A DNA stretch of 64,000 bases from Flavobacterium glaciei (lineage in GTDB: Bacteria > Bacteroidota > Bacteroidia > Flavobacteriales > Flavobacteriaceae): positions 62,001 through 126,000 of the forward strand of contig NZ_QQBA01000006.1 in NCBI RefSeq assembly GCF_003350545.1, written 5' to 3'. A model generated the notes under the pieces. The model saw nothing but the letters and a program-made list of their open reading frames with translations, did no database searches and had not been told where the DNA came from. This document shows, piece by piece, positions 1-64,000 of this stretch; within the stretch, counting starts at the first letter, position 1, and every line of letters starts with the position of its first letter. A program made the translations under genes and the position numbers.

Positions 1-66
1 ATTGACAAAGAACAAGCTGAAAAAATCAAACAATTGTTAATGAGGAAAATACAAAAGCAATTGTAA
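1..66 (+). CDS. C-terminal tail of an upstream protein (partial)
   Basis: The window opens inside a reading frame that ends in TAA at 64-66. The 21 visible residues end in KIQKQL and are charged and helical in character. The stop codon overlaps the ATG of the next gene by one base (TAATG), which points to translational coupling. Bacteria often pair a short PH-domain membrane protein (YdbS type) with a long one (YdbT type), and the next gene is the long type, so this may be the short partner. That identity is inference from context only; the visible residues do not show it. Confidence 0.6.
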   Translation: MDKEQAEKIKQLLMRKIQKQL

Positions 67-1580
67 TGAGAGCCGATTTTAGTCAGCCACAGAGGCAATC
101 TTCAATAGGGATTTTAGTGATGTTTTTTTACACGCTTCAGCAATACGCTAGAGCGTTGTGGCCTATGATTGTGATTTGGATTTTTAAGTTTGACGAGGTT
201 AATAAATTGTATTTTTTCCTTGGAATGCTTACCGTTTTCGTGAGTATTGGAGTGGTTTCGTATTTGAAATACCTGAATTTCACTTTCTTTTTAGATTCGG
301 AAAACGAAGAATTTATTATTACCGATGGCGTTTTTAATAAAACCAAAACCGCGATTCAACTGCGTAAAATCCAACAGGTAAATATCAATCAGTCTTTTAT
401 CCAAAAGTTAATTGGCGTTTATGAATTAGACGTAGACACGGCCGGAAGCAATAAAAAAGAAGGCGCTATCAAAGCGATTTCGCATGAGTTGGCTTTGGAA
501 TTAAAATCCCGTTTGTTGGAAAATGAAGAATTACAGCGTGTTGTTGGAACTTCAGAAACTACTTTGGAGGAAACTGAGCAAAAACTATTTGAAGTTGCTC
601 ATCCTTTTATAAAAATCAGTGTTTTGAGTTTGCTTAAAGTTGGGATTACTTCTAATTATGGAAAAAGTATTGCATTACTGCTGATTTTCTTTAGTACAAT
701 ATTTGAGAATTTACAAAATTTTGGAGACGAAAGCAATGTCTACAAGGACAAAGTAGGTTCTTACATTGATAAAAATTTTGTTTTTCAGACTATTTTAATA
801 TCGATTTTGTTCTTATTTGGAGTGGTTTTAGTTGTTAATGTTGTACGAATTATTTTCAAATACTATGATTACAAAATAACGCGACAAAAAGGCTCTCTGT
901 TATTGTCTTTTGGATTGTTAAATACAAAAAGTACGATTATCAAGCCTGAAAAAGTTCAAATAACGACCGTTACAAGAAATTATTTCCAGAGGAAAATGGG
1001 AATTTTAGAACTAAAAATTAGACAAGCTACTAGCGGAGAAAAAGAAGAACAGAAATCAATAATAGAAATCCCGGGATGCAGTGCGACTGAGAGGGATTCG
1101 ATTTTGAAATTATTGTTTCATAAAATCCCAGAAAAAGGATTGATGCTGCAACCTAATTTTCGTAAACTTATTTTTTCTGTTTTTCTTTCAATAGGATTAC
1201 CTTTGTTTGGATTTATAGCGGTTGGGTATTGGCTTGAACCTTTGATTTTTGAATATATTTATTTGGTGCCGGCGTATGTGGTAGTTATTGGATTAATCCA
1301 GTATTTTAGATTTAAGAATAGCCGATTATTCATTCACGAAAATTTTATAATAAAGCAAAGTGGTGCTTGGGACATCAGTAATGATATTATTGAGCCCAAT
1401 AAAATACAAGCGATTACGACTTCGCAGCTTTTTTGGCATAAAAAGTTGAATATTGGTTCCATAATATTGCATACCGCAGGAGGAAATATCGCTTTTCAAT
1501 TGGGGGATTATTCAGTTATAAAACAAAAAATCAACCTTTGGTTGTACGAAATAGAAACTTCCGATAGTAATTGGATGTAA
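66..1580 (+). CDS. YdbT-like membrane protein with bacterial PH domains
   Basis: A 504-residue integral membrane protein. Hydrophobic pairs lie near residues 14-70, 200-265 and 365-420, and each is followed by a soluble stretch of bPH2 (YdbS/YdbT) type. The recurring motif is a loop such as KIQQVNINQSFIQKLIGV near 120, KVQITTVTRNYFQRKMGI near 305 and KIQAITTSQLFWHKKLNI near 455, so there are three PH units. The family is membrane-anchored with soluble PH folds; its biochemical role is poorly known, possibly in envelope integrity. The start overlaps the stop of the preceding frame by one base, which supports the ATG at 66 and an operon with the upstream gene. Confidence 0.85.
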   Translation: MRADFSQPQRQSSIGILVMFFYTLQQYARALWPMIVIWIFKFDEVNKLYFFLGMLTVFVSIGVVSYLKYLNFTFFLDSENEEFIITDGVFNKTKTAIQLRKIQQVNINQSFIQKLIGVYELDVDTAGSNKKEGAIKAISHELALELKSRLLENEELQRVVGTSETTLEETEQKLFEVAHPFIKISVLSLLKVGITSNYGKSIALLLIFFSTIFENLQNFGDESNVYKDKVGSYIDKNFVFQTILISILFLFGVVLVVNVVRIIFKYYDYKITRQKGSLLLSFGLLNTKSTIIKPEKVQITTVTRNYFQRKMGILELKIRQATSGEKEEQKSIIEIPGCSATERDSILKLLFHKIPEKGLMLQPNFRKLIFSVFLSIGLPLFGFIAVGYWLEPLIFEYIYLVPAYVVVIGLIQYFRFKNSRLFIHENFIIKQSGAWDISNDIIEPNKIQAITTSQLFWHKKLNIGSIILHTAGGNIAFQLGDYSVIKQKINLWLYEIETSDSNWM

Positions 1581-1661
1581 CAAAATGGTTTAAAGTGTAA
1601 AGATTAAAGTTGTTTGCTCAACAAATCTTAAGTTTTAAGCCGCAAATTTTAAATAAAAAAT

Positions 1662-2612
1662 ATGAAACATTGGATTGAAGCCGCACGATTACGAACCTTA
1701 CCCTTATCGGTTTCTGGAATTATAGTGGGTAGTATGTATGCTTTGGCACACCCAACAGATAGTATATTAACGCCAACAGAAGTCTTTAACTGGCGATTGT
1801 TTGGTTTTGCAATTTTAACAACGTTAGGATTGCAAATACTCTCCAATTTCGCAAATGATTATGGTGATGGTGTAAAAGGCACTGACAATGAAGATCGAGT
1901 AGGGCCAAAACGCGCGATACAAAGTGGCGTGATTACTCCACAAGCCATGAAGCGTGCCATTATAATAACATCAGTTTTGACGTTACTTTCAGCGATGCTG
2001 TTGATTTATTATGCGTTTAGAGATACAAATCTATGGTTTTCCTTATTTTACTTGGTGTTGGGAATTTTAGCAATTGTATCTGCTATTCGATATACGGTTG
2101 GAAATACCGCTTACGGTTACCGTGGTTTTGGTGATGTATTTGTATTTGTATTTTTCGGATTGGTAAGCACTTTGGGAGTTAATTTTTTATACTCGAAACA
2201 ATTGGATTTAGAGTTGTTTTTACCTGCTATTGCAATAGGATTATTGAGTGTTGGGGTTTTAAATTTGAATAATATGCGAGACGAAACAACCGATAGGAAA
2301 TCGAATAAAAACACGATTGTAGTTAAAATTGGTGGAGCCAAAGCCAAAATATACCATTACATTTTAATAGTTACAGCGATGGTTTTGGTGTTGATTTTTG
2401 CAATTATTGACGATTTTCATTTTGATCAATACTTGTTTTTATTAGCGTACATTCCTTTAACTAATCATTTAGTTGTAGTCTATAAAAATCATAACCCTAG
2501 AGAATTAGATCCCGAATTAAAAAAACTGGCGCTAAGTACTTTTGCGCTTTCGGTGTTGTTGGCGTTGTGTATGATTTTTTTCTTTTCGGATTTGATAGTG
2601 AATAATTATTAA
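1662..2612 (+). CDS. menA: 1,4-dihydroxy-2-naphthoate polyprenyltransferase
   Basis: MenA attaches the polyprenyl side chain to 1,4-dihydroxy-2-naphthoate, the membrane step of menaquinone synthesis. The 316-residue product is mostly hydrophobic helices. It shows the UbiA-superfamily prenyl-diphosphate motif NDYGDGVKGTDNED near residues 65-78 and the second Asp-rich motif NNMRDETTDRKSNKNT near 203-218, both binding Mg-diphosphate. The GPKRAIQSG stretch after the first motif is typical of MenA rather than UbiA. It lies 81 bases after the PH protein on the same strand. menC lies about 2.3 kb downstream, with an MBL-fold hydrolase and a TPR gene in between, as part of a partial men cluster. Confidence 0.95.
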   Translation: MKHWIEAARLRTLPLSVSGIIVGSMYALAHPTDSILTPTEVFNWRLFGFAILTTLGLQILSNFANDYGDGVKGTDNEDRVGPKRAIQSGVITPQAMKRAIIITSVLTLLSAMLLIYYAFRDTNLWFSLFYLVLGILAIVSAIRYTVGNTAYGYRGFGDVFVFVFFGLVSTLGVNFLYSKQLDLELFLPAIAIGLLSVGVLNLNNMRDETTDRKSNKNTIVVKIGGAKAKIYHYILIVTAMVLVLIFAIIDDFHFDQYLFLLAYIPLTNHLVVVYKNHNPRELDPELKKLALSTFALSVLLALCMIFFFSDLIVNNY

Positions 2613-2674
2613 TATGAATTTTGAGGGCAATTATAATTTTAAAAAATAATTCCAAACTTTAAATTATAAAAAAA

Positions 2675-3352
2675 ATGAAAATAACATTTTACGGTCACGC
2701 GTCATTAGGAATTGAAGTTGGTGGCAAACACATCATTGTAGATCCTTATATTTCTGCAAATCCAAATGCAGCGCACATTGACATTGACACTTTAAAAGCG
2801 GATTATATTTTACTTACTCATGCACACGGAGACCATATTTTAGATGTTGAAGCAATCGCTAAAAGAACGAATGCGGTAATTGTTTCAAATGCTGAAATTG
2901 CGGGATATTATGGTGCCAAAGGCTTTCAATCACATCCCATGAATCACGGTGGAAGCTGGAATTTTGATTTTGGGAAACTGAAATATGTAAACGCGATTCA
3001 CTCTAGTTCTTTTCCTGACGGCAGTTACGGAGGAAATCCGGGCGGTTTTGTCATCGAGGGAGAACATAAAAACGTATACATAGCTGGTGATACGGCGCTG
3101 ACAATGGATATGAAATTCATTCCTATGCGTACTAAACTTGATTTAGCAATTTTGCCGATAGGCGATAATTTCACCATGGATGTCGAAGATGCCATTATTG
3201 CTTCTGATTTCTTGGATTGCGATAAAATACTTGGCTACCATTACGATACTTTTGGGTATATCGAAATTGACCATGAGGAATCTATTCGTAAATTCTTTAA
3301 CAAAGGAAAAGATTTGATGTTACTGGAAATAGGAAGTTCCATCGAATTGTAA
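2675..3352 (+). CDS. Metal-dependent hydrolase, UPF0173 (YtkL-like)
   Basis: A 225-residue metallo-beta-lactamase-fold protein of the UPF0173 family. The zinc signature HAHGDH is at residues 49-54. Further metal ligands are expected at the MNHGGSW stretch near 90, the AGDTAL stretch near 137 and a histidine near the C terminus (GYHYDTFGYI). Length matches the family (about 225-230). The substrate is unknown for the family. Its position between menA and menC is common in Flavobacteria by my recollection, but a role in menaquinone synthesis is only inferred. Confidence 0.9.
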   Translation: MKITFYGHASLGIEVGGKHIIVDPYISANPNAAHIDIDTLKADYILLTHAHGDHILDVEAIAKRTNAVIVSNAEIAGYYGAKGFQSHPMNHGGSWNFDFGKLKYVNAIHSSSFPDGSYGGNPGGFVIEGEHKNVYIAGDTALTMDMKFIPMRTKLDLAILPIGDNFTMDVEDAIIASDFLDCDKILGYHYDTFGYIEIDHEESIRKFFNKGKDLMLLEIGSSIEL

Positions 3353-3388
3353 TTTTTATTTGGAGCTATTCCAGCTATTCGTTGCAAT

Positions 3389-3435
3389 CTTTTATCACCC
3401 ATTCAGGTTTCGAAAACCTGACTGGGTGATAAAAG
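3389..3435 (+). terminator. Long hairpin after the hydrolase gene
   Basis: Arms 3389-3401 and 3423-3435 are perfectly complementary (13 bp). After one mismatch an inner 8-bp stem (3403-3410 with 3414-3421) continues it, closing on a 3-base loop. It lies 36 bases after the hydrolase stop. The following bases are only weakly T-rich, so it could be a terminator or a dispersed palindromic repeat. Confidence 0.55.
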
Positions 3436-3535
3436 GATTTTCACTGCTATCTGGGCTAGGGCTTGATAGTGCTAAATTGCTTAGTGACCTTTGCGAAAAA
3501 CGTTGTGAGCTTAGTGTTTAAATTTTATATCAATC

Positions 3536-4744
3536 ATGCAAAATAAATATTTCACTTTTCTGGTACTATTTCTTATTTCAATAAATACTGTTTTCTCTCA
3601 AAAAGACGGCTATTGGGATAAAACCCGCGCCACAACCGAAGAAATAACAGTTTCTGCCAGAGACAGAATCATCATAAAAACCCAAGATTTTCCTGAAGGT
3701 ACCACCGAAGTCGTTTGCAGAATAACACTTTTGGATAAAAATCAGCAAATGGCAGGCAGTTTAGTTTCGGTTTTAAAAGCTATTCCGGACCCAACGGGAA
3801 TTAGTCAAGGTTCAGCAGGAGCAGTTTTTATTTTGTCTAAAATTTCAGGAGATGATAAATGTAAATATGCTGTTTTCTCTAGCGCTGAATTAGCTGCTAA
3901 ATACAAAGAAAACGGAAAAACAGATGAAGCTTGTTTGGTGCAAGACACACCAGTCAGCAAGGATGCTAAACGACTTTCAACGGAGAAATCAGCTTGTATG
4001 CAATCAGGTTCTGGGAATTTATGGTTTGGTTTCGAAAGTAAAAACTGGATTATGAACCAAAAAATTATTCTGGAAGTCGTTCCTTGGGTCGATAATAAAC
4101 TCAGTCGCGGTTGGACGCTTGAAAACAGAAAAGCAATCATTGACCAATGTAAAACCTCTAATTTGGCTCAAAAAATGACCAATTCAGATGATTTTTGTGT
4201 TTGTATTCTCGATAAAATCCAATCCAAGTATACGTTTAAGGAATTCCAAAAATTATTGGCTGTAGAGCGTTCTAAAGCGTTTAAAGATTTTGGCAACAGT
4301 TGTTTTGGCGAAAGCAGTCTTTCTAAAAGCGTGTATGAAGATTTGCGTAAGCAAGCCGCTGCATTAGCAAAACAAGGAAAGCAAGGCGAAGCCATCATGA
4401 AACTGACTACAATAATCAATGACGGAAAAGCAACTGCGTTGGATTACAATGCAATAGGTAATAATTATCTTCTGACAAAGCAGTACGGGAAAGCGATTAA
4501 ATTCCTAAAAGAAGGCGAGAAGCTTGATAATACGGAGTTATTGATTCAAATGAATTTGGCACATGCCTATTTGTTAAATGATAATTATGCCTCAGCAAAA
4601 GCCATTTACAAAGAATATCAATCTCAAAATGTAACGGATAGCTTGAGTTGGACTCAAAAAATAAAACAAGATTTTATAGCTTTCAAAAAAGCAGGGATAG
4701 TTTCCAATGATTTTGAAAGAGTTTTGAAATTGATTGAAAAGTAA
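3536..4744 (+). CDS. Exported TPR-containing protein of unknown function
   Basis: A 402-residue protein with a clear N-terminal signal peptide (hydrophobic FTFLVLFLISINTVFSQ, cleavage after about residue 21), so probably periplasmic. The middle part (about 25-215) is unrecognised and has several cysteines that could form disulfides. The C-terminal third (about 285-380) reads as tetratricopeptide-like helices (ALDYNAIGNNYLLTKQYGKA, then LLIQMNLAHAYLLNDNYASA), which normally bind partner proteins. I do not recognise a specific family. It lies between the men genes on the same strand, but nothing in it suggests a role in quinone synthesis. Confidence 0.8.
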   Translation: MQNKYFTFLVLFLISINTVFSQKDGYWDKTRATTEEITVSARDRIIIKTQDFPEGTTEVVCRITLLDKNQQMAGSLVSVLKAIPDPTGISQGSAGAVFILSKISGDDKCKYAVFSSAELAAKYKENGKTDEACLVQDTPVSKDAKRLSTEKSACMQSGSGNLWFGFESKNWIMNQKIILEVVPWVDNKLSRGWTLENRKAIIDQCKTSNLAQKMTNSDDFCVCILDKIQSKYTFKEFQKLLAVERSKAFKDFGNSCFGESSLSKSVYEDLRKQAAALAKQGKQGEAIMKLTTIINDGKATALDYNAIGNNYLLTKQYGKAIKFLKEGEKLDNTELLIQMNLAHAYLLNDNYASAKAIYKEYQSQNVTDSLSWTQKIKQDFIAFKKAGIVSNDFERVLKLIEK

Positions 4745-4767
4745 AATTATTCTCTTTAAGGATTTAT

Positions 4768-4820
4768 CAAGTCGAGCGCAGTCTAGACTCATCAATTAGG
4801 TCTCGACTGCGCTCGACTTG
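4768..4820. repeat. Intergenic palindrome with a GAGCGCAGTC core
   Basis: Two 21-base arms (4768-4788 and 4800-4820) are complementary with a single mismatch around an 11-base loop. The arms contain GAGCGCAGTC, and the same core recurs as a half-copy at 61007-61025. It is GC-rich compared with its surroundings. There is no T-run, so a dispersed extragenic palindrome is more likely than a classical terminator, although it could stop transcription from 3536-4744. Confidence 0.65.
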
Positions 4821-4894
4821 ACAAGATTAAGTATTGCTTATTTTTTCATGCGAATATTTAACTCATAATTTATAACTCATAATTAATAATTTTT

Positions 4895-5941
4895 TTGAAA
4901 GCAACCTACCACAAATACATTTTAGATTTCAAACGACCATCAGGAACTTCCCGTGGCGTTATGACTGAAAAAGAAACTTGGTTTATTGTCTTGGAACAGG
5001 ACGGTAAAAAAGGAATAGGAGAGTGCGGAATCCTTCGCGGATTGAGTATTGATGATCGACCGGATTATGAAGAAAAATTACAATGGACTTGTGCTAATAT
5101 TCACTTGGGAAAAGATCTACTTTGGGAGGCTTTATTGGAGTTTCCTTCGATACAATTTGGGGTTGAAATGGCATTCCAATCTTTAGTGAGTGAAACTCCT
5201 TTTTTACTCTTTCCTTCTGACTTTACAAATGGTGTAAAATCCATCTTGATAAACGGTTTAGTTTGGATGGGTGAGGAAGCGTTTATGAAGCAACAAATAG
5301 AAGAAAAATTAGCTGACGGCTTTACTTGTATAAAACTTAAAATAGGCGCTATAGATTTCGATAAGGAACTGCAATTATTGCGATTTATAAGGCAACATTT
5401 CACTCCAGAACAAATCGAAATTCGGGTGGATGCTAACGGCGCTTTTGATTCAATTTTAGCTTTAAATAAATTAACGCAATTGTCTGAATTTAAATTGCAT
5501 AGTATTGAGCAACCGATACAAAAAAACAATACTGACAGGATGGCAGAACTGTGTAAAATCACTCCTTTTCCTATTGCTTTAGATGAAGAGCTAATAGGTG
5601 TGTTTACTTTGCCAGAAAAAGAACAACTGTTAGAGAAAATCAAGCCACAATACATCATTTTGAAGCCGAGTTTTGTAGGTGGTTTTCGAGGCACACAGGA
5701 GTGGATTTCATTGGCTGAAAAACATAAAATAGGGTGGTGGATTACCTCGGCCTTAGAGAGTAATATTGGACTCAATGCCATCGCGCAATGGACCTTTTTA
5801 CAGCATAATTTAATGCCTCAAGGATTAGGGACCGGAGCGCTTTATACCAATAATTTTGATTGTCCGCTGGAGGTTTCACAAGGACAATTATGGTATAAAA
5901 AAGAATTGAATTGGAAATTTGATTTCGATCTTTTACAATAG
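4895..5941 (+). CDS. menC: o-Succinylbenzoate synthase
   Basis: MenC dehydrates SHCHC to o-succinylbenzoate in menaquinone synthesis. The 348-residue product has the enolase-superfamily fold: an N-terminal capping domain, then a barrel with the lysine motif CIKLKIGA near residue 145, metal-ligand carboxylates in RVDANGAFD near 177, IEQPI near 205 and LDEEL near 230, and a lysine in ILKPSFVGG near 255. The start is a TTG at 4895; no in-frame ATG lies nearby and the protein begins as expected for the family from there. It converges with the AI-2E-type gene, leaving 23 bases between the stops. Confidence 0.92.
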   Translation: MKATYHKYILDFKRPSGTSRGVMTEKETWFIVLEQDGKKGIGECGILRGLSIDDRPDYEEKLQWTCANIHLGKDLLWEALLEFPSIQFGVEMAFQSLVSETPFLLFPSDFTNGVKSILINGLVWMGEEAFMKQQIEEKLADGFTCIKLKIGAIDFDKELQLLRFIRQHFTPEQIEIRVDANGAFDSILALNKLTQLSEFKLHSIEQPIQKNNTDRMAELCKITPFPIALDEELIGVFTLPEKEQLLEKIKPQYIILKPSFVGGFRGTQEWISLAEKHKIGWWITSALESNIGLNAIAQWTFLQHNLMPQGLGTGALYTNNFDCPLEVSQGQLWYKKELNWKFDFDLLQ

Positions 5942-5964
5942 ATTATTGCTTAATTTTCTTTTGC

Positions 5965-7032
5965 TCACCGTCTCCTAATAAAACGGATAACGTCTTTAAG
6001 CTTGGTGAGCGGTCTGCAATCAATTTGATGATAACTGATGAACGGAATAAAAAGAATCATTCCTGCAGCGCCCCAAATAATCCCTCCCAAGATTATGACT
6101 ATTATAATTACCAGTGTATTTATTTTTAAACGGCTTCCTACTGCAAAAGGAAAAATAATATAGGCTTCTAGAACTTGTACAATAGAAAAAACTGCAATTA
6201 CAGCTAACGGATACCAAATAGAATTATATGTTATCCACGACACGGCTATGGGCAAGAGCGACGAAATCATAATGCCTACGTAAGGAATGAAAGTGAGGAT
6301 TGATGCTATAAAACCAAATAAAAATGGATTTGGCACCCCAATTATCCAAAGTCCAATGCTGTTTAATAATCCGACTATTAAGTAAACTATTAGCATTCCT
6401 TTGATAAAATTGTAATATACGTGAATCGTTTCAATAAGGATTTCGTGAATGGTATTTTTTCGCTCTGGCGAGAAAAGTTCATATAAAGCATTTGATAGCA
6501 AGTTTCGATGGTAAAGTATTAATGCTGAAAAAACTGGAATCATGATTAGAAAAAATAACGATTCAGATAATGAGTATGCAGTATTTCGAACTATCGAAAA
6601 AGCTTGAGAACCGGAGTTGTTGAGTGTATTATTGATAAAATCTGTTTGTTTTTCCAAACTAATATCAAATCGTTCCAAAATAAAAATACTCAATTGATTT
6701 ATCGTTTCGGTTAGTTTGGTCCTCAAAGACTGCCATTCCTCAAGAAAGTCAATAAATTGAACGAATAATAGGTAGATTATCGCTCCCACCAAAAGGGTTA
6801 TCCCTAAAATACAAATAACAATTGAAATTCCTTTATTTATCCCCCTTGTTTCCATCCATTTACAAATTGGATACAGAATAAAACTAATGAGTAACGAAAA
6901 ACTTAACGGAATAAATAGCGTTTTGCCAAAGTACAGAATTAATGAAGTCAAGACTATAAACTGGAGTATCTCTAGAGTAGAAAATCTCTTTTTGGATTGA
7001 AATGGAACGGGTGATTCAGAAGATTGTAACAT
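5965..7032 (-). CDS. AI-2E family (PerM-like) membrane transporter
   Basis: A 355-residue membrane protein of the AI-2E exporter / PerM family (about seven or eight helices). Hydrophobic segments lie near residues 25-75, 145-170, 210-290 and 300-335, with a charged, coiled segment near 85-140. The late motif GVPNPFLFGFIASILTFIPY near 235-255 is characteristic. Family members have been linked to autoinducer-2 export, or to Na+/H+ exchange for some; the substrate here cannot be told. Genes from this point to the window end are all on the - strand. Confidence 0.88.
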   Translation of the reverse strand: MLQSSESPVPFQSKKRFSTLEILQFIVLTSLILYFGKTLFIPLSFSLLISFILYPICKWMETRGINKGISIVICILGITLLVGAIIYLLFVQFIDFLEEWQSLRTKLTETINQLSIFILERFDISLEKQTDFINNTLNNSGSQAFSIVRNTAYSLSESLFFLIMIPVFSALILYHRNLLSNALYELFSPERKNTIHEILIETIHVYYNFIKGMLIVYLIVGLLNSIGLWIIGVPNPFLFGFIASILTFIPYVGIMISSLLPIAVSWITYNSIWYPLAVIAVFSIVQVLEAYIIFPFAVGSRLKINTLVIIIVIILGGIIWGAAGMILFIPFISYHQIDCRPLTKLKDVIRFIRRR

Positions 7033-7221
7033 ACAAATTTATATTAAAACCGTTATTTCAAAATTCTTTTTTTTAGACTTATAGATTAGTATTGCATTCA
7101 AATAAAATGTTATTTTTAGGTATAACAAATATAGTGGATAAAAATTAACATATCTATTTGTTTGAATTCAAGTTGTTTAAATTAAGAAGGCAATTCTTTT
7201 TTTTACCCAGCGATTTATTAA

Positions 7222-8964
7222 TTACATAATTAATCTAACCCCACCTAATTCAGAAACTCTGTATGAGAAGCGATTACCTGGTGAACCAATAAACATAAAG
7301 TTTTTAGGAATATTCCATTTTTTTGATAGTTCGTCAATGATTTCTGGACCAAAAGTACCTTCTAATTCAATGAACTCGATATCAATTTCAGGATAAGCTC
7401 GGTCAAGAACTTTAAGGTCAATTATAAGTGAATCATTATTTTCGCCTTCTCTTTTTACATTGACAATTTTTAATTTTTTAGTAGTTTCATTATTTTCTAC
7501 ATATTGCATTACTTTATTTAAAATTGCTACATCATCTCCTTTTGTAAAAAAAACAAATTCCTGAGAATGGATTTTTTTATTCATTTTTATTAAATAACGA
7601 TTACTGAATATAACAAATCGTCTCAAAGGTTTGTAAAAATATTCCAAAGCATCAATTGATAACTGTATCAGAAATGACCTGTTTAACATGATGCCAATAA
7701 AGACCAATGAAACAATCAGGTATTTCATAAAAGTGTAAAAAGAATCCACATTTAGCTGAATATTACCTACAAAAGCTGCGACTATAAATGATACGGCTAC
7801 AACTACAGATATCCCTGTCGCTCTCTCTGGTCTAGGTAGTTTTTTTCGTTTAAATTTCAATAATAAATTTCCAATACCAAACAATCCCATTACTGCTAGA
7901 AATGAGAACGTATATACACCAGCAAGTGCTACAATATTTCCGCCAGTAACAAATAATATAGAAATACATAATATTAGAAAACTAATAATAATTCTATAAT
8001 TTGAACCTCTCTTATTTTGTTTCAAAAAATAATTAGGTAGTATTCTGTCTAAAGTCATTCGATTTAGTAAACCTGAAACCCCAACAAATGATGTTAATAC
8101 TGCTCCACACAACACCAAAACAGCATCGATAGAAATAAGGTAAGCAAGCCAAGATCCGCCAGTAGTTTGCCCTAAAAACGCAAGTAGAGACTCTTTGTGT
8201 TCTCCAACTTCTGCCAGTGGAATTATGCATATTAATAATAAAGCCAGTAAAGGATTAAAGAAACTCACGATGGCCCACATATTTCGTAATGTTTTTGGGA
8301 ACACGCCATGTTCTTGTTCCTCTACAAAATTAGCAGAACTTTCAAAACCCGAAATCCCTAACATTGCAGCTGAAAAACCTAAGAAAAGTGCCCTAATAAT
8401 TCCGCCTGAGGTAACTGGTAGGTTCCAATTGATATGAAAAGTTTGCAAACCATGATTGAAAAGAAACCATACGGAAGCGAATACTAATAAGCTGAGTGTA
8501 GCTAAGTGAATGATGAATATAAAAACGGCAACAAAGGCGGACTCTCCAATTCCTAAAATGGCCAAACCTGTAAAAGCAACTAATACAATTACTGTTGTTA
8601 TTGTGATGTCAATACCGGGTACTATTCCATGCAGGTAATGCATGCCTTCAGAAGCTGAGATAACAGCTGTAGCCATATACGATAAAACTGTTAATGTTGC
8701 TGAAAGCGATGCCATCCTCTTAGACGAAGTATTCAATAGTACATTGTAAGCACCACCGTTTAGTGGAATAGCACCAACAACTTCGCCATATATTTTTCTG
8801 AATAAAAAAAGAACTACCGCTACAAAAAGTAACGAAATCCATGCATACTGACCTGCGTACATAATGGTGAGCGCCGATACGTAAAGACACGATGAACTAA
8901 TATCATTTCCACAAATTGCAGTTGCTTGTAATTCGTTTAGTTTTTTATGAATTATTGTTTTCAT
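7222..8964 (-). CDS. APC-superfamily amino-acid permease
   Basis: A 580-residue transporter. The first ~430 residues hold about twelve hydrophobic helices, including GAIPLNGGAYNVLLNTSS near 64-81, an APC-type helix-2 region, and SGFESSANFVEEQEHGVFPK near 205-225, typical of helix 6 and the following loop. The C-terminal ~150 residues are soluble and predicted cytoplasmic; they end in EIIDELSKKWNIPKNFMFIG and have no recognised domain, possibly a regulatory tail. Probably an amino-acid or polyamine transporter; substrate unknown. It stands alone, with loose intergenic spaces on both sides. Confidence 0.87.
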   Translation of the reverse strand: MKTIIHKKLNELQATAICGNDISSSCLYVSALTIMYAGQYAWISLLFVAVVLFLFRKIYGEVVGAIPLNGGAYNVLLNTSSKRMASLSATLTVLSYMATAVISASEGMHYLHGIVPGIDITITTVIVLVAFTGLAILGIGESAFVAVFIFIIHLATLSLLVFASVWFLFNHGLQTFHINWNLPVTSGGIIRALFLGFSAAMLGISGFESSANFVEEQEHGVFPKTLRNMWAIVSFFNPLLALLLICIIPLAEVGEHKESLLAFLGQTTGGSWLAYLISIDAVLVLCGAVLTSFVGVSGLLNRMTLDRILPNYFLKQNKRGSNYRIIISFLILCISILFVTGGNIVALAGVYTFSFLAVMGLFGIGNLLLKFKRKKLPRPERATGISVVVAVSFIVAAFVGNIQLNVDSFYTFMKYLIVSLVFIGIMLNRSFLIQLSIDALEYFYKPLRRFVIFSNRYLIKMNKKIHSQEFVFFTKGDDVAILNKVMQYVENNETTKKLKIVNVKREGENNDSLIIDLKVLDRAYPEIDIEFIELEGTFGPEIIDELSKKWNIPKNFMFIGSPGNRFSYRVSELGGVRLIM

Positions 8965-9111
8965 TATAGATTTTGCTTAACTTATTTGTTAGCTAGCGAT
9001 TTTATTATTGTTAATAGAGAATCTGTCATCTAAAAAATTAATGATTAGGATGATACATTAATTTTAATGCAAATTACATTTTAATTATTTAGGGTATTCT
9101 GTAAACTAGCT

Positions 9112-9558
9112 TTAATTATCTATTAATCGTCTGTGGTAATTGATTTGTCCCAAATGGTAAGCGAGATGTGTAGTTAAATGAATTAGCATAAATTCAGTAG
9201 AAGTTTTTTTTTCGAAAACTAAAATTGGAAATTCCATTTTTAAGTCTTTTTCCGATATGTTATCAAGTGCAGTATTAACTATAAAAATGGTTTCTTCAAT
9301 TTTTGATACTAAATCTGTTCTTGGAATATTTTTCAGCGAAAATTCGAGTGCTCGATTTCTAACATATCCAGTTTTTCCAAATTCGGCTCCTATGTATGTA
9401 TTACTATTTCCTATTAGATGCAAACAAAGATTTCCTGCTGAATTAGTTATTCCTTCTGGGGTTTTCCAAATATTACTTTCGTTTTGGTAGGATTCAATTT
9501 CGGTTTTTAGCTTATGTAAATCACGGTTGAATAGAGTCTTTAAACTATCAATTAGCAT
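9112..9558 (-). CDS. DinB-superfamily protein (DUF1572-like)
   Basis: A 148-residue four-helix protein of the DinB/YfiT superfamily. The expected metal-binding histidines are visible in LCLHLIGN near residue 47 and in HLTTHLAYHLGQINYHRR near the C terminus (about 126-143). The family includes metal-dependent thiol-type enzymes and many uncharacterised stress proteins. Its start overlaps the end of the upstream NTF2-like gene by 11 bases, so the two are translated together. Confidence 0.85.
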   Translation of the reverse strand: MLIDSLKTLFNRDLHKLKTEIESYQNESNIWKTPEGITNSAGNLCLHLIGNSNTYIGAEFGKTGYVRNRALEFSLKNIPRTDLVSKIEETIFIVNTALDNISEKDLKMEFPILVFEKKTSTEFMLIHLTTHLAYHLGQINYHRRLIDN

Positions 9559-10027
9559 TTTTAGTTTCTTTATATTTCTTTAAGGACAGTAGCGCTTGAT
9601 GTTGTATTTTTTGTTGAAAAAAACGAGTCCAACCTAATAAATGTCCTGTAATTCCAAAAGCTTGTTTGGACCATTTCCAGATATCGAAATCATCAGTGTG
9701 TTTTTTTATTAATCCATCTTTAAACTGAAACTGTCCTCGAATTACATTAACTACTTTTCTATTAGTTTTGCTAAAATTATAGGTAGCAATCCATTTTGCT
9801 GAACCAATGTACTCATCAGCTTTTACATCTGAAAACTCTATTTTCAAATTCCCTTCGCTTTTTTCAATAAGCATTTTCCACATTTGGCAAACATCCTTTT
9901 CTTTTAATAAACCAAAAGCAGGATCACGAAACTCAATATCTGGATGGTAGCATTCACATATTGTGGAAGCATCGGCATTTGCTAAAGCGGTATAAAACTT
10001 AACAAGGGTTTTTTCGTTTGGAGTCAT
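9548..10027 (-). CDS. NTF2-like / SnoaL-type protein
   Basis: A 159-residue protein with the NTF2-like cone fold. The N terminus KTLVKFYTALANADASTICE is followed by CYHPDIEFRDPAFG and later by IRGQFQFKDGLIKKHTDDFD, the standard signature of small polyketide-cyclase-like proteins. It ends in a longer basic helix (residues about 120-159). No enzyme activity can be assigned from sequence. It is translationally coupled (11-base overlap) to the DinB-like gene. Confidence 0.87.
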   Translation of the reverse strand: MTPNEKTLVKFYTALANADASTICECYHPDIEFRDPAFGLLKEKDVCQMWKMLIEKSEGNLKIEFSDVKADEYIGSAKWIATYNFSKTNRKVVNVIRGQFQFKDGLIKKHTDDFDIWKWSKQAFGITGHLLGWTRFFQQKIQHQALLSLKKYKETKNAN

Positions 10028-10201
10028 AGCTACACGGAGTGAGTAGTAAAAATAATAATTTTTATGTTAAAATTTAGGTTTTAAAAAAGGAATTTAGAAT
10101 GATTTGTCATCATTTTACTCTGATTTAGAAACATTAGAAATAATTAATAATTGATTATTCAGTAGCTTATAAAAGAAATGATTTTGAATTTTTAGATAAA
10201 A

Positions 10202-10235
10202 AAAGAGGATAGACTTTTAAGTTTCTATCCTCTTT
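10202..10235 (-). terminator. Rho-independent terminator of the OmpA-family gene
   Basis: Twelve-bp perfect stem (10202-10213 with 10224-10235) followed on the - strand by a T-rich run. It lies 36 bases after the OmpA-family stop codon. Confidence 0.85.
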
Positions 10236-10270
10236 ACATAATTTATTAAATATTTCGATTTTGTTCCGAC

Positions 10271-12301
10271 TTATTTAACGGCAGGAATAATATCAATTAT
10301 TACAGTACGATTGTAAAAACGTTCTTCGGGAGTTTTGTTATCAAACGGAGAATTATTTTCATTTTCACCGTATCCGGATACATTAAATTTCACATCATTT
10401 CTACCCGCTTTAGCTAAACTGCTCTGAATAATATTTTTCACATCATTTGCACGAGCCGATGATAAGTCTTGGTTGTAAGCTTCTTCACCAATAATATCCG
10501 TATGACCTTTAATATTTACGGTTGCTCCAACAGGAATTTTAGGCGTAACTACCTCTGTAAGATATTTTTCATACATAGAAATCGCTTTAGAAGTATTGAA
10601 TTCGTAGATAATACTATATCTCATCCCTTCTTCCATTGTAGCAGGTGTCCATAGCGTTACGTGAACCGGTGTTTCCTTTTCTATAACTTTACCACTTTTA
10701 GACTGACCAATCATTTTTACTTTGTAATCTCCATGTGGACGACTACCTAAAATTGTTTCTCCAGGAATGCTAACTTCGTCTTGAGTGTAAGGTCCAAAAG
10801 ATTGCATTTTTCCATTTTCGTCAGTTATTTGTAATGACCAAGATGATAATGCTTCACCAGCTCCTTTGTTATTAAAAGTTACATAGCTATCTAAAGGTGC
10901 AACTTGAGAAGCTGTAATTTGAACAGGTTTCAATGGTGCATCAGGACCACTTTGAAATTCCATCAACAAATCTGGTGAATTACTTTCGATAGAAACTCTA
11001 CGATCTCCTTCACGAAGTAAAACTAATTCTAATGTTCCACCTGGTTGTTCTGATGGGATATTTGGTTTACCTTGACCTTTAGTTGTAATTCTAGTTGGAT
11101 TTATTGCAAATACATTTACTAAATATGTTTTAACAGATTCAGCCATTGCAAGACCATCTGTATTGTCATTATTTGATGAACCCACCAAAGTAATTGTTGC
11201 AGAAGGATTTTTTTGCATACGATCTCCAAGGATATTCAAGACATTATAATAAACTGTCATTTGACGTTTAGAACGATCTGATAAATTTTTTGGAGCAAAT
11301 GTTTCTAATTGATCTTCTTTAAAGTCTTTTACTTGATTTTTCGTTAATAAAACATAACGATTTGGAATCTCAGTTGATCCTTCATTAAAGAAAACATAGT
11401 TTCTAAGAGGGAAAACTTCAGTCATTCTTTTTTCACCTTGAACATTGTTAGGAGAATTTACACTAAAATCAACTTCACGGTCTTTGACCATATCAGTTGC
11501 CTGTTGGATATTTTGTCCTTGACCAAATTTAAGCGCAACACCAGCTCTAATGGTAGTTATATTCCAAGTTTCTGTTGCACGTGGATTTTGACCAAAATAA
11601 GGTTGGAAAGAAACAAAAGGAGACAATACAAATTGTGTTTTGTTGCTATCAGAAGAAAGAGGAATATCAAATCCTGCTCCAATTTGCATGGACAAAATAG
11701 TTTTCTCAATCTCGCTAAATTCACCAGTAACTGCAGGTGAAGGAGCTTGATTAGGGAAAGCTGGATTGATACCTAATTGATAAGTAAATGATTTATCTAA
11801 ATTGAAAGCCAATCTAGGACCTCCGTAAAGATAGAAACTTGATTTAAATGGAGCAAAACGTAAGCTTGGTTCTACAGTAATGTAACTAAGATCAGTTTTT
11901 AAATCAGCTGGACAGTCACATGCAGTAAGCACTTGGTCAAAAGTACCTTTACGGCTATCAAACCCGGCTTGTAACATAACTCCCCATCTTGAAGTAGCAG
12001 GGCGATATTCTAAAAGCGGTGCAATAAAAAGCCCAACACCATTTCCTTCATGAAAAGTAGCCGGAGGAGTAAAATCAGCATTCAACTGATTAGTTGATCC
12101 CTCGTAAAAATTAAAATTTGCACCACCAGCAACTCCAAAGTACCAAGAAGGTTTTGCATATTTTACTGCTGCTTCTTGTGCTTGAATAGGTGATTGAACA
12201 CTTAACCATGTCAATGAGACTACTAAAAGGCTTTTGATTGGTAAGTTATTTGGGGACCATGCTTGGCGTAATCCCTTTTTAAAATTAGTTATATTGTTCA
12301 T
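10271..12301 (-). CDS. OmpA-family outer-membrane protein with N-terminal beta-barrel
   Basis: A 676-residue envelope protein. A signal peptide ends near residue 42 (QSPIQAQ). Residues about 45-260 look like an outer-membrane beta-barrel (WYFGVAGGANFNFYEG; alternating aromatic strands). A middle region includes a first OmpA-like stretch with TITLVGSSNNDN near 365. The C-terminal peptidoglycan-binding OmpA domain (about 565-676) shows NIKGHTDIIGEEAYNQDLS and a final RFYNRTVIIDI. It probably links the outer membrane to the cell wall. It has its own terminator and lies 88 bases downstream of the ice-binding gene, with a weak hairpin between. Confidence 0.88.
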   Translation of the reverse strand: MNNITNFKKGLRQAWSPNNLPIKSLLVVSLTWLSVQSPIQAQEAAVKYAKPSWYFGVAGGANFNFYEGSTNQLNADFTPPATFHEGNGVGLFIAPLLEYRPATSRWGVMLQAGFDSRKGTFDQVLTACDCPADLKTDLSYITVEPSLRFAPFKSSFYLYGGPRLAFNLDKSFTYQLGINPAFPNQAPSPAVTGEFSEIEKTILSMQIGAGFDIPLSSDSNKTQFVLSPFVSFQPYFGQNPRATETWNITTIRAGVALKFGQGQNIQQATDMVKDREVDFSVNSPNNVQGEKRMTEVFPLRNYVFFNEGSTEIPNRYVLLTKNQVKDFKEDQLETFAPKNLSDRSKRQMTVYYNVLNILGDRMQKNPSATITLVGSSNNDNTDGLAMAESVKTYLVNVFAINPTRITTKGQGKPNIPSEQPGGTLELVLLREGDRRVSIESNSPDLLMEFQSGPDAPLKPVQITASQVAPLDSYVTFNNKGAGEALSSWSLQITDENGKMQSFGPYTQDEVSIPGETILGSRPHGDYKVKMIGQSKSGKVIEKETPVHVTLWTPATMEEGMRYSIIYEFNTSKAISMYEKYLTEVVTPKIPVGATVNIKGHTDIIGEEAYNQDLSSARANDVKNIIQSSLAKAGRNDVKFNVSGYGENENNSPFDNKTPEERFYNRTVIIDIIPAVK

Positions 12302-12332
12302 TTTATTTATGTTGTTTGATTCGTTTTAAATA

Positions 12333-12354
12333 TATCCCGCCTTTCGACGGGATA
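12333..12354 (-). terminator. Short hairpin between the ice-binding and OmpA genes
   Basis: Seven-bp stem (12333-12339 with 12348-12354) with a GC-rich top and an 8-base loop. It lies 36 bases after the ice-binding stop. On the - strand the following bases are only partly T-rich, so termination would be weak. Confidence 0.45.
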
Positions 12355-12389
12355 AAACTTTTTGTTTATTATACCTATCGGACTAATGA

Positions 12390-14474
12390 TTAGTTAGCAG
12401 GTACATTGATTGTTGTATTTACCATAGTAACTGAGGCAACTAAAGATATTGCTCTACCATTTAAAACTGTTTGCACAGCATTTCCAGCAGTTGAGAATGT
12501 AACGCCAGCAGAAGCAATAATAGTTCCTGTCATTACACCACCACCAGCTCCGTTAATAACAGCTGCAGTACCTACGTACCAATAAACGTTTTTAGCTTGA
12601 GCTCCGTTAACTAGTTTAACACTTTTAGCACCATTTGGACCAGCAATACCTACTGTTAGACCGGCTGCTGTTTGAAAAATCCAAACTGCGTTAGGATCAC
12701 CCTTAGCATCTAAAGTTAAATCTCCATTAGATATTTTAAAAGTTGCACCAGCTGATTTATAAATTCCTGGAGCTAAAACTAGATTTCCTAATTCACCTGC
12801 ACCTGGATCCATTCCACCTGGTTTTTGAGCAGGAGAAATACTGATATAAGCTGCATTTGCATCAACTAATCCTTGAGTTGCAATAGCTGCAGAATTAGCT
12901 GAACCTGGAGCTGGGGGCGCAGTATGAATTCTACCAGTAACAAGTCCTTTATTAAGAGGTGTTTCTGTGTATACATCACCAGTTGTTCCGTCATGAAAAC
13001 CTGTTACTAAAGTAGCAGCTGCGGTTGTTCCAATATTTCCATTAATCACAGTATTCAAACCTTGATTTGTAATTCCTGCATTTCCTCCAAATACTCCGAA
13101 GAATAAACCGCTAGCGGCTGCTGGAGGTGGAGAAACAACTGCTGGATTTACTGTGCTGAATGTCCAAACATAGTTATTTGCTAATGAAGCTCCTGCTACA
13201 TTTTTAGCTCCTGTAGTAATAGTAGCTGTATATGTTAGTCCAGCTACTAATGAATTAACTGGATTAAATGAAGCTGTAGTACCACTATAAGAAACGACAC
13301 CAGCAATAGCAGTTGTACCTTGTCTTAAAGTAAACGTAGTTGCATTGATAGTTGTAGCATCCATTACTGTACTAAAAGTAGCAGTAACTGTTTTGTTTAA
13401 AACTACTCCGGTTTCATTATTTGTAGGGTCAGTTGCAGTTACTGTAGGTGCAGTAGCCGTTGTAAATCTCCAAACGTAATCACTCGCTAACGGTATTCCT
13501 GACACACTTTTTGCGCCCGTAGTAACAGTAACTGTGTAATCATTATTTGCAACGTAACCATTAGTAGCTTTAAATGATACCGTAGAACCAGCATAAGTAA
13601 TTACACCAGGTACTGTAAAAGTTCCGTGTTTTACTATAAATGTTGTGCTGTTTAAAGTTGAAGGATCCATTGGTACGCTGAAAGTTGCAGTTACCGTTTT
13701 GTTTAAACTTACTCCAGTTTCACCATTTGTAGGGTCATTAGCAATCACTCTTGGAGGTGCTTCTGTAGTGAAATTCCATGTGTAATTAGCAGCTAATGGT
13801 GTTTCTTCTAAATTTTTAGCACTATTAGTAATAGTAACAGTATAAACCGCATTAGCAGCTAATGGTGCAGTAGGTATAAAAGTAGCTACTAAACCAGTAT
13901 AAGAAACTGTTCCAGCAACTGAGTTAGTTCCTTGATTTACATAAAAAGTAAAATTATTTATAGTCAAAGGATCCATTGGCATACTGAAAGTCGCTGTAAT
14001 TGTTTTATTCAAAGCAACATTTGTAGCATCTCTTGCAGGGTCTGTAGAAATTACAGTTGGTACAATTAACATTCCTGTACTAAATGTCCAAACATAATCT
14101 GTTTGAAGCGCATTACCCATTCGATCTTTAACACCAGTTTTGATTCTTCCAATGAAAGTAGTGTTAGGCTTCAACAAACTTGCAGGAGTAAATGAAGCTG
14201 TTGTTCCGCTATATGTAACTGTACCTGAAATAGCAGCTCCGTTAGCTTCGGTAACAATGAAATTAGCACCATTGATTGTCGTTGGGTTCATTTCTTCATT
14301 AAATGTTGCAGAAATAACTTGTCTTAAGGGAACATTTAACGCTCCATTTAATGGGATTGTTGAAATAACCTCTGGACAAATGCCTTCAGTCTCGATAAAA
14401 TCGTCTTCTGCGCAACCTGCGAATAATGCAATAATTAGTATTGCAAAGGTTAGTAGTAGTTTTTTAGTATTCAT
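12390..14474 (-). CDS. Ice-binding (DUF3494) lipoprotein with Ig-like repeats
   Basis: A 694-residue surface lipoprotein. The N terminus carries a lipobox (ALFAGC, Cys near residue 21). Four repeats of about 100 residues follow (about 33-440), each with the SbsA/Big_5-type signature TDPTNxETGVxLNKTVTATF and a closing YVWxFTT. The C-terminal ~240 residues (455-694) are DUF3494, the bacterial ice-binding/antifreeze beta-helix: GNIGTTAAATLVTGFHDGT, an alanine-rich helix region, LVLAPGIYKSAG and NAVWIFQTA. Such proteins bind ice planes and limit recrystallisation or hold cells to ice. The Ig domains would form a stalk. A copy of the shared 37-bp element lies 65 bases upstream. Ice binding is inferred from family, not shown. 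Confidence 0.92.
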   Translation of the reverse strand: MNTKKLLLTFAILIIALFAGCAEDDFIETEGICPEVISTIPLNGALNVPLRQVISATFNEEMNPTTINGANFIVTEANGAAISGTVTYSGTTASFTPASLLKPNTTFIGRIKTGVKDRMGNALQTDYVWTFSTGMLIVPTVISTDPARDATNVALNKTITATFSMPMDPLTINNFTFYVNQGTNSVAGTVSYTGLVATFIPTAPLAANAVYTVTITNSAKNLEETPLAANYTWNFTTEAPPRVIANDPTNGETGVSLNKTVTATFSVPMDPSTLNSTTFIVKHGTFTVPGVITYAGSTVSFKATNGYVANNDYTVTVTTGAKSVSGIPLASDYVWRFTTATAPTVTATDPTNNETGVVLNKTVTATFSTVMDATTINATTFTLRQGTTAIAGVVSYSGTTASFNPVNSLVAGLTYTATITTGAKNVAGASLANNYVWTFSTVNPAVVSPPPAAASGLFFGVFGGNAGITNQGLNTVINGNIGTTAAATLVTGFHDGTTGDVYTETPLNKGLVTGRIHTAPPAPGSANSAAIATQGLVDANAAYISISPAQKPGGMDPGAGELGNLVLAPGIYKSAGATFKISNGDLTLDAKGDPNAVWIFQTAAGLTVGIAGPNGAKSVKLVNGAQAKNVYWYVGTAAVINGAGGGVMTGTIIASAGVTFSTAGNAVQTVLNGRAISLVASVTMVNTTINVPAN

Positions 14475-14538
14475 TTTTTATAATTTAAGGGGATTAATAA
14501 TTTCATCGTCAAAATTCACACTTTTATCGACGAAATGG

Positions 14539-14575
14539 ATTATACAATTATTTAATTAAGTTGTAAGATTCACTT
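14539..14575 (-). promoter_or_regulatory. Shared 37-bp element, copy 1 (ice-binding gene)
   Basis: Read on the - strand: AAGTGAAT, 2 bases, TACAAC, 15 bases, TATAAT. It lies 65 bases before the ATG of the ice-binding lipoprotein. It is one of eight copies with identical spacing. The 370-base gap 14475-14844 that holds it contains nothing else I can identify. Confidence 0.8.
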
Positions 14576-14844
14576 GTTTATTTGTTAAAAAACATTTTAA
14601 ATTATTTGTAATCAGTACTTTAGTCTTAAAAACGGATAATATTTTTGTTATTTCATTTAATTTTGTGAATGACAGAATATTTTTAACAGTAGAAAAAAAA
14701 ATAGGGGGTGAGTTCATTATTTTAAAACTTAATTTTTTAAAATAATGGATACGAAAAGAAGTATTCTAACGCATTAAATAACAGCGTAAAATAATTGATA
14801 TTTAGAATTGAAATCTTAGGCAGGTAGTTGAACTAACAGTTAAA

Positions 14845-15630
14845 TTAGGTCAGTTTTGAATAATATTTACTGAATCCATCAACATTTAACTTATTTTCTT
14901 TTTGTTTTAAATTGAAGATAAAATAGGTGAGTTCTTTAGTAAAAGTATCAAGTTTCAAGGCAGATTGTTTAATAAACTCTAAGCATTCTTTGACCTCCTC
15001 TGGAGAATTTGAGTATTCATCCAGTTGAAAAGATATACCTAATATGTTTGTGACAGGCTGTCTGACTCTGTGTGAGGTAATGAACATGATTTTTTTAAGT
15101 CCATCAATGTATTGTTTTTGATATTCTTCGGCAATACTTAGTTCAGAAATAGCTTTTATTAATTCTGCAGCTCGCTTTTCTTTTTCTTGGTTTTGAAAGG
15201 CAAGTTCTTTATTAGCAATAATTAATTCCGCAGCACGTATTTCTTTTTCTTGATTTTGAAAGGCAAGTTCTTTATTGGCAATAATTAATTCCGCAGCACG
15301 TTTTTCTTTTTCTAAGTTTTGAAAAACAAGTTCTTTATTGGCAATAATTAATTCCGCAGCACGTTTTTCTTTTTCTAGATTTTGAAAAACAAGTTCTTTA
15401 TTGGCAATAATTAATTCAGCGGCACGTTTTTCTTTTTCTAGATTTTGGAAAACAAGTTCTTTATTGGCAATAATTAATTCAGCGGCTCTTTTTTCTTTTT
15501 CTAAGTTTTGAAAAGCAAGTTCTTTATTGGCCATAAATAGTGCAGTAGCTCGTTTTTCCTTTTCAAAGTCTTGAAAAGCAAGTTGTCTATTTACTACTAT
15601 TAACGCTTCTTTTTTGAATTTTTTTTCCAT
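14845..15630 (-). CDS. Coiled-coil repeat protein with histidine-kinase DHp-like end, no ATPase domain
   Basis: A 261-residue protein. Residues about 5-165 are seven tandem 21-residue (three-heptad) units such as RAAELIIANKELVFQNLEKE, a continuous coiled coil. The tail (about 178-250) includes MFITSHRVRQPVTNILGISF, the H-box style seen in some Bacteroidetes PAS sensor kinases, then a second helix. It stops where an HATPase domain would begin, so it could dimerise and perhaps accept phosphate but not phosphorylate itself. The same 21-residue unit recurs in the kinases at 37022-40561 and 42500-45277. It may be a truncated kinase or a dedicated scaffold. No shared element precedes it. Confidence 0.75.
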   Translation of the reverse strand: MEKKFKKEALIVVNRQLAFQDFEKEKRATALFMANKELAFQNLEKEKRAAELIIANKELVFQNLEKEKRAAELIIANKELVFQNLEKEKRAAELIIANKELVFQNLEKEKRAAELIIANKELAFQNQEKEIRAAELIIANKELAFQNQEKEKRAAELIKAISELSIAEEYQKQYIDGLKKIMFITSHRVRQPVTNILGISFQLDEYSNSPEEVKECLEFIKQSALKLDTFTKELTYFIFNLKQKENKLNVDGFSKYYSKLT

Positions 15631-15801
15631 GCTCAGTTCTAATTAATAGTCAAAAGATATCAGCTAAATAATTAAATATTCAGTTGAGAACTTTTGTTTT
15701 GAGCTTATTTAAAAAAGAACAAATAAATAGTTTCTTACTGATTTATTTAATTTGGGATAATGATTGTATTCGAATAAAAAATAATCAAAACTGCTGTATA
15801 G

Positions 15802-16140
15802 TTATGATTTTGAGGGATCGGAATATTTAGTAGCTACATTAGTTATTACAAATTGCAGTAGGGTACCTAATATTCTTTTGATAGGATTATGAGTTGATCC
15901 AAGTAAAACTTTTTTAGTTATATATCCTGTTGAAATTCCAATAATATTACTTAGTATATTTCCCTTAATTTCTGGAGAAGTTGCCATAAGGCCAAAAGCT
16001 TTTTTTATAAGATTTAAGGGTTTTAAACTTTCTATGGTGTAATGATACTGATCTTTGAGCTGTACAAATTCCTCAGCTTGTTTCATTTTCATTAATATAA
16101 TAGTCTCCTTAAGAATTTCAGTTTGGTTTATATTTTTCAT
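15802..16140 (-). CDS. Small protein of unknown function next to the holin-like gene
   Basis: A 112-residue protein I do not recognise. Residues about 1-40 are charged and helical; 60-100 are moderately hydrophobic (GNILSNIIGISTGYITKKVL, then ILGTLLQFVITNVATKY), perhaps one or two membrane-associated helices. One base separates it from the holin-like gene upstream, and the YtxH-like gene follows the same arrangement, so the three form a unit. In many bacteria YtxH and Phage_holin_3_6 proteins travel together with a third small protein; this fills that place. Confidence 0.75.
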   Translation of the reverse strand: MKNINQTEILKETIILMKMKQAEEFVQLKDQYHYTIESLKPLNLIKKAFGLMATSPEIKGNILSNIIGISTGYITKKVLLGSTHNPIKRILGTLLQFVITNVATKYSDPSKS

Positions 16141-16141
16141 T

Positions 16142-16489
16142 CTAATTTTTTTTTAGCATTTTTATGATGATAAAATTGCTGATTGGCATTTTAATCCATT
16201 TATCCTTAAATACATAAAGAATAATTGCAATTAGTAAATAAAAACTCGACACGATAAAAAAACCATTATAGACTTTTCCTACTAAGTCCCCAATCCACAA
16301 GGAAAGACCAATATTTACTAAAAAAGCAAACATTGCAAAAACAACAGAAACTGTTAATCGAGAAAGTAAAGACGACATGACATCTGCAGTTTTATCTACT
16401 GCATTTAACTTCGCCAATTCTACAGTTGTTCTAGTGTAATTCTCTGCTCTATCAAAAAGCATTTCTATTGTTGTTGCGTTGTTTTCCAT
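16142..16489 (-). CDS. Phage_holin_3_6 family membrane protein (YqjE-like)
   Basis: A 115-residue protein with two strong membrane helices (about 47-70 and 79-99) preceded by an amphipathic helix with LFDRAENYTRTTVELAKLNAV. This is the pattern of the Phage_holin_3_6/DUF1469 family. Despite the name these are chromosomal envelope proteins, often stress-induced, not lysis proteins. It lies 53 bases after the YtxH-like gene and one base before the next gene, so it is co-transcribed with them. Confidence 0.85.
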   Translation of the reverse strand: MENNATTIEMLFDRAENYTRTTVELAKLNAVDKTADVMSSLLSRLTVSVVFAMFAFLVNIGLSLWIGDLVGKVYNGFFIVSSFYLLIAIILYVFKDKWIKMPISNFIIIKMLKKN

Positions 16490-16542
16490 GATATAATTTG
16501 TAAACGTACTTTGTTCTGAAATTTTAATAGCTCAATATCGTA

Positions 16543-16875
16543 TTAGATACTTGAATTTTTAACTTCGTTTTTTGCATCGTAAAATTTTGATTTTCCTTCA
16601 GAAAGTAAAGTTTCACCTTCATGTTTTGCATCATCAAATTTTGATTTTCCTTGAGCGATTAGATTTTCTCCTTCACTCCAAATTTTTTCATACTTTTTGT
16701 TTATTGTTCCCAATAAAGTATCTAATTTATCTTTTAATTCATCAGCATAATCGTTGCTTCTGTCCATTATTTTTTTTCTTGTTTTGTCTCCTTTTTCAGG
16801 TGCAAACAATACTCCTAATAATGCTCCTACAGCTACTCCACCTAAAACTCCTAATATTATTTTATCTGCTTTCAT
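16543..16875 (-). CDS. YtxH-domain stress protein
   Basis: A 110-residue protein. The N-terminal glycine-rich membrane helix ILGVLGGVAVGALLGVLFAP (about 7-26) followed by EKGDKTRKK is the YtxH/gas-vesicle-like signature. The remainder is a charged helix with a direct internal repeat (GKSKFDDAKHEGETLLSEGK, then GKSKFYDAKNE). Homologues are general-stress or desiccation-related proteins. It heads the YtxH-holin-unknown unit and follows the two Lmo0937-like genes, all downstream of the shared element at 17986-18022. Confidence 0.88.
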   Translation of the reverse strand: MKADKIILGVLGGVAVGALLGVLFAPEKGDKTRKKIMDRSNDYADELKDKLDTLLGTINKKYEKIWSEGENLIAQGKSKFDDAKHEGETLLSEGKSKFYDAKNEVKNSSI

Positions 16876-16911
16876 AATTATATATTTTAATTGTATTTAT
16901 TAGTGTTTGAT

Positions 16912-17064
16912 TTATATGCCTCTTCCTTGTATTAGTCTGAATAGTATTGCAATAACTGCAATAACAAGAAGTACATGTATAATTGATCCTAAACTGAATG
17001 CAAAGAATCCGATAGCCCAAAAAATGACTAAAATGACTGCGATTGTGTAAAGTAAATTGCCCAT
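16912..17064 (-). CDS. Lmo0937-family small membrane protein, copy B
   Basis: A 50-residue protein starting MGNLLYTIAVILVIFWAIGF and ending in FRLIQGRGI. Two short membrane helices (about 4-24 and 27-43) meet at a glycine/serine turn. It matches the Lmo0937 (DUF5670) family, tiny membrane proteins of unknown role often found near stress genes. It is a tandem duplicate of the 50-residue gene at 17115-17267 (most positions identical), so the pair arose by local duplication. The start is the only ATG and no ribosome-binding site is apparent, as usual in this phylum. Confidence 0.85.
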   Translation of the reverse strand: MGNLLYTIAVILVIFWAIGFFAFSLGSIIHVLLVIAVIAILFRLIQGRGI

Positions 17065-17114
17065 TTTTTATTTTTTTAAAGATTTATATTGTGTGTTTTT
17101 TATCAAGGATCAAA

Positions 17115-17267
17115 TTAGATTCTTCTGCCTGATATAAGTCTAAATAAGATTGCTATAACAGCAATAACTAGAAGAATGTGAATAATTGATCCTGCACTGT
17201 ATGCAAAGAAACCAATTGCCCAGAAGATAACTAAGATTACTGCGATGGTGTAAAGAAGGTTGCTCAT
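17115..17267 (-). CDS. Lmo0937-family small membrane protein, copy A
   Basis: A 50-residue protein starting MSNLLYTIAVILVIFWAIGF and ending in FRLISGRRI, nearly the same as the next gene downstream. Two membrane helices with a short positively charged C-terminal end. It lies 38 bases after the barrel-protein stop, and no strong hairpin was seen between, so it is probably on the same transcript as the barrel and YtxH genes. Confidence 0.87.
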   Translation of the reverse strand: MSNLLYTIAVILVIFWAIGFFAYSAGSIIHILLVIAVIAILFRLISGRRI

Positions 17268-17305
17268 GATTTTTAGTTTTAAATGATTAGTTTATTTAGC
17301 ATTTA

Positions 17306-17929
17306 TTAGTTTAGTCTTAATCCTACATAAACATTCATAACACTGTTTTTTGCGTCTGAAGAAATAAAGCTGTTGTCTTTTCCGATTTTAGTTAAACCAT
17401 AGTTGTAACGAACACCAAAGTTTACTACATCTAAATCGATTCCTACTCCACCAGAAATTCCTGCGTCAAGTTTGTTGAAATCGTCTGTGTCTAATTCGCT
17501 TTGAGAAGATCCAAAATTAGAATCGTTTGATGTTCTTCCACTAACCATAAAGGCAGCGTATGGACCAACGTGAATGTTAAAATTTTCTGTAACGTTCATT
17601 ACTACTAATACAGGAACTTCAATATAGTTAATGTTAAACTTAGACACACCTTGCACAAAAGCATTATTATAAACTAATTCAGCTCCTTTTGTAGTGTAAC
17701 TAATCTCAGGTTGAATAGCGATACCATTTGCGATTGGAAATTTAGCGTACAATCCTGCATTAAAACCTGTAAGCACATTATTATCATCAACACTATCAGT
17801 ATATAGGTTAGAGAAATTTAGTCCACCCTTGAAACCAAATGAAGCAGCTTTTTCTTGTGCTTGAGCACTTGTGTAAGTCATAAAGCTTAATACTAATGAA
17901 GCAAAAATCAGTTTTTTTGAATTTTTCAT
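17306..17929 (-). CDS. Outer-membrane beta-barrel protein (porin family, PorT-like)
   Basis: A 207-residue protein with a signal peptide ending near residue 24 (TYTSAQAQ). The rest is an eight-strand-type barrel: ASFGFKGGLNFSNLYTDS near 29-46, GFNAGLYAKFPIANGIAIQP near 55-74, and a final VYVGLRLN strand. It resembles the PorT/OMP_b-brl_2 group, common in Bacteroidetes and of unknown cargo. A copy of the shared element lies 57 bases before its ATG. The following small membrane genes are tightly spaced, so it heads a stress operon. Confidence 0.87.
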   Translation of the reverse strand: MKNSKKLIFASLVLSFMTYTSAQAQEKAASFGFKGGLNFSNLYTDSVDDNNVLTGFNAGLYAKFPIANGIAIQPEISYTTKGAELVYNNAFVQGVSKFNINYIEVPVLVVMNVTENFNIHVGPYAAFMVSGRTSNDSNFGSSQSELDTDDFNKLDAGISGGVGIDLDVVNFGVRYNYGLTKIGKDNSFISSDAKNSVMNVYVGLRLN

Positions 17930-17985
17930 TTTATTTTTTTTTTAATTATTATACTACAAATATCAGCATCTTACTGGCTAACATT

Positions 17986-18022
17986 GTTACAATACTTTTT
18001 GTTTAGTTTATATTATTCACAC
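17986..18022 (-). promoter_or_regulatory. Shared 37-bp element, copy 2 (barrel/YtxH operon)
   Basis: On the - strand: GTGTGAAT, 2 bases, TATAAA, 15 bases, TGTAAC. It is 57 bases before the barrel-protein ATG, the shortest such distance in the set, and would serve the whole barrel-Lmo0937-YtxH-holin unit. Confidence 0.85.
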
Positions 18023-18075
18023 TTTAAATGATTTATTATCAGATATTTTTTAAATTAAAAAATTCCCCCAAAAAA

Positions 18076-18101
18076 AAAGACGAGTTGAAAAACTCGTCTT
18101 T
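18076..18101 (-). terminator. Terminator of the lipoprotein gene at 18110-18571
   Basis: Eleven-bp perfect stem (18076-18086 with 18091-18101) on a GAAA loop, followed on the - strand by a long T run. It starts 8 bases after the stop codon. This is one of the clearest terminators in the window. Confidence 0.93.
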
Positions 18102-18109
18102 ATATTGTA

Positions 18110-18571
18110 TTATTTGTTGTCTACTGTGAAGTTTCTAAAGGCCTCACCAAGTTCATCTACATCTCTATTATACTCCTTTTTAAAAGATTCCCAATCACTA
18201 CTGGTATCATTTTTATACCTTTCAATTTTGGCTTTAATATCATTGTTTTTTTGTTCTAAAATGTCAATTCTTTGAGCATAGTTTTCATTAATTGAAGTCC
18301 CAGTTTTTTTCATACGGACTTTCATCTCTTTAATTTTCATTTCATTTTCAGCGATTGTTGCATTAGTGCTTGCTTTGAATGAATTCCATTCTTCTTCCGT
18401 TGCTAATTTACGTGCGTCTGATAATTCTTCTTTTGCATCATTAAGATTATCTCTTGCTTCTTCAACATTATCTTGAGCCGCCTCTTCTTTTTTTGTAGTG
18501 TTTTGACAACTTGTTAAAACGGTTCCAACCATTAAGGTTGTTAGTGCTAGGGTATAAAGTGTTTTTTTCAT
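18110..18571 (-). CDS. Coiled-coil lipoprotein of unknown function
   Basis: A 153-residue lipoprotein when started at the ATG at 18571, which directly precedes a signal peptide with lipobox VLTSC. A longer in-frame start at 18640 would put 23 charged residues before the signal and would run through a palindrome, so I reject it. The mature part is nearly all charged helix (NLNDAKEELSDARKLATEEE; repeated Glu/Lys heptads), a probable coiled coil in the periplasm. Homologues in Flavobacteria are uncharacterised. Two palindromes sit just upstream (18604-18673). Confidence 0.83.
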   Translation of the reverse strand: MKKTLYTLALTTLMVGTVLTSCQNTTKKEEAAQDNVEEARDNLNDAKEELSDARKLATEEEWNSFKASTNATIAENEMKIKEMKVRMKKTGTSINENYAQRIDILEQKNNDIKAKIERYKNDTSSDWESFKKEYNRDVDELGEAFRNFTVDNK

Positions 18572-18603
18572 TTTGTTTGATTTAATGTTATATTTTTTGA
18601 TGT

Positions 18604-18673
18604 GGTTAAAAAACTTTGGTTTAACCATTTTATAATTCAAACTAGAAGTTTGTACTATTACTAGTTTGAATTA
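18604..18673 (-). promoter_or_regulatory. Two adjacent palindromes upstream of the lipoprotein
   Basis: A 7-bp palindrome (18604-18610 with 18620-18626) and a perfect 13-bp one (18633-18645 with 18661-18673, 15-base loop) lie 33-102 bases before the lipoprotein ATG and downstream of the CsbD-like stop. No T-run follows, so operator sites or leader hairpins fit better than a terminator, but either is possible. Confidence 0.5.
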
Positions 18674-18740
18674 CACAACGGTATTAATGGTAAGTATTGA
18701 AATAATAGGGGCAAACAAGGTTTATTTTGAAATAAAATTA

Positions 18741-18926
18741 TTAGATGGACTTTATAATTTTAAGAATCTCTTCTTTAGTTTTTCCTAATTTAATTTGGAT
18801 TTTTTCAAGTATTTCTTCTTTTTTACTTTTTGTAAAAAGCAAATCATTATCGGTCAAAGCTGCAATTTTTTGTATTAATTTTACTTTTTGCTCTTCCCAA
18901 TTTTCTGTTAGTTTTAATGAATTCAT
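18741..18926 (-). CDS. CsbD-like small stress protein
   Basis: A 61-residue hydrophilic helical protein. LKLTENWEEQKVKLIQKIAA followed by LTDNDLLFTKSKKEEILEKI and a final LGKTKEEI matches the pattern of CsbD-family general stress proteins (W-x-x-x-K-x-K-x-K, then an L-T-D-x-D-L step, then a KLGKTKEE helix). CsbD is a sigma-B-dependent protein of unknown mechanism in Bacillus. The length is typical. It has no visible copy of the shared element in front. Confidence 0.75.
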   Translation of the reverse strand: MNSLKLTENWEEQKVKLIQKIAALTDNDLLFTKSKKEEILEKIQIKLGKTKEEILKIIKSI

Positions 18927-19117
18927 TTATTTTTGTGTATTGTACATGAAATAGTTTTCACTTCACAAATTTGGCGCTTTTACTAATGAATTCAGTTATA
19001 AAACTTTTTGTAATAGTTGTTTTATTTACTGATTTTGTTAATTAATGAGATATACAATAGGTGATACGTCATTAAATAGTTAAATACCTTTTTTTATCTA
19101 AATCAACCATCTATTTT

Positions 19118-19339
19118 TTACTTTAAATCGTCATTATGATTTGGGATGTATTTTTTGATTATGTTTTCTAACGACTCATAATAATCCGTGAGTATTCTAA
19201 TATTTATTTCAGGGCTTGAAATATCAGGAATGGTAACGGTCATCTCATTCAAATATTTAGATAATTCTGGATAGTCATTCCGTATTTTCATTGTAATTTT
19301 AAGAATAGCGTCGTTAAGTTCTTGTTCTGTTTTCATCAT
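19118..19339 (-). CDS. Small acidic protein of unknown function
   Basis: A 73-residue protein with no recognised domain. It begins MKTEQELNDAILKITMKIRN after an alternative Met at position 1 and has a YPELSKYLNEM helix, a short beta-like TVTIPDISSP turn and a final helix. The start at 19339 is followed one codon later by a second ATG, so the first residue is uncertain. It sits between the CsbD-like gene and the DUF4382 gene, with a strong terminator directly upstream that isolates it from the latter. Confidence 0.65.
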   Translation of the reverse strand: MMKTEQELNDAILKITMKIRNDYPELSKYLNEMTVTIPDISSPEINIRILTDYYESLENIIKKYIPNHNDDLK

Positions 19340-19391
19340 GAATATATTTTGAGTTATTTTTAGAAGTACTTTTTATTAAAAACCATAAAAT

Positions 19392-19441
19392 AAAAATCAT
19401 TAAAAACATCATTTTATAGTATGATGTTTTTAATGATTTTT
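19392..19441 (-). terminator. Strong terminator of the DUF4382 lipoprotein gene
   Basis: A perfect 21-bp inverted repeat (19392-19412 with 19421-19441) with an 8-base loop, ending in T-rich sequence on the - strand, 43 bases after the DUF4382 stop. It is AT-rich but unusually long. Confidence 0.85.
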
Positions 19442-19483
19442 GAGAAATTGAGTGGTGAGTAAATGGCATTTTACTCGGCTATT

Positions 19484-20248
19484 TTATAATATAATAAAAG
19501 ATCCTATGTTAGTTGTAAGACCAGCTGTAACTACCAAATCAGTTTTTATTACAGGCAATAACGGTAAAGCAGGAGTAATAGTAATTGTGTATATTCCAGG
19601 TAGAAGTCCCATCACTAAGAAATCACCATTTTCATTTACATTACTTGTATAACTTACACCGGTTGATGAAGTTGCTTCAACTACTGCCATTGTTCCTATT
19701 GGAGTAATTTTACCTTTTATAGAGCCGCTAATTGCTTTTTCTATTGTTCTAATAACCGGTTTCAATTGATATCCACCATTACCAAGTTTTACAACTGATT
19801 TATTGGCATCAAAATCTAAAAGGACAGTATACAAAATCCCTTCTTGAAGCGTTTGGTTAACTTGAAGTTTTAATCCGCTTTGTTGCGCACTCGGAGTGCT
19901 CAAAGGATAACTGATACCATCAAGAACTACTGTATTATTAGTACCTAAAATAAGCCTTATTTGTTTCACAGATGAAATTTCAAGTGAGTCAGTAGCAATT
20001 ATTGTATCGACACCATTAGAAAATTCTAGCAAATTATAAACACCTTTTTCTACATTTAAAGCTACAGTTTTTCCGTTATTTCCTATAACTTCAACACCTT
20101 GTATGTCTACATTTACTTCGTCATAAGGACCTGGAGCGTCAGTCAGTCTCACGGCATAAGGATAACTGGCATTTGTATCATCATTGTTACAGGAATAGAT
20201 TAATAATCCAAGCATGATGAAAGATAGAGCAAATTTCATTTTTTTCAT
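19484..20248 (-). CDS. DUF4382 lipoprotein with carboxypeptidase-regulatory-like domain
   Basis: A 254-residue lipoprotein (lipobox LLIYSC near residues 15-20). Residues about 30-165 match DUF4382: VRLTDAPGPYDEVNVDIQGV, LLEFSNGVDTIIATDSLE and IRLILGTNNTVVLDG are hallmark phrases. Residues about 170-254 form a beta-sandwich of the carboxypeptidase-regulatory type (GSIKGKITPIGTMAVVEATS, then MGLLPGIYTITITPALP). It is probably displayed in the periplasm or on the cell surface; function unknown. A copy of the shared element lies 69 bases upstream and a strong terminator follows, so it is its own unit. Confidence 0.88.
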   Translation of the reverse strand: MKKMKFALSFIMLGLLIYSCNNDDTNASYPYAVRLTDAPGPYDEVNVDIQGVEVIGNNGKTVALNVEKGVYNLLEFSNGVDTIIATDSLEISSVKQIRLILGTNNTVVLDGISYPLSTPSAQQSGLKLQVNQTLQEGILYTVLLDFDANKSVVKLGNGGYQLKPVIRTIEKAISGSIKGKITPIGTMAVVEATSSTGVSYTSNVNENGDFLVMGLLPGIYTITITPALPLLPVIKTDLVVTAGLTTNIGSFIIL

Positions 20249-20316
20249 TTCATTTTAATTTAGGGGTTCAAATTATTTATTGTTTAGTAAAGATACTCTG
20301 CGTCTTATTGTTATAT

Positions 20317-20353
20317 GTTATACAACTTCACTATTAAGTTGTAGAATTCTCAC
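20317..20353 (-). promoter_or_regulatory. Shared 37-bp element, copy 3 (DUF4382 gene)
   Basis: On the - strand: GTGAGAAT, 2 bases, TACAAC, 15 bases, TATAAC, 69 bases before the ATG. This copy also contains a perfect 8-bp inverted repeat (20321-20328 with 20336-20343) lying across the spacer and the inner hexamer. Confidence 0.82.
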
Positions 20354-20432
20354 TTTCAAGGTTTAAACGATAAGTTATTTCTTAATTTAATATGCTTTAC
20401 AAAAAAAAATATGTACAATACCTATTTTAAAC

Positions 20433-21317
20433 CTATTTAATGGTATCAGATGTTGCACCCATATTTAATTCCTTTTTCATTTCTATTTCTTCTTGATCTT
20501 CTAATTCATCCAGTTTTTTATCTTCTGCTTTTTTCTTTTTATTGAAATAGCCTCTTAGTAAGAAATTATGTTTTGCAGCTTCAATAACTTCATTCAATCC
20601 CTTAGTCGCAGTTTTAACATTCGTTAAAGAGGAATCAATAACTTTGCCCATTCTTTCATCGCTTACCAGTTTAGACAAAGCTCCTTTTCCGTTATTCATG
20701 TTTACCGTAAATTTTTTGAATTCAGTTGAACTATTTTCAAGATTAGTAACCATAGTTTTTATGCTGTTTCCAAATTCTTCATCAGAAACCAATCTGGACA
20801 AAGCACCATTTCCATTATTCATGCTATAACTAAATTGGGCTAACTGTGCTGTAATTACACCTGCATTATCGACACTTTTTTTAACGCTAACCATTAAATC
20901 TTCCATTTCTATCGCTTGCTTTGAAGCAATGACATCATTGTTTTCTACAATTACTTTAGAGTTTTTTCCGGATGAAATTACTAGGACTTTATCGCCCATT
21001 AAACCATCAGAACTAATACTCGCAATTGCATCTTTTTTGATGTATTTACGAACTTCTTCTTTTATGACTAATTTAATCACTACAGAAGTGTCCGTAAGAA
21101 ATTCGATTTCTTCGACAGTACCTATATTTATTCCTGAAAAACGAACATTATTCCCTACTTCGAGTCCATTTACAGAGTTAAATTTTGAATTTAATTCAAA
21201 TGTAGAACCAAATAAATTCTTCTGTTTTCCAACAAAATAAATTGTTGAGACAAAAAGTACCAATCCTATAATTACAAACATTCCTAATTTCCATTGGTAT
21301 CCAGATTCTTTATTCAT
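20433..21317 (-). CDS. MlaD-family substrate-binding protein of a lipid ABC transporter
   Basis: A 294-residue protein with an N-terminal membrane anchor (LGMFVIIGLVLFVSTIYFVG, about 11-30) and an MCE/MlaD domain (about 37-120) containing GLEVGNNVRFSGINIGTVEE. The following region holds two near-identical helices (NNGNGALSRLVSDEEFG and NNGKGALSKLVSDERMG) of a kind common in Bacteroidetes MlaD proteins. MCE proteins form rings that carry lipids between membranes. It lies 18 bases after the ATPase gene and is last in the mlaE-mlaF-mlaD order, so the three form one transporter. The C-terminal tail is rich in Glu/Lys. Confidence 0.9.
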   Translation of the reverse strand: MNKESGYQWKLGMFVIIGLVLFVSTIYFVGKQKNLFGSTFELNSKFNSVNGLEVGNNVRFSGINIGTVEEIEFLTDTSVVIKLVIKEEVRKYIKKDAIASISSDGLMGDKVLVISSGKNSKVIVENNDVIASKQAIEMEDLMVSVKKSVDNAGVITAQLAQFSYSMNNGNGALSRLVSDEEFGNSIKTMVTNLENSSTEFKKFTVNMNNGKGALSKLVSDERMGKVIDSSLTNVKTATKGLNEVIEAAKHNFLLRGYFNKKKKAEDKKLDELEDQEEIEMKKELNMGATSDTIK

Positions 21318-21335
21318 TTTATGTTTTTTTATTGG

Positions 21336-22112
21336 TTAAAGGAAAAAAGATCGAACCCATTCGTCCTCGCTTTTTTCTAATTCTTCGTAAGTTCCTTCGG
21401 CATGTATTATACCATCTTTTAGAATCACAAGTCGATCAGCAGTGTGTTTTGCACAGGCCATATCATGAGTGATTATAATCGACGATGTTTTGTGTTTTTT
21501 TTGAATTTCTAATAACAATTCGCTGATTTCTCGGGATGTTATTGTGTCTAATCCAGTGGTAGGTTCATCATATAATATTATTTCAGGTTTCAGAATAAGA
21601 GTTCTGGCTAGACCAATTCTTTTTCGCATTCCTCCCGATAATTCCGAAGGCATTTGATCAATTGCCTCGCTCAATCCTACACTTTCTAAAACGTCTTTTA
21701 TTTGATTTTCTAATTCTTCTGCAGATAAATCTTTGGCGTGTCGCTTCAATGTAAATCCTAGATTTTCTCGTACACTCATGGAATCATACAGCGCTGCATT
21801 TTGAAAAAGAAAACCTATGCGGACTCTTATTTCATTGAGCTCATTTGTATCAATTTTTGTGATATCAGTGCCAAATACATTTATTTCTCCTTCGTCAGCA
21901 ATTATTAAACCGACTATACATTTTATAGTAATTGATTTACCTGAACCTGATTTTCCCAATACCACTAAATTTTCTCCTTTATTTACAGAGAAAGTAACTC
22001 CTTTTAATACCTCATTGCTCCCGAAGGATTTATAAAGTTTTTTTATTTCTATTATGGGATCATTAGTTTTAGAAACTGGAGTAGGAGCTGTTGTTGTTAT
22101 TTCTTGTGTCAT
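21336..22112 (-). CDS. MlaF-like ABC transporter ATPase
   Basis: A 258-residue ABC ATPase. Walker A GKSGSGKS is near residues 53-60, the signature LSGGMRKR near 162-169, and Walker B ILYDEPTTGLD near 183-193, then an H-loop in IIITHDM. The Q-loop region has FLFQNAALYDSMSVREN, the form found in MlaF/Mkl-type lipid transporters. It powers lipid movement with the permease and MCE protein encoded on either side. One base separates it from the permease gene. Confidence 0.93.
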   Translation of the reverse strand: MTQEITTTAPTPVSKTNDPIIEIKKLYKSFGSNEVLKGVTFSVNKGENLVVLGKSGSGKSITIKCIVGLIIADEGEINVFGTDITKIDTNELNEIRVRIGFLFQNAALYDSMSVRENLGFTLKRHAKDLSAEELENQIKDVLESVGLSEAIDQMPSELSGGMRKRIGLARTLILKPEIILYDEPTTGLDTITSREISELLLEIQKKHKTSSIIITHDMACAKHTADRLVILKDGIIHAEGTYEELEKSEDEWVRSFFL

Positions 22113-22113
22113 T

Positions 22114-22905
22114 TTAGAAAAATAAATCAGTTATTTGTACTGCAAGCATATCAATAATAAATATTGTTAATGAAGCAGTAACTACAGCAGAGTTAGCGGC
22201 TTTTCCAACGCTTTCAGTTCCATTTGCAGCATTAAATCCTTTGTAACAGCCAATCATTCCAATAAAGAAACCAAAGAAAAAAGTTTTCATAGTCGCTGGA
22301 AAAATATCTAAAAATGTTATGGATTCTAAAACTTGCGAGAGGTAACGATACATATTAACGTCACTGTGAATATTTATACCTACATATCCTCCTATAATCC
22401 CAATACCATCTGCATAAAATACTAAAAGAGGAATCATCAATGTTGTGGCTAAAATCCTTGTAACAACTAAATATTTATACGGGTTTATTGCAGAAACTTC
22501 CATGGCATCTATTTGTTCTGTTACTTTCATAGACCCTAATTCTGCACCTATACCGGATGAAACTTTACCAGCACAAATTAATGCAGTAATTACAGGTGCA
22601 ATTTCCCGTATTAATGAAAGTGCAACCATACTAGGCAACCAGGATTCTGCACCAAACTTAGCTAGTGTAGGTCTTGATTGTAGCGTAAGCACTAATCCCA
22701 TTATAAATCCTGTGATGGTTACTAATGGCAAAGATTTATACCCAATAACGTAACATTGTTTTATGAATTCTTTGATTTCATAAGGAGGCTTTACCACTTC
22801 TTTAAAAAAACGCATTGTAAATAATGTAATTTTGCCTACATCATTAAAAGTTTCTTTCAAATAGGTAATTATACTTTCTTTTTTGGCGGCTACTATACTA
22901 TTCAT
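22114..22905 (-). CDS. MlaE-family ABC transporter permease
   Basis: A 263-residue membrane protein with about five helices. LREIAPVITALICAGKVSSG near 97-116 and GAELGSMKVTEQIDAMEVSA near 118-137 are the MlaE signature. It should transport phospholipids together with the ATPase and MlaD-like proteins next to it. Whether it exports or retrieves lipids cannot be told from sequence. It is first in a three-gene operon. No copy of the shared element precedes it directly, but the element before the DUF2383 pseudogene (23526-23562) could reach it by read-through. Confidence 0.93.
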   Translation of the reverse strand: MNSIVAAKKESIITYLKETFNDVGKITLFTMRFFKEVVKPPYEIKEFIKQCYVIGYKSLPLVTITGFIMGLVLTLQSRPTLAKFGAESWLPSMVALSLIREIAPVITALICAGKVSSGIGAELGSMKVTEQIDAMEVSAINPYKYLVVTRILATTLMIPLLVFYADGIGIIGGYVGINIHSDVNMYRYLSQVLESITFLDIFPATMKTFFFGFFIGMIGCYKGFNAANGTESVGKAANSAVVTASLTIFIIDMLAVQITDLFF

Positions 22906-22975
22906 TTGTCTTTGTATTTTTTTTGGATGCTAATTAAGTGTTGATTTTAAATAAATAATAAAAAAAATATTTGCT

Positions 22976-23429
22976 TTAATTCAACATTAAACCACCTAAC
23001 TGTTTTGCTTTATAATGAAACACAGTTAAAAGATTTTGCTGTGTTTTAACTAACATTATAAGCGCAGTGTTAAGATTTCTAAAATGATCATTCACTGTTT
23101 CTAGATAGCTTTTTGTAGCTTCAAATTCTTTGTATGCTATGGTATTCAAAAAATATTTTTGGTGAGAATTAATGAAACTTGCTTTAAGATTTAACCAAAG
23201 TCTCACAAAAAAAGCTATTATTGTTTATTACGATAGCAATTCCGCTCATTTTTTGAACTTCTTTAGCCAGTTCTGATTTATAAATTTTGCTAGTTTCCTG
23301 GAACTTGTAAAACAAATCTTTAATATCACTTTCTGAGGCAAAGATTATTGCAGTTTCAATAATCTGAACTCTATCACTATTGATATCAATACGATTATTT
23401 AATTCTACAATTGATTTGTCTCTATTCAT
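22976..23429 (-). pseudogene. Frameshifted DUF2383 (PA2169-type) four-helix protein
   Basis: Two overlapping frames together spell one DUF2383-type protein of about 150 residues, the usual family length. The first (23429-23184) begins MNRDKSIVELNNRIDINSDR and has the family's early helices. The second (to 22976) continues with LWLNLKASFINSHQKYFLN and the last helices. The join falls at a run of seven A's at 23207-23213 (T's on the coding strand). Removing one base gives NSFFVRLWLNLK in a single frame, matching the family pattern. The span of 454 bases is one base over a multiple of three. It is a true mutation, a slippage site or a sequencing error. The shared 37-bp element lies 97 bases upstream. 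Confidence 0.8.
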
Positions 23430-23525
23430 TCTATTTGCTTTAGGAAAACTAAATCAATTCCTATTTTACAGGACTTTGATTGAGATAATCTCCTTACAAA
23501 ATTCTTTATATTAGCTGCTAAATGT

Positions 23526-23562
23526 GTTATATAACTATTATATAATGTTTCATTATTCACAC
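23526..23562 (-). promoter_or_regulatory. Shared 37-bp element, copy 4 (DUF2383 pseudogene)
   Basis: On the - strand: GTGTGAAT, 2 bases, TGAAAC, 15 bases, TATAAC, then ACAT. It is 97 bases before the first ATG of the frameshifted DUF2383 gene and could also feed the Mla operon beyond it. Confidence 0.82.
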
Positions 23563-23593
23563 ATTCAATAAATCAGAAAAATTGCTATAGGAT

Positions 23594-23815
23594 TTAATTT
23601 ACTTTTTTATTATTGGTCACGATTAAAACGACACCGCCTACAGCAAGTATAATTCCAATAATTGGGGACCAACTTAAGGGATGATTTACTTCTTTGTTGA
23701 TTTGAATAGGGCCTATGTCGACCACTTTTTCGGTTGTGACATAATTAAAACTGGTGTACAACAGCATAATTATTCCCAGAATAATCATGATGATTCCTAT
23801 GGTTTTTGTTTTCAT
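23594..23815 (-). CDS. Small two-helix membrane protein of unknown function
   Basis: A 73-residue protein with two membrane helices (IIMIILGIIMLLYTSFNYV, about 8-26, and SPIIGIILAVGGVVLIV, about 50-66) joined by a 20-residue loop with VVDIGPIQINKEVNHPLSW, and ending in basic residues. It resembles small membrane proteins annotated as DUF3185-like or hypothetical in Flavobacteria, but I cannot name a family with certainty. There is no shared element in its 262-base upstream gap and I see nothing else in that gap. Confidence 0.72.
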   Translation of the reverse strand: MKTKTIGIIMIILGIIMLLYTSFNYVTTEKVVDIGPIQINKEVNHPLSWSPIIGIILAVGGVVLIVTNNKKVN

Positions 23816-24077
23816 TTGTAAAGTTGATTTATAATTTATTGATGTAAGCTTTTGAAAATTAATTTTTCTCTAATCAAGTTTTGGATATACTTCTATTTTT
23901 ATCAGAATCATTACTCTTGATTTTAATTAAAAAAAAAACAGATGTAATTATTCAAAGGTCAAAGGGTTTAATTTTTGAAATCTTAGAACCAAATTGAGTT
24001 ATTCCATTATGATTTTTAATTGTTTGACATATTAAAAAACAGTACTCTAAATAAAATTTATACGATTGCAAATTGAA

Positions 24078-26480
24078 TTAATGAGTAAGATTGCTTTTTA
24101 GTAGTGAAGATTTCCCCAACTTAATAGTATTTCCAATGGGGATAGGAATAGTTTTTTCTGCTTTTTTGAATGTTTTTTCTATTGTTAATCTAGCCATCAA
24201 ATAACTTACTGTTGATTCTGCACCTTGATTTAGATTTATATAATTGTCTTCTAATCCGTCGTAGCATCCTCCGGTACAAGGATTGTAAATAATCTGTTGC
24301 AAATGATTGTTTCCTAAAAACCATTTGAATGCAGTTTCCATTTTTTCCAAGTATTCCTCATTCTTAAAAACAATTGCAAATTTTTCTAAAGCCAGAATTG
24401 TATAAGCCACATCAATAGGTTGTTCGCCTCCTAAAGGATTTGGCTCTAACTGATTTTTTTTATTAAGCCATCCTTTATTCGAAATCACCTGAATCCTATT
24501 TGCAATAAAAATTTTAGAAAGTAGGAAGTCAAAAGATGATTTTGCAATTTCTTTATAAATTAATTCATCTGTTGCTAACCAAGCACAAAGCATTGCTTCT
24601 GGTAAAATACTGTTACCATAAGTAAGATAACTTTCAAACCAATTCCATTCCTTATCAGCTTCGTGTTTGTACATTTGTACTAGTCTGTTAGCTAATTTCT
24701 TAATTATAGAAATGTTTTTTTCTGACGCGTTTTTTGTATTATAGTAATACACTCCTTTGATTATGAAAGCCATTGCTCGCGTGGAGTGAATTTCAAAAAC
24801 ATTTACGAGTGCACTTTCCATGGTAAGAGCAGCATCTTTAGCTAACTCTTCGTGAAGAATGTTGCTGATTGAATTTAGATAACCCAAAGCCCAAATAGCT
24901 CTTCCATTCGAATCTTCAAGGTTTGTTTTGTAGTTTTGTTTTGTGAAATTATATTCTTCATTGATGTAATTCAGAAAATACAAATCGTTTTGCAAACAAT
25001 ATTTTATAAAATCAAAATAGATCTGAATGTATTTCAAATCATTAGAATCCTTAGTTAATTCATAGTGCTGACAAAGAGCCACCAAAGCTCTCGCATTATC
25101 ATCTAAAGTATATCCCGAATCAATATCCGGTTGATTAATCTTAGAAAATTGAATCATTCCAAAGGATGTTGTTAATTTTTTTATGTGATTAAGATTTACC
25201 TTTGGAAGTTTGTAGTTTAAGATGAAGTCTTTAGGTTTTATTTTTTTAAATAAAATTGCGTGAGCAATAGCTGCATTTTCCCATGAAGTAGGAGCGATTC
25301 TATGAACCCCATTTAACCCCATGTTTATTCTTAACGGTTCATCAAGCAATAGCATATTTGCTTTCTCCGCTAATTGTTTTGGATTGTCAAAATCTATAAT
25401 GATACCCACATCATTCTTCAATACTTCACACGCGTGGGGAATTGGAGTTGAAATAATTGGGCATCCACAACTTATGGCATAGGAAAAAGTTCCACTTACA
25501 GCTTGATTTGGATCTTTAGAAGTAAATAAATAAATATCAGTAAGTTGTAAATATTCTAAAAGATCAGGCAATGGCAAAAAACGATTTATAAATTGCACAT
25601 GATTCTGTAGTTGTAAATCTTCAATCTTAGCTTGAAGCATCATTCGGTATCTTTCGCCTTCTTCTTTTACTACTGAAGGATGGGTTTTTCCTATAATAAG
25701 AAAGAGCACATCTTTATTCTTTTTTACTATTTTAGGCAATGCTTCTAAAGTAGTTTCAATACTTTTTCCAGAGCTTAATAATCCAAATGTTGAAAGTATT
25801 TTTTTTCCTTCTAAATGGTATTTTATTTTTAGCTCTTCTTTATCAGAATGAGGAACTAAATGAGTTCCATGCTGAATGATTGTAATTTTATCTTTTGCAA
25901 TACCGTAATCGCTAATTAATAATAAAGCAGCAGAATTTGTCATTACAATTATAGAGTGTACTTCACTTGCTAAACTTTCAATATTTGCTTTTAATGAGGT
26001 ATTAGGTCTGGGTAATACAGTATGAAAAACAATGATAGTAGGTTTTTGAAGTGTTTGTATAAACTCCCTTAAATCGGACTCATTATTTTTGAACAATCCA
26101 AATTCATGCTGAATCAATACCATTTTTATATTGGTATTACTATTAATTTGATCTGCTAAATTGATAAAGGCATTAGGATAATCTGTATTTAGAATATACT
26201 TGATAGCATCAGAATAGGTATGTTGCTCATTATTTGATTCTAAAGGGCAAATTTTTATTTTAAATGATTCCTGGAATTTATTATTAAGCGCTTCAATCAA
26301 ATCTTGTGAATACGTTGCAATACCACATTCTCTTGGCGGGTATGTTGTAATAAATAATATTTCAGGTAACTCCTTTTTTGTATTAGTAAGAAGAGAATTA
26401 TTAGGCTTATTCCCAAAGGCTTTCTTTGCAATAGGTATAGCGGGAATGTTTTGGCGTTTAAGAATGATTTTATTAATCAT
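24078..26480 (-). CDS. Two-domain glycosyltransferase (GT-B, GT4-like) with C-terminal helical sugar-binding/hydrolase-like domain
   Basis: An 800-residue protein. Residues about 38-420 are a GT-B glycosyltransferase: TTYPPRECGIATYSQDLIEA near 46-65, a Rossmann-like middle, and the donor-site phrase SCGCPIISTPIPHACEVLKN near 332-351. Residues about 440-780 form an all-helical region with SGYTLDDNARALVALCQHYE near 458-477 and later LGGEQPIDVAYTILALEKF and NQGAESTVSYLMARLTIEK, as in alpha/alpha-barrel sugar-active proteins. It overlaps the GH130 gene by 8 bases, so the two are translated as a pair. Together they probably build or turn over a mannose-containing glycan; the sugar is inferred from GH130. 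Confidence 0.87.
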   Translation of the reverse strand: MINKIILKRQNIPAIPIAKKAFGNKPNNSLLTNTKKELPEILFITTYPPRECGIATYSQDLIEALNNKFQESFKIKICPLESNNEQHTYSDAIKYILNTDYPNAFINLADQINSNTNIKMVLIQHEFGLFKNNESDLREFIQTLQKPTIIVFHTVLPRPNTSLKANIESLASEVHSIIVMTNSAALLLISDYGIAKDKITIIQHGTHLVPHSDKEELKIKYHLEGKKILSTFGLLSSGKSIETTLEALPKIVKKNKDVLFLIIGKTHPSVVKEEGERYRMMLQAKIEDLQLQNHVQFINRFLPLPDLLEYLQLTDIYLFTSKDPNQAVSGTFSYAISCGCPIISTPIPHACEVLKNDVGIIIDFDNPKQLAEKANMLLLDEPLRINMGLNGVHRIAPTSWENAAIAHAILFKKIKPKDFILNYKLPKVNLNHIKKLTTSFGMIQFSKINQPDIDSGYTLDDNARALVALCQHYELTKDSNDLKYIQIYFDFIKYCLQNDLYFLNYINEEYNFTKQNYKTNLEDSNGRAIWALGYLNSISNILHEELAKDAALTMESALVNVFEIHSTRAMAFIIKGVYYYNTKNASEKNISIIKKLANRLVQMYKHEADKEWNWFESYLTYGNSILPEAMLCAWLATDELIYKEIAKSSFDFLLSKIFIANRIQVISNKGWLNKKNQLEPNPLGGEQPIDVAYTILALEKFAIVFKNEEYLEKMETAFKWFLGNNHLQQIIYNPCTGGCYDGLEDNYINLNQGAESTVSYLMARLTIEKTFKKAEKTIPIPIGNTIKLGKSSLLKSNLTH

Positions 26481-27516
26481 GATTTATGGTGTTTAGCATT
26501 AATTCTTTTAGTAATTCTGATAGATTTAGGGAGGCACAGCCAATACGTTTATCTGCGGCTCCATAATAAATATAGAGCGTATCGTCAAATAGGGCAGTAC
26601 CGGATGGGAAACATACATTATTAACTTCTCCTTTTAATTCCCAACTTAGTTCAGGTTTAAATAAAGGATAAGGTAATCGTGCAATTTCTTTTTGAGGGTC
26701 GTGTAAGTCTAGTAATGATGCGCATGCTGAATATACAAAACCCTTAATGGTATCTTCTACACCATGATAGATTAGTAACCAACCAAATTCTGTTTCAATA
26801 GGTGGGCAGCCACCTCCAATGTAACTTGATTCATGGTTGTATTGTGGTGATAAAACAATCGAATCTTGAAAACCAATAAAATAATTTTCCCAAAATTCAG
26901 GCGTAAGTTCGGCTATTTCATTTATTGAGACAACGATTTGGATATCTGGCTTTATGCGATGCAGAAAACAAAGCATACCATTAATTCTTCTTGGAAAGAA
27001 AATTACATTTTTATCCCAAAGTAGTACTTTTCCACCGTCTTTTTTTCTGACACCTTTCTGCCTGTTGTAACGATAATATTTTTCACTTTTTGGTTTATTA
27101 GATTTAGTGAGTTTAACAAAATCATGATAGGTTATTTGAGCTACGATTATGCCTTGTTTTTCCCAATTTATTAAATCTTTAGACACTGCTAGAGCACCTA
27201 AAGCATTTATACCGTCATAGGCAGTATAAGTTAGATAATATAAATCAGCGATTTTTACTATGCGTGGATCTTCAATGCCATGTGATTCATAATCAAATTC
27301 TGGGATAAGAATAGGGGAATCACTTCGGCTTTCAACAGTAAGCGGTCCGTCTAATTTGCAATAACCAATACTTGAAAAGTTCCCTTTGCTTACTGCTCTG
27401 TAAAAGAGGTAGACATTATTTCCTTCTTTTATTGATGCAGGATTTAGTACACCTTCATTTTCAAAATCGAGTACCGTTTTTTGAATTATAATGCCTTCTT
27501 TTTTGACTGCTATCAT
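26473..27516 (-). CDS. GH130-family glycoside phosphorylase/hydrolase
   Basis: A 347-residue five-bladed beta-propeller enzyme of family GH130. Visible hallmarks are VLNPASIKEGNNVYLFYRAV near 20-39, SHGIEDPRIVKIADLYYLTY near 78-97 with the catalytic Asp in the DPR step, IGGGCPPIETEFGWLLIYHG near 229-248 and IYYGAADKRIGCASL near the C terminus. GH130 enzymes mostly phosphorolyse or hydrolyse beta-mannosides. There is no signal peptide, so it acts in the cytoplasm. It is the first gene of a pair with the glycosyltransferase and follows a copy of the shared element (111 bases upstream), suggesting stress-induced glycan metabolism. Confidence 0.88.
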   Translation of the reverse strand: MIAVKKEGIIIQKTVLDFENEGVLNPASIKEGNNVYLFYRAVSKGNFSSIGYCKLDGPLTVESRSDSPILIPEFDYESHGIEDPRIVKIADLYYLTYTAYDGINALGALAVSKDLINWEKQGIIVAQITYHDFVKLTKSNKPKSEKYYRYNRQKGVRKKDGGKVLLWDKNVIFFPRRINGMLCFLHRIKPDIQIVVSINEIAELTPEFWENYFIGFQDSIVLSPQYNHESSYIGGGCPPIETEFGWLLIYHGVEDTIKGFVYSACASLLDLHDPQKEIARLPYPLFKPELSWELKGEVNNVCFPSGTALFDDTLYIYYGAADKRIGCASLNLSELLKELMLNTINHD

Positions 27517-27626
27517 GGTAATTGTTTTGAAAAAGAATATTTAATAATTCTTAAGTGAAATTATTTTTTTTGGAAATACATAGTCAGTATTAGAATATAA
27601 AGGTCTATTTCTTATGCCTTAAATGT

Positions 27627-27663
27627 GTTATATAAAATTTAGAATAAGTTATAGTATTCACGC
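27627..27663 (-). promoter_or_regulatory. Shared 37-bp element, copy 5 (GH130-glycosyltransferase)
   Basis: On the - strand: GCGTGAAT, 2 bases, TATAAC, 15 bases, TATAAC, then ACAT, 111 bases before the GH130 ATG. It lies in the 401-base gap 27517-27917, which also holds a terminator (27723-27750) and a broken small frame (27787-27900). Confidence 0.87.
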
Positions 27664-27722
27664 TTTTAAATACTAAAACCGTTTTTTTATAAAAAACCAA
27701 CATGTTAATTATGGAAACCAAA

Positions 27723-27750
27723 AAGGGCTATTGTAAAAACAATAGCCCTT
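27723..27750 (-). terminator. Terminator downstream of dps
   Basis: Perfect 12-bp stem (27723-27734 with 27739-27750), 4-base loop, followed by five T's on the - strand. It ends the dps unit, including the small broken frame at 27787-27900, and insulates the GH130 promoter. Confidence 0.9.
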
Positions 27751-27786
27751 AACCAAACCCAAAAAACCAACCTTACTTTACTGTAT

Positions 27787-27900
27787 TTATGAATCTACTG
27801 TTGTTGTAGATTTATCATCTTCAATTTTTTTTGGAGTTATTTTACCAACTCTTCAATAACTATTAGAAGCCGAATAAACTTCTTTTTCTGAATTTTCCAT
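27787..27900 (-). pseudogene. Possible small ORF after dps, interrupted by an in-frame TGA
   Basis: A 38-codon frame starts with ATG at 27900, 17 bases after the dps stop, and runs to a TAA at 27787-27789. Codon 16 is TGA. The parts read MENSEKEVYSASNSY and RVGKITPKKIEDDKSTTTVD. A tryptophan codon (TGG) would differ by one base. The sequence lies between dps and its terminator, so it is transcribed. It may be a decayed small gene, or chance; no homologue is known to me. Confidence 0.35.
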
Positions 27901-27917
27901 AATTAGTATCTCTTTTA

Positions 27918-28391
27918 TTATTCTAAATATCTTCTTAGAGTCCAAGCCATTGTTTCGTGTGCTACCATCAAACTTGTGAGAAAATCTGCTGTTCCAGCAT
28001 CTTTGTTTTCATCAGTACTTGTGTCAATATCTTTTCGAAGATGAACAATAACTGTTTCATGATCTACTAATAATTCTTTAACCATATCTTTTTGAGATGG
28101 ATAATGATTTGGTGATTCTTTAATTATAGTTAAATCTGAAAACTCTTTCATTGTTCCAATAGTTTTTCCTCCTAATTTGCTGATACGTTCAGCAATTTCA
28201 TCTATTGAGGCTTCTAATTGTATGTATTGACCTTCAAATAATTTATGAAATTCCATAAAGCTTTCTCCAGAAACATTCCAGTGAAATTTTCGTAATTTCA
28301 CATAAAGAGTCATTTCATTTGCTAAAATTGACGATAGAATTGAAATGCTATTTTTTAAATGTTCCTGCGTAATTCCAATTTGTAGTTTCAT
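27918..28391 (-). CDS. dps: Dps-family DNA-protecting ferritin-like protein
   Basis: A 157-residue Dps protein. Dps assembles as a 12-subunit shell, oxidises and stores iron using peroxide, and protects DNA in stationary phase. The inter-subunit ferroxidase motif is visible: KFHWNVSGESFMEFHKLFEG (about 35-54) followed by ASIDEIAERISKLGG (about 60-74). DFLTSLMVAHETMAWTLRRY closes the C-terminal helix. Length and motifs are normal. A copy of the shared element lies 135 bases upstream and a strong terminator follows. Its place in the regulon supports a general or oxidative-stress role for the element. Confidence 0.95.
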   Translation of the reverse strand: MKLQIGITQEHLKNSISILSSILANEMTLYVKLRKFHWNVSGESFMEFHKLFEGQYIQLEASIDEIAERISKLGGKTIGTMKEFSDLTIIKESPNHYPSQKDMVKELLVDHETVIVHLRKDIDTSTDENKDAGTADFLTSLMVAHETMAWTLRRYLE

Positions 28392-28525
28392 ATTTTCTAT
28401 AATTTATTAAATAGATGCAATTTTATTTAGGCTCTGTACACTTTTTTTGAAATTAATTTATCTCTGTGCTACAATTACTAAAGTATTTTAATATTACAAA
28501 GGTCATTTTATTCCATTCTATAAGT

Positions 28526-28562
28526 ATTATAAAATTGTTGAAAAATGTTGCATGATTCACAC
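28526..28562 (-). promoter_or_regulatory. Shared 37-bp element, copy 6 (dps)
   Basis: On the - strand: GTGTGAAT, 2 bases, TGCAAC, 15 bases, TATAAT, 135 bases before the dps ATG. It is in the 534-base gap 28392-28925, whose other occupant is the nested inverted-repeat structure at 28744-28889. Confidence 0.83.
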
Positions 28563-28743
28563 TTTATGGTACTTTAAAAGCTACAGAATCAGTTTTTTTG
28601 TTATGTAATAAAATTTGAATCTATTTATGAGTCTGCGAGTGAATGAGTAATGTACCCGTGTTTGAAAATGAAATTATTATATGCATAAAAGTAATTCTAT
28701 CTATTCGGTAGGTTGAATAAATAAAATTACTCTTAAAAATCAA

Positions 28744-28889
28744 GTTAGATTTATATCTTTTTTAATATTCTGATTAACAGGTATCAAGCTCGTGTACCAC
28801 TTCGTTGGTCATAGGCGGAAGGTTGGAAAACCCCTATGTTCTTGATGCTGTTTCGCCAACCTGGCAAATCAGAAAACAGACTATCTAAC
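28744..28889 (+). ncRNA. Candidate structured RNA or palindromic mobile element
   Basis: Nested inverted repeats stack into one fold: 28744-28750 with 28883-28889; 28768-28775 with 28867-28874 (8 bp); 28778-28782 with 28859-28863; 28783-28788 with 28841-28846. Inside are two abutting hairpins: 28796-28799 with 28806-28809, and 28810-28815 with 28833-28838. The second hairpin is extended by 28821-28824 with 28829-28832 on a GGAA loop. The GNRA-type loop is present only if the + strand is transcribed, so I list +. The core is clearly more GC-rich than its flanks and has no open frame of note. A small RNA, a riboswitch-like element or a small palindromic insertion all fit. It lies just after the shortened DUF892 gene. 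Confidence 0.5.
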
Positions 28890-28925
28890 AAAATGACATT
28901 ATTTTTTTATCGGATTGATATTCTA

Positions 28926-29267
28926 TTAATTTATATCCTTCGTCGTAATTGTCCCGTACATTGCATCATATTTTAACATGACATTGGTTTCTCCAATTGA
29001 ACAAAAAAAATCTTCTAAACGTTTTATATGTTCCATTGTAAATTGCAAATGAACTTTGAGTGCAGCTACTAATTCATCAGTAGTCGCATTTTTTATCATT
29101 ATAGGAATAGACAACATAAGTGCTTTTTCACTAAAGTAAATTTCTTTTAATTCCTCTACAAAAATATTGCGTGAATCTCCGTTGTTTTCAGGTATAAAAT
29201 CTTCTGAATTTCCTTTACCTTCTTGCAACTTTCCTTTTTTGATAGATTTGGTAGCTGTACTTTTCAT
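28926..29267 (-). CDS. DUF892 (YciE/YciF-like) protein, C-terminally short
   Basis: A 113-residue protein. FVEELKEIYFSEKALMLSIP near 37-56 and LKVHLQFTMEHIKRLEDFF near 70-88 are the first two helices of the DUF892/YciF ferritin-like fold, induced by stress in enterobacteria. Family members usually run to about 160-190 residues with two more helices. This one stops soon after CSIGETNVMLKYDAMYG. Neither other frame downstream resembles the missing half. It is therefore truncated, perhaps by the event that placed the palindromic element 37 bases past its stop. The first ~30 residues are a charged low-complexity leader. The shared element lies 61 bases upstream. Confidence 0.75.
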   Translation of the reverse strand: MKSTATKSIKKGKLQEGKGNSEDFIPENNGDSRNIFVEELKEIYFSEKALMLSIPIMIKNATTDELVAALKVHLQFTMEHIKRLEDFFCSIGETNVMLKYDAMYGTITTKDIN

Positions 29268-29327
29268 CTGGTTCTATTTAATAGATTAAACTTATTTAGT
29301 AAAGTTCTGTGTTTTAATATTAAATCA

Positions 29328-29364
29328 ATTATATAATTTATAGAATGAATTGTAACATTCACAT
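29328..29364 (-). promoter_or_regulatory. Shared 37-bp element, copy 7 (DUF892 gene)
   Basis: On the - strand: ATGTGAAT, 2 bases, TACAAT, 15 bases, TATAAT, 61 bases before the ATG. It lies in the 339-base gap 29268-29606 along with the terminator at 29427-29462. Confidence 0.8.
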
Positions 29365-29426
29365 ATACATTATTAGAAAAAGGGAAGGTTTAATTTAGAA
29401 AATGTGGTATTTGTAACGTATAAAAA

Positions 29427-29462
29427 ACTTCTCTTAACTAATTTAAAAAAGAAAAGAGAAGT
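29427..29462 (-). terminator. Terminator of the 64-residue membrane-protein gene
   Basis: Nine-bp perfect stem (29427-29435 with 29454-29462), 18-base A/T loop, then six T's on the - strand. Confidence 0.7.
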
Positions 29463-29606
29463 AATTAGTATTTAAAATTTAAACGATATAAGTGTAAATT
29501 CGTTTTTGGAAATTTTTTATAAACTAAAAGGAAAAAATTAAAGCTATATATAATTCTAACGTTTCCCAAGTAGGAGGGGTTTAAACATCAATAACAGAGC
29601 AATAGA

Positions 29607-29801
29607 TTATGATTCGTCTTTTGTAGTACGAACCAAGCTAATTCCTGATACGAAGAAAATAATACCTAGTATGCCGTAAATGATTAATGATTTAACATCT
29701 GTTGTTCCACCTGAAGTACTTGCAAATATAACTGCGGTATAAATAAGACCACCTATTCCTAATGCTGTAAGTAATGCTCCAAAGATTCTTTTAAGATTCA
29801 T
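29607..29801 (-). CDS. Small two-helix membrane protein of the stress set
   Basis: A 64-residue protein with two membrane helices (IFGALLTALGIGGLIYTAVI, about 6-25, and LIIYGILGIIFFVSGISLV, about 39-57), a short loop with STSGGTTDVK, and a charged end RTTKDES. I do not recognise a named family; similar tiny membrane proteins are common in Flavobacteria. Its promoter region holds the best-preserved copy of the shared element, and it has its own terminator. Confidence 0.78.
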   Translation of the reverse strand: MNLKRIFGALLTALGIGGLIYTAVIFASTSGGTTDVKSLIIYGILGIIFFVSGISLVRTTKDES

Positions 29802-29955
29802 AATTTTATTTTTTAAAGATTGATTTTGTAATTATTTTCATGCTAACATTTGATGCCTACTTGGTTAAAAGAGAAATGATTTGAATTTCATTTTTTCAAA
29901 CATTCGTACTCGAATTAATTACAAAGCAAATGTATTTTGGTTAGACACTAAAAGT

Positions 29956-29992
29956 GTTACATAATTGTCAATAAAAGTTATATCATTCACAC
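29956..29992 (-). promoter_or_regulatory. Shared 37-bp element, copy 8 (small membrane protein)
   Basis: On the - strand: GTGTGAAT, 2 bases, TATAAC, 15 bases, TGTAAC, then ACTT. It is 155 bases before the ATG, the longest distance of the set, and just upstream of the end of the CheB-CheR-kinase gene. Confidence 0.85.
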
Positions 29993-30084
29993 AAAAAAAA
30001 ATGAATCTAAAATGTTAGGTTTTAAGTTTTATAAATATTCTTGAAGACTACCAATTGATTTTTTAAATTTTAGTTCAGTGGGTT

Positions 30085-33000
30085 TTACTTTGTGAGCTCA
30101 AATATTTTTGCAAATAGTAATTTTTCATCAATAGGTTTGGCGATATAATCATCTATTCCAACGGCTTTACATTTGCCTAAATCTACTGTAGTTACATCAG
30201 CAGTAAGAGCAATTATCGGGATTTTTGATTTCATAGTTTTTCTAATATATTCAGTGGCTTCAAATCCATTCATGACTGGCATTTGTAGATCCATTAAAAT
30301 AATATCGTATGAATCATTCTGTAGTTTTTCGATGGCAATTTTTCCATTTTCAGCAACATCTCGTTCAAAACCGAAATCTTCTAAAATTGTTTTCATCAAT
30401 AATTGGTTGAGAGTGATATCTTCAACAATTAATACTTTGATATTTTTTAAAGGAGTATAAGTGCCTATTAAATCAGTTTCTAAATCCGAAAAATTTTGTG
30501 TTTTTTCAAAAGGTAATGTAAAACTAAATGTTGAGCCTACATCGATTTTACTTTTGACACGAATACTTCCGCCCTGGGATATCACTAATTGCTTTACAAT
30601 TGCTAATCCTAAACCAGTTCCGCCATATTGATGAGAAGTTCCATTTGTTGCTTGTTGAAAGTTTTCAAATATTACATCAATATGATCTTCGGGAATACCA
30701 ATTCCACTATCAGTAACTTCAAATTCAATAATTACTTTTTCTTCTTCCTCAAACAATATAGTAGCGCTTACTGTTATTTTGCCTTTAGACGTAAATTTTA
30801 CGGCATTACTAACCAGATTTAATATGATTTGGTGTAATCTAATAGAGTCTCCTAAAAGAACTTCAGGTATTTTAGGGTCATAATTAGTGATTAGTTTTAA
30901 ATTTTTTTCCTGAATCTTTGTCTCAAATAATTGAAGCATTGATGATAATGAAACAGCCATTTTAAATGGTTTCTTTTCAAAAATCATTTTACCCGCGTCT
31001 ACTTTTGCTAAATCAAGAATGTCATTAATTAGTGCAATTAGAGTATCACCACTTATTTTTATTGCATTTAAATATTCTTTTTGTTTATCAGACAACTCTG
31101 TTTTTAATATTACTCTTGTAAATCCAATAATTGCATTCATAGGCGTCCTAATTTCATGACTCATATTAGACAAGAATTGTTGTTTTGCTTTCATAGCATT
31201 CTCTGCAACTAGTGTGGCTTGCTCAGCTTTTGTTTTTTCGTCTTCAGCTACTAAAGTGGCTAATTCTGCAAAAACTTTAGATTCTATCAGTTCTGATTCA
31301 ATTCTTTTTTGATCAGTTACATCTCTGGCAACAATAACGACACCTATTACATCTCCTTTGTCATCTTTGTAAACGGATCCGTTTAGTAAAACATCAGTTA
31401 GTTTTCCACTTTTGTGACGAAGTTTAAGAGGAGAATTGGTAATATAACCTCTTGCAAATACTTCTTTATAAATAGCTCGAGCTTTTGCAGGTTCCGTAAA
31501 ATACCCGAAAAAATCTGATCCTTTTAGTTTTTCACGGGATAAACCAGTTATGTTTACAGTTGCCCGATTCATATCTGTAATTTTACCTTCATTATTTATA
31601 GTGGTCAAGGGATCCAGGCTTGCTTCAATTAAGCTGAGTGAATATTTTTCTTTTAGATAATATCGAGATCGGTCTGTAATATCTTCAATGGCAAGAAGAA
31701 TCAATGGTTCACTATTTTTCTTTTGAATAATTAAATGAGCATTAAGCAACATTATTCGTTCTCCAATTCCACAGAAAGAGTGAGTAACTTCAAAATTTTC
31801 GAAACTACTGTTTTTTTCAAAAATTTTATTTAGAACTTCACGAAGTTGTGTAATATCCCATTGTTTGTTGCCTAAATCAAATAATAGTTTCCCTTCAGTT
31901 TCCTCCTTATCCACCATAAATTTTTTATAAAAAGATTTATTAGCTGAAATTACATGGAAATTTTTATTAAGAATAAGCATGGGTTCATGAATGGTGGCAA
32001 TAATAGCTTCTGAATATTCATGGGATTCTATTAGTAAATCATGACGCATTTGTAATTCTAAATTGGTAGAAATAAGTTCTTCATTAGTGGCTTCAATTTC
32101 TTCTTTTGAGGTTTCAAGCTCTTCATTCAAAGTCTGAAATTCTTCATTTGAGGAAACTATTTCTTCATTTGCTGCTTGTAACTCCTCATAAATAGTTTCT
32201 TGAGTTTCAACAATAGCAATCATTTCTGTGCGTGCACTATTGAGTTCCTCCGTCAGTTTTTTTATTTTTAAATCTTTGAGTGTGGTATTACTGTTCCTGT
32301 CTAAATTGTTGTCAATAAAATTTTCTACAAGTTCCTGAGGTTTAAACACAATAAGCAATAATGGTTCGTCCCATTCAATAATAAGCGGGCAAACTTCAAA
32401 TGACATCATTCGTAAAATGGAGTCAATTTTTATTTCAATACCGGATTTATAAACAGTTTGTTTTGTTTCTAATGCTTTATTTATAGCATTGCGAAGTTCA
32501 AAAGCAAATTCTGGTCGGGCCATTTTCAAAATATTAAGACTCGCTTTTCCAGAAGAATGTTCAAGATAGGAGGAAACGGAACCTCTAAACTGAATGATTT
32601 CCATGTCCTTATTAACAACTGCACATGCAGGCATATAATTGGCTAGAAGTGTTGAATCAATAGCGTTTTCGATACTTTCTTGATTTACACTTATATTTTT
32701 TGAGGAAATATTTGGTTTTTTACTGGACATGTTAGTACGCGTAAAACGTGGTGTTAATTCAAGCATCTTTCTAACTCCCAAATTATTTTTTCGGGAATAG
32801 ATCTTAAATTTATTATTTATTAATGTAAATAGTGGTGAGGAAGCTCCTGTGCTTTCGGCTTTGCCTAACATTAAAAAACCTCCATCATTCAATGCAAAAT
32901 GAAGGGATGCAAAGACTTTTTTCTGTGCAGCTGAATCAAAATAAATCAAAAGATTACAACAACTCACAAAATCCATACGAGAAAAAGGTGGGTCACGTAA

Positions 33001-34272
33001 AATATTATGAGGTGCGAATATGCACATTTCACGAAGTTCTTTTACAATACGATAATTATCTCCCTCTTTAGTAAAAAAACGAGATATATACTTTTTAGGA
33101 ATTACATCGATATCACTTTGTGAATATTCTCCAATGCGAGCAACTTTGATTGCTTCTTCGCTTAAATCAGTAGCAAAAATTTGTACCGGAATCTTATTTG
33201 CTTTATGTTCTTGTAGTTCAGCAATAATCATTGCAATAGAATAAGCTTCTTGCCCTGTGGAACAAGCCGGAACCCATATTCTCAGTGTTTCTTCTGAGGA
33301 TTTACCACTTAATAACTTTGGAAAAAGATTTGTTTTTAAAAAATTAAAGGTTTCATTTTCTCTAAAAAAACTGGTCACATTTATTAATAAGTCCGTGTAA
33401 AGAATTTCAATTTCGTTATTTGTAGTGAGTAAAAGCTTTACATATTCTGGAATCGTTTTTATTCCATATTGTTGCATTTTATGATTTATTCGTCTCTTTA
33501 TGGTGGGCATTTTATAGTGACTAAAATCTACTCCGGTTTCTTTAAGTAATAGTTCAAAAATGGTATTTAAATCGAAATTATTGTTTTCGATCGTTATTTC
33601 TTTAGTATTTTCTTTTTGTTTGTTTTTTTCTTTTCCAGAAATGGCAGGAATTCCCTTTTTGCTGATTTTTATTAACTCAATAGCAATTTTTTCAGGTGGC
33701 AAAATATAGTCTACCACACCTAAAGTGATAGCTGAATTAGGCATACTACTCGCTTGCGCTGTATCATCTTGTGCAAAAGTTATTCCACCAGCATCCTTGA
33801 TGGCTTTTAGCCCTATCATACCATCACTGGCATAACCGGAAAGTACTACACCAATAACATTTTCTTTGTGCGTTTCAGCTAACGATGAAAAAAGAACATC
33901 AATTGTTAGATTAGGAATATTTTCTTTGATGCGGGGATGCAGTCTAATGTGGCCATTAACAACCTCAATTACTTTATTAGGCGGAATCACGTAAACATTA
34001 TTGGGTTCCATCTTCTCCATGTTGTCTATTTCCTGAACTTTCATAGTAGTTATCTTAGAAAGTATTGCGGTTAGTAAACTTTTATGGTCAGGGCTAAGGT
34101 GTTGTACATAAATATAAGCCATGCCAGTATTGGGAGGTAATTTCTTTAGTAATAGGCTAAAAGCTTCTAAACCTCCAGCTGAGGCGCCTATTGCTACAAC
34201 AGTAAAAGATTTTTTTTCGATTTCTTTTTCAGTTGCCAATTTTTTAGGAGTGGGCTTTTGGACTAATTTCAT
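30085..34272 (-). CDS. CheB-CheR-PAS-hybrid histidine kinase fusion
   Basis: A 1395-residue cytoplasmic signalling protein. Domains in order: CheB methylesterase (about 23-215; Ser31 in GASAGG, His58 in QHLSPDH, Asp150 in GYASDG); CheR methyltransferase (about 235-500; VPACSTGQEAYSI and CCNLLIYFD); a long coiled coil (about 670-760, EELQAANEEIVSSNEEFQTL); two PAS-type domains (about 765-890 and 895-1010); HisKA with phospho-His near 1039 (FLSNMSHEIRTPMNAIIG); HATPase (GGTGLGLAIVKQL near 1220); and a C-terminal receiver (phospho-Asp near 1328). All catalytic residues appear present. No chemoreceptor is nearby, so it probably does not serve flagellar chemotaxis. It is last in the signalling block and next to the stress island. 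Confidence 0.92.
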   Translation of the reverse strand: MKLVQKPTPKKLATEKEIEKKSFTVVAIGASAGGLEAFSLLLKKLPPNTGMAYIYVQHLSPDHKSLLTAILSKITTMKVQEIDNMEKMEPNNVYVIPPNKVIEVVNGHIRLHPRIKENIPNLTIDVLFSSLAETHKENVIGVVLSGYASDGMIGLKAIKDAGGITFAQDDTAQASSMPNSAITLGVVDYILPPEKIAIELIKISKKGIPAISGKEKNKQKENTKEITIENNNFDLNTIFELLLKETGVDFSHYKMPTIKRRINHKMQQYGIKTIPEYVKLLLTTNNEIEILYTDLLINVTSFFRENETFNFLKTNLFPKLLSGKSSEETLRIWVPACSTGQEAYSIAMIIAELQEHKANKIPVQIFATDLSEEAIKVARIGEYSQSDIDVIPKKYISRFFTKEGDNYRIVKELREMCIFAPHNILRDPPFSRMDFVSCCNLLIYFDSAAQKKVFASLHFALNDGGFLMLGKAESTGASSPLFTLINNKFKIYSRKNNLGVRKMLELTPRFTRTNMSSKKPNISSKNISVNQESIENAIDSTLLANYMPACAVVNKDMEIIQFRGSVSSYLEHSSGKASLNILKMARPEFAFELRNAINKALETKQTVYKSGIEIKIDSILRMMSFEVCPLIIEWDEPLLLIVFKPQELVENFIDNNLDRNSNTTLKDLKIKKLTEELNSARTEMIAIVETQETIYEELQAANEEIVSSNEEFQTLNEELETSKEEIEATNEELISTNLELQMRHDLLIESHEYSEAIIATIHEPMLILNKNFHVISANKSFYKKFMVDKEETEGKLLFDLGNKQWDITQLREVLNKIFEKNSSFENFEVTHSFCGIGERIMLLNAHLIIQKKNSEPLILLAIEDITDRSRYYLKEKYSLSLIEASLDPLTTINNEGKITDMNRATVNITGLSREKLKGSDFFGYFTEPAKARAIYKEVFARGYITNSPLKLRHKSGKLTDVLLNGSVYKDDKGDVIGVVIVARDVTDQKRIESELIESKVFAELATLVAEDEKTKAEQATLVAENAMKAKQQFLSNMSHEIRTPMNAIIGFTRVILKTELSDKQKEYLNAIKISGDTLIALINDILDLAKVDAGKMIFEKKPFKMAVSLSSMLQLFETKIQEKNLKLITNYDPKIPEVLLGDSIRLHQIILNLVSNAVKFTSKGKITVSATILFEEEEKVIIEFEVTDSGIGIPEDHIDVIFENFQQATNGTSHQYGGTGLGLAIVKQLVISQGGSIRVKSKIDVGSTFSFTLPFEKTQNFSDLETDLIGTYTPLKNIKVLIVEDITLNQLLMKTILEDFGFERDVAENGKIAIEKLQNDSYDIILMDLQMPVMNGFEATEYIRKTMKSKIPIIALTADVTTVDLGKCKAVGIDDYIAKPIDEKLLFAKIFELTK

Positions 34273-34514
34273 TTTTAGGTCTGTATTTTAAATTTTCAGT
34301 TTGGTTTTCAAACTGTAAAATTTTATTAAAATTATTTCTTTAACCTAATTGATATTATATAGCTCTAAAAAAAATATACCAAACAATTAACAATTGTTTT
34401 TTAATACATTTTGTTTTTCACTCTCTAATGTAAAGATATACTTTATCTATTTGATTTCATTTTAAATAAAAATGTTTATTTAAATATTAAAACTCAAAGT
34501 AATATTGCTAGTGG

Positions 34515-36911
34515 TTAGTTGTTTTCTTTTATATTATTAAGTTCTTCCTGTAATTCGATACAAGTTAGCAGACAAACTTCTTCGAGTTGTAATACTAAAT
34601 CGTGTATTCCTTCTAATTGTTCTTGTGCAGTTGCTAATTCTTGAATTTTTTTTGCCATATTTTCAAAATTTGACCCTATTCCCATTATTGAAAATGAAGG
34701 TACCATTTTGTGTACGGCGGCGCCTAACAATTGCCAATTTTGTTCGGCTAAACTTTGTTTCATTGTAGTTATTAATGGAGGAGTTTGTGCTAAATATAGT
34801 GAGATCATTTCCATCATTAATTTTGGATTAGATTTAGTCCTTCGATGTAAATATTCTAGATTAGTGTATTTTATTTTTTTAATTTGTGTAGCACTAATTT
34901 CTTCTTTTTTATCTTGTTTAGATTTTTTTAATGTTCCTAAAATTTTATTATACAACACTGTTTCATCCACTGGTTTAGCAATGTAATCATTCATTCCCAC
35001 GGCTTTACATTTATATACGTCCACGGTTGTAACATCAGCAGTTAATGCAATAATTGGGATTGTTGATTGCATTGTATTTCTAATGTATTTTGTAGCTTCA
35101 AATCCATTCATTTCTGGCATTTGCAAGTCCATCAATATGATATCAAATTCATTTTCTTGGAGTTTTTCAATCGCTATTTTACCATTTTCTGCAATATCAA
35201 GTTCAAATCCAAAATCATCTAAAAGTGTTTTCATTAGCAATTGATTGAGAGCAATGTCTTCTACCACTAATACTCTAATATTTTTCATTTCTGAATTTAT
35301 TTCTGCTGATTCATTTTCTATTTCAACATTTGAATTTGTTTTTTGAAAAGGCAATGTAAAACTAAATGTAGAGCCTTTATGAATAGTGCTTTCTACACGG
35401 ATCGTTCCATTTTGTGGTTCTAATAATTGTTTTACAATTGCAAGACCCAGTCCAGTTCCTCCATACAATCTGGAAGTTTCGCTTGTTGCCTGTTGAAAAT
35501 TTTCAAATATAGTCCCTATTTTTTCCTCGGAGATGCCAATTCCTGTGTCGGTTACAGAAAATTTGAGGATTACTTTTTCATTATCTTCGTTTATTAAATC
35601 AACGCTAACGGTAATTTTTCCTTTAGTAGTAAATTTAACGGCATTACTAACTAAATTTAAAATGATTTGATGCAAACGAATAGGATCTCCCATCAAAACA
35701 TCGGGGATATTAGTATCGTATTCCTTAATCAATTTTAAGTTTTTTTCCTGAATTTTGGTTTCAAATAAATGAAGCATTGCAGCAATGGAAGATTTCATTT
35801 TAAAAGGCGTTTTTTCAAACGTCATTTTGCCAGCATCTACTTTAGCTAAATCGAGGATGTCGTTGATAAGTACTATTAGTGTATCACCACTTATTTTTAT
35901 TGCGTTTAAATATTCATTTTGTTTGTCCGTCAAATTTGTTCTAAGAATCACTTTTGTAAATCCAATAATTGCATTCATTGGTGTACGGATTTCATGGCTC
36001 ATATTAGCCAAGAATTGCTGTTTTGCTTTTACTGCATTTTCAGCTATTAAAGTGGAGTTTTCTGCAAATATTTTTGCTTCAATCAATTCTGTTTCAATTC
36101 TTTTTTGATTGGTCACATCTCTAGCTACAATTGCAGCTCCCAGTATATTTCCTTTATCATCTTTGTATACGGAACCATTAAATAATACGTGGATCAAATT
36201 GCCGTTTACGTGACGAAGGATTAGTGGAGAATCAGCAATAAAACCATCTTTAAATACTTTTTGAAATACATCATGAGCCATTTTCGGTTCAGTGAAATAA
36301 TCAAAAAAACCGGTTCCAATTAATTTTTGACGTACTACTCCGGTTGCTTTTACTGTTGCATTATTCATATCAGTTATTTTCCCTGATGTACTAATTGCAA
36401 ATAAAGGGTCATAACTAGCTTCTATAAGACTTAGCGAATATTCAGAACGCAATTTTTGAGCAGTAAGATCGGTATTAAGTTTTTTTAGTAGTTCTGCCTG
36501 AACTAATAATTCCTGATTTTTAGTATGTAAATCAACAAAAACAGCCACTTTAGCTTTTAGTATTTCAGGCGAAAGTGGTTTAATCATATAATCAACAGCA
36601 CCTGCCTGATATCCTTTGAAAATTTGTTGAGAATTATCCATGCTCGCCGTTAAAAAAATAATCGGAACATGTTTTAAATTATCTATTTGGCGAATTAATT
36701 CTACGGTTTCAAAACCATCCATCATAGGCATTTGTACATCGATTAATACGATGGCAAAATCTTGTTGGTGCAACAGAATTTTTAAGGCCTCATTACCAGA
36801 GTTCGCTTTTACACATGTATAATTTTGATCAGAAAGGATTACTTCTAAAGCAAACAAATTCTCAGGTAAATCATCGACTAATAAAATTTTAACTGGGCTA
36901 TTTATTATCAT
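34515..36911 (-). CDS. Hybrid histidine kinase: REC-PAS-HisKA-HATPase-REC-Hpt
   Basis: A 798-residue cytoplasmic phosphorelay kinase. The N-terminal receiver (phospho-Asp near 58 in VLIDVQMPMMDG) is followed by a short coiled coil, a PAS domain (about 155-275, SLIEASYDPLFAISTSG), HisKA (His near 310 in NMSHEIRTPMNAIIG), HATPase (GGTGLGLAIVKQLL), a second receiver (LMDLQMPEMNG) and a C-terminal Hpt domain with the acceptor in GAAVHKMVPSFS. All relay parts are in one chain. Its catalytic half is very close to that of the kinases at 30085 and 42500, pointing to recent duplication. It has no membrane segments, so the signal is likely cytoplasmic or passed through the first receiver. Confidence 0.93.
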   Translation of the reverse strand: MIINSPVKILLVDDLPENLFALEVILSDQNYTCVKANSGNEALKILLHQQDFAIVLIDVQMPMMDGFETVELIRQIDNLKHVPIIFLTASMDNSQQIFKGYQAGAVDYMIKPLSPEILKAKVAVFVDLHTKNQELLVQAELLKKLNTDLTAQKLRSEYSLSLIEASYDPLFAISTSGKITDMNNATVKATGVVRQKLIGTGFFDYFTEPKMAHDVFQKVFKDGFIADSPLILRHVNGNLIHVLFNGSVYKDDKGNILGAAIVARDVTNQKRIETELIEAKIFAENSTLIAENAVKAKQQFLANMSHEIRTPMNAIIGFTKVILRTNLTDKQNEYLNAIKISGDTLIVLINDILDLAKVDAGKMTFEKTPFKMKSSIAAMLHLFETKIQEKNLKLIKEYDTNIPDVLMGDPIRLHQIILNLVSNAVKFTTKGKITVSVDLINEDNEKVILKFSVTDTGIGISEEKIGTIFENFQQATSETSRLYGGTGLGLAIVKQLLEPQNGTIRVESTIHKGSTFSFTLPFQKTNSNVEIENESAEINSEMKNIRVLVVEDIALNQLLMKTLLDDFGFELDIAENGKIAIEKLQENEFDIILMDLQMPEMNGFEATKYIRNTMQSTIPIIALTADVTTVDVYKCKAVGMNDYIAKPVDETVLYNKILGTLKKSKQDKKEEISATQIKKIKYTNLEYLHRRTKSNPKLMMEMISLYLAQTPPLITTMKQSLAEQNWQLLGAAVHKMVPSFSIMGIGSNFENMAKKIQELATAQEQLEGIHDLVLQLEEVCLLTCIELQEELNNIKENN

Positions 36912-37021
36912 TTTAATTGTAAAATAAAAGTTTGAATGTTGCGTATTATTAACGAATAATTAGAAACAACAAAAAAATGTAACATAGATGACATTGGTGA
37001 TTTACCGTCTTTGTGATGTTA

Positions 37022-40000
37022 TTATTTACTTAACCATACGCGCATCAATGACAACAAACGTTCTACATCAATAGGCTTAGTGATATAATCGTTTGCACCT
37101 GCATCGATACATTTTTGTTTATCGTCTTTCATTGCTTTTGCTGTAAGAGCAATAATAGGTAAGTTTCTATATTTTATCTGGGAACGAATTTGTTTCATTG
37201 CTTCGTAACCGTCCATCTCGGGCATCATAATATCCATCAATACCAGGTCAATGTTAGTATGAACAACCAGCTTATCTAATGCATTTTTACCGTCTTCTGA
37301 TTTTATGACTTCCATTCCACGATCATGCAATATTTTAGATAACGCAAATACATTTCGCATATCATCATCAACTAATAATATTTTTTTAGAATGAAATATA
37401 GCTTCTTTGTCATGCAAATTAGTAGGCATCATTTGTTGTGACTTTGGCAAATTATGTATCGTTCTGTGAAGGAAAAGAGCCGTTTCATCCAGCAAGCGTT
37501 CTTCGGATTTTATCCCTTTTATAATAATGCTTTCAGCATATTTGTGCAGTAAGTTATTTTCCTCCTTAGTAAGTTCTTTTCCGGTGTATACGATAATAGG
37601 AGGTAAGTTGTGAGTTTTTACATCTCCCAGTTTATGAATAAGTTCAAACCCAGTCATATCAGGTAATCCAAGGTCTAGAATGATACAATCAATGTGATTG
37701 TGTTCAAACAATTCTAAAGCTTCTTTTCCTGTTCCTGCTTCGTAACATTTTACAGCATCATTGCCAATAAGCACCTTCATTGCTTTTCTGGAATTTTCGC
37801 TATCTTCAATAATTAACAGGTTTTTTATTTTTCTATTCACAAAATTTTCAATCCTGATAAATGCTTCTTCCAGGCCTTCTTTAGATATTGGTTTTTTTAA
37901 ATATTCTACTGCACCTTCTCTGATTGGTTCCAGAGAACGGTCATTTGCAGATATTATATGTACCGGTATATGTCTTACGGATGGGTTTGATTTTAGTTCA
38001 TGCAATACTTGTTTCCCGCTGATTCCTGGTAATCCCATATCGAGAATTATTGCTTGAGGTTTGTACTTTTCAGCAAGCAATAAACCATCTTCACCCGAAG
38101 AAGCTGACAAGCATTTGAATCCTTTTTTATTCGCTTGATTTAAAAGTATTGCTGCAAAATTGCGATCATCTTCAATGATGAGCACTATTTTATCGTCTGC
38201 TTTTATTGTTTCTCTATCGTCTGCTATTGTTGGATAATTGAGATAGTTGATTTCATTTTCAGGTCGTTGTGTATACGAAATATGTTTCCCTGAATCCACA
38301 GTGTCAAATTCTTGTGCTGGGTTTATTTCAAATGGAATAATCAATGAAAATGTTGCTCCTCTGTCTAAATTACTTTTTACTTTTATTTCCCCTTCTAGTA
38401 ATTTAGCTAGTTCTCGCGAAATAGAAAGTCCTAATCCTGTACCTCCATATTTTCTGGAAGTACCACCCTCGGCTTGCTGAAAAGCCTCAAATATAGCTGT
38501 TTGTTTATCTTTGGATATTCCAATTCCGGTATCAGTAACTGAAATGTTCAAAGTAGTGTCTGTATTTTGATCAATGCTAATTGTTACACTTCCTTTCTCG
38601 GTAAATTTTATAGCATTAGATAAAAGATTTTTCAGTATTTGGTTCAAACGTTGTGAATCAGTTCGAATAAATTCCGGTAAGCCTGTTGCCAACTTGCAAA
38701 TTATTTCCAATCCTTTGTGCTCTGCCTGATGTTTAAAATTACGAAGAAGATTATCAGTAAAATTTTTCAAAAATACTTTTTCAATATTGATTTCCATTTT
38801 TCCGGCTTCAATCTTGGAGAGATCTAACACTTCATTAATTAAAACCAAAAGATCATGTCCACTTTTGTATATAATTTCTGCACTTTCAACCTGAATTTCG
38901 TCTAAATTTTTCTTTCTGTTTTCAGATAAATCTTTGGACAGTATAAGTAAACTGTTAAGTGGTGTTCTTAACTCATGTGACATGTTTGCAAGAAATTCAG
39001 ATTTGTACTTACTACTTATTTCCAGTTGTTTAGTTTTTTGCTCAATATCATTTTTAGAAGCTTCAACTTCTTTATTTTTCTCAACTAATGATTGTGTTTG
39101 CTCTTCCAATTCTTCATTGGTCATCTGCAATTCCTCTTGCTGTTGTTTAAGATTTTGCGCTTGTTGTTCTAATTCCTCATTCAGTTGTCGCAGTTCTTCC
39201 TGTTGTATTTGCAGTTCTTCTGCTAGGTTCGAAAGTTCTTTGTTTGCATAACTTAACTCGACGGCTCTTTTTTCTTTTTCATCGTTTTGAAAGGCAAGTT
39301 CTTCATTTGCAATTACTAATTCTGCAGCTCTTTTTTCTTTTTCTTCGTTTTGGTAGGCGAGTTCTTTATTGGCAACAGCTAATTCTGCAGTTCTTAATTC
39401 TTTTTCTTCATTTTGTTGGACTTTATAGACACTAATAGCAATACTGCTCATTGCAACATTTACAAATTCTTTTTCGGTTTCGCTAAATTCCGTAAGCTTA
39501 CCTATTTCAATTACGCCTATAGTTTTTCCGTCAAGCAAAAATGGGGTAATTAATAAATGTTTTGGTTTAGCATTTAATACTGACGAAGTGATCCTAATTT
39601 GATTATCAGAGATATCAGCTAATGAAATTTGTTTTTGTTCCCAAGCTGCCTGACCTATTAATCCTTCATTTAATTTAAAATTGGTGTCATTAGCAGATGA
39701 AAAAGCAAATTTGCCACTCAGCAGTAACGCATTTTCGTTTTCATTAAATAAATAAACTGCACCAATATTAGCTTTCAAGTAAGTGCATAAAAAACTGATG
39801 GTGCTGTTTGTTAGCTGCTCAATACTTTGAACTCCTATTAATTTTTTATTAAGTTCTGAGTTGCCGGTAAGTAGCCAGTTTTTATTGGCAGTTTCCAATT
39901 CAGAAATTTTAAGAGCTTTTAAATTTGTAGCAACAATATTATATAAAACGATAAGAATTAAAATAATGACTAGTAGCAAAATAGCAAAAACAACATTAAA

Positions 40001-40561
40001 TTTTACAGCATCGTCAGCACTATCTTGTATCCTTTTAGTAAGTAATGTGTTCTCTAATTCCTGAGATTTATCAATTATTTTTCTAATAGCATCTTGTATT
40101 TCTTTCCCTTCTCCAGAAGCAATAAATATTCGGACTTCTTCAAAATTATTTTTGCGAAGTGCTATGCATTTATTTAAATTATCAAAACGCAGACGAAGTT
40201 CTTTTGTAAGTTCCTCAATATTTTTTTGTTGACTAGGATTGTCTTTTGTTAATTCTTTTACTTTTTCAAGTTTCTCAATTGTTTTTTTATTTGCTGATAC
40301 AAAATGTTTCAAAAAATTATCATCGCCCGTAATTACATAACCACGTACGCCAGCTTCTGCATCAACTGAAAACAGAAGTATTTGTTCGAATTCATATAAT
40401 ACTTGATTGGAAACATTTACAAGAGTATTTGAAGCAACAAATTTTTCACTGTTTTTAAATGAGAAAATGGCAACTCCTATAAGTACAAAGGCACATGTAA
40501 TAAATCCTATTACTATTTTTCTTCCTAGTGTCATTTTTATTTTATTGTTTGGACTGGTCAT
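37022..40561 (-). CDS. Membrane hybrid kinase: CHASE3-GAF-HisKA-HATPase-three REC
   Basis: A 1179-residue kinase. Two membrane helices (about 13-35 and 188-210) enclose a CHASE3-type sensor with AEAGVRGYVITGDDNFL near 58-74. A GAF domain follows (about 245-385), then a coiled coil that begins with about two and a half copies of the 21-residue AAELVIANEELAFQNDEKEK unit and continues as a Gln/Glu-rich helix. HisKA has FLANMSHELRTPLNSLLIL; HATPase has GGTGLGLSISREL. Three receivers fill the last ~385 residues (AIILDMGLPGISG, CIILDLGLPDMTG, LVLMDIMMPEMDG). It follows cheB by 5 bases. It is the only membrane-spanning sensor of the block. Confidence 0.93.
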   Translation of the reverse strand: MTSPNNKIKMTLGRKIVIGFITCAFVLIGVAIFSFKNSEKFVASNTLVNVSNQVLYEFEQILLFSVDAEAGVRGYVITGDDNFLKHFVSANKKTIEKLEKVKELTKDNPSQQKNIEELTKELRLRFDNLNKCIALRKNNFEEVRIFIASGEGKEIQDAIRKIIDKSQELENTLLTKRIQDSADDAVKFNVVFAILLLVIILILIVLYNIVATNLKALKISELETANKNWLLTGNSELNKKLIGVQSIEQLTNSTISFLCTYLKANIGAVYLFNENENALLLSGKFAFSSANDTNFKLNEGLIGQAAWEQKQISLADISDNQIRITSSVLNAKPKHLLITPFLLDGKTIGVIEIGKLTEFSETEKEFVNVAMSSIAISVYKVQQNEEKELRTAELAVANKELAYQNEEKEKRAAELVIANEELAFQNDEKEKRAVELSYANKELSNLAEELQIQQEELRQLNEELEQQAQNLKQQQEELQMTNEELEEQTQSLVEKNKEVEASKNDIEQKTKQLEISSKYKSEFLANMSHELRTPLNSLLILSKDLSENRKKNLDEIQVESAEIIYKSGHDLLVLINEVLDLSKIEAGKMEINIEKVFLKNFTDNLLRNFKHQAEHKGLEIICKLATGLPEFIRTDSQRLNQILKNLLSNAIKFTEKGSVTISIDQNTDTTLNISVTDTGIGISKDKQTAIFEAFQQAEGGTSRKYGGTGLGLSISRELAKLLEGEIKVKSNLDRGATFSLIIPFEINPAQEFDTVDSGKHISYTQRPENEINYLNYPTIADDRETIKADDKIVLIIEDDRNFAAILLNQANKKGFKCLSASSGEDGLLLAEKYKPQAIILDMGLPGISGKQVLHELKSNPSVRHIPVHIISANDRSLEPIREGAVEYLKKPISKEGLEEAFIRIENFVNRKIKNLLIIEDSENSRKAMKVLIGNDAVKCYEAGTGKEALELFEHNHIDCIILDLGLPDMTGFELIHKLGDVKTHNLPPIIVYTGKELTKEENNLLHKYAESIIIKGIKSEERLLDETALFLHRTIHNLPKSQQMMPTNLHDKEAIFHSKKILLVDDDMRNVFALSKILHDRGMEVIKSEDGKNALDKLVVHTNIDLVLMDIMMPEMDGYEAMKQIRSQIKYRNLPIIALTAKAMKDDKQKCIDAGANDYITKPIDVERLLSLMRVWLSK

Positions 40562-40566
40562 GCAAA

Positions 40567-41139
40567 TTATCTTTTTTCTTGATCTATTTTTATCAATAAT
40601 TCCACTATTTCTTCTAATGATATAATATAATCAGGCACAATAGCAGCAATTGCTGACTTTGGCATGTATTCAGAGTCTGCTGTTGTTGGGTCTTGTATGA
40701 TAGCTAAACCTCCACAATCTTTTATTCGTTTTATTCCTTTAGTTCCATCACTATTAGACCCTGTGAGCACGATTCCAATTAATTTATTTCTATAAGCCTC
40801 AGCTGCTGATTCAAATAACACATCGATTGATGGCCTTGCAAAATTTACACGTTCGTCTATAGTCAGAGAAAAGGTTTTGTCCTTTTCTATCAGCAAATGA
40901 TAATTTGGCGGAGCAATATAAATAGTACCTTTTTTAATTTTTTCTTTTTCATCTGCCTCTTTTACAAACAGATGGCTTTTTTCATTTAAAAGCTTTATCC
41001 AAAAGCTATCAGAATGAGCACTTAAATGCTGTACTATAATGATTGGTATATTGAAGTCTACTGGTAAGGCTGAACATATAATTTTCAATGCATTCATACC
41101 TCCAGAAGAAACCCCTACAACAATTGCTTTATATTGCAT
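40567..41139 (-). CDS. Stand-alone CheB-type methylesterase domain
   Basis: A 190-residue CheB catalytic domain without receiver. The expected triad is visible: Ser in VVGVSSGG near 12, His in IIVQHLSAHS near 40, and Asp in LTGSNSDGTKG near 130. It should remove methyl groups, or deamidate, on a target glutamate or glutamine. With no chemoreceptor in the window the target is unknown; partner kinases with long coiled coils are possible. It starts two bases after the cheR stop, so the pair is co-translated. Confidence 0.92.
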   Translation of the reverse strand: MQYKAIVVGVSSGGMNALKIICSALPVDFNIPIIIVQHLSAHSDSFWIKLLNEKSHLFVKEADEKEKIKKGTIYIAPPNYHLLIEKDKTFSLTIDERVNFARPSIDVLFESAAEAYRNKLIGIVLTGSNSDGTKGIKRIKDCGGLAIIQDPTTADSEYMPKSAIAAIVPDYIISLEEIVELLIKIDQEKR

Positions 41140-41141
41140 TT

Positions 41142-41966
41142 TTAATATTTCTTTTTATAGATTCGTTGTTTTGTGTCTATCTCAGAATATTGATCATATA
41201 AATCTGAAAAGCGTAAACTTTCCTTAGAACCTAAACATAAAACACCACCATTAATAAGACTATTATAAAAAAGAGTCTGAACTTTATTTTGTAAATTTTT
41301 TTCAAAATAAATCAATACGTTTCGACATAAAATCAAATTTACCTCAGCAAATACACTATCAGTAACTAAATTATGATTTGCCCAAACAATATTTTTTTTT
41401 AAGGATTGATTCATGATGACATTATCATAATTAGAAGTATAGTATCTTGAAAATGATTCTTTTCCTCCAGCCAATTGATAATTAGAAGTGTATTCTTTAA
41501 TCATTTTATTCGAAAAAATTCCATCTTTTGCACGATTCAAAGCCAATTGATTAAAATCTGTAGCGTAAATGGTTGTTCTGTCATACAATCCTTCCTCTTG
41601 CAAAAGAATTGCCATAGAATAGGCTTCTTCTCCTGAAGCACAGCCTGCATGCCATATTTTTATGAAAGGATATGTCTTTAAAACAGGCATAACATTATCT
41701 CGTAATGACCTATAAAAAGTAGGGTCACGAAACATTTCTGTTACTGTAATTGATAAATCTTGTAAGAGTTCAGAAGCGAATGTTTCATCATTTAAAACGT
41801 GAGATTGCATCTGAGCAACATTTTCAAATCCAGAAACGGACAATCTGTTCGTTATTCTGCGTCTGATATGTGCTTGTGAATACTCTCTGAAATCATACCC
41901 GTATGTATCATAAATAGCTTCCAATAATGATGAAATTTCTATATCTGATATGTCTTTATACCGCAT
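41142..41966 (-). CDS. CheR-type protein glutamate methyltransferase
   Basis: A 274-residue SAM-dependent methyltransferase. The N-terminal CheR helix bundle has GYDFREYSQAHIRRRITNRL near 20-39. The SAM-binding motif is IWHAGCASGEEAYSMAILLQ near 103-122, with IYATDFN and LILCRNVLIYFEKNLQ further on. It lacks the TPR extension of some CheR proteins. Followed two bases later by the CheB gene, it forms a methylation/demethylation pair with no visible receptor. Confidence 0.93.
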   Translation of the reverse strand: MRYKDISDIEISSLLEAIYDTYGYDFREYSQAHIRRRITNRLSVSGFENVAQMQSHVLNDETFASELLQDLSITVTEMFRDPTFYRSLRDNVMPVLKTYPFIKIWHAGCASGEEAYSMAILLQEEGLYDRTTIYATDFNQLALNRAKDGIFSNKMIKEYTSNYQLAGGKESFSRYYTSNYDNVIMNQSLKKNIVWANHNLVTDSVFAEVNLILCRNVLIYFEKNLQNKVQTLFYNSLINGGVLCLGSKESLRFSDLYDQYSEIDTKQRIYKKKY

Positions 41967-42065
41967 TTTATTTACAATTTTGGTTTCAATTATTGACCAA
42001 ATCAGGAATTATAAATTTAAATGTATTAAATAATTAATTCTAGACAAAATTATACTGCAAAAGCA

Positions 42066-42500
42066 TTACATCCTGTCCATATACCAATTTAGTTCTTTTT
42101 CCATTTTTTGATATTTAAAAACAGCAGTAATTATTTTTTGAAGGCGAACAAAAGCTGTTTCGCTTTTCACAACATAATCTACAGCTTTGTGGTGCATACA
42201 GTTTATGGCAACTTCAATTTTGTCTTGGGAAGAAAGCATAATAACTGGAATATCTGGATTGTAGGCTTTTATTTTGTCTAATGTTTCAATTCCATTCATA
42301 GCATTTGCAACAATACCATCAAGTTGATAATCTAATATTACTACATCTGGATTATTCTCAATATTTGCGATGCAAAGTTCCCCCGTGGAGTAAGTCTCTA
42401 CTATAAAATCTGCATTTTCTAAAAATTCAATTTCTAAAGATTTTAAAAATAGGGCGTCATCATCTACTAGGAAAATTTTTATTTTAGTTTCATTTTTCAT
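42066..42500 (-). CDS. Single-domain response regulator
   Basis: A 144-residue CheY-like receiver. The acidic pair is in FLVDDDALF near 11-19, the phospho-Asp in VVILDYQLDG near 55, and the conserved Lys in VVKSETAF near 110. A short C-terminal helix follows, with no output domain. It probably carries phosphate between the hybrid kinases, or acts by protein binding. Its ATG overlaps the stop of the upstream kinase by one base (TAATG), so the two are translated together. Confidence 0.92.
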   Translation of the reverse strand: MKNETKIKIFLVDDDALFLKSLEIEFLENADFIVETYSTGELCIANIENNPDVVILDYQLDGIVANAMNGIETLDKIKAYNPDIPVIMLSSQDKIEVAINCMHHKAVDYVVKSETAFVRLQKIITAVFKYQKMEKELNWYMDRM

Positions 42501-45277
42501 TATATGGTATTTTTAATTATTTTAAATTCTTCTTGTAATTCTTGGCATGCTTGTAAACAAATTTCTTCTAGTTGAATAACTAAGTCCTCTATTTCTTCTA
42601 ATTTTTCTTGTGCAGTTGCAAATACTTGAATTTTTTTTGCAATATTTTCAAAATTAGTACTGATACCCATTATTGAAAACGATGGAATCATTTTATGTGC
42701 AGCAGCTCCTAGTAAGTCCCAGTTTTTATCCTCTAAACTTTGTTTTATTGTAGTGATTAAAGGAGGAGTTTGTGCTAAATAAAGTGATATCATCTCCATC
42801 ATTAATTTTGGATTTGATTTTGTTCTCTGATTTAAATAAACTAAATCGATACACTTTATTTTTTTATCCTCTATATTTTTAGTCAACTTTTCAGTAAGTT
42901 TTGCGAGTTTAGGTTTCTTTAAAATACCTAAAATTTTACTGTATAAGAGTCTTTCGTCTATTGGTTTCGCTATATAATCATTCATTCCTACCGCTTTGCA
43001 TTTAGCTAAATCCACAGTGGTAACATCAGCTGTTAAAGCAATAATAGGAATTTTTGATTTCATTTTATTACGTATGTATTCTGTTGCTTCAAATCCATTC
43101 ATTTCTGGCATTTGTAAGTCCATCAAAATAATATCATAATCTTTTTCTTTGAGTTTTTCGATTGCTATTTTACCATTTTCGGCGATATCTCTGGAGAATC
43201 CAAAATCATCTAATAATGTTCTCATTAGCAATTGATTAAGAGGAATATCCTCGACAACCAAGACTTTAATGTTTTTTATTTCAATATCTAATTCCATGAT
43301 TTCATTTTCTAATTCAGCTTCAGCGCTTGTTTTTTGAAAACTTAATGTAAAACTAAATGTAGATCCTTCATTAACAGTACTTCTGACACGGATGCTCCCT
43401 CCTTGAGGTTCCACTAATTGTTTTACTATGGCAAGACCTAATCCAGTTCCTCCATATAATCTTGAAGTACCACTGGATGCCTGTTGAAAATTTTCAAATA
43501 TTTGTCCTGTTTTTTCTTTTGGTATACCAATTCCGGTATCAGTAACAGCAAATTCGATAATCACTTTGTCGTCATTTTCATGTAATAAATGAACACTTAC
43601 TGTAATTTTTCCTTTTGAGGTAAATTTTACAGCATTACTCACAAGGTTTAAAATAATTTGGTTTAATCGAACTGGATCGCCTACCAGTACATCAGGAATT
43701 TTATTGTCATACTCCCTAATTAATTTTAAATTTTTCTCTTGAATCTTTGTTTCAAATAAGTGAAGCATAGCAGCAATGGAAGATTTCATTTTGAAAGGTG
43801 TTTTCTCAAATGTCATTTTTCCGGCATCAACTTTTGCTAAATCTAATATGTCATTTATAAGTACGATTAATGCATCGCCACTCATTTTTATTGCGTTTAG
43901 ATATTCTTGTTGTTTGGATGTCAATTCTGTTTTTAAAATCACTTTTGTAAATCCGATTATAGCATTCATCGGAGTACGAATTTCGTGGCTCATATTAGAC
44001 AAAAATTGTTGTTTTGCTTTTACAGCATTTTCCGCTAAAATGGTAGCACTTTCGGCATTTATTTTAGCTTTTTCGGCAATTTCTGTTGCTAATTCAGCAA
44101 AAATATGTGCTTCAATCAACTCTGAAGCAATTCTCTTTTGTTCAGTTACATCTCTAGCAACAATTACTACTCCTAGTACGTTTCCTTTATCATCCTTATA
44201 AACGGAACCGTTAAACAGTACATCCGTTAACTTGCCATCTTTATGGCGAAGTGTAAGGGGAGAATCAGCAACAGAACCTTTTTCAAATACTTCTTGGTAT
44301 ACTTCACGCGCTTTTTGTTGCTCAGTAAAATAATCAAAAAAATCAGAATCTGTAAGTTCGTTACGCGTCATTCCCGTAATGTTTACTAACGCCTCATTCA
44401 TATCCGTAATCTTACCGTTGGTATTTATTGTGACCAATGGATCCCTGCTTGCTTCTATAAGACTAAGAGAATATTGTGAAGCTAGTTTAGCTGCATAACT
44501 GAGTTCTTCCAGTTCTTTAGTAGCAATTTTCTGTTTTGCCTTTTCTTTATTTTGAAATTGAAGTTCCTTATTAGCTATGATTAATTCATCTGCTCGTTTT
44601 TCTTTTTCATCATTTTGAAACGCTAATTCTTCGTTAGCGATGACTAATTCAGCAGCACGTTTTTCTTTTACTTTATTTTGAAAAGCAAGTTCTTCATTAG
44701 CTAAAACTAGTTCAGCTGCTCGTTTTTCTTTTTCATCATTTTGAAATGCCAGTTCTTTATTAGCGACAACTAGTTCCGCTGCGCGTTTTTCTTTTTCATT
44801 ATTTTGAAATAAAAGCTCTTTATTGGCAATGATTAATTCATCTGCTCTTTTTTCTTTTTCATCATTTTGAAAAGCAAGTTCTTTATTAGCAATTACTAAT
44901 TCCGCTGCGCGTTTTTCCTTTTCATCATTTTGATGTGCTAATTCTTTATTGGCAAAACCTAAATTAAGTGCCCATTTTTGCTCAGCAATATCTCTGGCAA
45001 CAATTACAACTCCTAAAACACACCCTAAATCATTTTTATATACAGAACCGTTAAATAATACATCAGTCAATTTGCCATCTTTATGCTTAAGTGTAAGCGG
45101 AGAATCTGAAACAGAGCCTTTTTCAAATATTTCCTGATACACTTCACGTGCTTTTTGTTTTTCAGTGAAATAATTAAAAAAATCCGAATTTATTAATCCA
45201 TCTCTTTTCATCCCAGTAATATTGACTGTAGCTTCATTTACATCCGTAATTTTCCCTTCAGGATTTATTGTAATCAA
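42500..45277 (-). CDS. Hybrid kinase: PAS-coiled-coil repeats-PAS-HisKA-HATPase-REC-Hpt, start uncertain
   Basis: A 925-residue kinase when started at TTG 45277. It has a PAS domain (about 1-105); seven copies of the 21-residue unit (about 108-250, such as RAAELVIANKELAFQNDEKE); a second PAS (about 270-385); HisKA (NMSHEIRTPMNAIIG); HATPase (GGTGLGLAIVKQLV); a receiver (LMDLQMPEMNG); and Hpt (AAAHKMIPSFSI). Homologous PAS sequence (SLIEASLDPL) continues upstream of the TTG to an in-frame TAA at 45350-45352, with no ATG or GTG available. Possible starts are TTG 45277, CTG 45301 or ATT 45334. Either a rare start codon is used or the gene has lost its 5' end. Confidence 0.85.
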   Translation of the reverse strand: MITINPEGKITDVNEATVNITGMKRDGLINSDFFNYFTEKQKAREVYQEIFEKGSVSDSPLTLKHKDGKLTDVLFNGSVYKNDLGCVLGVVIVARDIAEQKWALNLGFANKELAHQNDEKEKRAAELVIANKELAFQNDEKEKRADELIIANKELLFQNNEKEKRAAELVVANKELAFQNDEKEKRAAELVLANEELAFQNKVKEKRAAELVIANEELAFQNDEKEKRADELIIANKELQFQNKEKAKQKIATKELEELSYAAKLASQYSLSLIEASRDPLVTINTNGKITDMNEALVNITGMTRNELTDSDFFDYFTEQQKAREVYQEVFEKGSVADSPLTLRHKDGKLTDVLFNGSVYKDDKGNVLGVVIVARDVTEQKRIASELIEAHIFAELATEIAEKAKINAESATILAENAVKAKQQFLSNMSHEIRTPMNAIIGFTKVILKTELTSKQQEYLNAIKMSGDALIVLINDILDLAKVDAGKMTFEKTPFKMKSSIAAMLHLFETKIQEKNLKLIREYDNKIPDVLVGDPVRLNQIILNLVSNAVKFTSKGKITVSVHLLHENDDKVIIEFAVTDTGIGIPKEKTGQIFENFQQASSGTSRLYGGTGLGLAIVKQLVEPQGGSIRVRSTVNEGSTFSFTLSFQKTSAEAELENEIMELDIEIKNIKVLVVEDIPLNQLLMRTLLDDFGFSRDIAENGKIAIEKLKEKDYDIILMDLQMPEMNGFEATEYIRNKMKSKIPIIALTADVTTVDLAKCKAVGMNDYIAKPIDERLLYSKILGILKKPKLAKLTEKLTKNIEDKKIKCIDLVYLNQRTKSNPKLMMEMISLYLAQTPPLITTIKQSLEDKNWDLLGAAAHKMIPSFSIMGISTNFENIAKKIQVFATAQEKLEEIEDLVIQLEEICLQACQELQEEFKIIKNTI

Positions 45278-45373
45278 AGGGTCTAAACTAGCTTCAATCA
45301 GACTTCTGGCGTATTGTGATTCTTTAGTTTTAATGCTTTCTAGGTGTATTTACAAAATTGATATTACTTTTTT

Positions 45374-45946
45374 TTATTTTGAATTACCAATTTCTTCAAT
45401 TGGATTACGCCTCTTGTCTTTCAATTGTTTAAAATGTGATGGAGAAAGTCCAGTAACTTTTTTAAATTGACTTGATAGATGTGCAACACTGCTGTAATTC
45501 ATTTTCCAAGCAATTTCAGTAATGTTTAATTCACCATAAATGATTAACTCCTTTATGCGTTCTGTTTTATGGGATATGATAAACTGTTCAATTGTAGTTC
45601 CTTGTACTTCTGAAAACAAGTTAGACAAATACGTATAATCGTGATTTAATTGTTGACTCAGATAATCAGAAAAATTAATTTTTATATTTTCAGTTGAATG
45701 GTGGACCATCTGAATAATTACATTTTTTATTTTTTCTATTAACATAGATTTTTTATCATCCATCAATTCAAGACCAGAATCTAAAAGTGCTTTTTTTAAT
45801 AGTTGTCTCTGTTCCATAGAAATATTTTCCATGATTTCAACTTCACCTAAATCAACAACCATGAAGTGGAGTCCAAGTTTTTTTAGTTCCTCTTTTACCG
45901 CCATTTTACAGCGATTACTTACCATGTATTTAATGTATAGTTTCAA
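45374..45946 (-). CDS. AraC-family regulator with a metal-binding-like N-terminal fold
   Basis: A 190-residue regulator. The C-terminal ~100 residues form the AraC double helix-turn-helix: NHDYTYLSNLFSEVQGTTIE, then GELNITEIAWKMNYSSVAHL and FKKVTGLSPSHFKQ. The N terminus (LYIKYMVSNRCKMAVKEELK, then VVDLGEVEI) has the beta-alpha-beta pattern of heavy-metal-associated domains, with one Cys of the usual pair replaced (SNRC). I keep the TTG start at 45946 because the first strand needs those residues; ATG 45925 is the alternative. A TATCTTTG match to the -7 consensus overlaps this TTG and would favour the shorter form. It is the first gene of the signalling block, 96 bases before the kinase frame. 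Confidence 0.85.
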   Translation of the reverse strand: MKLYIKYMVSNRCKMAVKEELKKLGLHFMVVDLGEVEIMENISMEQRQLLKKALLDSGLELMDDKKSMLIEKIKNVIIQMVHHSTENIKINFSDYLSQQLNHDYTYLSNLFSEVQGTTIEQFIISHKTERIKELIIYGELNITEIAWKMNYSSVAHLSSQFKKVTGLSPSHFKQLKDKRRNPIEEIGNSK

Positions 45947-46121
45947 AGATATTTTGTTTACGGTTTAGAGAAATTATTTTTTTGTCAAAGTTACGCTATA
46001 TATTTTAATGATTAATTTATCAAAAGAAATCTCATCTGTTATACTTGAAATTTCAGTTTAAAACAGTTAAATCATTGAAATGCAATGTGTTATTGTTGTA
46101 TTGTTTGAATTAGGTATACTT

Positions 46122-46502
46122 TTATAAAGCATAATTAATTTTGCATCCGCTTCTAATTATTTTTGTCATCATTCTGTATTGCAAATTTGAATTAAAATAA
46201 GTTGGAGAATATGCCGGAATTACTATCCCGTCTCCTAATGTAAGCAATTGTTTTATGTTGTCGAATAAAATTTCGAATGTAACGTCAATTGTTTGTATGC
46301 AATTAGCAATAGGAGATGTTAATTCTTCTAATACTTGACCAGCATCAAATGATAATCTAGATATGTTACTGGTAGTTTTTTTTATAATAGTTCTACTAAA
46401 AACAGTATTTAGAATGTATGGTGAGATTTCAACAATGACTTGTAATTGCGATTTTGTTAGCTCATTAGTATCTATTGCATTGATTTTAAAGGGCATATTC
46501 AC
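46122..46502 (-). CDS. Protein of unknown function upstream of the signalling block
   Basis: A 126-residue soluble protein that I cannot assign. It begins MNMPFKINAIDTNELTKSQL and has a long amphipathic region (LQVIVEISPYILNTVFSRTI near 20-39), a middle stretch with DAGQVLEELTSPIAN and a final QYRMMTKIIRSGCKINYAL. There is no signal peptide or membrane helix. It precedes the AraC gene by 176 bases on the same strand and may be its partner, but nothing shows this. Confidence 0.65.
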   Translation of the reverse strand: MNMPFKINAIDTNELTKSQLQVIVEISPYILNTVFSRTIIKKTTSNISRLSFDAGQVLEELTSPIANCIQTIDVTFEILFDNIKQLLTLGDGIVIPAYSPTYFNSNLQYRMMTKIIRSGCKINYAL

Positions 46503-46756
46503 TTTTTAGTATTTATAGATTATAAAGATACTATCTCAAAGCCGAATTTTTGTTATATAATTATTTAAAAAGTTTGTTTAATTATGATAAGAATTTTAGA
46601 TAAAAATCGATTTTTTAATCAAAAATTTACCTTAATTAAAATAGTAATCATATAATATTACCCGCTTTTAATCTTTTTTGAGGATTTAAAGCAGGTCTTA
46701 TTAAAAGTATGTTTATTATCTAAAAGTCTAAAAGATAGAATTGTAATTTGAGAATA

Positions 46757-47233
46757 TTACATGGAGAAAGGAGTAATCCAATCTAATGATTTAATCGAAG
46801 AAACTTTATTTTCTTGATTCATCGAAACGCGAAGTTCCTTATTAGCTACTTTCTTAGAATAGAGGGCTTTGTAGCGAAAAATGGTAGTTTTATCAAAATT
46901 ATTTTTATAAACTTCAACTAATTGAAGATCAATAAAAGTCCCGTAATACTGACGGAATCGTGTGCAGGTTTTAGTCAACCTATCTTCGGTAGTATTCTTA
47001 ATAACAGATTCTGTTGCTTCACTCTGGTTAAAAGGTTTGAATCTAGAGGTATTACAAGTCATTAGAACTCTCTTACCTAATTCGTAAGCTTTATTCTTTT
47101 GATTTTCGCTAACTGCGGATAAATTAATTTTTTCAATTTTAGCCTTTTCTGGTTCGGGTTCTGTAACAATAACTTTTTTGGATTTACATCCAATAAGTAA
47201 CAATATGCTAAAGGCAATAATTATTTTTTTCAT
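46757..47233 (-). CDS. Small lipoprotein of unknown function
   Basis: A 158-residue lipoprotein (lipobox LLIGC, Cys near 16, followed by KSKK). The mature part has a helix with NQKNKAYELGKRVLMTCNTS and two further cysteine-containing segments (KTCTRFRQYYGTF), then a beta-rich end (IFRYKALYSKKVANKELRVS). The overall outline resembles DUF3887-type proteins (small NTF2-like lipoproteins), but I am not sure. It starts two bases after the M23 peptidase stop, so they form an operon. Confidence 0.75.
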   Translation of the reverse strand: MKKIIIAFSILLLIGCKSKKVIVTEPEPEKAKIEKINLSAVSENQKNKAYELGKRVLMTCNTSRFKPFNQSEATESVIKNTTEDRLTKTCTRFRQYYGTFIDLQLVEVYKNNFDKTTIFRYKALYSKKVANKELRVSMNQENKVSSIKSLDWITPFSM

Positions 47234-47235
47234 AT

Positions 47236-47913
47236 TTATATAATTTTTAATAAAATATTTGGATCAGGACAGTTTTCTAAATAGTATTCCAAATCATTTT
47301 TACTACATACTCCAGGGTAATCGCCAAATTTTTGAGTAATTTCTTTTATGATTTGAAAATGCAAATGAGGTGCATAATCTCCATTTACAGATGCATCTCC
47401 TAAAGTTGCTATTTGTTGTCCTTTTTCAAAAAAATCACCAATTTCAATATCATTGATACTTTCTAACGACAGATGTCCATATAAAGTATAAAATTGCTGA
47501 TCTTCTATTTTATGTTCTAAAATAATAGTTGGTCCATAATCTCCTAAACCGGTATTGTAATTAAAACTATGTACAAATCCATCAAGTGCCGCAAGAACTT
47601 TAGTTCCGGCTTTAATCCACAAATCTAAACCAATATGGATATTTCTTTCCTCAGTTTTAGAATCGTTAAAAATATCACTTCGTTTGTACAGATTTCTGAT
47701 TTCATTATAGCCACCAAAAGCTACTTTTGCATTATTTTTTTCTAAATAATTTTCGATGTAATTTTCAAAATCAGTTGAATTATCAATAGAATGTTTTGTA
47801 AAGTCTTCATTTTTAATCGATAAATCCAATGGGATGTATTGGTTGTAATCTATCGATTTGTCTATTACTTTTACATCTTGTATCTCTTTTAAAATAGTTT
47901 TAAGCAGGGTCAT
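47236..47913 (-). CDS. M23-family peptidase (LytM-type)
   Basis: A 225-residue zinc peptidase. The M23 zinc ligands are visible: His and Asp in IHIGLDLWIKAG near 91-102, and the HLHFQI motif near 187-192 with an accompanying TLYGHLSL near 143-150. M23 enzymes usually cut peptidoglycan cross-links. Unlike most, this one has no signal peptide or membrane segment, so its location is unclear. It is co-transcribed with the small lipoprotein that follows two bases later. Confidence 0.88.
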   Translation of the reverse strand: MTLLKTILKEIQDVKVIDKSIDYNQYIPLDLSIKNEDFTKHSIDNSTDFENYIENYLEKNNAKVAFGGYNEIRNLYKRSDIFNDSKTEERNIHIGLDLWIKAGTKVLAALDGFVHSFNYNTGLGDYGPTIILEHKIEDQQFYTLYGHLSLESINDIEIGDFFEKGQQIATLGDASVNGDYAPHLHFQIIKEITQKFGDYPGVCSKNDLEYYLENCPDPNILLKII

Positions 47914-48028
47914 AATTGATATTAATTTATATAATTTTTAAATTTAAAATAAAAACGGGCAACATTATAATTTGGGTAGTTTTATAACTTTTAATTGGGA
48001 ATAATATTTTACAAAAATCAAAATAAAA

Positions 48029-48058
48029 AATGCCAATATGAAATTTCATATTGGCATT
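48029..48058 (-). terminator. Terminator of the 85-residue lipoprotein gene
   Basis: A perfect 15-bp palindrome (48029-48043 with 48044-48058; the centre forms the loop) followed by a T-rich run on the - strand, 30 bases after the stop codon. Confidence 0.88.
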
Positions 48059-48088
48059 CTAAGTTTTAGTTAAGATAATATTCGTTTA

Positions 48089-48346
48089 TTATTTTTTGAT
48101 CTCAACTTTTGCTTCACCACCAGAAATTTCTACACTGGTATTAGTTTTTCCATCCTTTGTTGAAATACTAACACCATCGGTAGCTACTTTTATAGATGTA
48201 CTGTCTTTTGCTACTGTGGTTACGTTTGTCGTTGTCTCGCTAGCAGTTTCAGTTTGTGTTGCAGGAACGGTAGTTTCTTCTTTTTCCTTGCAGGAAATAA
48301 TTGAAAGTACTGTAAGTACTCCTAAAAACAATGTTGCTTTTTTCAT
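48089..48346 (-). CDS. Small threonine/serine-rich lipoprotein
   Basis: An 85-residue lipoprotein. The signal peptide ends in VLSIISC (Cys near 19). The mature part is Thr/Glu rich (TTVPATQTETASETTTNVTT) and closes with a short beta-like segment (VSISTKDGKTNTSVEISGGE). It is probably an unstructured or small surface protein. Homologues are uncharacterised. It has its own terminator; no partner gene is apparent. Confidence 0.75.
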   Translation of the reverse strand: MKKATLFLGVLTVLSIISCKEKEETTVPATQTETASETTTNVTTVAKDSTSIKVATDGVSISTKDGKTNTSVEISGGEAKVEIKK

Positions 48347-48424
48347 AATTTATTTTTTTTAACTAATTAATAGATGAACAATTTACGTTTTTAAATCTGT
48401 AAAACAAAAATTGGCTAGTATTAA

Positions 48425-48452
48425 AAAATCCTAATGGTAAGATTAGGATTTT
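48425..48452 (-). terminator. Terminator of the E1 gene
   Basis: Eleven-bp perfect stem (48425-48435 with 48442-48452), 6-base loop, six T's following on the - strand, 18 bases after the stop. Confidence 0.9.
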
Positions 48453-48469
48453 GATTTATAGATTGATTC

Positions 48470-50878
48470 TTAGTATAAATTTGGATATTTAGAAGGATTT
48501 ACTTCATTCATCATTGCATAGACTTTTTCAAAAATATCTTCTGCAGAAGGTTTAGAGAAGTAGTCTCCGTCTGTTCCATAAGCTGGTCTGTGTGCTTTTG
48601 CAGTTAAGGTTTGAGGTTTACTGTCTAAATAATTGTAGGCTTCTTGCACTTCAATTATTTGTTGTAAAATATAAGCCGAAGCTCCACCAGGAACATCTTC
48701 GTCAATCACTAATAGACGATTTGTTTTTGCAATACTTTTTACTACATCTTGATTTATATCAAATGGAAGTAAAGATTGTAAATCGATAATCTCACAATCA
48801 ATACCTACTTCAAGAAGCTCATTTGCGGCTTGTTGAACTAATCGCAAAGTGGAACCGTAAGAAACAAGAGTAATATCAGTTCCTTCTTTCAACGTTTCTA
48901 CAACCCCAATAGGAGTTTTGAATTCGCCATAATTCAAAGGCATTTTTTCTTTCAATCGGTAACCATTCAAGCATTCGATTACTAAAGCTGGCTCGTCACA
49001 TTCTAACAAACTGTTATAAAAACCGGCTGCTTGTGTCATGTTTCTAGGTACCAATACATGAATTCCACGGATAGCATTGATAATCATTCCCATAGGAGAA
49101 CCGGAATGCCAGATTCCTTCTAATCGATGTCCACGTGTTCGTATAATAAGAGGTGCTTTTTGTTTTCCAACAGTACGGTACCTTAATGTAGCTAAATCAT
49201 CACTCATGATTTGAATAGCATACAGCAAATAATCTAAATATTGAATTTCAGCAATAGGGCGTAGGCCTCGTAAAGCCATTCCTATCCCTTGACCTAAAAT
49301 AGTAGCTTCACGAATGCCCACATCGGCAACACGTAATTCTCCATATTTTTCTTGCATTCCTTCTAAACCTTGATTTACATCACCTATTGCTCCTGCATCT
49401 TCACCAAAAATCAATGTTTCAGGGTATTTTGTAAATATAGCATCAAAGTTATCACGTAAAATCATGCGACCATCTGTGTCTTCTTTTGCATTTTCAGGGT
49501 ATACTGGTAACACTTTTTCTACAGAAAAAACATTTAAATCCGTTTCTGAAAATAAGTTACTGCTAAATTTCCCTTGTGTTTTTTTGATGTAAGAACTAAT
49601 CCATTGTGATAATTCTTCTTTACCGTTTTCGTTTAGGATTAATCGTAAAACTTTGCGAGCCGTAACTAGAATTTCTTTCTTTAAAGGAGATTTAATACTA
49701 GTTAAATCAGAGATGAATTGTAAAATTCTATCTTTATTTTTACTGGTCTCCGCTATTTTTTCTAATAATGCAATTAGTTGTTTTTGTTCTTCTAAAATAG
49801 GTTCAATAAATGCATTCCAAGCGGCTTTTTTACCTTCTAATACATCTTTTTTTGCTTGAGCATCAATAGCTTCAATTTCTTCAGGTGAAGCAATGTTGAT
49901 TGCAATCATCCATAATTTCATTTGGCGGATACAATCAAAATCTCTTTCCCATGCTAAACGGTCTGCGTTTTTGTATCTTTCATGAGAACCAGAGCTAGAA
50001 TGTCCTTGCGGTTGTGTCAATTCATTTACGTGAATCAAAACAGGAATATGGTTTTCTCGGGCAATATCAGCAGATTTCTCATACGTAGCAACTAAGTCGG
50101 CATAATCCCAACCTTTAACTCTTAGTATTTCATACCCATTGGTACCTTTTTCTCTCTGATACCCTTTTAGAATTTCCGAAATATTTTCTTTGGTTGTTTG
50201 GTGTTTAGCATGAACTGAAATACCATACTCATCATCCCAAACACTCATAACCATAGGTACTTGTAATACTCCTGCAGCATTTATAGTTTCGAAAAACAGC
50301 CCTTCAGAGGTACTTGCATTTCCTATTGTTCCCCAAGCAATTTCATTTCCTTCATTTGAAAAATTAGCTGCATTAGGTATTCCAGTAACTTGTCTGTATA
50401 TTTTAGAAGCTTGAGCAAGTCCTAGTAAACGCGGCATTTGCCCAGCTGTAGGAGAAATATCAGCACTTGAATTTTTTTGTTCTGTTAAGTTTTTCCAACT
50501 TCCATCTTCATTTAAACTATGAGTGGCAAAGTGACCGCCCATTTGTCTTCCTGCTGACATAGGTTCTAGTTCAATATCAGTATGACCATATAAACCGGCA
50601 AAAAATTGTTGCACGGTTAATTCTCCTATTGCCATCATAAAAGTTTGATCGCGATAATACCCAGAGCGGAAGTCTCCATTTTTGAAGGCTTTAGCCATAG
50701 CTAACTGGGGAACCTCTTTTCCATCACCAAAAATGCCAAATTTAGCTTTTCCAGTCAATACTTCTTTACGACCTAAAAGACTGCATTCTCTGCTTACTAT
50801 AGCTAATTTATAGTCATTCAGTACTTCGATTTTGAAATCTTCAAATGTCAATGTAGTATTGGTTTTTTCTTTTATCAT
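48470..50878 (-). CDS. 2-oxoacid dehydrogenase E1, fused alpha and beta subunits
   Basis: An 802-residue thiamine-diphosphate enzyme. The N-terminal ~340 residues are E1-alpha (AGRQMGGHFATHS, GNASTSEGLFFETINAAGVL). The C-terminal ~340 (from about 460) are E1-beta (LIFGEDAGAIGDVNQGLEGM, ALRGLRPIAEIQYLDYLLYA, LLVIDEDVPGGASAYILQQI). A linker domain lies between. This is the fused form common in Bacteroidetes, usually annotated as branched-chain or generic 2-oxoacid dehydrogenase. It decarboxylates the 2-oxoacid and passes the acyl group to E2 lipoyl. E2/E3 genes are not in the window. Its true substrate (branched-chain acids or pyruvate) is not decided by sequence alone. Confidence 0.9.
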   Translation of the reverse strand: MIKEKTNTTLTFEDFKIEVLNDYKLAIVSRECSLLGRKEVLTGKAKFGIFGDGKEVPQLAMAKAFKNGDFRSGYYRDQTFMMAIGELTVQQFFAGLYGHTDIELEPMSAGRQMGGHFATHSLNEDGSWKNLTEQKNSSADISPTAGQMPRLLGLAQASKIYRQVTGIPNAANFSNEGNEIAWGTIGNASTSEGLFFETINAAGVLQVPMVMSVWDDEYGISVHAKHQTTKENISEILKGYQREKGTNGYEILRVKGWDYADLVATYEKSADIARENHIPVLIHVNELTQPQGHSSSGSHERYKNADRLAWERDFDCIRQMKLWMIAINIASPEEIEAIDAQAKKDVLEGKKAAWNAFIEPILEEQKQLIALLEKIAETSKNKDRILQFISDLTSIKSPLKKEILVTARKVLRLILNENGKEELSQWISSYIKKTQGKFSSNLFSETDLNVFSVEKVLPVYPENAKEDTDGRMILRDNFDAIFTKYPETLIFGEDAGAIGDVNQGLEGMQEKYGELRVADVGIREATILGQGIGMALRGLRPIAEIQYLDYLLYAIQIMSDDLATLRYRTVGKQKAPLIIRTRGHRLEGIWHSGSPMGMIINAIRGIHVLVPRNMTQAAGFYNSLLECDEPALVIECLNGYRLKEKMPLNYGEFKTPIGVVETLKEGTDITLVSYGSTLRLVQQAANELLEVGIDCEIIDLQSLLPFDINQDVVKSIAKTNRLLVIDEDVPGGASAYILQQIIEVQEAYNYLDSKPQTLTAKAHRPAYGTDGDYFSKPSAEDIFEKVYAMMNEVNPSKYPNLY

Positions 50879-50903
50879 AATTGAAAAGTATAACTTTATG
50901 AGG

Positions 50904-50911
50904 CAAATTTA
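50904..50911 (-). promoter_or_regulatory. Candidate -7 box of the E1 gene
   Basis: TAAATTTG on the - strand fits the Bacteroidetes -7 consensus TAnnTTTG, 26 bases before the E1 ATG. No TTG is seen at the right distance for a -33 box, so this is tentative. Confidence 0.35.
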
Positions 50912-51064
50912 CTTAAAAACTAGCTATTTTCATAATTCATTAAAAAAAATATAATTTAATTATTGCAATTTATTCTAATAAAAAGAACTTTATTTTTTTT
51001 ATATGTGTAATTTTATATTCGATTTAGTGAGAATAATTTAATAAATAATGAAAAATATATTGGA

Positions 51065-53893
51065 TTAAAACCATTTTCGATTAAAAAGATTGATTAATGT
51101 TTTAGGTGAAAAAGTTATTATAAATCGTACTTTCTCATTGTAATTATTTTGTGTTATTTCCCATCCTCTATTAGAATAGACCGGAAAATATAACTCGAAG
51201 TAATCTGTAACTAGATTAAGACGTATTCCACTGTCAAATATAAAATCTTTGTTTTGGTTTTTATTTTTAATGAAACCTACATCTCCATATATTTCTATCC
51301 AGTTCCATATACTAACACTAGCATTTAAGCTGGTAATCCATCTATTGGCAAATGGTGTTTCCATTTTTGATTTAAAGCCACCTTCAGCCATTATGAATTG
51401 TTGGCTATAAAAACCGGTGCTTTCTGAACGCCCAAAATAATTGTAATCAAACAAATAATCAGTAGGTCTGTCTGTGGCGAAACTAAAAAAATCAGATTCC
51501 GTTTTGTTATATAAAAAGCTTCCTGCATAGAATCGCAAATTAATTTGGCGGTTGTTTTCAAAAAGTTTTCTGTATTCAATTTCGCCGTTTATTTTTCCAA
51601 ATTTCCCTGAGATTTGAATATCTGAACTAAAATTGAAATGATTCGTTACCTCAGTTTTTGTATTTACATAACGTGCATTAAAGATAGAATAACTTGATGG
51701 AGCATTGTCCATTGCAAAAGCGCTTTTTTCCCTGTTTACAATTACTTGACGCAATAGAATGAGTTGTTTTCTATTATCTCTAAAATTAGGCTCTCGAATT
51801 CGCAATTGCACCATAGGATTTAATCTCAAGTAGGAAGCGTCCTGTGCGTAGTGAAAGTATGAGCCGCTAATGGAGTATCTTACATTGAAAAGTGTACTGT
51901 TTCTATAATTTTGATTAACTGCAAACGAAGCAGAACCGGATAAATTATTTGACCTCGTAGAGTAGGATGGATTGATATCAAATGTAAAAGGCTTATCTAA
52001 AATGGTCTTATTATGCAATCGTAATCCTGGAGTTATACCATCATACAAATTATAATAAATGGAAGGAACATATAAGACCTGATTGTAATATGGATCCTCT
52101 AAATCTTTTAAAAACACAAATTTAACCGGGCGATTATTCGGAAAAAAACCGTCTAATTTTTTCCAGTTATTTCGTAAATTAAATTCTGGAACTTCATTTT
52201 TTAAATTTAAAACAATTTTATCAGCACCATTTCTTGGAAATGTAAAAGTGCTGTCGCATTCTTCAATATCCAACCATTGTTTAAAGACAACGGCGCCCTT
52301 TTTTGTACCATAAACAGGGATTGGAATAGGAGTTTCTGTTTTGTTAATTACTGAAAAAGTGATGCTGTCTTGCGTTTTCTTAACGCTTGAAAATTTGTAA
52401 TCTATGATAGCTCTAGAGTTAATAATAGTATTAAAAAACCAATTGATATTTTTGTCTGTATTTGATTTTAGTATGGTTTCAAAATTAGTTCTGGAAACTT
52501 GTTGCGTCAAATTAAGACTGTAAAATTGTTTGATACTAGCAGGCACAGTTTCATTTTGTAAATAATCATCTAAAAATCGAATACTCAATCCAGAACGATA
52601 TTTACTGGCTATTTGTTCATTAAATTTTATCAATGTGTTTTTTGAATCCCCAAGTGCTTGATCCAGATTTTTCCGAGCCATCAGCATATATAAATAGCTG
52701 TACTGATCATTAAAACCAATGTTAGCGATGTTATAACTATTTAAGAGCCTGATATTTGATATAGTCCCCATCATTTTAGTATTTGGGTGATTTTCATCCA
52801 TATATTTCATCATGGCATAAACTTGCAAACCATCGTATATCCAGTTGTCTTTTCGGGGATCTAATTGTAAACTTTTTTTTAAATATTCATTCAAATAAGT
52901 TTTAAGAAATTTAATTTCAAAAAGAAATTCATCCGTAAACGGGCTTATAAACGAAGGAAGTTGATTTAAACCATAAAATGGATTTCTATCGTAATCTGTT
53001 TGAGATACAACAATCTTTTCATGGGGATATTTTCCAATTAATTCGTTTGCAAAGTTTACAATTCTATCTATTACAATTGACTTTTGTATTGGTTCTATTT
53101 TGTTATTTCGTAAATCTGTAAGTACTTCAACAGCGTTATTCTTATAGCTTTCAAAATGGTTTTTAGGCTCTATGATAAGATTGAAATCAGCCCTGCTATT
53201 CCCAGATAAATTATAATTGGCAAAAGAGTCTGAAATAGTTGATAAACTACTTTTTAAATCGGAAGTTACTTCGAAATTATTGGGTGTTTTTAAATTAATT
53301 TCAAAACTTGAGTAAGCATTTGCGATATCATCTAAATTCGTATTACTATATCGTATAAAATCATGGTTTTCAAATCGGGCAGGAGTAAGAAACCAGTTTT
53401 TAAGGTGTATAGTTCCGCTATTATTGTACCCATATTTTGTAAATTTATCGCTTGGGATTTTAGTAATATAATTTAAGTTTAAAACAATTTTCTGATTCGG
53501 AAGAAGAATACGACCTAATTTAATTTCAATTAAATCAGGATTTTTTTCGGGTCTTTCCCATGACAAAACCATTTTATTCGAATCTGAAATGATCAGGTTA
53601 TTAGTTCCTCCGCGCTCTTCTTCTTTTGCTAAATGAAATCCTCTATAAAATTCATCAGAAAATCGTTTGGCTAATGGCGTGTTTTTAGCAGAAAAAGCAT
53701 TATTCCAATCATTTAATACAATCGATTTTAAAGTGTCATTTGACTGATTAAAAAAAGTAATTTGTTGTTGAATTGTCAACACTTTATTCTCTATGTTTAA
53801 GTCAGCCTTTATCTCAGAATGATGTTGGCCATATTGTTTTATTGAAAGTAATAAAACAAGGGTATAAAACGTGATTTTAAAGAATGATTTCAA
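51065..53893 (-). CDS. Degenerate M1-type peptidase fused to an outer-membrane barrel
   Basis: A 942-residue exported protein (signal peptide about 1-21). Residues about 25-240 look like the N-terminal beta domain of M1 aminopeptidases, and about 270-490 like the gluzincin catalytic domain. The region that should hold HExxH reads FEIKFLKTYLNEYLKKSLQL, followed by a recognisable NWIYDGLQVYAMMKYMDENH in the place of the WxxEG helix. The zinc site is therefore lost and the enzyme is probably inactive. The C-terminal ~350 residues are rich in alternating aromatic strands and end in FNRKWF, a typical outer-membrane insertion signal. Such proteins may be surface binding or scaffold factors. Confidence 0.78.
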   Translation of the reverse strand: MKSFFKITFYTLVLLLSIKQYGQHHSEIKADLNIENKVLTIQQQITFFNQSNDTLKSIVLNDWNNAFSAKNTPLAKRFSDEFYRGFHLAKEEERGGTNNLIISDSNKMVLSWERPEKNPDLIEIKLGRILLPNQKIVLNLNYITKIPSDKFTKYGYNNSGTIHLKNWFLTPARFENHDFIRYSNTNLDDIANAYSSFEINLKTPNNFEVTSDLKSSLSTISDSFANYNLSGNSRADFNLIIEPKNHFESYKNNAVEVLTDLRNNKIEPIQKSIVIDRIVNFANELIGKYPHEKIVVSQTDYDRNPFYGLNQLPSFISPFTDEFLFEIKFLKTYLNEYLKKSLQLDPRKDNWIYDGLQVYAMMKYMDENHPNTKMMGTISNIRLLNSYNIANIGFNDQYSYLYMLMARKNLDQALGDSKNTLIKFNEQIASKYRSGLSIRFLDDYLQNETVPASIKQFYSLNLTQQVSRTNFETILKSNTDKNINWFFNTIINSRAIIDYKFSSVKKTQDSITFSVINKTETPIPIPVYGTKKGAVVFKQWLDIEECDSTFTFPRNGADKIVLNLKNEVPEFNLRNNWKKLDGFFPNNRPVKFVFLKDLEDPYYNQVLYVPSIYYNLYDGITPGLRLHNKTILDKPFTFDINPSYSTRSNNLSGSASFAVNQNYRNSTLFNVRYSISGSYFHYAQDASYLRLNPMVQLRIREPNFRDNRKQLILLRQVIVNREKSAFAMDNAPSSYSIFNARYVNTKTEVTNHFNFSSDIQISGKFGKINGEIEYRKLFENNRQINLRFYAGSFLYNKTESDFFSFATDRPTDYLFDYNYFGRSESTGFYSQQFIMAEGGFKSKMETPFANRWITSLNASVSIWNWIEIYGDVGFIKNKNQNKDFIFDSGIRLNLVTDYFELYFPVYSNRGWEITQNNYNEKVRFIITFSPKTLINLFNRKWF

Positions 53894-53974
53894 ATTCCGA
53901 TGTTAATTTTAATAAAAAATAAATATACTTTTTTTTTAGAATAAAACACTATCAACTCAACCAAATTAACATAA

Positions 53975-54001
53975 AAAAAGCTGTCGGTTAGACAGCTTTT
54001 T
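53975..54001 (-). terminator. Terminator of the LOG-family gene
   Basis: Eleven-bp perfect stem (53975-53985 with 53991-54001) with a 5-base loop, beginning two bases after the stop codon and running into A/T-rich sequence. Confidence 0.88.
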
Positions 54002-54003
54002 CA

Positions 54004-54732
54004 TTAAAAATTTGGTGATAAATCGTATTTTTTATAAAAGGCATTTAGTACATCAACCACTTCATCCTCAGTATCTACAATTTTAAATAAATTCAAATCT
54101 TGAGGACTTACTGTGCTTTCTTTTTCGACTAAAACAGTTTTTATCCAATCTATTAATCCAGACCAAAAACTGGTACCCACTAGAATAATAGGAAACTTAG
54201 CAATTTTTTTTGTCTGAATCAAAGTTATCGCTTCAAACAATTCATCCATAGTTCCAAAACCTCCTGGCATCACTACAAAACCTTGTGAATACTTGACAAA
54301 CATCACTTTTCGAACAAAGAAGTAATCAAAATTCAGATTCTTATCACTGTCAATATAGGGGTTAAAATGCTGTTCAAAAGGCAATTCAATATTCAATCCC
54401 ACAGATGTTCCACCGCCAAGATGAGCACCTTTATTTCCGGCTTCCATAATTCCGGGACCACCGCCTGTAATTACGCCATAACCGGCTTTACTGATTTTAT
54501 ATGCAATTTTTTCTGCCAGTAAATAATTAGAATCCTCAGGTTTTGTTCTTGCGGAACCAAAAATAGAAACGCAAGGACCTATGCGTCCCATGCTTTCATA
54601 ACCGTTTACAAATTCGGCCATAATTTTAAAAATAGCCCAACTATCATTGGTTCTAATCTCATTCCAAGTCTTTCTTTTTAGTCGGTCTTGGATAACTTTA
54701 TCTTCATCATTGTCAAAATCTTCTAATCTCAT
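54004..54732 (-). CDS. LOG-family protein (TIGR00730 type), possible cytokinin-riboside phosphoribohydrolase
   Basis: A 242-residue Rossmann-fold protein. CVSIFGSARTKPEDSN near 53-68, GYGVITGGGPGIMEAGNKGA near 88-107 and the LOG signature MPGGFGTMDELFEA near 165-178 are all present. The family includes enzymes that release ribose-5-phosphate from nucleotide monophosphates such as AMP. The exact substrate in Bacteroidetes is not established. It is about 250 bases from the DUF559 gene, separated by repeat DNA. Confidence 0.9.
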   Translation of the reverse strand: MRLEDFDNDEDKVIQDRLKRKTWNEIRTNDSWAIFKIMAEFVNGYESMGRIGPCVSIFGSARTKPEDSNYLLAEKIAYKISKAGYGVITGGGPGIMEAGNKGAHLGGGTSVGLNIELPFEQHFNPYIDSDKNLNFDYFFVRKVMFVKYSQGFVVMPGGFGTMDELFEAITLIQTKKIAKFPIILVGTSFWSGLIDWIKTVLVEKESTVSPQDLNLFKIVDTEDEVVDVLNAFYKKYDLSPNF

Positions 54733-54765
54733 ATTCTATATTTTAGTTGTCTTTTCTATTTTTTT

Positions 54766-54860
54766 CAGGAGCTTAATCCTGCTGTCCGTTTTATCTTTTT
54801 ATTTTTTAAAGAAAAAAATAAAAAGGATGCCACTTCCATCAGGGCTAAAAATCGAGCCTG
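54766..54860. repeat. Flavobacterial-style intergenic repeat
   Basis: A small hairpin CAGGA...TCCTG (54766-54770 with 54777-54781) is followed by a long A/T palindrome (about 54793-54825, TCTTTTTATTTTTT against AAAAAAATAAAAAGGA) and a tail with GGATGCCACTTCCATC and CGAGCC. I recall closely similar blocks between genes of other Flavobacterium genomes, but could not check this here. There is no coding potential. It forms most of the 54733-54983 gap with the palindrome at 54915. Confidence 0.55.
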
Positions 54861-54914
54861 CTAAAGTAATTCTTTTTTTAAAACTGAAGCTTATTGATTT
54901 ACCACTTTTTTATT

Positions 54915-54956
54915 CCCCTCCTTTGGAGGGGTGCCCGCAGGGCGGGGTGGCTTTTT
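54915..54956 (+). repeat. Inverted GC-rich palindrome, left copy
   Basis: Begins CCCCTCCTTTGGAGGGGTGC, itself a palindrome (CCCCTCC against GGAGGGG), then a second GC arm (GCCCGC...GCGGG) and CTTTTTA. The same sequence occurs in opposite orientation at 55521-55567, with the DUF559 gene between. The left copy has a slightly shortened second arm. Confidence 0.85.
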
Positions 54957-54983
54957 ATTGGTACAATTTCAAATCTTATTTAC

Positions 54984-55409
54984 TTAACTACCAAACTCCA
55001 AAACAATATATTCCTCCAGCTCCTTCATCACATTATTCAAATCGTGTTTTATCCTTAAATCAGAAATCCGATATAACTTTAATCCTAAAGATATAAGATA
55101 CTCTTCTCTTTTTTTATCGTATTCTTCCTTGTTGTCATGACTTGAACCGTCAATTTCGATTATCAATCCCAACGTTTTGACGTAAAAATCTACGATATAG
55201 TTACCTATTATTCTTTGTCTGTCAAAATCTATTTTCCAAAATATTCCTTTATGAACTTGCAACCAAAAGATCACTTCTGAAAGCACACCTGCTTTGCGCA
55301 ATGCTCTAGCCCTAGATTTTAAGTTTATGTTGTAGGGTAAGTTTTCGATCAATTTTCTATAAATTGGCTTTCCGTTTACATAAGCGGTTATTTCTCGATT
55401 ACTTTCCAT
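54984..55409 (-). CDS. DUF559 endonuclease-like protein
   Basis: A 141-residue protein of the DUF559 family, relatives of very-short-patch-repair (Vsr) endonucleases. The PD-(D/E)XK-like core is visible: NYIVDFYVKTLGLIIEIDGS near 67-86 (Asp71, Glu83, Asp85) followed by YDKKREEYLISLGLKLYRIS near 95-114. The N-terminal basic part (SRARALRKAGVLSEVIFWLQ near 32-51) is also typical. It could nick or cut DNA. It is bounded by two inverted copies of a GC-rich palindrome (54915-54956 and 55521-55567), so it looks like the single gene of a small transposable or domesticated cassette. Activity is not shown. Confidence 0.88.
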   Translation of the reverse strand: MESNREITAYVNGKPIYRKLIENLPYNINLKSRARALRKAGVLSEVIFWLQVHKGIFWKIDFDRQRIIGNYIVDFYVKTLGLIIEIDGSSHDNKEEYDKKREEYLISLGLKLYRISDLRIKHDLNNVMKELEEYIVLEFGS

Positions 55410-55520
55410 ACGATTTGCTTTTTTTACATTCCTTTGATAGTAAGGGTTACAATTAAGTTGTTGCCGTTACTAGAGTTCAATTTACATAAAAAAGCCAATT
55501 TTTGCAAAAAATACAAAATC

Positions 55521-55567
55521 TAAAAACCACCCCGCCCGCCGCGGCGGGCACCCCTCCAAAGGAGGGG
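55521..55567 (-). repeat. Inverted GC-rich palindrome, right copy
   Basis: Reverse complement of the left copy with a fuller second arm (CCCGCCCGCCGCGGCGGGCA on the + strand). It ends two bases before the uvrA stop codon (55570-55572), so it could double as the uvrA terminator: CCCCTCC pairs with GGAGGGG. Confidence 0.87.
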
Positions 55568-55569
55568 AA

Positions 55570-58401
55570 TTAAACCAACTCTTTCTTTAAAAACTGAGCG
55601 GTATAGCTTTTTTTACTTTTTGCAACTTCTTCGGGCGTGCCTTTGGCAATCAGCTGACCGCCACCTTTTCCGCCTTCAGGACCAATATCTATGATGTAAT
55701 CGGCTAGTTTAATTACGTCCATATTATGCTCGATAATCAAAATCGTATTTCCTTTATCAACCAGTTTGTTAATAACTTCCATCAAAACTCTAATATCCTC
55801 AAAATGGAGTCCTGTTGTAGGTTCGTCAAGAATATAAAACGTATTTCCAGTGTCTTTTTTAGATAATTCTCCTGCTAACTTGATGCGTTGTGCTTCGCCA
55901 CCAGAAAGCGTTGTGCTTTGTTGGCCTAAAGTGATATAACCTAAACCAACATCCTGAATGGTTTTTACTTTTCTATAAATTTTCGGAATCATTTCAAAAA
56001 ACGGAACGGCTTCATCAACTGTCATATTCAATACATCCGAAATAGATTTTCCTTTATATCTAATTTCCAATGTTTCTCTATTAAAACGCTTTCCTTGACA
56101 GGTCTCACATTCTACGTAAACGTCTGGCAAAAAGTTCATTTCTATTGTTCGAACACCTGATCCTTCGCAGGTTTCACATCGTCCGCCTTTTACATTAAAA
56201 CTAAAACGTCCCGCTTTGTATCCACGAATCATACTCTCAGAAGTCATCGTAAACAGGTTTCTGATTTCGGTAAAAACTTCGGTGTAAGTTGCTGGATTCG
56301 AGCGTGGCGTTCTACCAATAGGACTTTGGTCAATATCAATCACTTTATCGATATGCTCTAAACCTTCAATTTTTTTGTACGGTTGCGGTTTTTTGACACC
56401 ATTAAAATAATACGCATTCAAAATAGGGTAGAGCGTCTCGTTGATTAAAGTCGATTTTCCACTTCCCGAAACTCCAGTCACGCAAATCATTTTACCCAAA
56501 GGCAATTCTATCGAAACATTTTTCAAGTTATTTCCGGTTGCTTCCGTTAGTTTTAGAAATTTTCCATTGCCTTCTCTTCGTTTTTTAGGAACCTCAATTT
56601 TCATTTCGCCATTCATGTACATCGCAGTAATAGTTTGGTGTTTCAAGATTTCGGCAGGTGTTCCTTTGCTGATAATTTCACCACCGTATTTCCCAGCTTT
56701 TGGTCCAATATCAATCACATAATCGGCGCGTTCTATCATATCCTTGTCATGTTCCACAACAATTACCGAATTTCCAATATCGCGTAATTGTTCGAGAGAA
56801 TGAATTAATTTTTCATTATCTCTTTGGTGTAAACCAATACTGGGTTCGTCTAGTATATACAAAACTCCAACCAATTGCGAACCAATTTGTGTGGCCAAAC
56901 GAATACGTTGTGCTTCACCACCAGAAAGTGATTTTGAGCTTCGGCTTAAAGCCAAATAATTTAAACCCACATTCATCAAAAAGTTCAATCGGTCCTTAAT
57001 CTCTTTGATTACTTCAGTCGCAATACGCTTTTGTTTATCAGATAGATGGTTGTCTAAATCATTAAACCAAACTGTCAAATCCGAAATGTCCATGTCGCAC
57101 AATTCGGTGATGTTTTTTGTGTTGATTTTAAAGAATTGTGCTTCTTTTTTTAATCGGGAACCTTCACAAACAGGACATTTTATTTCATCCATGAATTCCT
57201 TTGCCCAACGTTTTATGCTTGTTGAACCACTTTCATCATGTTGATTTTTTATGAAATGCGAAATTCCTTCAAAATCAATTTTATATTCTTTAGTAACTCC
57301 AGCTGTTTTCGATTCGATACTAAATTTTTCTTTGCCACCATTCAAAATCATTTCCATCGCCTCAGCAGGAATGGTTTCAATAGGATCAGTCAATTTAAAA
57401 CCGAATTTTTCGCCAATGGTTTCTAATTGCTTAAAAATCCAAGAGCTTTTGTATTCGCCCAAGGGAGCAAAACCGCCCGCTTTGATAGATAATTTCGGGT
57501 TTGGAACAATTTTTTTACTGTTGACTTCATTCACAGTTCCAAGTCCGTTGCAATGATCGCAAGCTCCTTTTGGAGAATTGAAAGAAAATAAATTAGGCTC
57601 TGGATTTTGATAGGAAATTCCAGTACTAGGACACATCAAGTTCCGACTAAAATAACGCACCTCATTCGAATCTTGGTCTAATACCATCAATACATTTTCC
57701 CCTTGATTCATGGCGGTATTGATACTTTCCATCAAACGTTTGGCGTTATCTGGCGTATCTTCAATTACCATTCGGTCCACAACAATTTCGATATCGTGTG
57801 TTTTGTAACGGTCGAGTTTCATCCCTAAAGTAATATCAAGCACGTCGCCATTTACACGTACTTTCAAGAAACCTTGCTTGGCAATTTGTTGAAAAAGCTC
57901 TGCGTAATGTCCTTTTCGAGCTCGAATTACAGGTGCCAAAATATTGATTCTTTTTCCTGCAAAATCCTGAATGATCAAATCCTTAATTTGTTCGTCAGAG
58001 TAAGAAACCATTTTCTCGCCACTGTTGTAACTATAGGCATCGGCACCACGAGCATAAAGCAAACGCAAGAAATCGTAAATTTCAGTAATTGTTCCTACCG
58101 TAGAACGTGGACTTTTACTAGTCGTTTTTTGTTCAATAGCAATCACAGGCGAAAGCCCGTCGATTTTATCAACATCAGGACGTTCTAATCCACCTAAAAA
58201 CTGACGTGCATAAGCAGAAAAAGTTTCTACATAACGGCGTTGCCCTTCGGCATAAATGGTATCAAAAGCTAAGGAGGATTTTCCAGAACCTGAAAGACCG
58301 GTAATTACAACCAGTTTTTCTCTTGGAATGGAAACATCTATATTTTTTAAGTTGTGCACGCGAGCGCCTTGAACTTCAATGGTATTGTCTTTGTCTAGCA
58401 T
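55570..58401 (-). CDS. uvrA: Excinuclease ABC subunit A
   Basis: UvrA is the damage-recognition ATPase of nucleotide excision repair. The 943-residue protein has two ABC modules: Walker [15 protein letters not shown] near 35-48 and [14 protein letters not shown] near 640-653; signature [12 protein letters not shown] near 490 and [12 protein letters not shown] near 830. CPVCEG and CETCEG zinc elements are present. Length is full. A TAACTTTG -7 box lies 18 bases before the ATG. The stop codon touches the right copy of the palindromic repeat. Confidence 0.97.
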
Positions 58402-58418
58402 AATTTTTTTGCAAAAAG

Positions 58419-58426
58419 CAAAGTTA
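58419..58426 (-). promoter_or_regulatory. Candidate -7 box of uvrA
   Basis: TAACTTTG on the - strand matches TAnnTTTG, 18 bases before the ATG. A TTG lies about 24 bases further upstream (58451-58453), longer than the usual 19-base spacer, so the -33 part is weak. Confidence 0.4.
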
Positions 58427-58488
58427 CCATTTTGATTTATTCTTTTGATGCAACAGTTTAGGAGATTGTGTTAAAAGAAAATCAAAAA

Positions 58489-60273
58489 TTATTCAATAGT
58501 CATTGATTTTAGTTTTGTTCTATAGGCTTCAAGCGCAACAGACTTGGAAATAAAACCATAGTATTTTCCATCTTTGAGAACGGGTAAGAAGGCTTTTTTT
58601 GATTTTTCAAACTTGTTCATGACTATTTCCATGCTGTCTTCCGGTGAAATGATTTCAACTGCTTCGATCATTATCTCTCTAACCAAAGTGTATTTTACTC
58701 GGTAGGTATTGAATATTATTTCTCTAATATCATTAAAATGAACAATACCCAATAAGTTTTTTTCAGTATCTACGACAGCAAAAATCACCTGATTGGAATG
58801 TGATATTAAATCTACCAGTCTTTCTAAATTTTCATTAGGGGAAACCGTCAAATAGTCAGTTTGAATTATGGAGGTGGTCTCTAAAGTCGAAAGGATATTG
58901 GTGTCTTTATTACTGGTAAAAGCATGCCCTTTTTTGGCTAAATTCTTTACATCCATCGAATGTTTTTCAAATCGTTTTGAGATGGCAAAACTAATAGAAG
59001 CCACAATCATCAAAGGAATCATCAAGTTGTATCCTCCTGTAATTTCAGCTATTAAGAATATCGCAGTCAAAGGAGCGTGAAACAATCCACTTAAAATTCC
59101 TGCCATTCCTACCAAAGTAAAATTACTAACAGGTAATTTAGTAAGTCCAGTCAGATTTATAAATTTAGAGAAAAAGAAACCAACATAAGATCCCAGGAAT
59201 AAGGAAGGAGCAAAGTTACCTCCGTTTCCACCACTGCCTAAAGTAATTCCAGTTGCAAAAACTTTGAGCATCATGGTCAATCCTACAAATACTAATAAAG
59301 CCCAACTATTGTCTCGAAAACCACTAAACAATGTGTTTTCCAATAATTTTCCCGGATCATTGTCAGATAATGTTTTGATGCTTTCATATCCTTCTCCAAA
59401 AAGTGTTGGAAAAATAAAAATAAGTATCGCTAAAATGGAAGAACCAAACAATGCTTTTTTGTAAGGTGATAGTTTAAGACGTGCAAAAAAATGTTCTACT
59501 TTCTGGAAATTTCGGGAGTAATAAACGGAAATGAACCCTGTAAATAAACCTAAAAGAATATAAAATGCAATATTATGATAATCAAAACTCTCCTGTTGTT
59601 TGAAGGATAATAAAATTTCTTCGTTTAATGCAATTACGGATACTAAAGCGCCTGTGGCTGCGGCTATCATGATAGGAGTAAAGGCTGCTATACTCACATC
59701 TACCAATAATACTTCGATAGCAAATAATACTCCTGCAATTGGAGCATTAAAAGCTGCGGCGATTCCGGCTGCAACTCCGCAACCAATAAGTAAAGTACGG
59801 TCTTTATAGCTTAATTTATATTTTTGTGCATAGTTAGAACCAAAAGCGGCTCCTGTAATTACAATCGGACTTTCTAAACCTGCAGAACCACCCAAACCAA
59901 CAGTTAATGAGCTCGTTACAATTTGGGCGTACATTTGTTTTTTTGGAATAATACTCGCTTTCTTGGCAACAGCATATAAAATTTGTGAAGTTCCTTTTTG
60001 GATGGATCCACCTAATACTTTTTTGACTACTAAAACGGTCAATAAAATACCAATTATGGGCAAAATACTATTAAGAAATCCAAGTTTCAAAATCCCGCTG
60101 ACGTACGTAGCAAAAGAAAATACCCAGTGCGCAAAAGTTTTTAGTACGATTACAGCAAATGCCGCCGAAATTCCAACTAAAACGGCAGATAAAAATATAA
60201 ACTGTTTAGGAGTCAATAAGGATTGCGCAAGGGCAATTATCGTTTCTAATTTTGAAATATATTTTTTGAACAT
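58489..60273 (-). CDS. CLC-family chloride channel/antiporter with CBS domains
   Basis: A 594-residue protein. The first ~440 residues hold about twelve or more hydrophobic helices with GLGGSAGLESPIVITGAAFG near 125-144 (conserved gating-type Glu), CGVAAGIAAAFNAPIAGVLF near 164-183 and LGSGGNGGNFAPSLFLGSY near 350. The C-terminal ~130 residues form two CBS modules (SPNENLERLVDLI; SPEDSMEIVMNKF), which bind nucleotides. It moves Cl- in exchange for H+ or by a channel. It is monocistronic, with a possible -7 box just upstream. Confidence 0.92.
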   Translation of the reverse strand: MFKKYISKLETIIALAQSLLTPKQFIFLSAVLVGISAAFAVIVLKTFAHWVFSFATYVSGILKLGFLNSILPIIGILLTVLVVKKVLGGSIQKGTSQILYAVAKKASIIPKKQMYAQIVTSSLTVGLGGSAGLESPIVITGAAFGSNYAQKYKLSYKDRTLLIGCGVAAGIAAAFNAPIAGVLFAIEVLLVDVSIAAFTPIMIAAATGALVSVIALNEEILLSFKQQESFDYHNIAFYILLGLFTGFISVYYSRNFQKVEHFFARLKLSPYKKALFGSSILAILIFIFPTLFGEGYESIKTLSDNDPGKLLENTLFSGFRDNSWALLVFVGLTMMLKVFATGITLGSGGNGGNFAPSLFLGSYVGFFFSKFINLTGLTKLPVSNFTLVGMAGILSGLFHAPLTAIFLIAEITGGYNLMIPLMIVASISFAISKRFEKHSMDVKNLAKKGHAFTSNKDTNILSTLETTSIIQTDYLTVSPNENLERLVDLISHSNQVIFAVVDTEKNLLGIVHFNDIREIIFNTYRVKYTLVREIMIEAVEIISPEDSMEIVMNKFEKSKKAFLPVLKDGKYYGFISKSVALEAYRTKLKSMTIE

Positions 60274-60293
60274 GATACTTTTTAAAAGGGCTA

Positions 60294-60301
60294 CAAAACT
60301 A
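60294..60301 (-). promoter_or_regulatory. Candidate -7 box of the CLC gene
   Basis: TAGTTTTG on the - strand fits TAnnTTTG, 21 bases before the ATG. No good -33 TTG is seen. Confidence 0.35.
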
Positions 60302-60315
60302 CTATATATTTTATC

Positions 60316-60984
60316 CTAACACATATTTTTTAACGCTTCTTTTGTGCTTAATGGTTTTAAAGTATTTGTTTTTACAAATTCTTTGACCGCCTCAGGATTC
60401 GATTTTGCGTACTCACGTAATGCCCAGCCAATTGCTTTTTGAATAAAAAACGCTTTAGAATGTGCATGATTTAAACATTCGGAAAATAAAAAATCAACAT
60501 TTGTTTTTTGTTTGTAACCCAATTGAAATAAAATGGCGCTTCGGTGCAACCACATATTATCTGACTTTGAAAATCGTTCTATAGTTTTTTTTGTTTCTAA
60601 AGGGAATTCTAAAAGATATTCACCCAAGATATACTTCGCTATGGTGTCGACACTATCCCACCAAGAATTAGTAGTTATCAATTTTTCAATCAGCTGAATA
60701 TCTTCTTTTTTATAATTCCCTTTAAGTTCTTTTATTAAAATCTCAATCGCACAATAATGAAATTCCCTTTCATTTTTCGAATATAAATCTAATGCTATTG
60801 CTCTTGCGTTTGCTGAGACCTCTTCTTTGTTTTCTTTCCAAATTTCCTTGAAAATACGTCTTCGTTCTTCGGTTTTTATTCCAAAAAACGGAAAATTATT
60901 CTTCATGTATTTTGCCATGGCAAAAGTATTTTCAGGATTTTTATTTGCTGTAAAAGCGTTTTCTAAGGCAAGTATAAAGTTCAT
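60316..60984 (-). CDS. DNA alkylation repair protein (AlkD-like, HEAT-repeat)
   Basis: A 222-residue all-helical protein of the AlkC/AlkD family of DNA glycosylases. YMKNNFPFFGIKTEERRRIF near 26-45, NSWWDSVDTIAKYILGEYLL near 107-126, and a tail with FIQKAIGWALREYAKSNPEA (about 180-199) are typical. AlkD removes positively charged alkylated bases such as 3-methyladenine. Length is normal for the family. It is about 40 bases downstream of the CLC promoter region and unrelated to its neighbours in function. Confidence 0.9.
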   Translation of the reverse strand: MNFILALENAFTANKNPENTFAMAKYMKNNFPFFGIKTEERRRIFKEIWKENKEEVSANARAIALDLYSKNEREFHYCAIEILIKELKGNYKKEDIQLIEKLITTNSWWDSVDTIAKYILGEYLLEFPLETKKTIERFSKSDNMWLHRSAILFQLGYKQKTNVDFLFSECLNHAHSKAFFIQKAIGWALREYAKSNPEAVKEFVKTNTLKPLSTKEALKNMC

Positions 60985-61006
60985 AAAGATTTAAATTTTT
61001 AATCAT

Positions 61007-61025
61007 CCTGAGCGCAGTCGAAGGG
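61007..61025. repeat. Half-copy of the GAGCGCAGTC palindrome
   Basis: CCTGAGCGCAGTCGAAGGG, sharing the core of the palindrome at 4768-4820, lies directly against the stop codon of the first gamma-glutamyltransferase gene (61026-61028). No second arm is present. Confidence 0.5.
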
Positions 61026-62711
61026 CTAAAATCCAACGGCTTTATCGTCTCCTCTAAAATCAGCGCCACCTTCGAGTTTTTTATTTGGTAAAACTAAAAT
61101 GGCATCTACTTTTCCTATAACAGGTGTCGTCTTTTCGTTGATTAAATATCCTTTTGATTTCAAGGTTTCGAAGGTTTTAGTGTCGAAAGTATTCGGTTCA
61201 AAAGTGATTAAATCTGGCAGCCATTGATGGTGAAATCGTGGCGCATTAACAGCTTCCTGCATACTCAAATCATACTCATAAACATTTAATATCGTTTGCA
61301 ATACCGAAGTAATTATCGTAGAACCACCCGGAGAACCCACAACCATGAATAATTTCCCGTTTTTCTCAACAATTGTTGGTGTCATCGAACTCAGCATTCT
61401 TTTTTGTGGCGCAATACTGTTGGCTTCATTTCCTACTAACCCAAACATATTGGGTTCACCTGGTTTGGCACTGAAATCATCCATTTCGTTGTTGAGGAAA
61501 AAACCTAGTTCATCACAATAATATTTAGAACCATAACCGTCATTTAATGTAGTAGTAGACGAAACTGCATTGCCAAACTGATCCACAATCGAATAATGGG
61601 TTGTCTCCGTACTTTCATTATACGTTACTTTTCCTTCTTTTATATCTGATGATAAAGTGGCTTTTTGAAAACTGAAATTCGACATTCTTTGTTTCAAATA
61701 ATCATCTGCCATTAAAGCTTTTAAAGGAATTTTTACAAAATCAGGGTCACCCAGATAATAACTTCTGTCGGCATACGCTCTTCTTTCAGCTTCTACAATA
61801 ACTTGAATGGCTTCCGTTGAATTATGGCCCATTTTAGCCAGATCAAAAGGCGCTATCATTTTGAATATTTCAGCTAGACATATTCCGCCGCTGCTGGGAG
61901 GAGGCATAGAAATAACCTTTAAATCTTTGTAGTCAAAAGTAAGTGGCGTTCGCCATTTGGCTTCGTATTTTGCCAAATCTTCTAAGGTGATTATAGCTCC
62001 TTTTTGCTCAAGGTATTTGACTAATGTTTTAGCAGTTTCACCTTTGTAAAATTCATCTCTACCATTCTTTGAAATTCTTTTCAATGTGGTCGCGAGGGCA
62101 GGATATTTGATGATATCATTTTCTTTAAAAGCAGTAGCAAATAGTGTTTTATCACCATTTACTTTTATGATTTTGTCACGATAAGCAGCTAATCTATCTT
62201 CTTGTTTTTTGGTAACAATAACTCCTCTTTCGGCTAATGCAATTACCGGTTTTAGTATTTCCTCAATAGGTAATGAACCCAATTTTTCATGAACTGCAAA
62301 AACGCCAGCAATTGTTCCAGGAATTCCAATAGCAAGTGGAGATTCTGTACTTTTTCCTTTAATAACATTTCCTTTTTCGTCCAGAAACATATCTTTAGTT
62401 GCCGCCAATGGTGCTTTTTCTCGGTAATCCAAAGAACCAATTTCGCCGTTTGCTTTTCGATAGACCATAAAACCGCCACCTCCAAGATTTCCCGCAAACG
62501 GATAAGCTACGGCCAAAGCCAATTCAGTAGCAACCATAGCATCAAAAGCATTACCTCCTTTTTTCATGATTTCAACTCCAATTTTTGAAGCTTCTTCACG
62601 TGCCGAAACTACCATTGTTTCATTTGCAACTAATCCTGTGGGCTGAACCATATTTTTTTGGGTTTTACAACCAATAGACAAAACACTCAATAGAATAATA
62701 ATTTTTTTCAT
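61026..62711 (-). CDS. ggt: Gamma-glutamyltransferase lipoprotein, copy 1
   Basis: A 561-residue periplasmic enzyme that cleaves the gamma-glutamyl bond of glutathione and related compounds. The signal peptide ends in a lipobox-like LSIGC near 15. The chain is processed at the conserved Thr in TTHYSIVDQFGNAVSS near 371, followed by TTLNDGYGSKYYCDELGFFL and NSIAPQKRMLSSMTPTIV. Length is normal. A paralogue follows in tandem 17 bases upstream on the same strand. Both ends have the FEPN...GYLINEK motif. Confidence 0.93.
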   Translation of the reverse strand: MKKIIILLSVLSIGCKTQKNMVQPTGLVANETMVVSAREEASKIGVEIMKKGGNAFDAMVATELALAVAYPFAGNLGGGGFMVYRKANGEIGSLDYREKAPLAATKDMFLDEKGNVIKGKSTESPLAIGIPGTIAGVFAVHEKLGSLPIEEILKPVIALAERGVIVTKKQEDRLAAYRDKIIKVNGDKTLFATAFKENDIIKYPALATTLKRISKNGRDEFYKGETAKTLVKYLEQKGAIITLEDLAKYEAKWRTPLTFDYKDLKVISMPPPSSGGICLAEIFKMIAPFDLAKMGHNSTEAIQVIVEAERRAYADRSYYLGDPDFVKIPLKALMADDYLKQRMSNFSFQKATLSSDIKEGKVTYNESTETTHYSIVDQFGNAVSSTTTLNDGYGSKYYCDELGFFLNNEMDDFSAKPGEPNMFGLVGNEANSIAPQKRMLSSMTPTIVEKNGKLFMVVGSPGGSTIITSVLQTILNVYEYDLSMQEAVNAPRFHHQWLPDLITFEPNTFDTKTFETLKSKGYLINEKTTPVIGKVDAILVLPNKKLEGGADFRGDDKAVGF

Positions 62712-62728
62712 CCTAAATTAAATAAATT

Positions 62729-64000
62729 TTAAAAACCAACGGCTTTATTATCACCTCTCTTATCTGCACCACCTTCTAATTTTCCATTTGGTAGAACTAA
62801 AACAGCATCAACTTCACCAATAATTTCTTTGTTTTTTTCATTGATTAGATATCCTTTTTTCTTCAAATTATTTAATAGTTCTTTATCGAAAGAATTAGGT
62901 TCAAAAGTAATTTCGTCCGGCATCCATTGATGATGAAAACGGGGTGCATTTACTGCTTCTTGCATACTCATATCAAATTCATACACATTCAAAATCGTTT
63001 GCAACACCGATGTGATAATGGTGGAACCTCCCGGCGTTCCTACAACCATAAATAATTTATTGTCTTTTTCGACAATCGTTGGCGTCATGGAACTCAACAT
63101 TCTTTTTCCGGGAGCAATGCTGTTAGCTTCACTTCCAGTCAGTCCATATAAGTTAGGAACTCCTGGTTTAGCACTGAAATCATCCATCTGATTATTCAAA
63201 AAGAAACCCAATTCATCGCAATATATCTTAGAACCATAATTATCATTCAAAGTAGTTGTTGCTGAAACTGCATTACCTTCAGCATCTACAATAGAATAAT
63301 GAGTGGTTTGATTGCTTTCATATCCTTTAATTTCTCCGTGAGCAATATCCGAAGACTTAGAAGCTTGATCGAATGAAAAATCACGCATTCTTTTTTCTAA
63401 ATAAGATGGACTTAGTAATTCTTTAATTGGAAGTTTTACAAAATCTGGATCACCCAAGAAATAATTCCTGTCAGCATACGCTCTTCGTTCTGCTTCTGTA
63501 ATTACTTGAATCGTTTTTACGCTGTTGTGACCCATTTGCGAAAGGTTGTAGGGCTCAATCATTTTCATGATTTGATTGAGACAAATTCCACCGCTACTTG
63601 GAGGAGACATCGAAGTGATTTTTAAATTTTTATATTGAAAAGTAATTGGAGTTCGCCACATGGCATCATAACTTTTTAAATCTTCAATTGTAGCATTTCC
63701 GCCTTTTTTAGCCAGAAAAGCAACTAACTTTTGAGCAGTTTCTCCTTTGTAAAATTCATCCCGACCGTTTTTAGCAATTCGTTTTAATGTTGCTGCTAAT
63801 GCGGTATATTTTATCGTATCATTTTCTTTATATGCTTTAGAAAACAAACTATTCTTACCATTGCTTTTTATAAAGGAAGCTCTGTAATAAGCCAAGCTTT
63901 CGGCTTGAAATTTAGTTACAACAACGCCTCTTTCTGCCAAGGCAATTACTGGTTTTAGAATTTCACTTATAGGTAAAGAACCATATTTTTTATGCACTTC
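62729..64000 (-). CDS. ggt: Gamma-glutamyltransferase, copy 2 (N terminus outside window)
   Basis: The frame is open to the window edge, so the first ~140 residues are missing. The visible 423 residues contain the processing Thr in TTHYSIVDAEGNAVSATTTL, NSIAPGKRMLSSMTPTIV and a C-terminal DKRGDNKAVGF, very close to copy 1. It ends 17 bases before the start of copy 1 and is probably co-transcribed with it. The upstream start is not visible; an apparent GTG at 63997 is internal by alignment with copy 1. Confidence 0.92.
   Translation of the reverse strand, partial: EVHKKYGSLPISEILKPVIALAERGVVVTKFQAESLAYYRASFIKSNGKNSLFSKAYKENDTIKYTALAATLKRIAKNGRDEFYKGETAQKLVAFLAKKGGNATIEDLKSYDAMWRTPITFQYKNLKITSMSPPSSGGICLNQIMKMIEPYNLSQMGHNSVKTIQVITEAERRAYADRNYFLGDPDFVKLPIKELLSPSYLEKRMRDFSFDQASKSSDIAHGEIKGYESNQTTHYSIVDAEGNAVSATTTLNDNYGSKIYCDELGFFLNNQMDDFSAKPGVPNLYGLTGSEANSIAPGKRMLSSMTPTIVEKDNKLFMVVGTPGGSTIITSVLQTILNVYEFDMSMQEAVNAPRFHHQWMPDEITFEPNSFDKELLNNLKKKGYLINEKNKEIIGEVDAVLVLPNGKLEGGADKRGDNKAVGF

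Follow-up and report, generated by a model that had tools for sequence, protein, structure and literature searches.

A DUF559 nuclease gene between inverted palindromes in Flavobacterium glaciei as a probable single-gene selfish element

Background

Very many bacteria have intergenic regions filled with short GC-rich palindromes, which, apart from the REPs associated with RAYTs, are mostly of unexplained origin. In a stretch of 64,000 nucleotides of the Flavobacterium glaciei genome (contig NZ_QQBA01000006.1, positions 62,001 to 126,000; "the window" means this whole stretch), two palindromes in opposite orientation stand on either side of a gene for a DUF559 nuclease, next to the 3' end of uvrA. 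This locus raises the question of whether the gene and the palindromes form one mobile unit, and whether the nuclease could be the enzyme that moves it. A preliminary description of the locus had suggested a minimal mobile cassette that recalls REP-associated transposons, with a nuclease of another fold.

Results

The features of the locus are collected in Table 1. As first described, the palindromes around the DUF559 gene are near-identical and inverted: an inverted-repeat finder paired positions 54908-54950 with 55532-55574 as arms of 43 nt that are 86% complementary, at a spacing of 581 nt. The distal copy (54913-54950) reads TTCCCCTCCTTTGGAGGGGTGCCCGCAGGGCGGGGTGG, the copy at 55527-55569 is its reverse-complement relative, and each arm was predicted to fold into two hairpins (z about -3). 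The DUF559 ORF is alone between the arms, its Vsr/DUF559-like nature is borne out by the Pfam match, and the coordinates agree with the placement of the right-hand copy two bases from the uvrA stop codon. The 17-nt core of the arm occurs at these two sites only in the window, compared with 0.02 expected, and none of 100 shuffles reached that number. For the palindrome type TTCCCCTCCNNNGGAGGGGTG, allowing up to two mismatches, the whole 3.14-Mb genome has just the two copies that frame the gene, and no orphan A copy was found in it. The arms are strong hairpins that adjoin T-rich stretches. Just outside the unit, the gap between uvrA and the LOG-family gene contains a Flavo-1 RNA (Rfam RF01705, E=8e-18; window 54771-54850, minus strand), and a similar repeat, 'tagcccagat...gatagctggaaatagctcc', is found beyond the unit in locus L013 and also in empty alleles.

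Table 1. Positions in the window of the DUF559 unit, its parts and its neighbours
Feature	Position	Strand	Remarks
DUF559 nuclease gene	54984..55409	-	141 aa; predicted EDxHD/Vsr-like fold; Pfam PF04480, E=4.7e-25
Distal palindromic arm, 3' of the DUF559 gene	54913..54950	+	TTCCCCTCC-TTT-GGAGGGGTGCCC-GCA-GGGCGGGGTGG; two hairpins
uvrA-proximal palindromic arm, 5' of the DUF559 gene	55527..55569	-	inverted relative to the distal arm; end 2 bp from the uvrA stop
Candidate decayed remnant of a duplicated uvrA 3' end (target duplication)	54862..54911	-	not significant in the window alone
uvrA, intact	55570..58401	-	3' end is the insertion site; stop codon 55570-55572
LOG/lysine-decarboxylase-like family gene (PF03641), downstream neighbour	54004..54732	-	directly after uvrA in empty alleles

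The residues E45, D74, E85, D87, H91 and D98 of the nuclease are invariant in an alignment of 36 relatives, and the dN/dS values at the uvrA site (0.04-0.11) indicate that the protein is maintained by purifying selection. A profile search of the PDB gave NGO0050 (3hrl, E=5e-26) as well as I-Bth0305I (3r3p, E=8.7e-5), which is a homing endonuclease, and the same two structures were matched by Foldseek (8.9e-5 for I-Bth0305I) with an AlphaFold2 model of pLDDT 92.7. The protein encoded in the window is thus predicted, from profile and model, to have the EDxHD homing-endonuclease fold, which has been described before (PMC3943268). DUF559 was earlier placed in the EDxHD group, DUF559 inteins being reported in Thermosynechococcus (PMC9403480), and the Caulobacter DUF559 protein VsrA is described as acting in a Vsr-like manner (PMC12907096). 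Recent spread by phages or plasmids was rejected, as phage and plasmid collections gave distant homologues only (<60% identity).

The association of the gene with the palindromes was followed in its 80 nearest DUF559 homologues in a collection with one genome per species (56-86% protein identity), the nearest of which are from Flavobacterium species. The framing of DUF559 genes that the preliminary description had proposed to look for was found: the same palindrome lies inverted on both sides of the gene in 68 of the 80 homologues, mostly within 130 bp, and on one side in 10, and the rest of the ~10-kb loci contains just 15 further copies over all 80. When, independently of any motif, the left flank was aligned with the reverse complement of the right flank, an inverted-repeat score of at least 20 was reached by 87% of 78 DUF559 loci and by 0.9% of 544 random windows from the same loci. 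Chance pairing of palindromes was ruled out by the shuffles, the framing counts and this random-window control. Judged by flanking genes, the 80 loci represent more than 20 genomic contexts, and the side of the gene that the hairpin faces varies with the palindrome type. Local amplification around the palindrome was also seen: positions 2890-5050 of locus L315 (G138:C1:95.9-98.1 kb) are a tandem array of ~15 units of 153 bp, every one of which contains a single, identically oriented A palindrome, and L016 has a shorter array of ~87-bp units.

Framing recurs in Alphaproteobacteria, Deinococcus and Cyanobacteria. Among 20 DUF559 loci of other phyla, taken from plasmid and chromid records, 13 were framed at a score of at least 24, compared with 15 of 770 control windows; the framed loci include those of Sinorhizobium meliloti, three Deinococcus, Novosphingobium, Sphingomonas, Azospirillum, Qipengyuania and Pseudanabaena, and the Sphingomonas sites lie between pntAA and pntAB, between sufB and sufC, and beside dnaG. 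By the inverted-flank score, no framing was found for the DUF559 loci of E. coli, Photobacterium, Shinella, Methylobacterium and Picosynechococcus. On pSymB of S. meliloti (L371, 840-1530), the DUF559 gene is framed by arms of 114 bp with two palindromes each, and this arm recurs at 508 places in 161 rhizobial records. These repeats are possibly the known RIME repeats. RIME and similar elements have been described as intergenic palindromic repeats of rhizobia (PMC2573895), and no nuclease assigned to RIME-type repeats was found in the papers considered.

Comparison of loaded and empty sites indicated that the arms and the gene were inserted together. The unit is present at the same uvrA site in nine other species, and in the relatives G017, G004, G002, G010, G003, G014 and G001 the uvrA-LOG gap measures only 15-168 bp and has no palindrome. 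Of the 11 loaded uvrA alleles examined, 8 have immediately outside the far arm a second copy of 58-106 bp from the uvrA 3' end, with the stop region included, at scores of 44-72 (L008-L011, L013-L015 and G007) against a null maximum of 15-19; the duplicate of L008 is identical over its last ~55 bases, and the duplication is absent from all seven short empty alleles. A second, independent case was found at a different site in L067, where a ~90-bp duplication abuts both arms. The location of the duplication beyond the two arms, both at uvrA and in L067, implies that the arms came in with the gene. In L017 the duplication is 145 bp long and includes a palindrome pair, while at most other loaded loci no target duplication was detectable, and the remnant in the window (score 17, null maximum 17) is at the noise level. 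Of what the preliminary description had proposed to look for in a mobile unit, empty sites are present in relatives, both at uvrA and in a helicase gene (see below), and target duplications exist, but these are long rather than short and have decayed in the window itself. The unit in the window is a single insertion of old date between two genes, and its duplication has decayed; the importance of the locus lies in the family to which it belongs.

Many members of this family are located inside host genes. An unbiased search found DUF559 in 80 of 150 Flavobacterium genomes, and about half of the strong matches, which were the ones examined, lie within long open frames. The hosts of these are methionine synthase (MetH), leucyl-tRNA synthetase (LeuRS), RecG and an AddA/UvrD-like helicase. 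In MetH the insert occupies residues 407-550 of L088 in place of 19 residues of human MTR, in LeuRS it lies between residues 301 and 478, and in RecG it spans 417-568, matching position 514-519 of T. maritima RecG. Of the 80 nearest homologues, 9 lie inside type ISP restriction enzymes, where they occupy at least two different positions and their palindromes are translated (SPPLEGCPQGGV..., ...PSKGGE). The alleles of the helicase, whose states were set by insert length, form a series at one site: empty 7-aa linkers with no palindrome (91% identical neighbours, G010), a 15-aa remnant, an in-frame palindrome pair of 30-32 aa without nuclease, and inserts of 147-203 aa with DUF559, besides two further alleles that are frameshifted. 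The genome of the window itself has a loaded helicase with DUF559 (contig C3), and a few B3-like orphan palindromes in the same genome (C5:196646, C1:28515 and C3:63044) match this helicase-borne DUF559. The 15-aa remnant of L181 (G069), SPPETSVLSKGVGNA, resembles a collapsed or excised in-frame unit. Two tandem DUF559 domains were seen in a single host ORF in L090, L095 (both MetH) and L171 (LeuRS), the last with two different arm types. Inteins were considered for the in-frame inserts and rejected: Pfam finds nothing but DUF559 in the insert, and since ~110 of the ~140-205 aa belong to DUF559, too little room is left for a splicing domain.

Eight arm types were recognised, seven of which were used in a strict test on a tree of 106 DUF559 domains. 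These seven types required 7 changes, compared with at least 31 in 300 shuffles, and the stand-alone A types alone required 3, compared with at least 7; the alignment behind the tree has few columns, and among the in-frame units there is partial confounding of host gene with nuclease clade. However, the presence of B3 arms in two host genes and of two arm types in LeuRS argues against simple inheritance with the host. Every clade of the nuclease has retained a palindrome type of its own. The same correspondence appeared in copy numbers, which were counted with loose palindrome patterns since the strict 37-nt pattern gives underestimates; a reversed-pattern control gave zero in every genome. 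A palindromes are present in all 21 genomes with an A nuclease (median 9, where framing alone accounts for two) and in 36 of 129 without it, and A2 palindromes in all 10 genomes with an A2 nuclease (median 12) and in 10 of 140 without it; genomes with the matching gene hold 185 of the 292 A copies and 106 of the 130 A2 copies. Of 36 additional genomes with A-type loci, 35 contain the palindrome, and four Chryseobacterium genomes have 21-37 copies. The contrary finding that the preliminary description had named, palindromes widespread without a link to DUF559, is not what is seen: the link is strong and type-specific, with orphans in some gene-less genomes. A few of the genomes with A palindromes and no A gene reach 6-12 copies, and to account for the 36 one has to assume that the gene was lost earlier or that a different mobiliser was at work.

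The A2 palindromes are not evenly spread and cluster near the A2 DUF559 gene (G145:C1:52-101 kb, with L310 and L311; G129:C1:2.41-2.57 Mb; G091:C20:37-78 kb), the cluster in G145 being a polysaccharide biosynthesis locus. Orphan A copies often form tail-to-tail inverted pairs with a spacer of 10-12 nt of differing sequence (L318, L319, L320, L317, L316 and L314), which are predicted to fold strongly (z=-9). This arrangement is opposite to that of the arms around the gene, and the model presented below gives no explanation for it.

Discussion

This work showed that the gene and its ends travel together and occupy many sites that are unrelated to one another and for which relatives have empty alleles, that palindrome pairs without the gene are found elsewhere in the same genomes, and that related units lie in frame in linkers of essential proteins. 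It is therefore probable that positions 54913-55569 are a single-gene selfish element, composed of a compact DUF559 nuclease and two cognate inverted palindromic ends, in which the nuclease mobilises its own ends. The preliminary description was right in substance, the idea of a minimal REP-like cassette with a nuclease of another fold being supported by the framing, the empty sites and the predicted EDxHD fold.

How such an element might move can be outlined as follows. The form in which the nuclease would recognise its palindromes is most likely that of an extruded hairpin or of two inverted sites paired with each other; the enzyme would nick or cut at the palindromes or at the target, and repair of widely spaced nicks or of a break could then copy the unit in. 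Staggered nicks would leave a long duplication, and otherwise a few linker residues would be cleanly swapped. The duplications are unusual in their length, which suggests widely spaced nicks or repair synthesis as a possible step. Palindrome pairs without the gene may be mobilised in trans.

The main rivals to this reading are homing into palindromes that already existed, and passenger status of the gene. In the first, the palindromes spread by other means, and a free-standing homing endonuclease gene invades existing pairs, so that the arms are its homing sites. Such a course could explain L017, where two 145-bp copies, each of host flank and a palindrome pair, enclose the gene, and would suit both the homing-endonuclease fold and the commonness of orphan pairs. 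However, the position of the duplication, outside both arms at uvrA and in L067, and the absence of the palindrome from the empty uvrA alleles and from the 7-aa helicase linkers are contrary to it, and we regard it as unlikely. Alternatively, the palindromes could be REP- or MITE-like repeats that are moved by an unrelated enzyme, such as a Y1/RAYT transposase, or by recombination, with DUF559 genes merely captured between them. Orphans in genomes without the gene would be expected in that case, and some Y1 transposase is present in 108 of the 150 Flavobacterium genomes. Against this stand the recurrence of one nuclease family between palindromes across several phyla, the tracking of nuclease clade by palindrome type and the strong purifying selection on the gene; furthermore, Y1/RAYT mobilisation was rejected for the genome of the window, which has no Y1_Tnp (PF01797) match anywhere. 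Passenger status is quite improbable. It is very improbable that the locus is a resident one, with a Vsr-like repair nuclease, as the example of VsrA (PMC12907096) and hairpins near T-rich stretches, read as terminators or regulatory sites, might suggest, given that arms are translated within ORFs of essential genes, that presence is patchy with empty sites, and that arms differ by clade and occur at many sites. An RNA-guided element like HEARO/omega-RNA was rejected because the arms match no Rfam family at the gathering score (a weak anti-hemB match was far below it), and a classical IS or MITE with a DDE transposase because the DUF559 ORF is alone between the arms and the duplications are of 58-145 bp or none.

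A much wider reading can also be put forward, which in our judgement is about evenly balanced between right and wrong: DUF559 nucleases might be the missing mobilisers of bacteria-wide GC-rich palindromic repeats, with arm-DUF559-arm units as the autonomous form and orphan palindromes as their non-autonomous offspring, able to invade essential genes in frame without splicing, and forming a class separate from IS elements, RAYTs, introns and inteins. A link between DUF559 and palindromes, or such a link for Flavobacterium palindromes, was not found in the open-access literature searched, which does not prove novelty. Palindromes that enclose one nuclease family, type for type, point to it as a testable candidate for their mover, and this offers a candidate function for a Pfam 'domain of unknown function'. 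The inserts also show that nuclease domains are tolerated in MetH, LeuRS, RecG and other core proteins, and should the nuclease prove specific in recognising its palindromes, this small enzyme might also serve as a tool.

Comparison with known systems

We know of no nuclease for the Rickettsia palindromic elements (RPEs). Like the units described here, RPEs are palindromes inserted in frame and translated in protein-coding genes (PMC3733652), whereas DUF559 units encode a type-matched nuclease between their palindromes; in-frame insertion of this sort was found for related units, and the copy in the window is intergenic. The ShiLan-type insertion also carries an endonuclease without splicing domains and keeps the host frame, but its HNH endonuclease is read out of frame and resides in a phage, and palindromic ends are not reported in the part of that account considered here (PMC11855218). 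The 114-bp arms of the S. meliloti DUF559 gene resemble RIME in being multicopy palindromic repeats of rhizobia.

With the EDxHD homing endonucleases, such as I-Bth0305I and those of the DUF559 inteins of Thermosynechococcus (PMC9403480), the unit shares the predicted catalytic fold, the E-x-D...H...D motif, insertion in conserved genes, and empty and loaded alleles, and its membership in that family by fold and residues is indicated by the profile and Foldseek matches to 3r3p and by the invariant E85, D87, H91 and D98. It differs in lacking a surrounding intron or intein, in having palindromic ends of its own, and in the multicopy orphan ends. REPIN-RAYT systems are similar in their short inverted palindrome pairs, in a single-copy cognate nuclease gene beside its own palindrome class (PMC3116915), and in coevolving types and multicopy non-autonomous pairs, and in the DUF559 family, too, multicopy doublets are linked to the gene type. 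In contrast to REPIN-RAYT, the nuclease is EDxHD/PD-(D/E)XK-like rather than a Y1 HUH tyrosine transposase, the arms form inverted ends around the gene, units lie in frame in essential genes, and insertions leave long duplications; neither a GTAG nor a CGTC tag was seen in the arms. By analogy, the unit would work like a REPIN-RAYT system in which a homing-endonuclease-type enzyme has replaced the tyrosine transposase. As a whole, it is a member of neither group, because the RAYT transposase is absent and because palindromic ends of its own set it apart from the EDxHD homing elements known so far.
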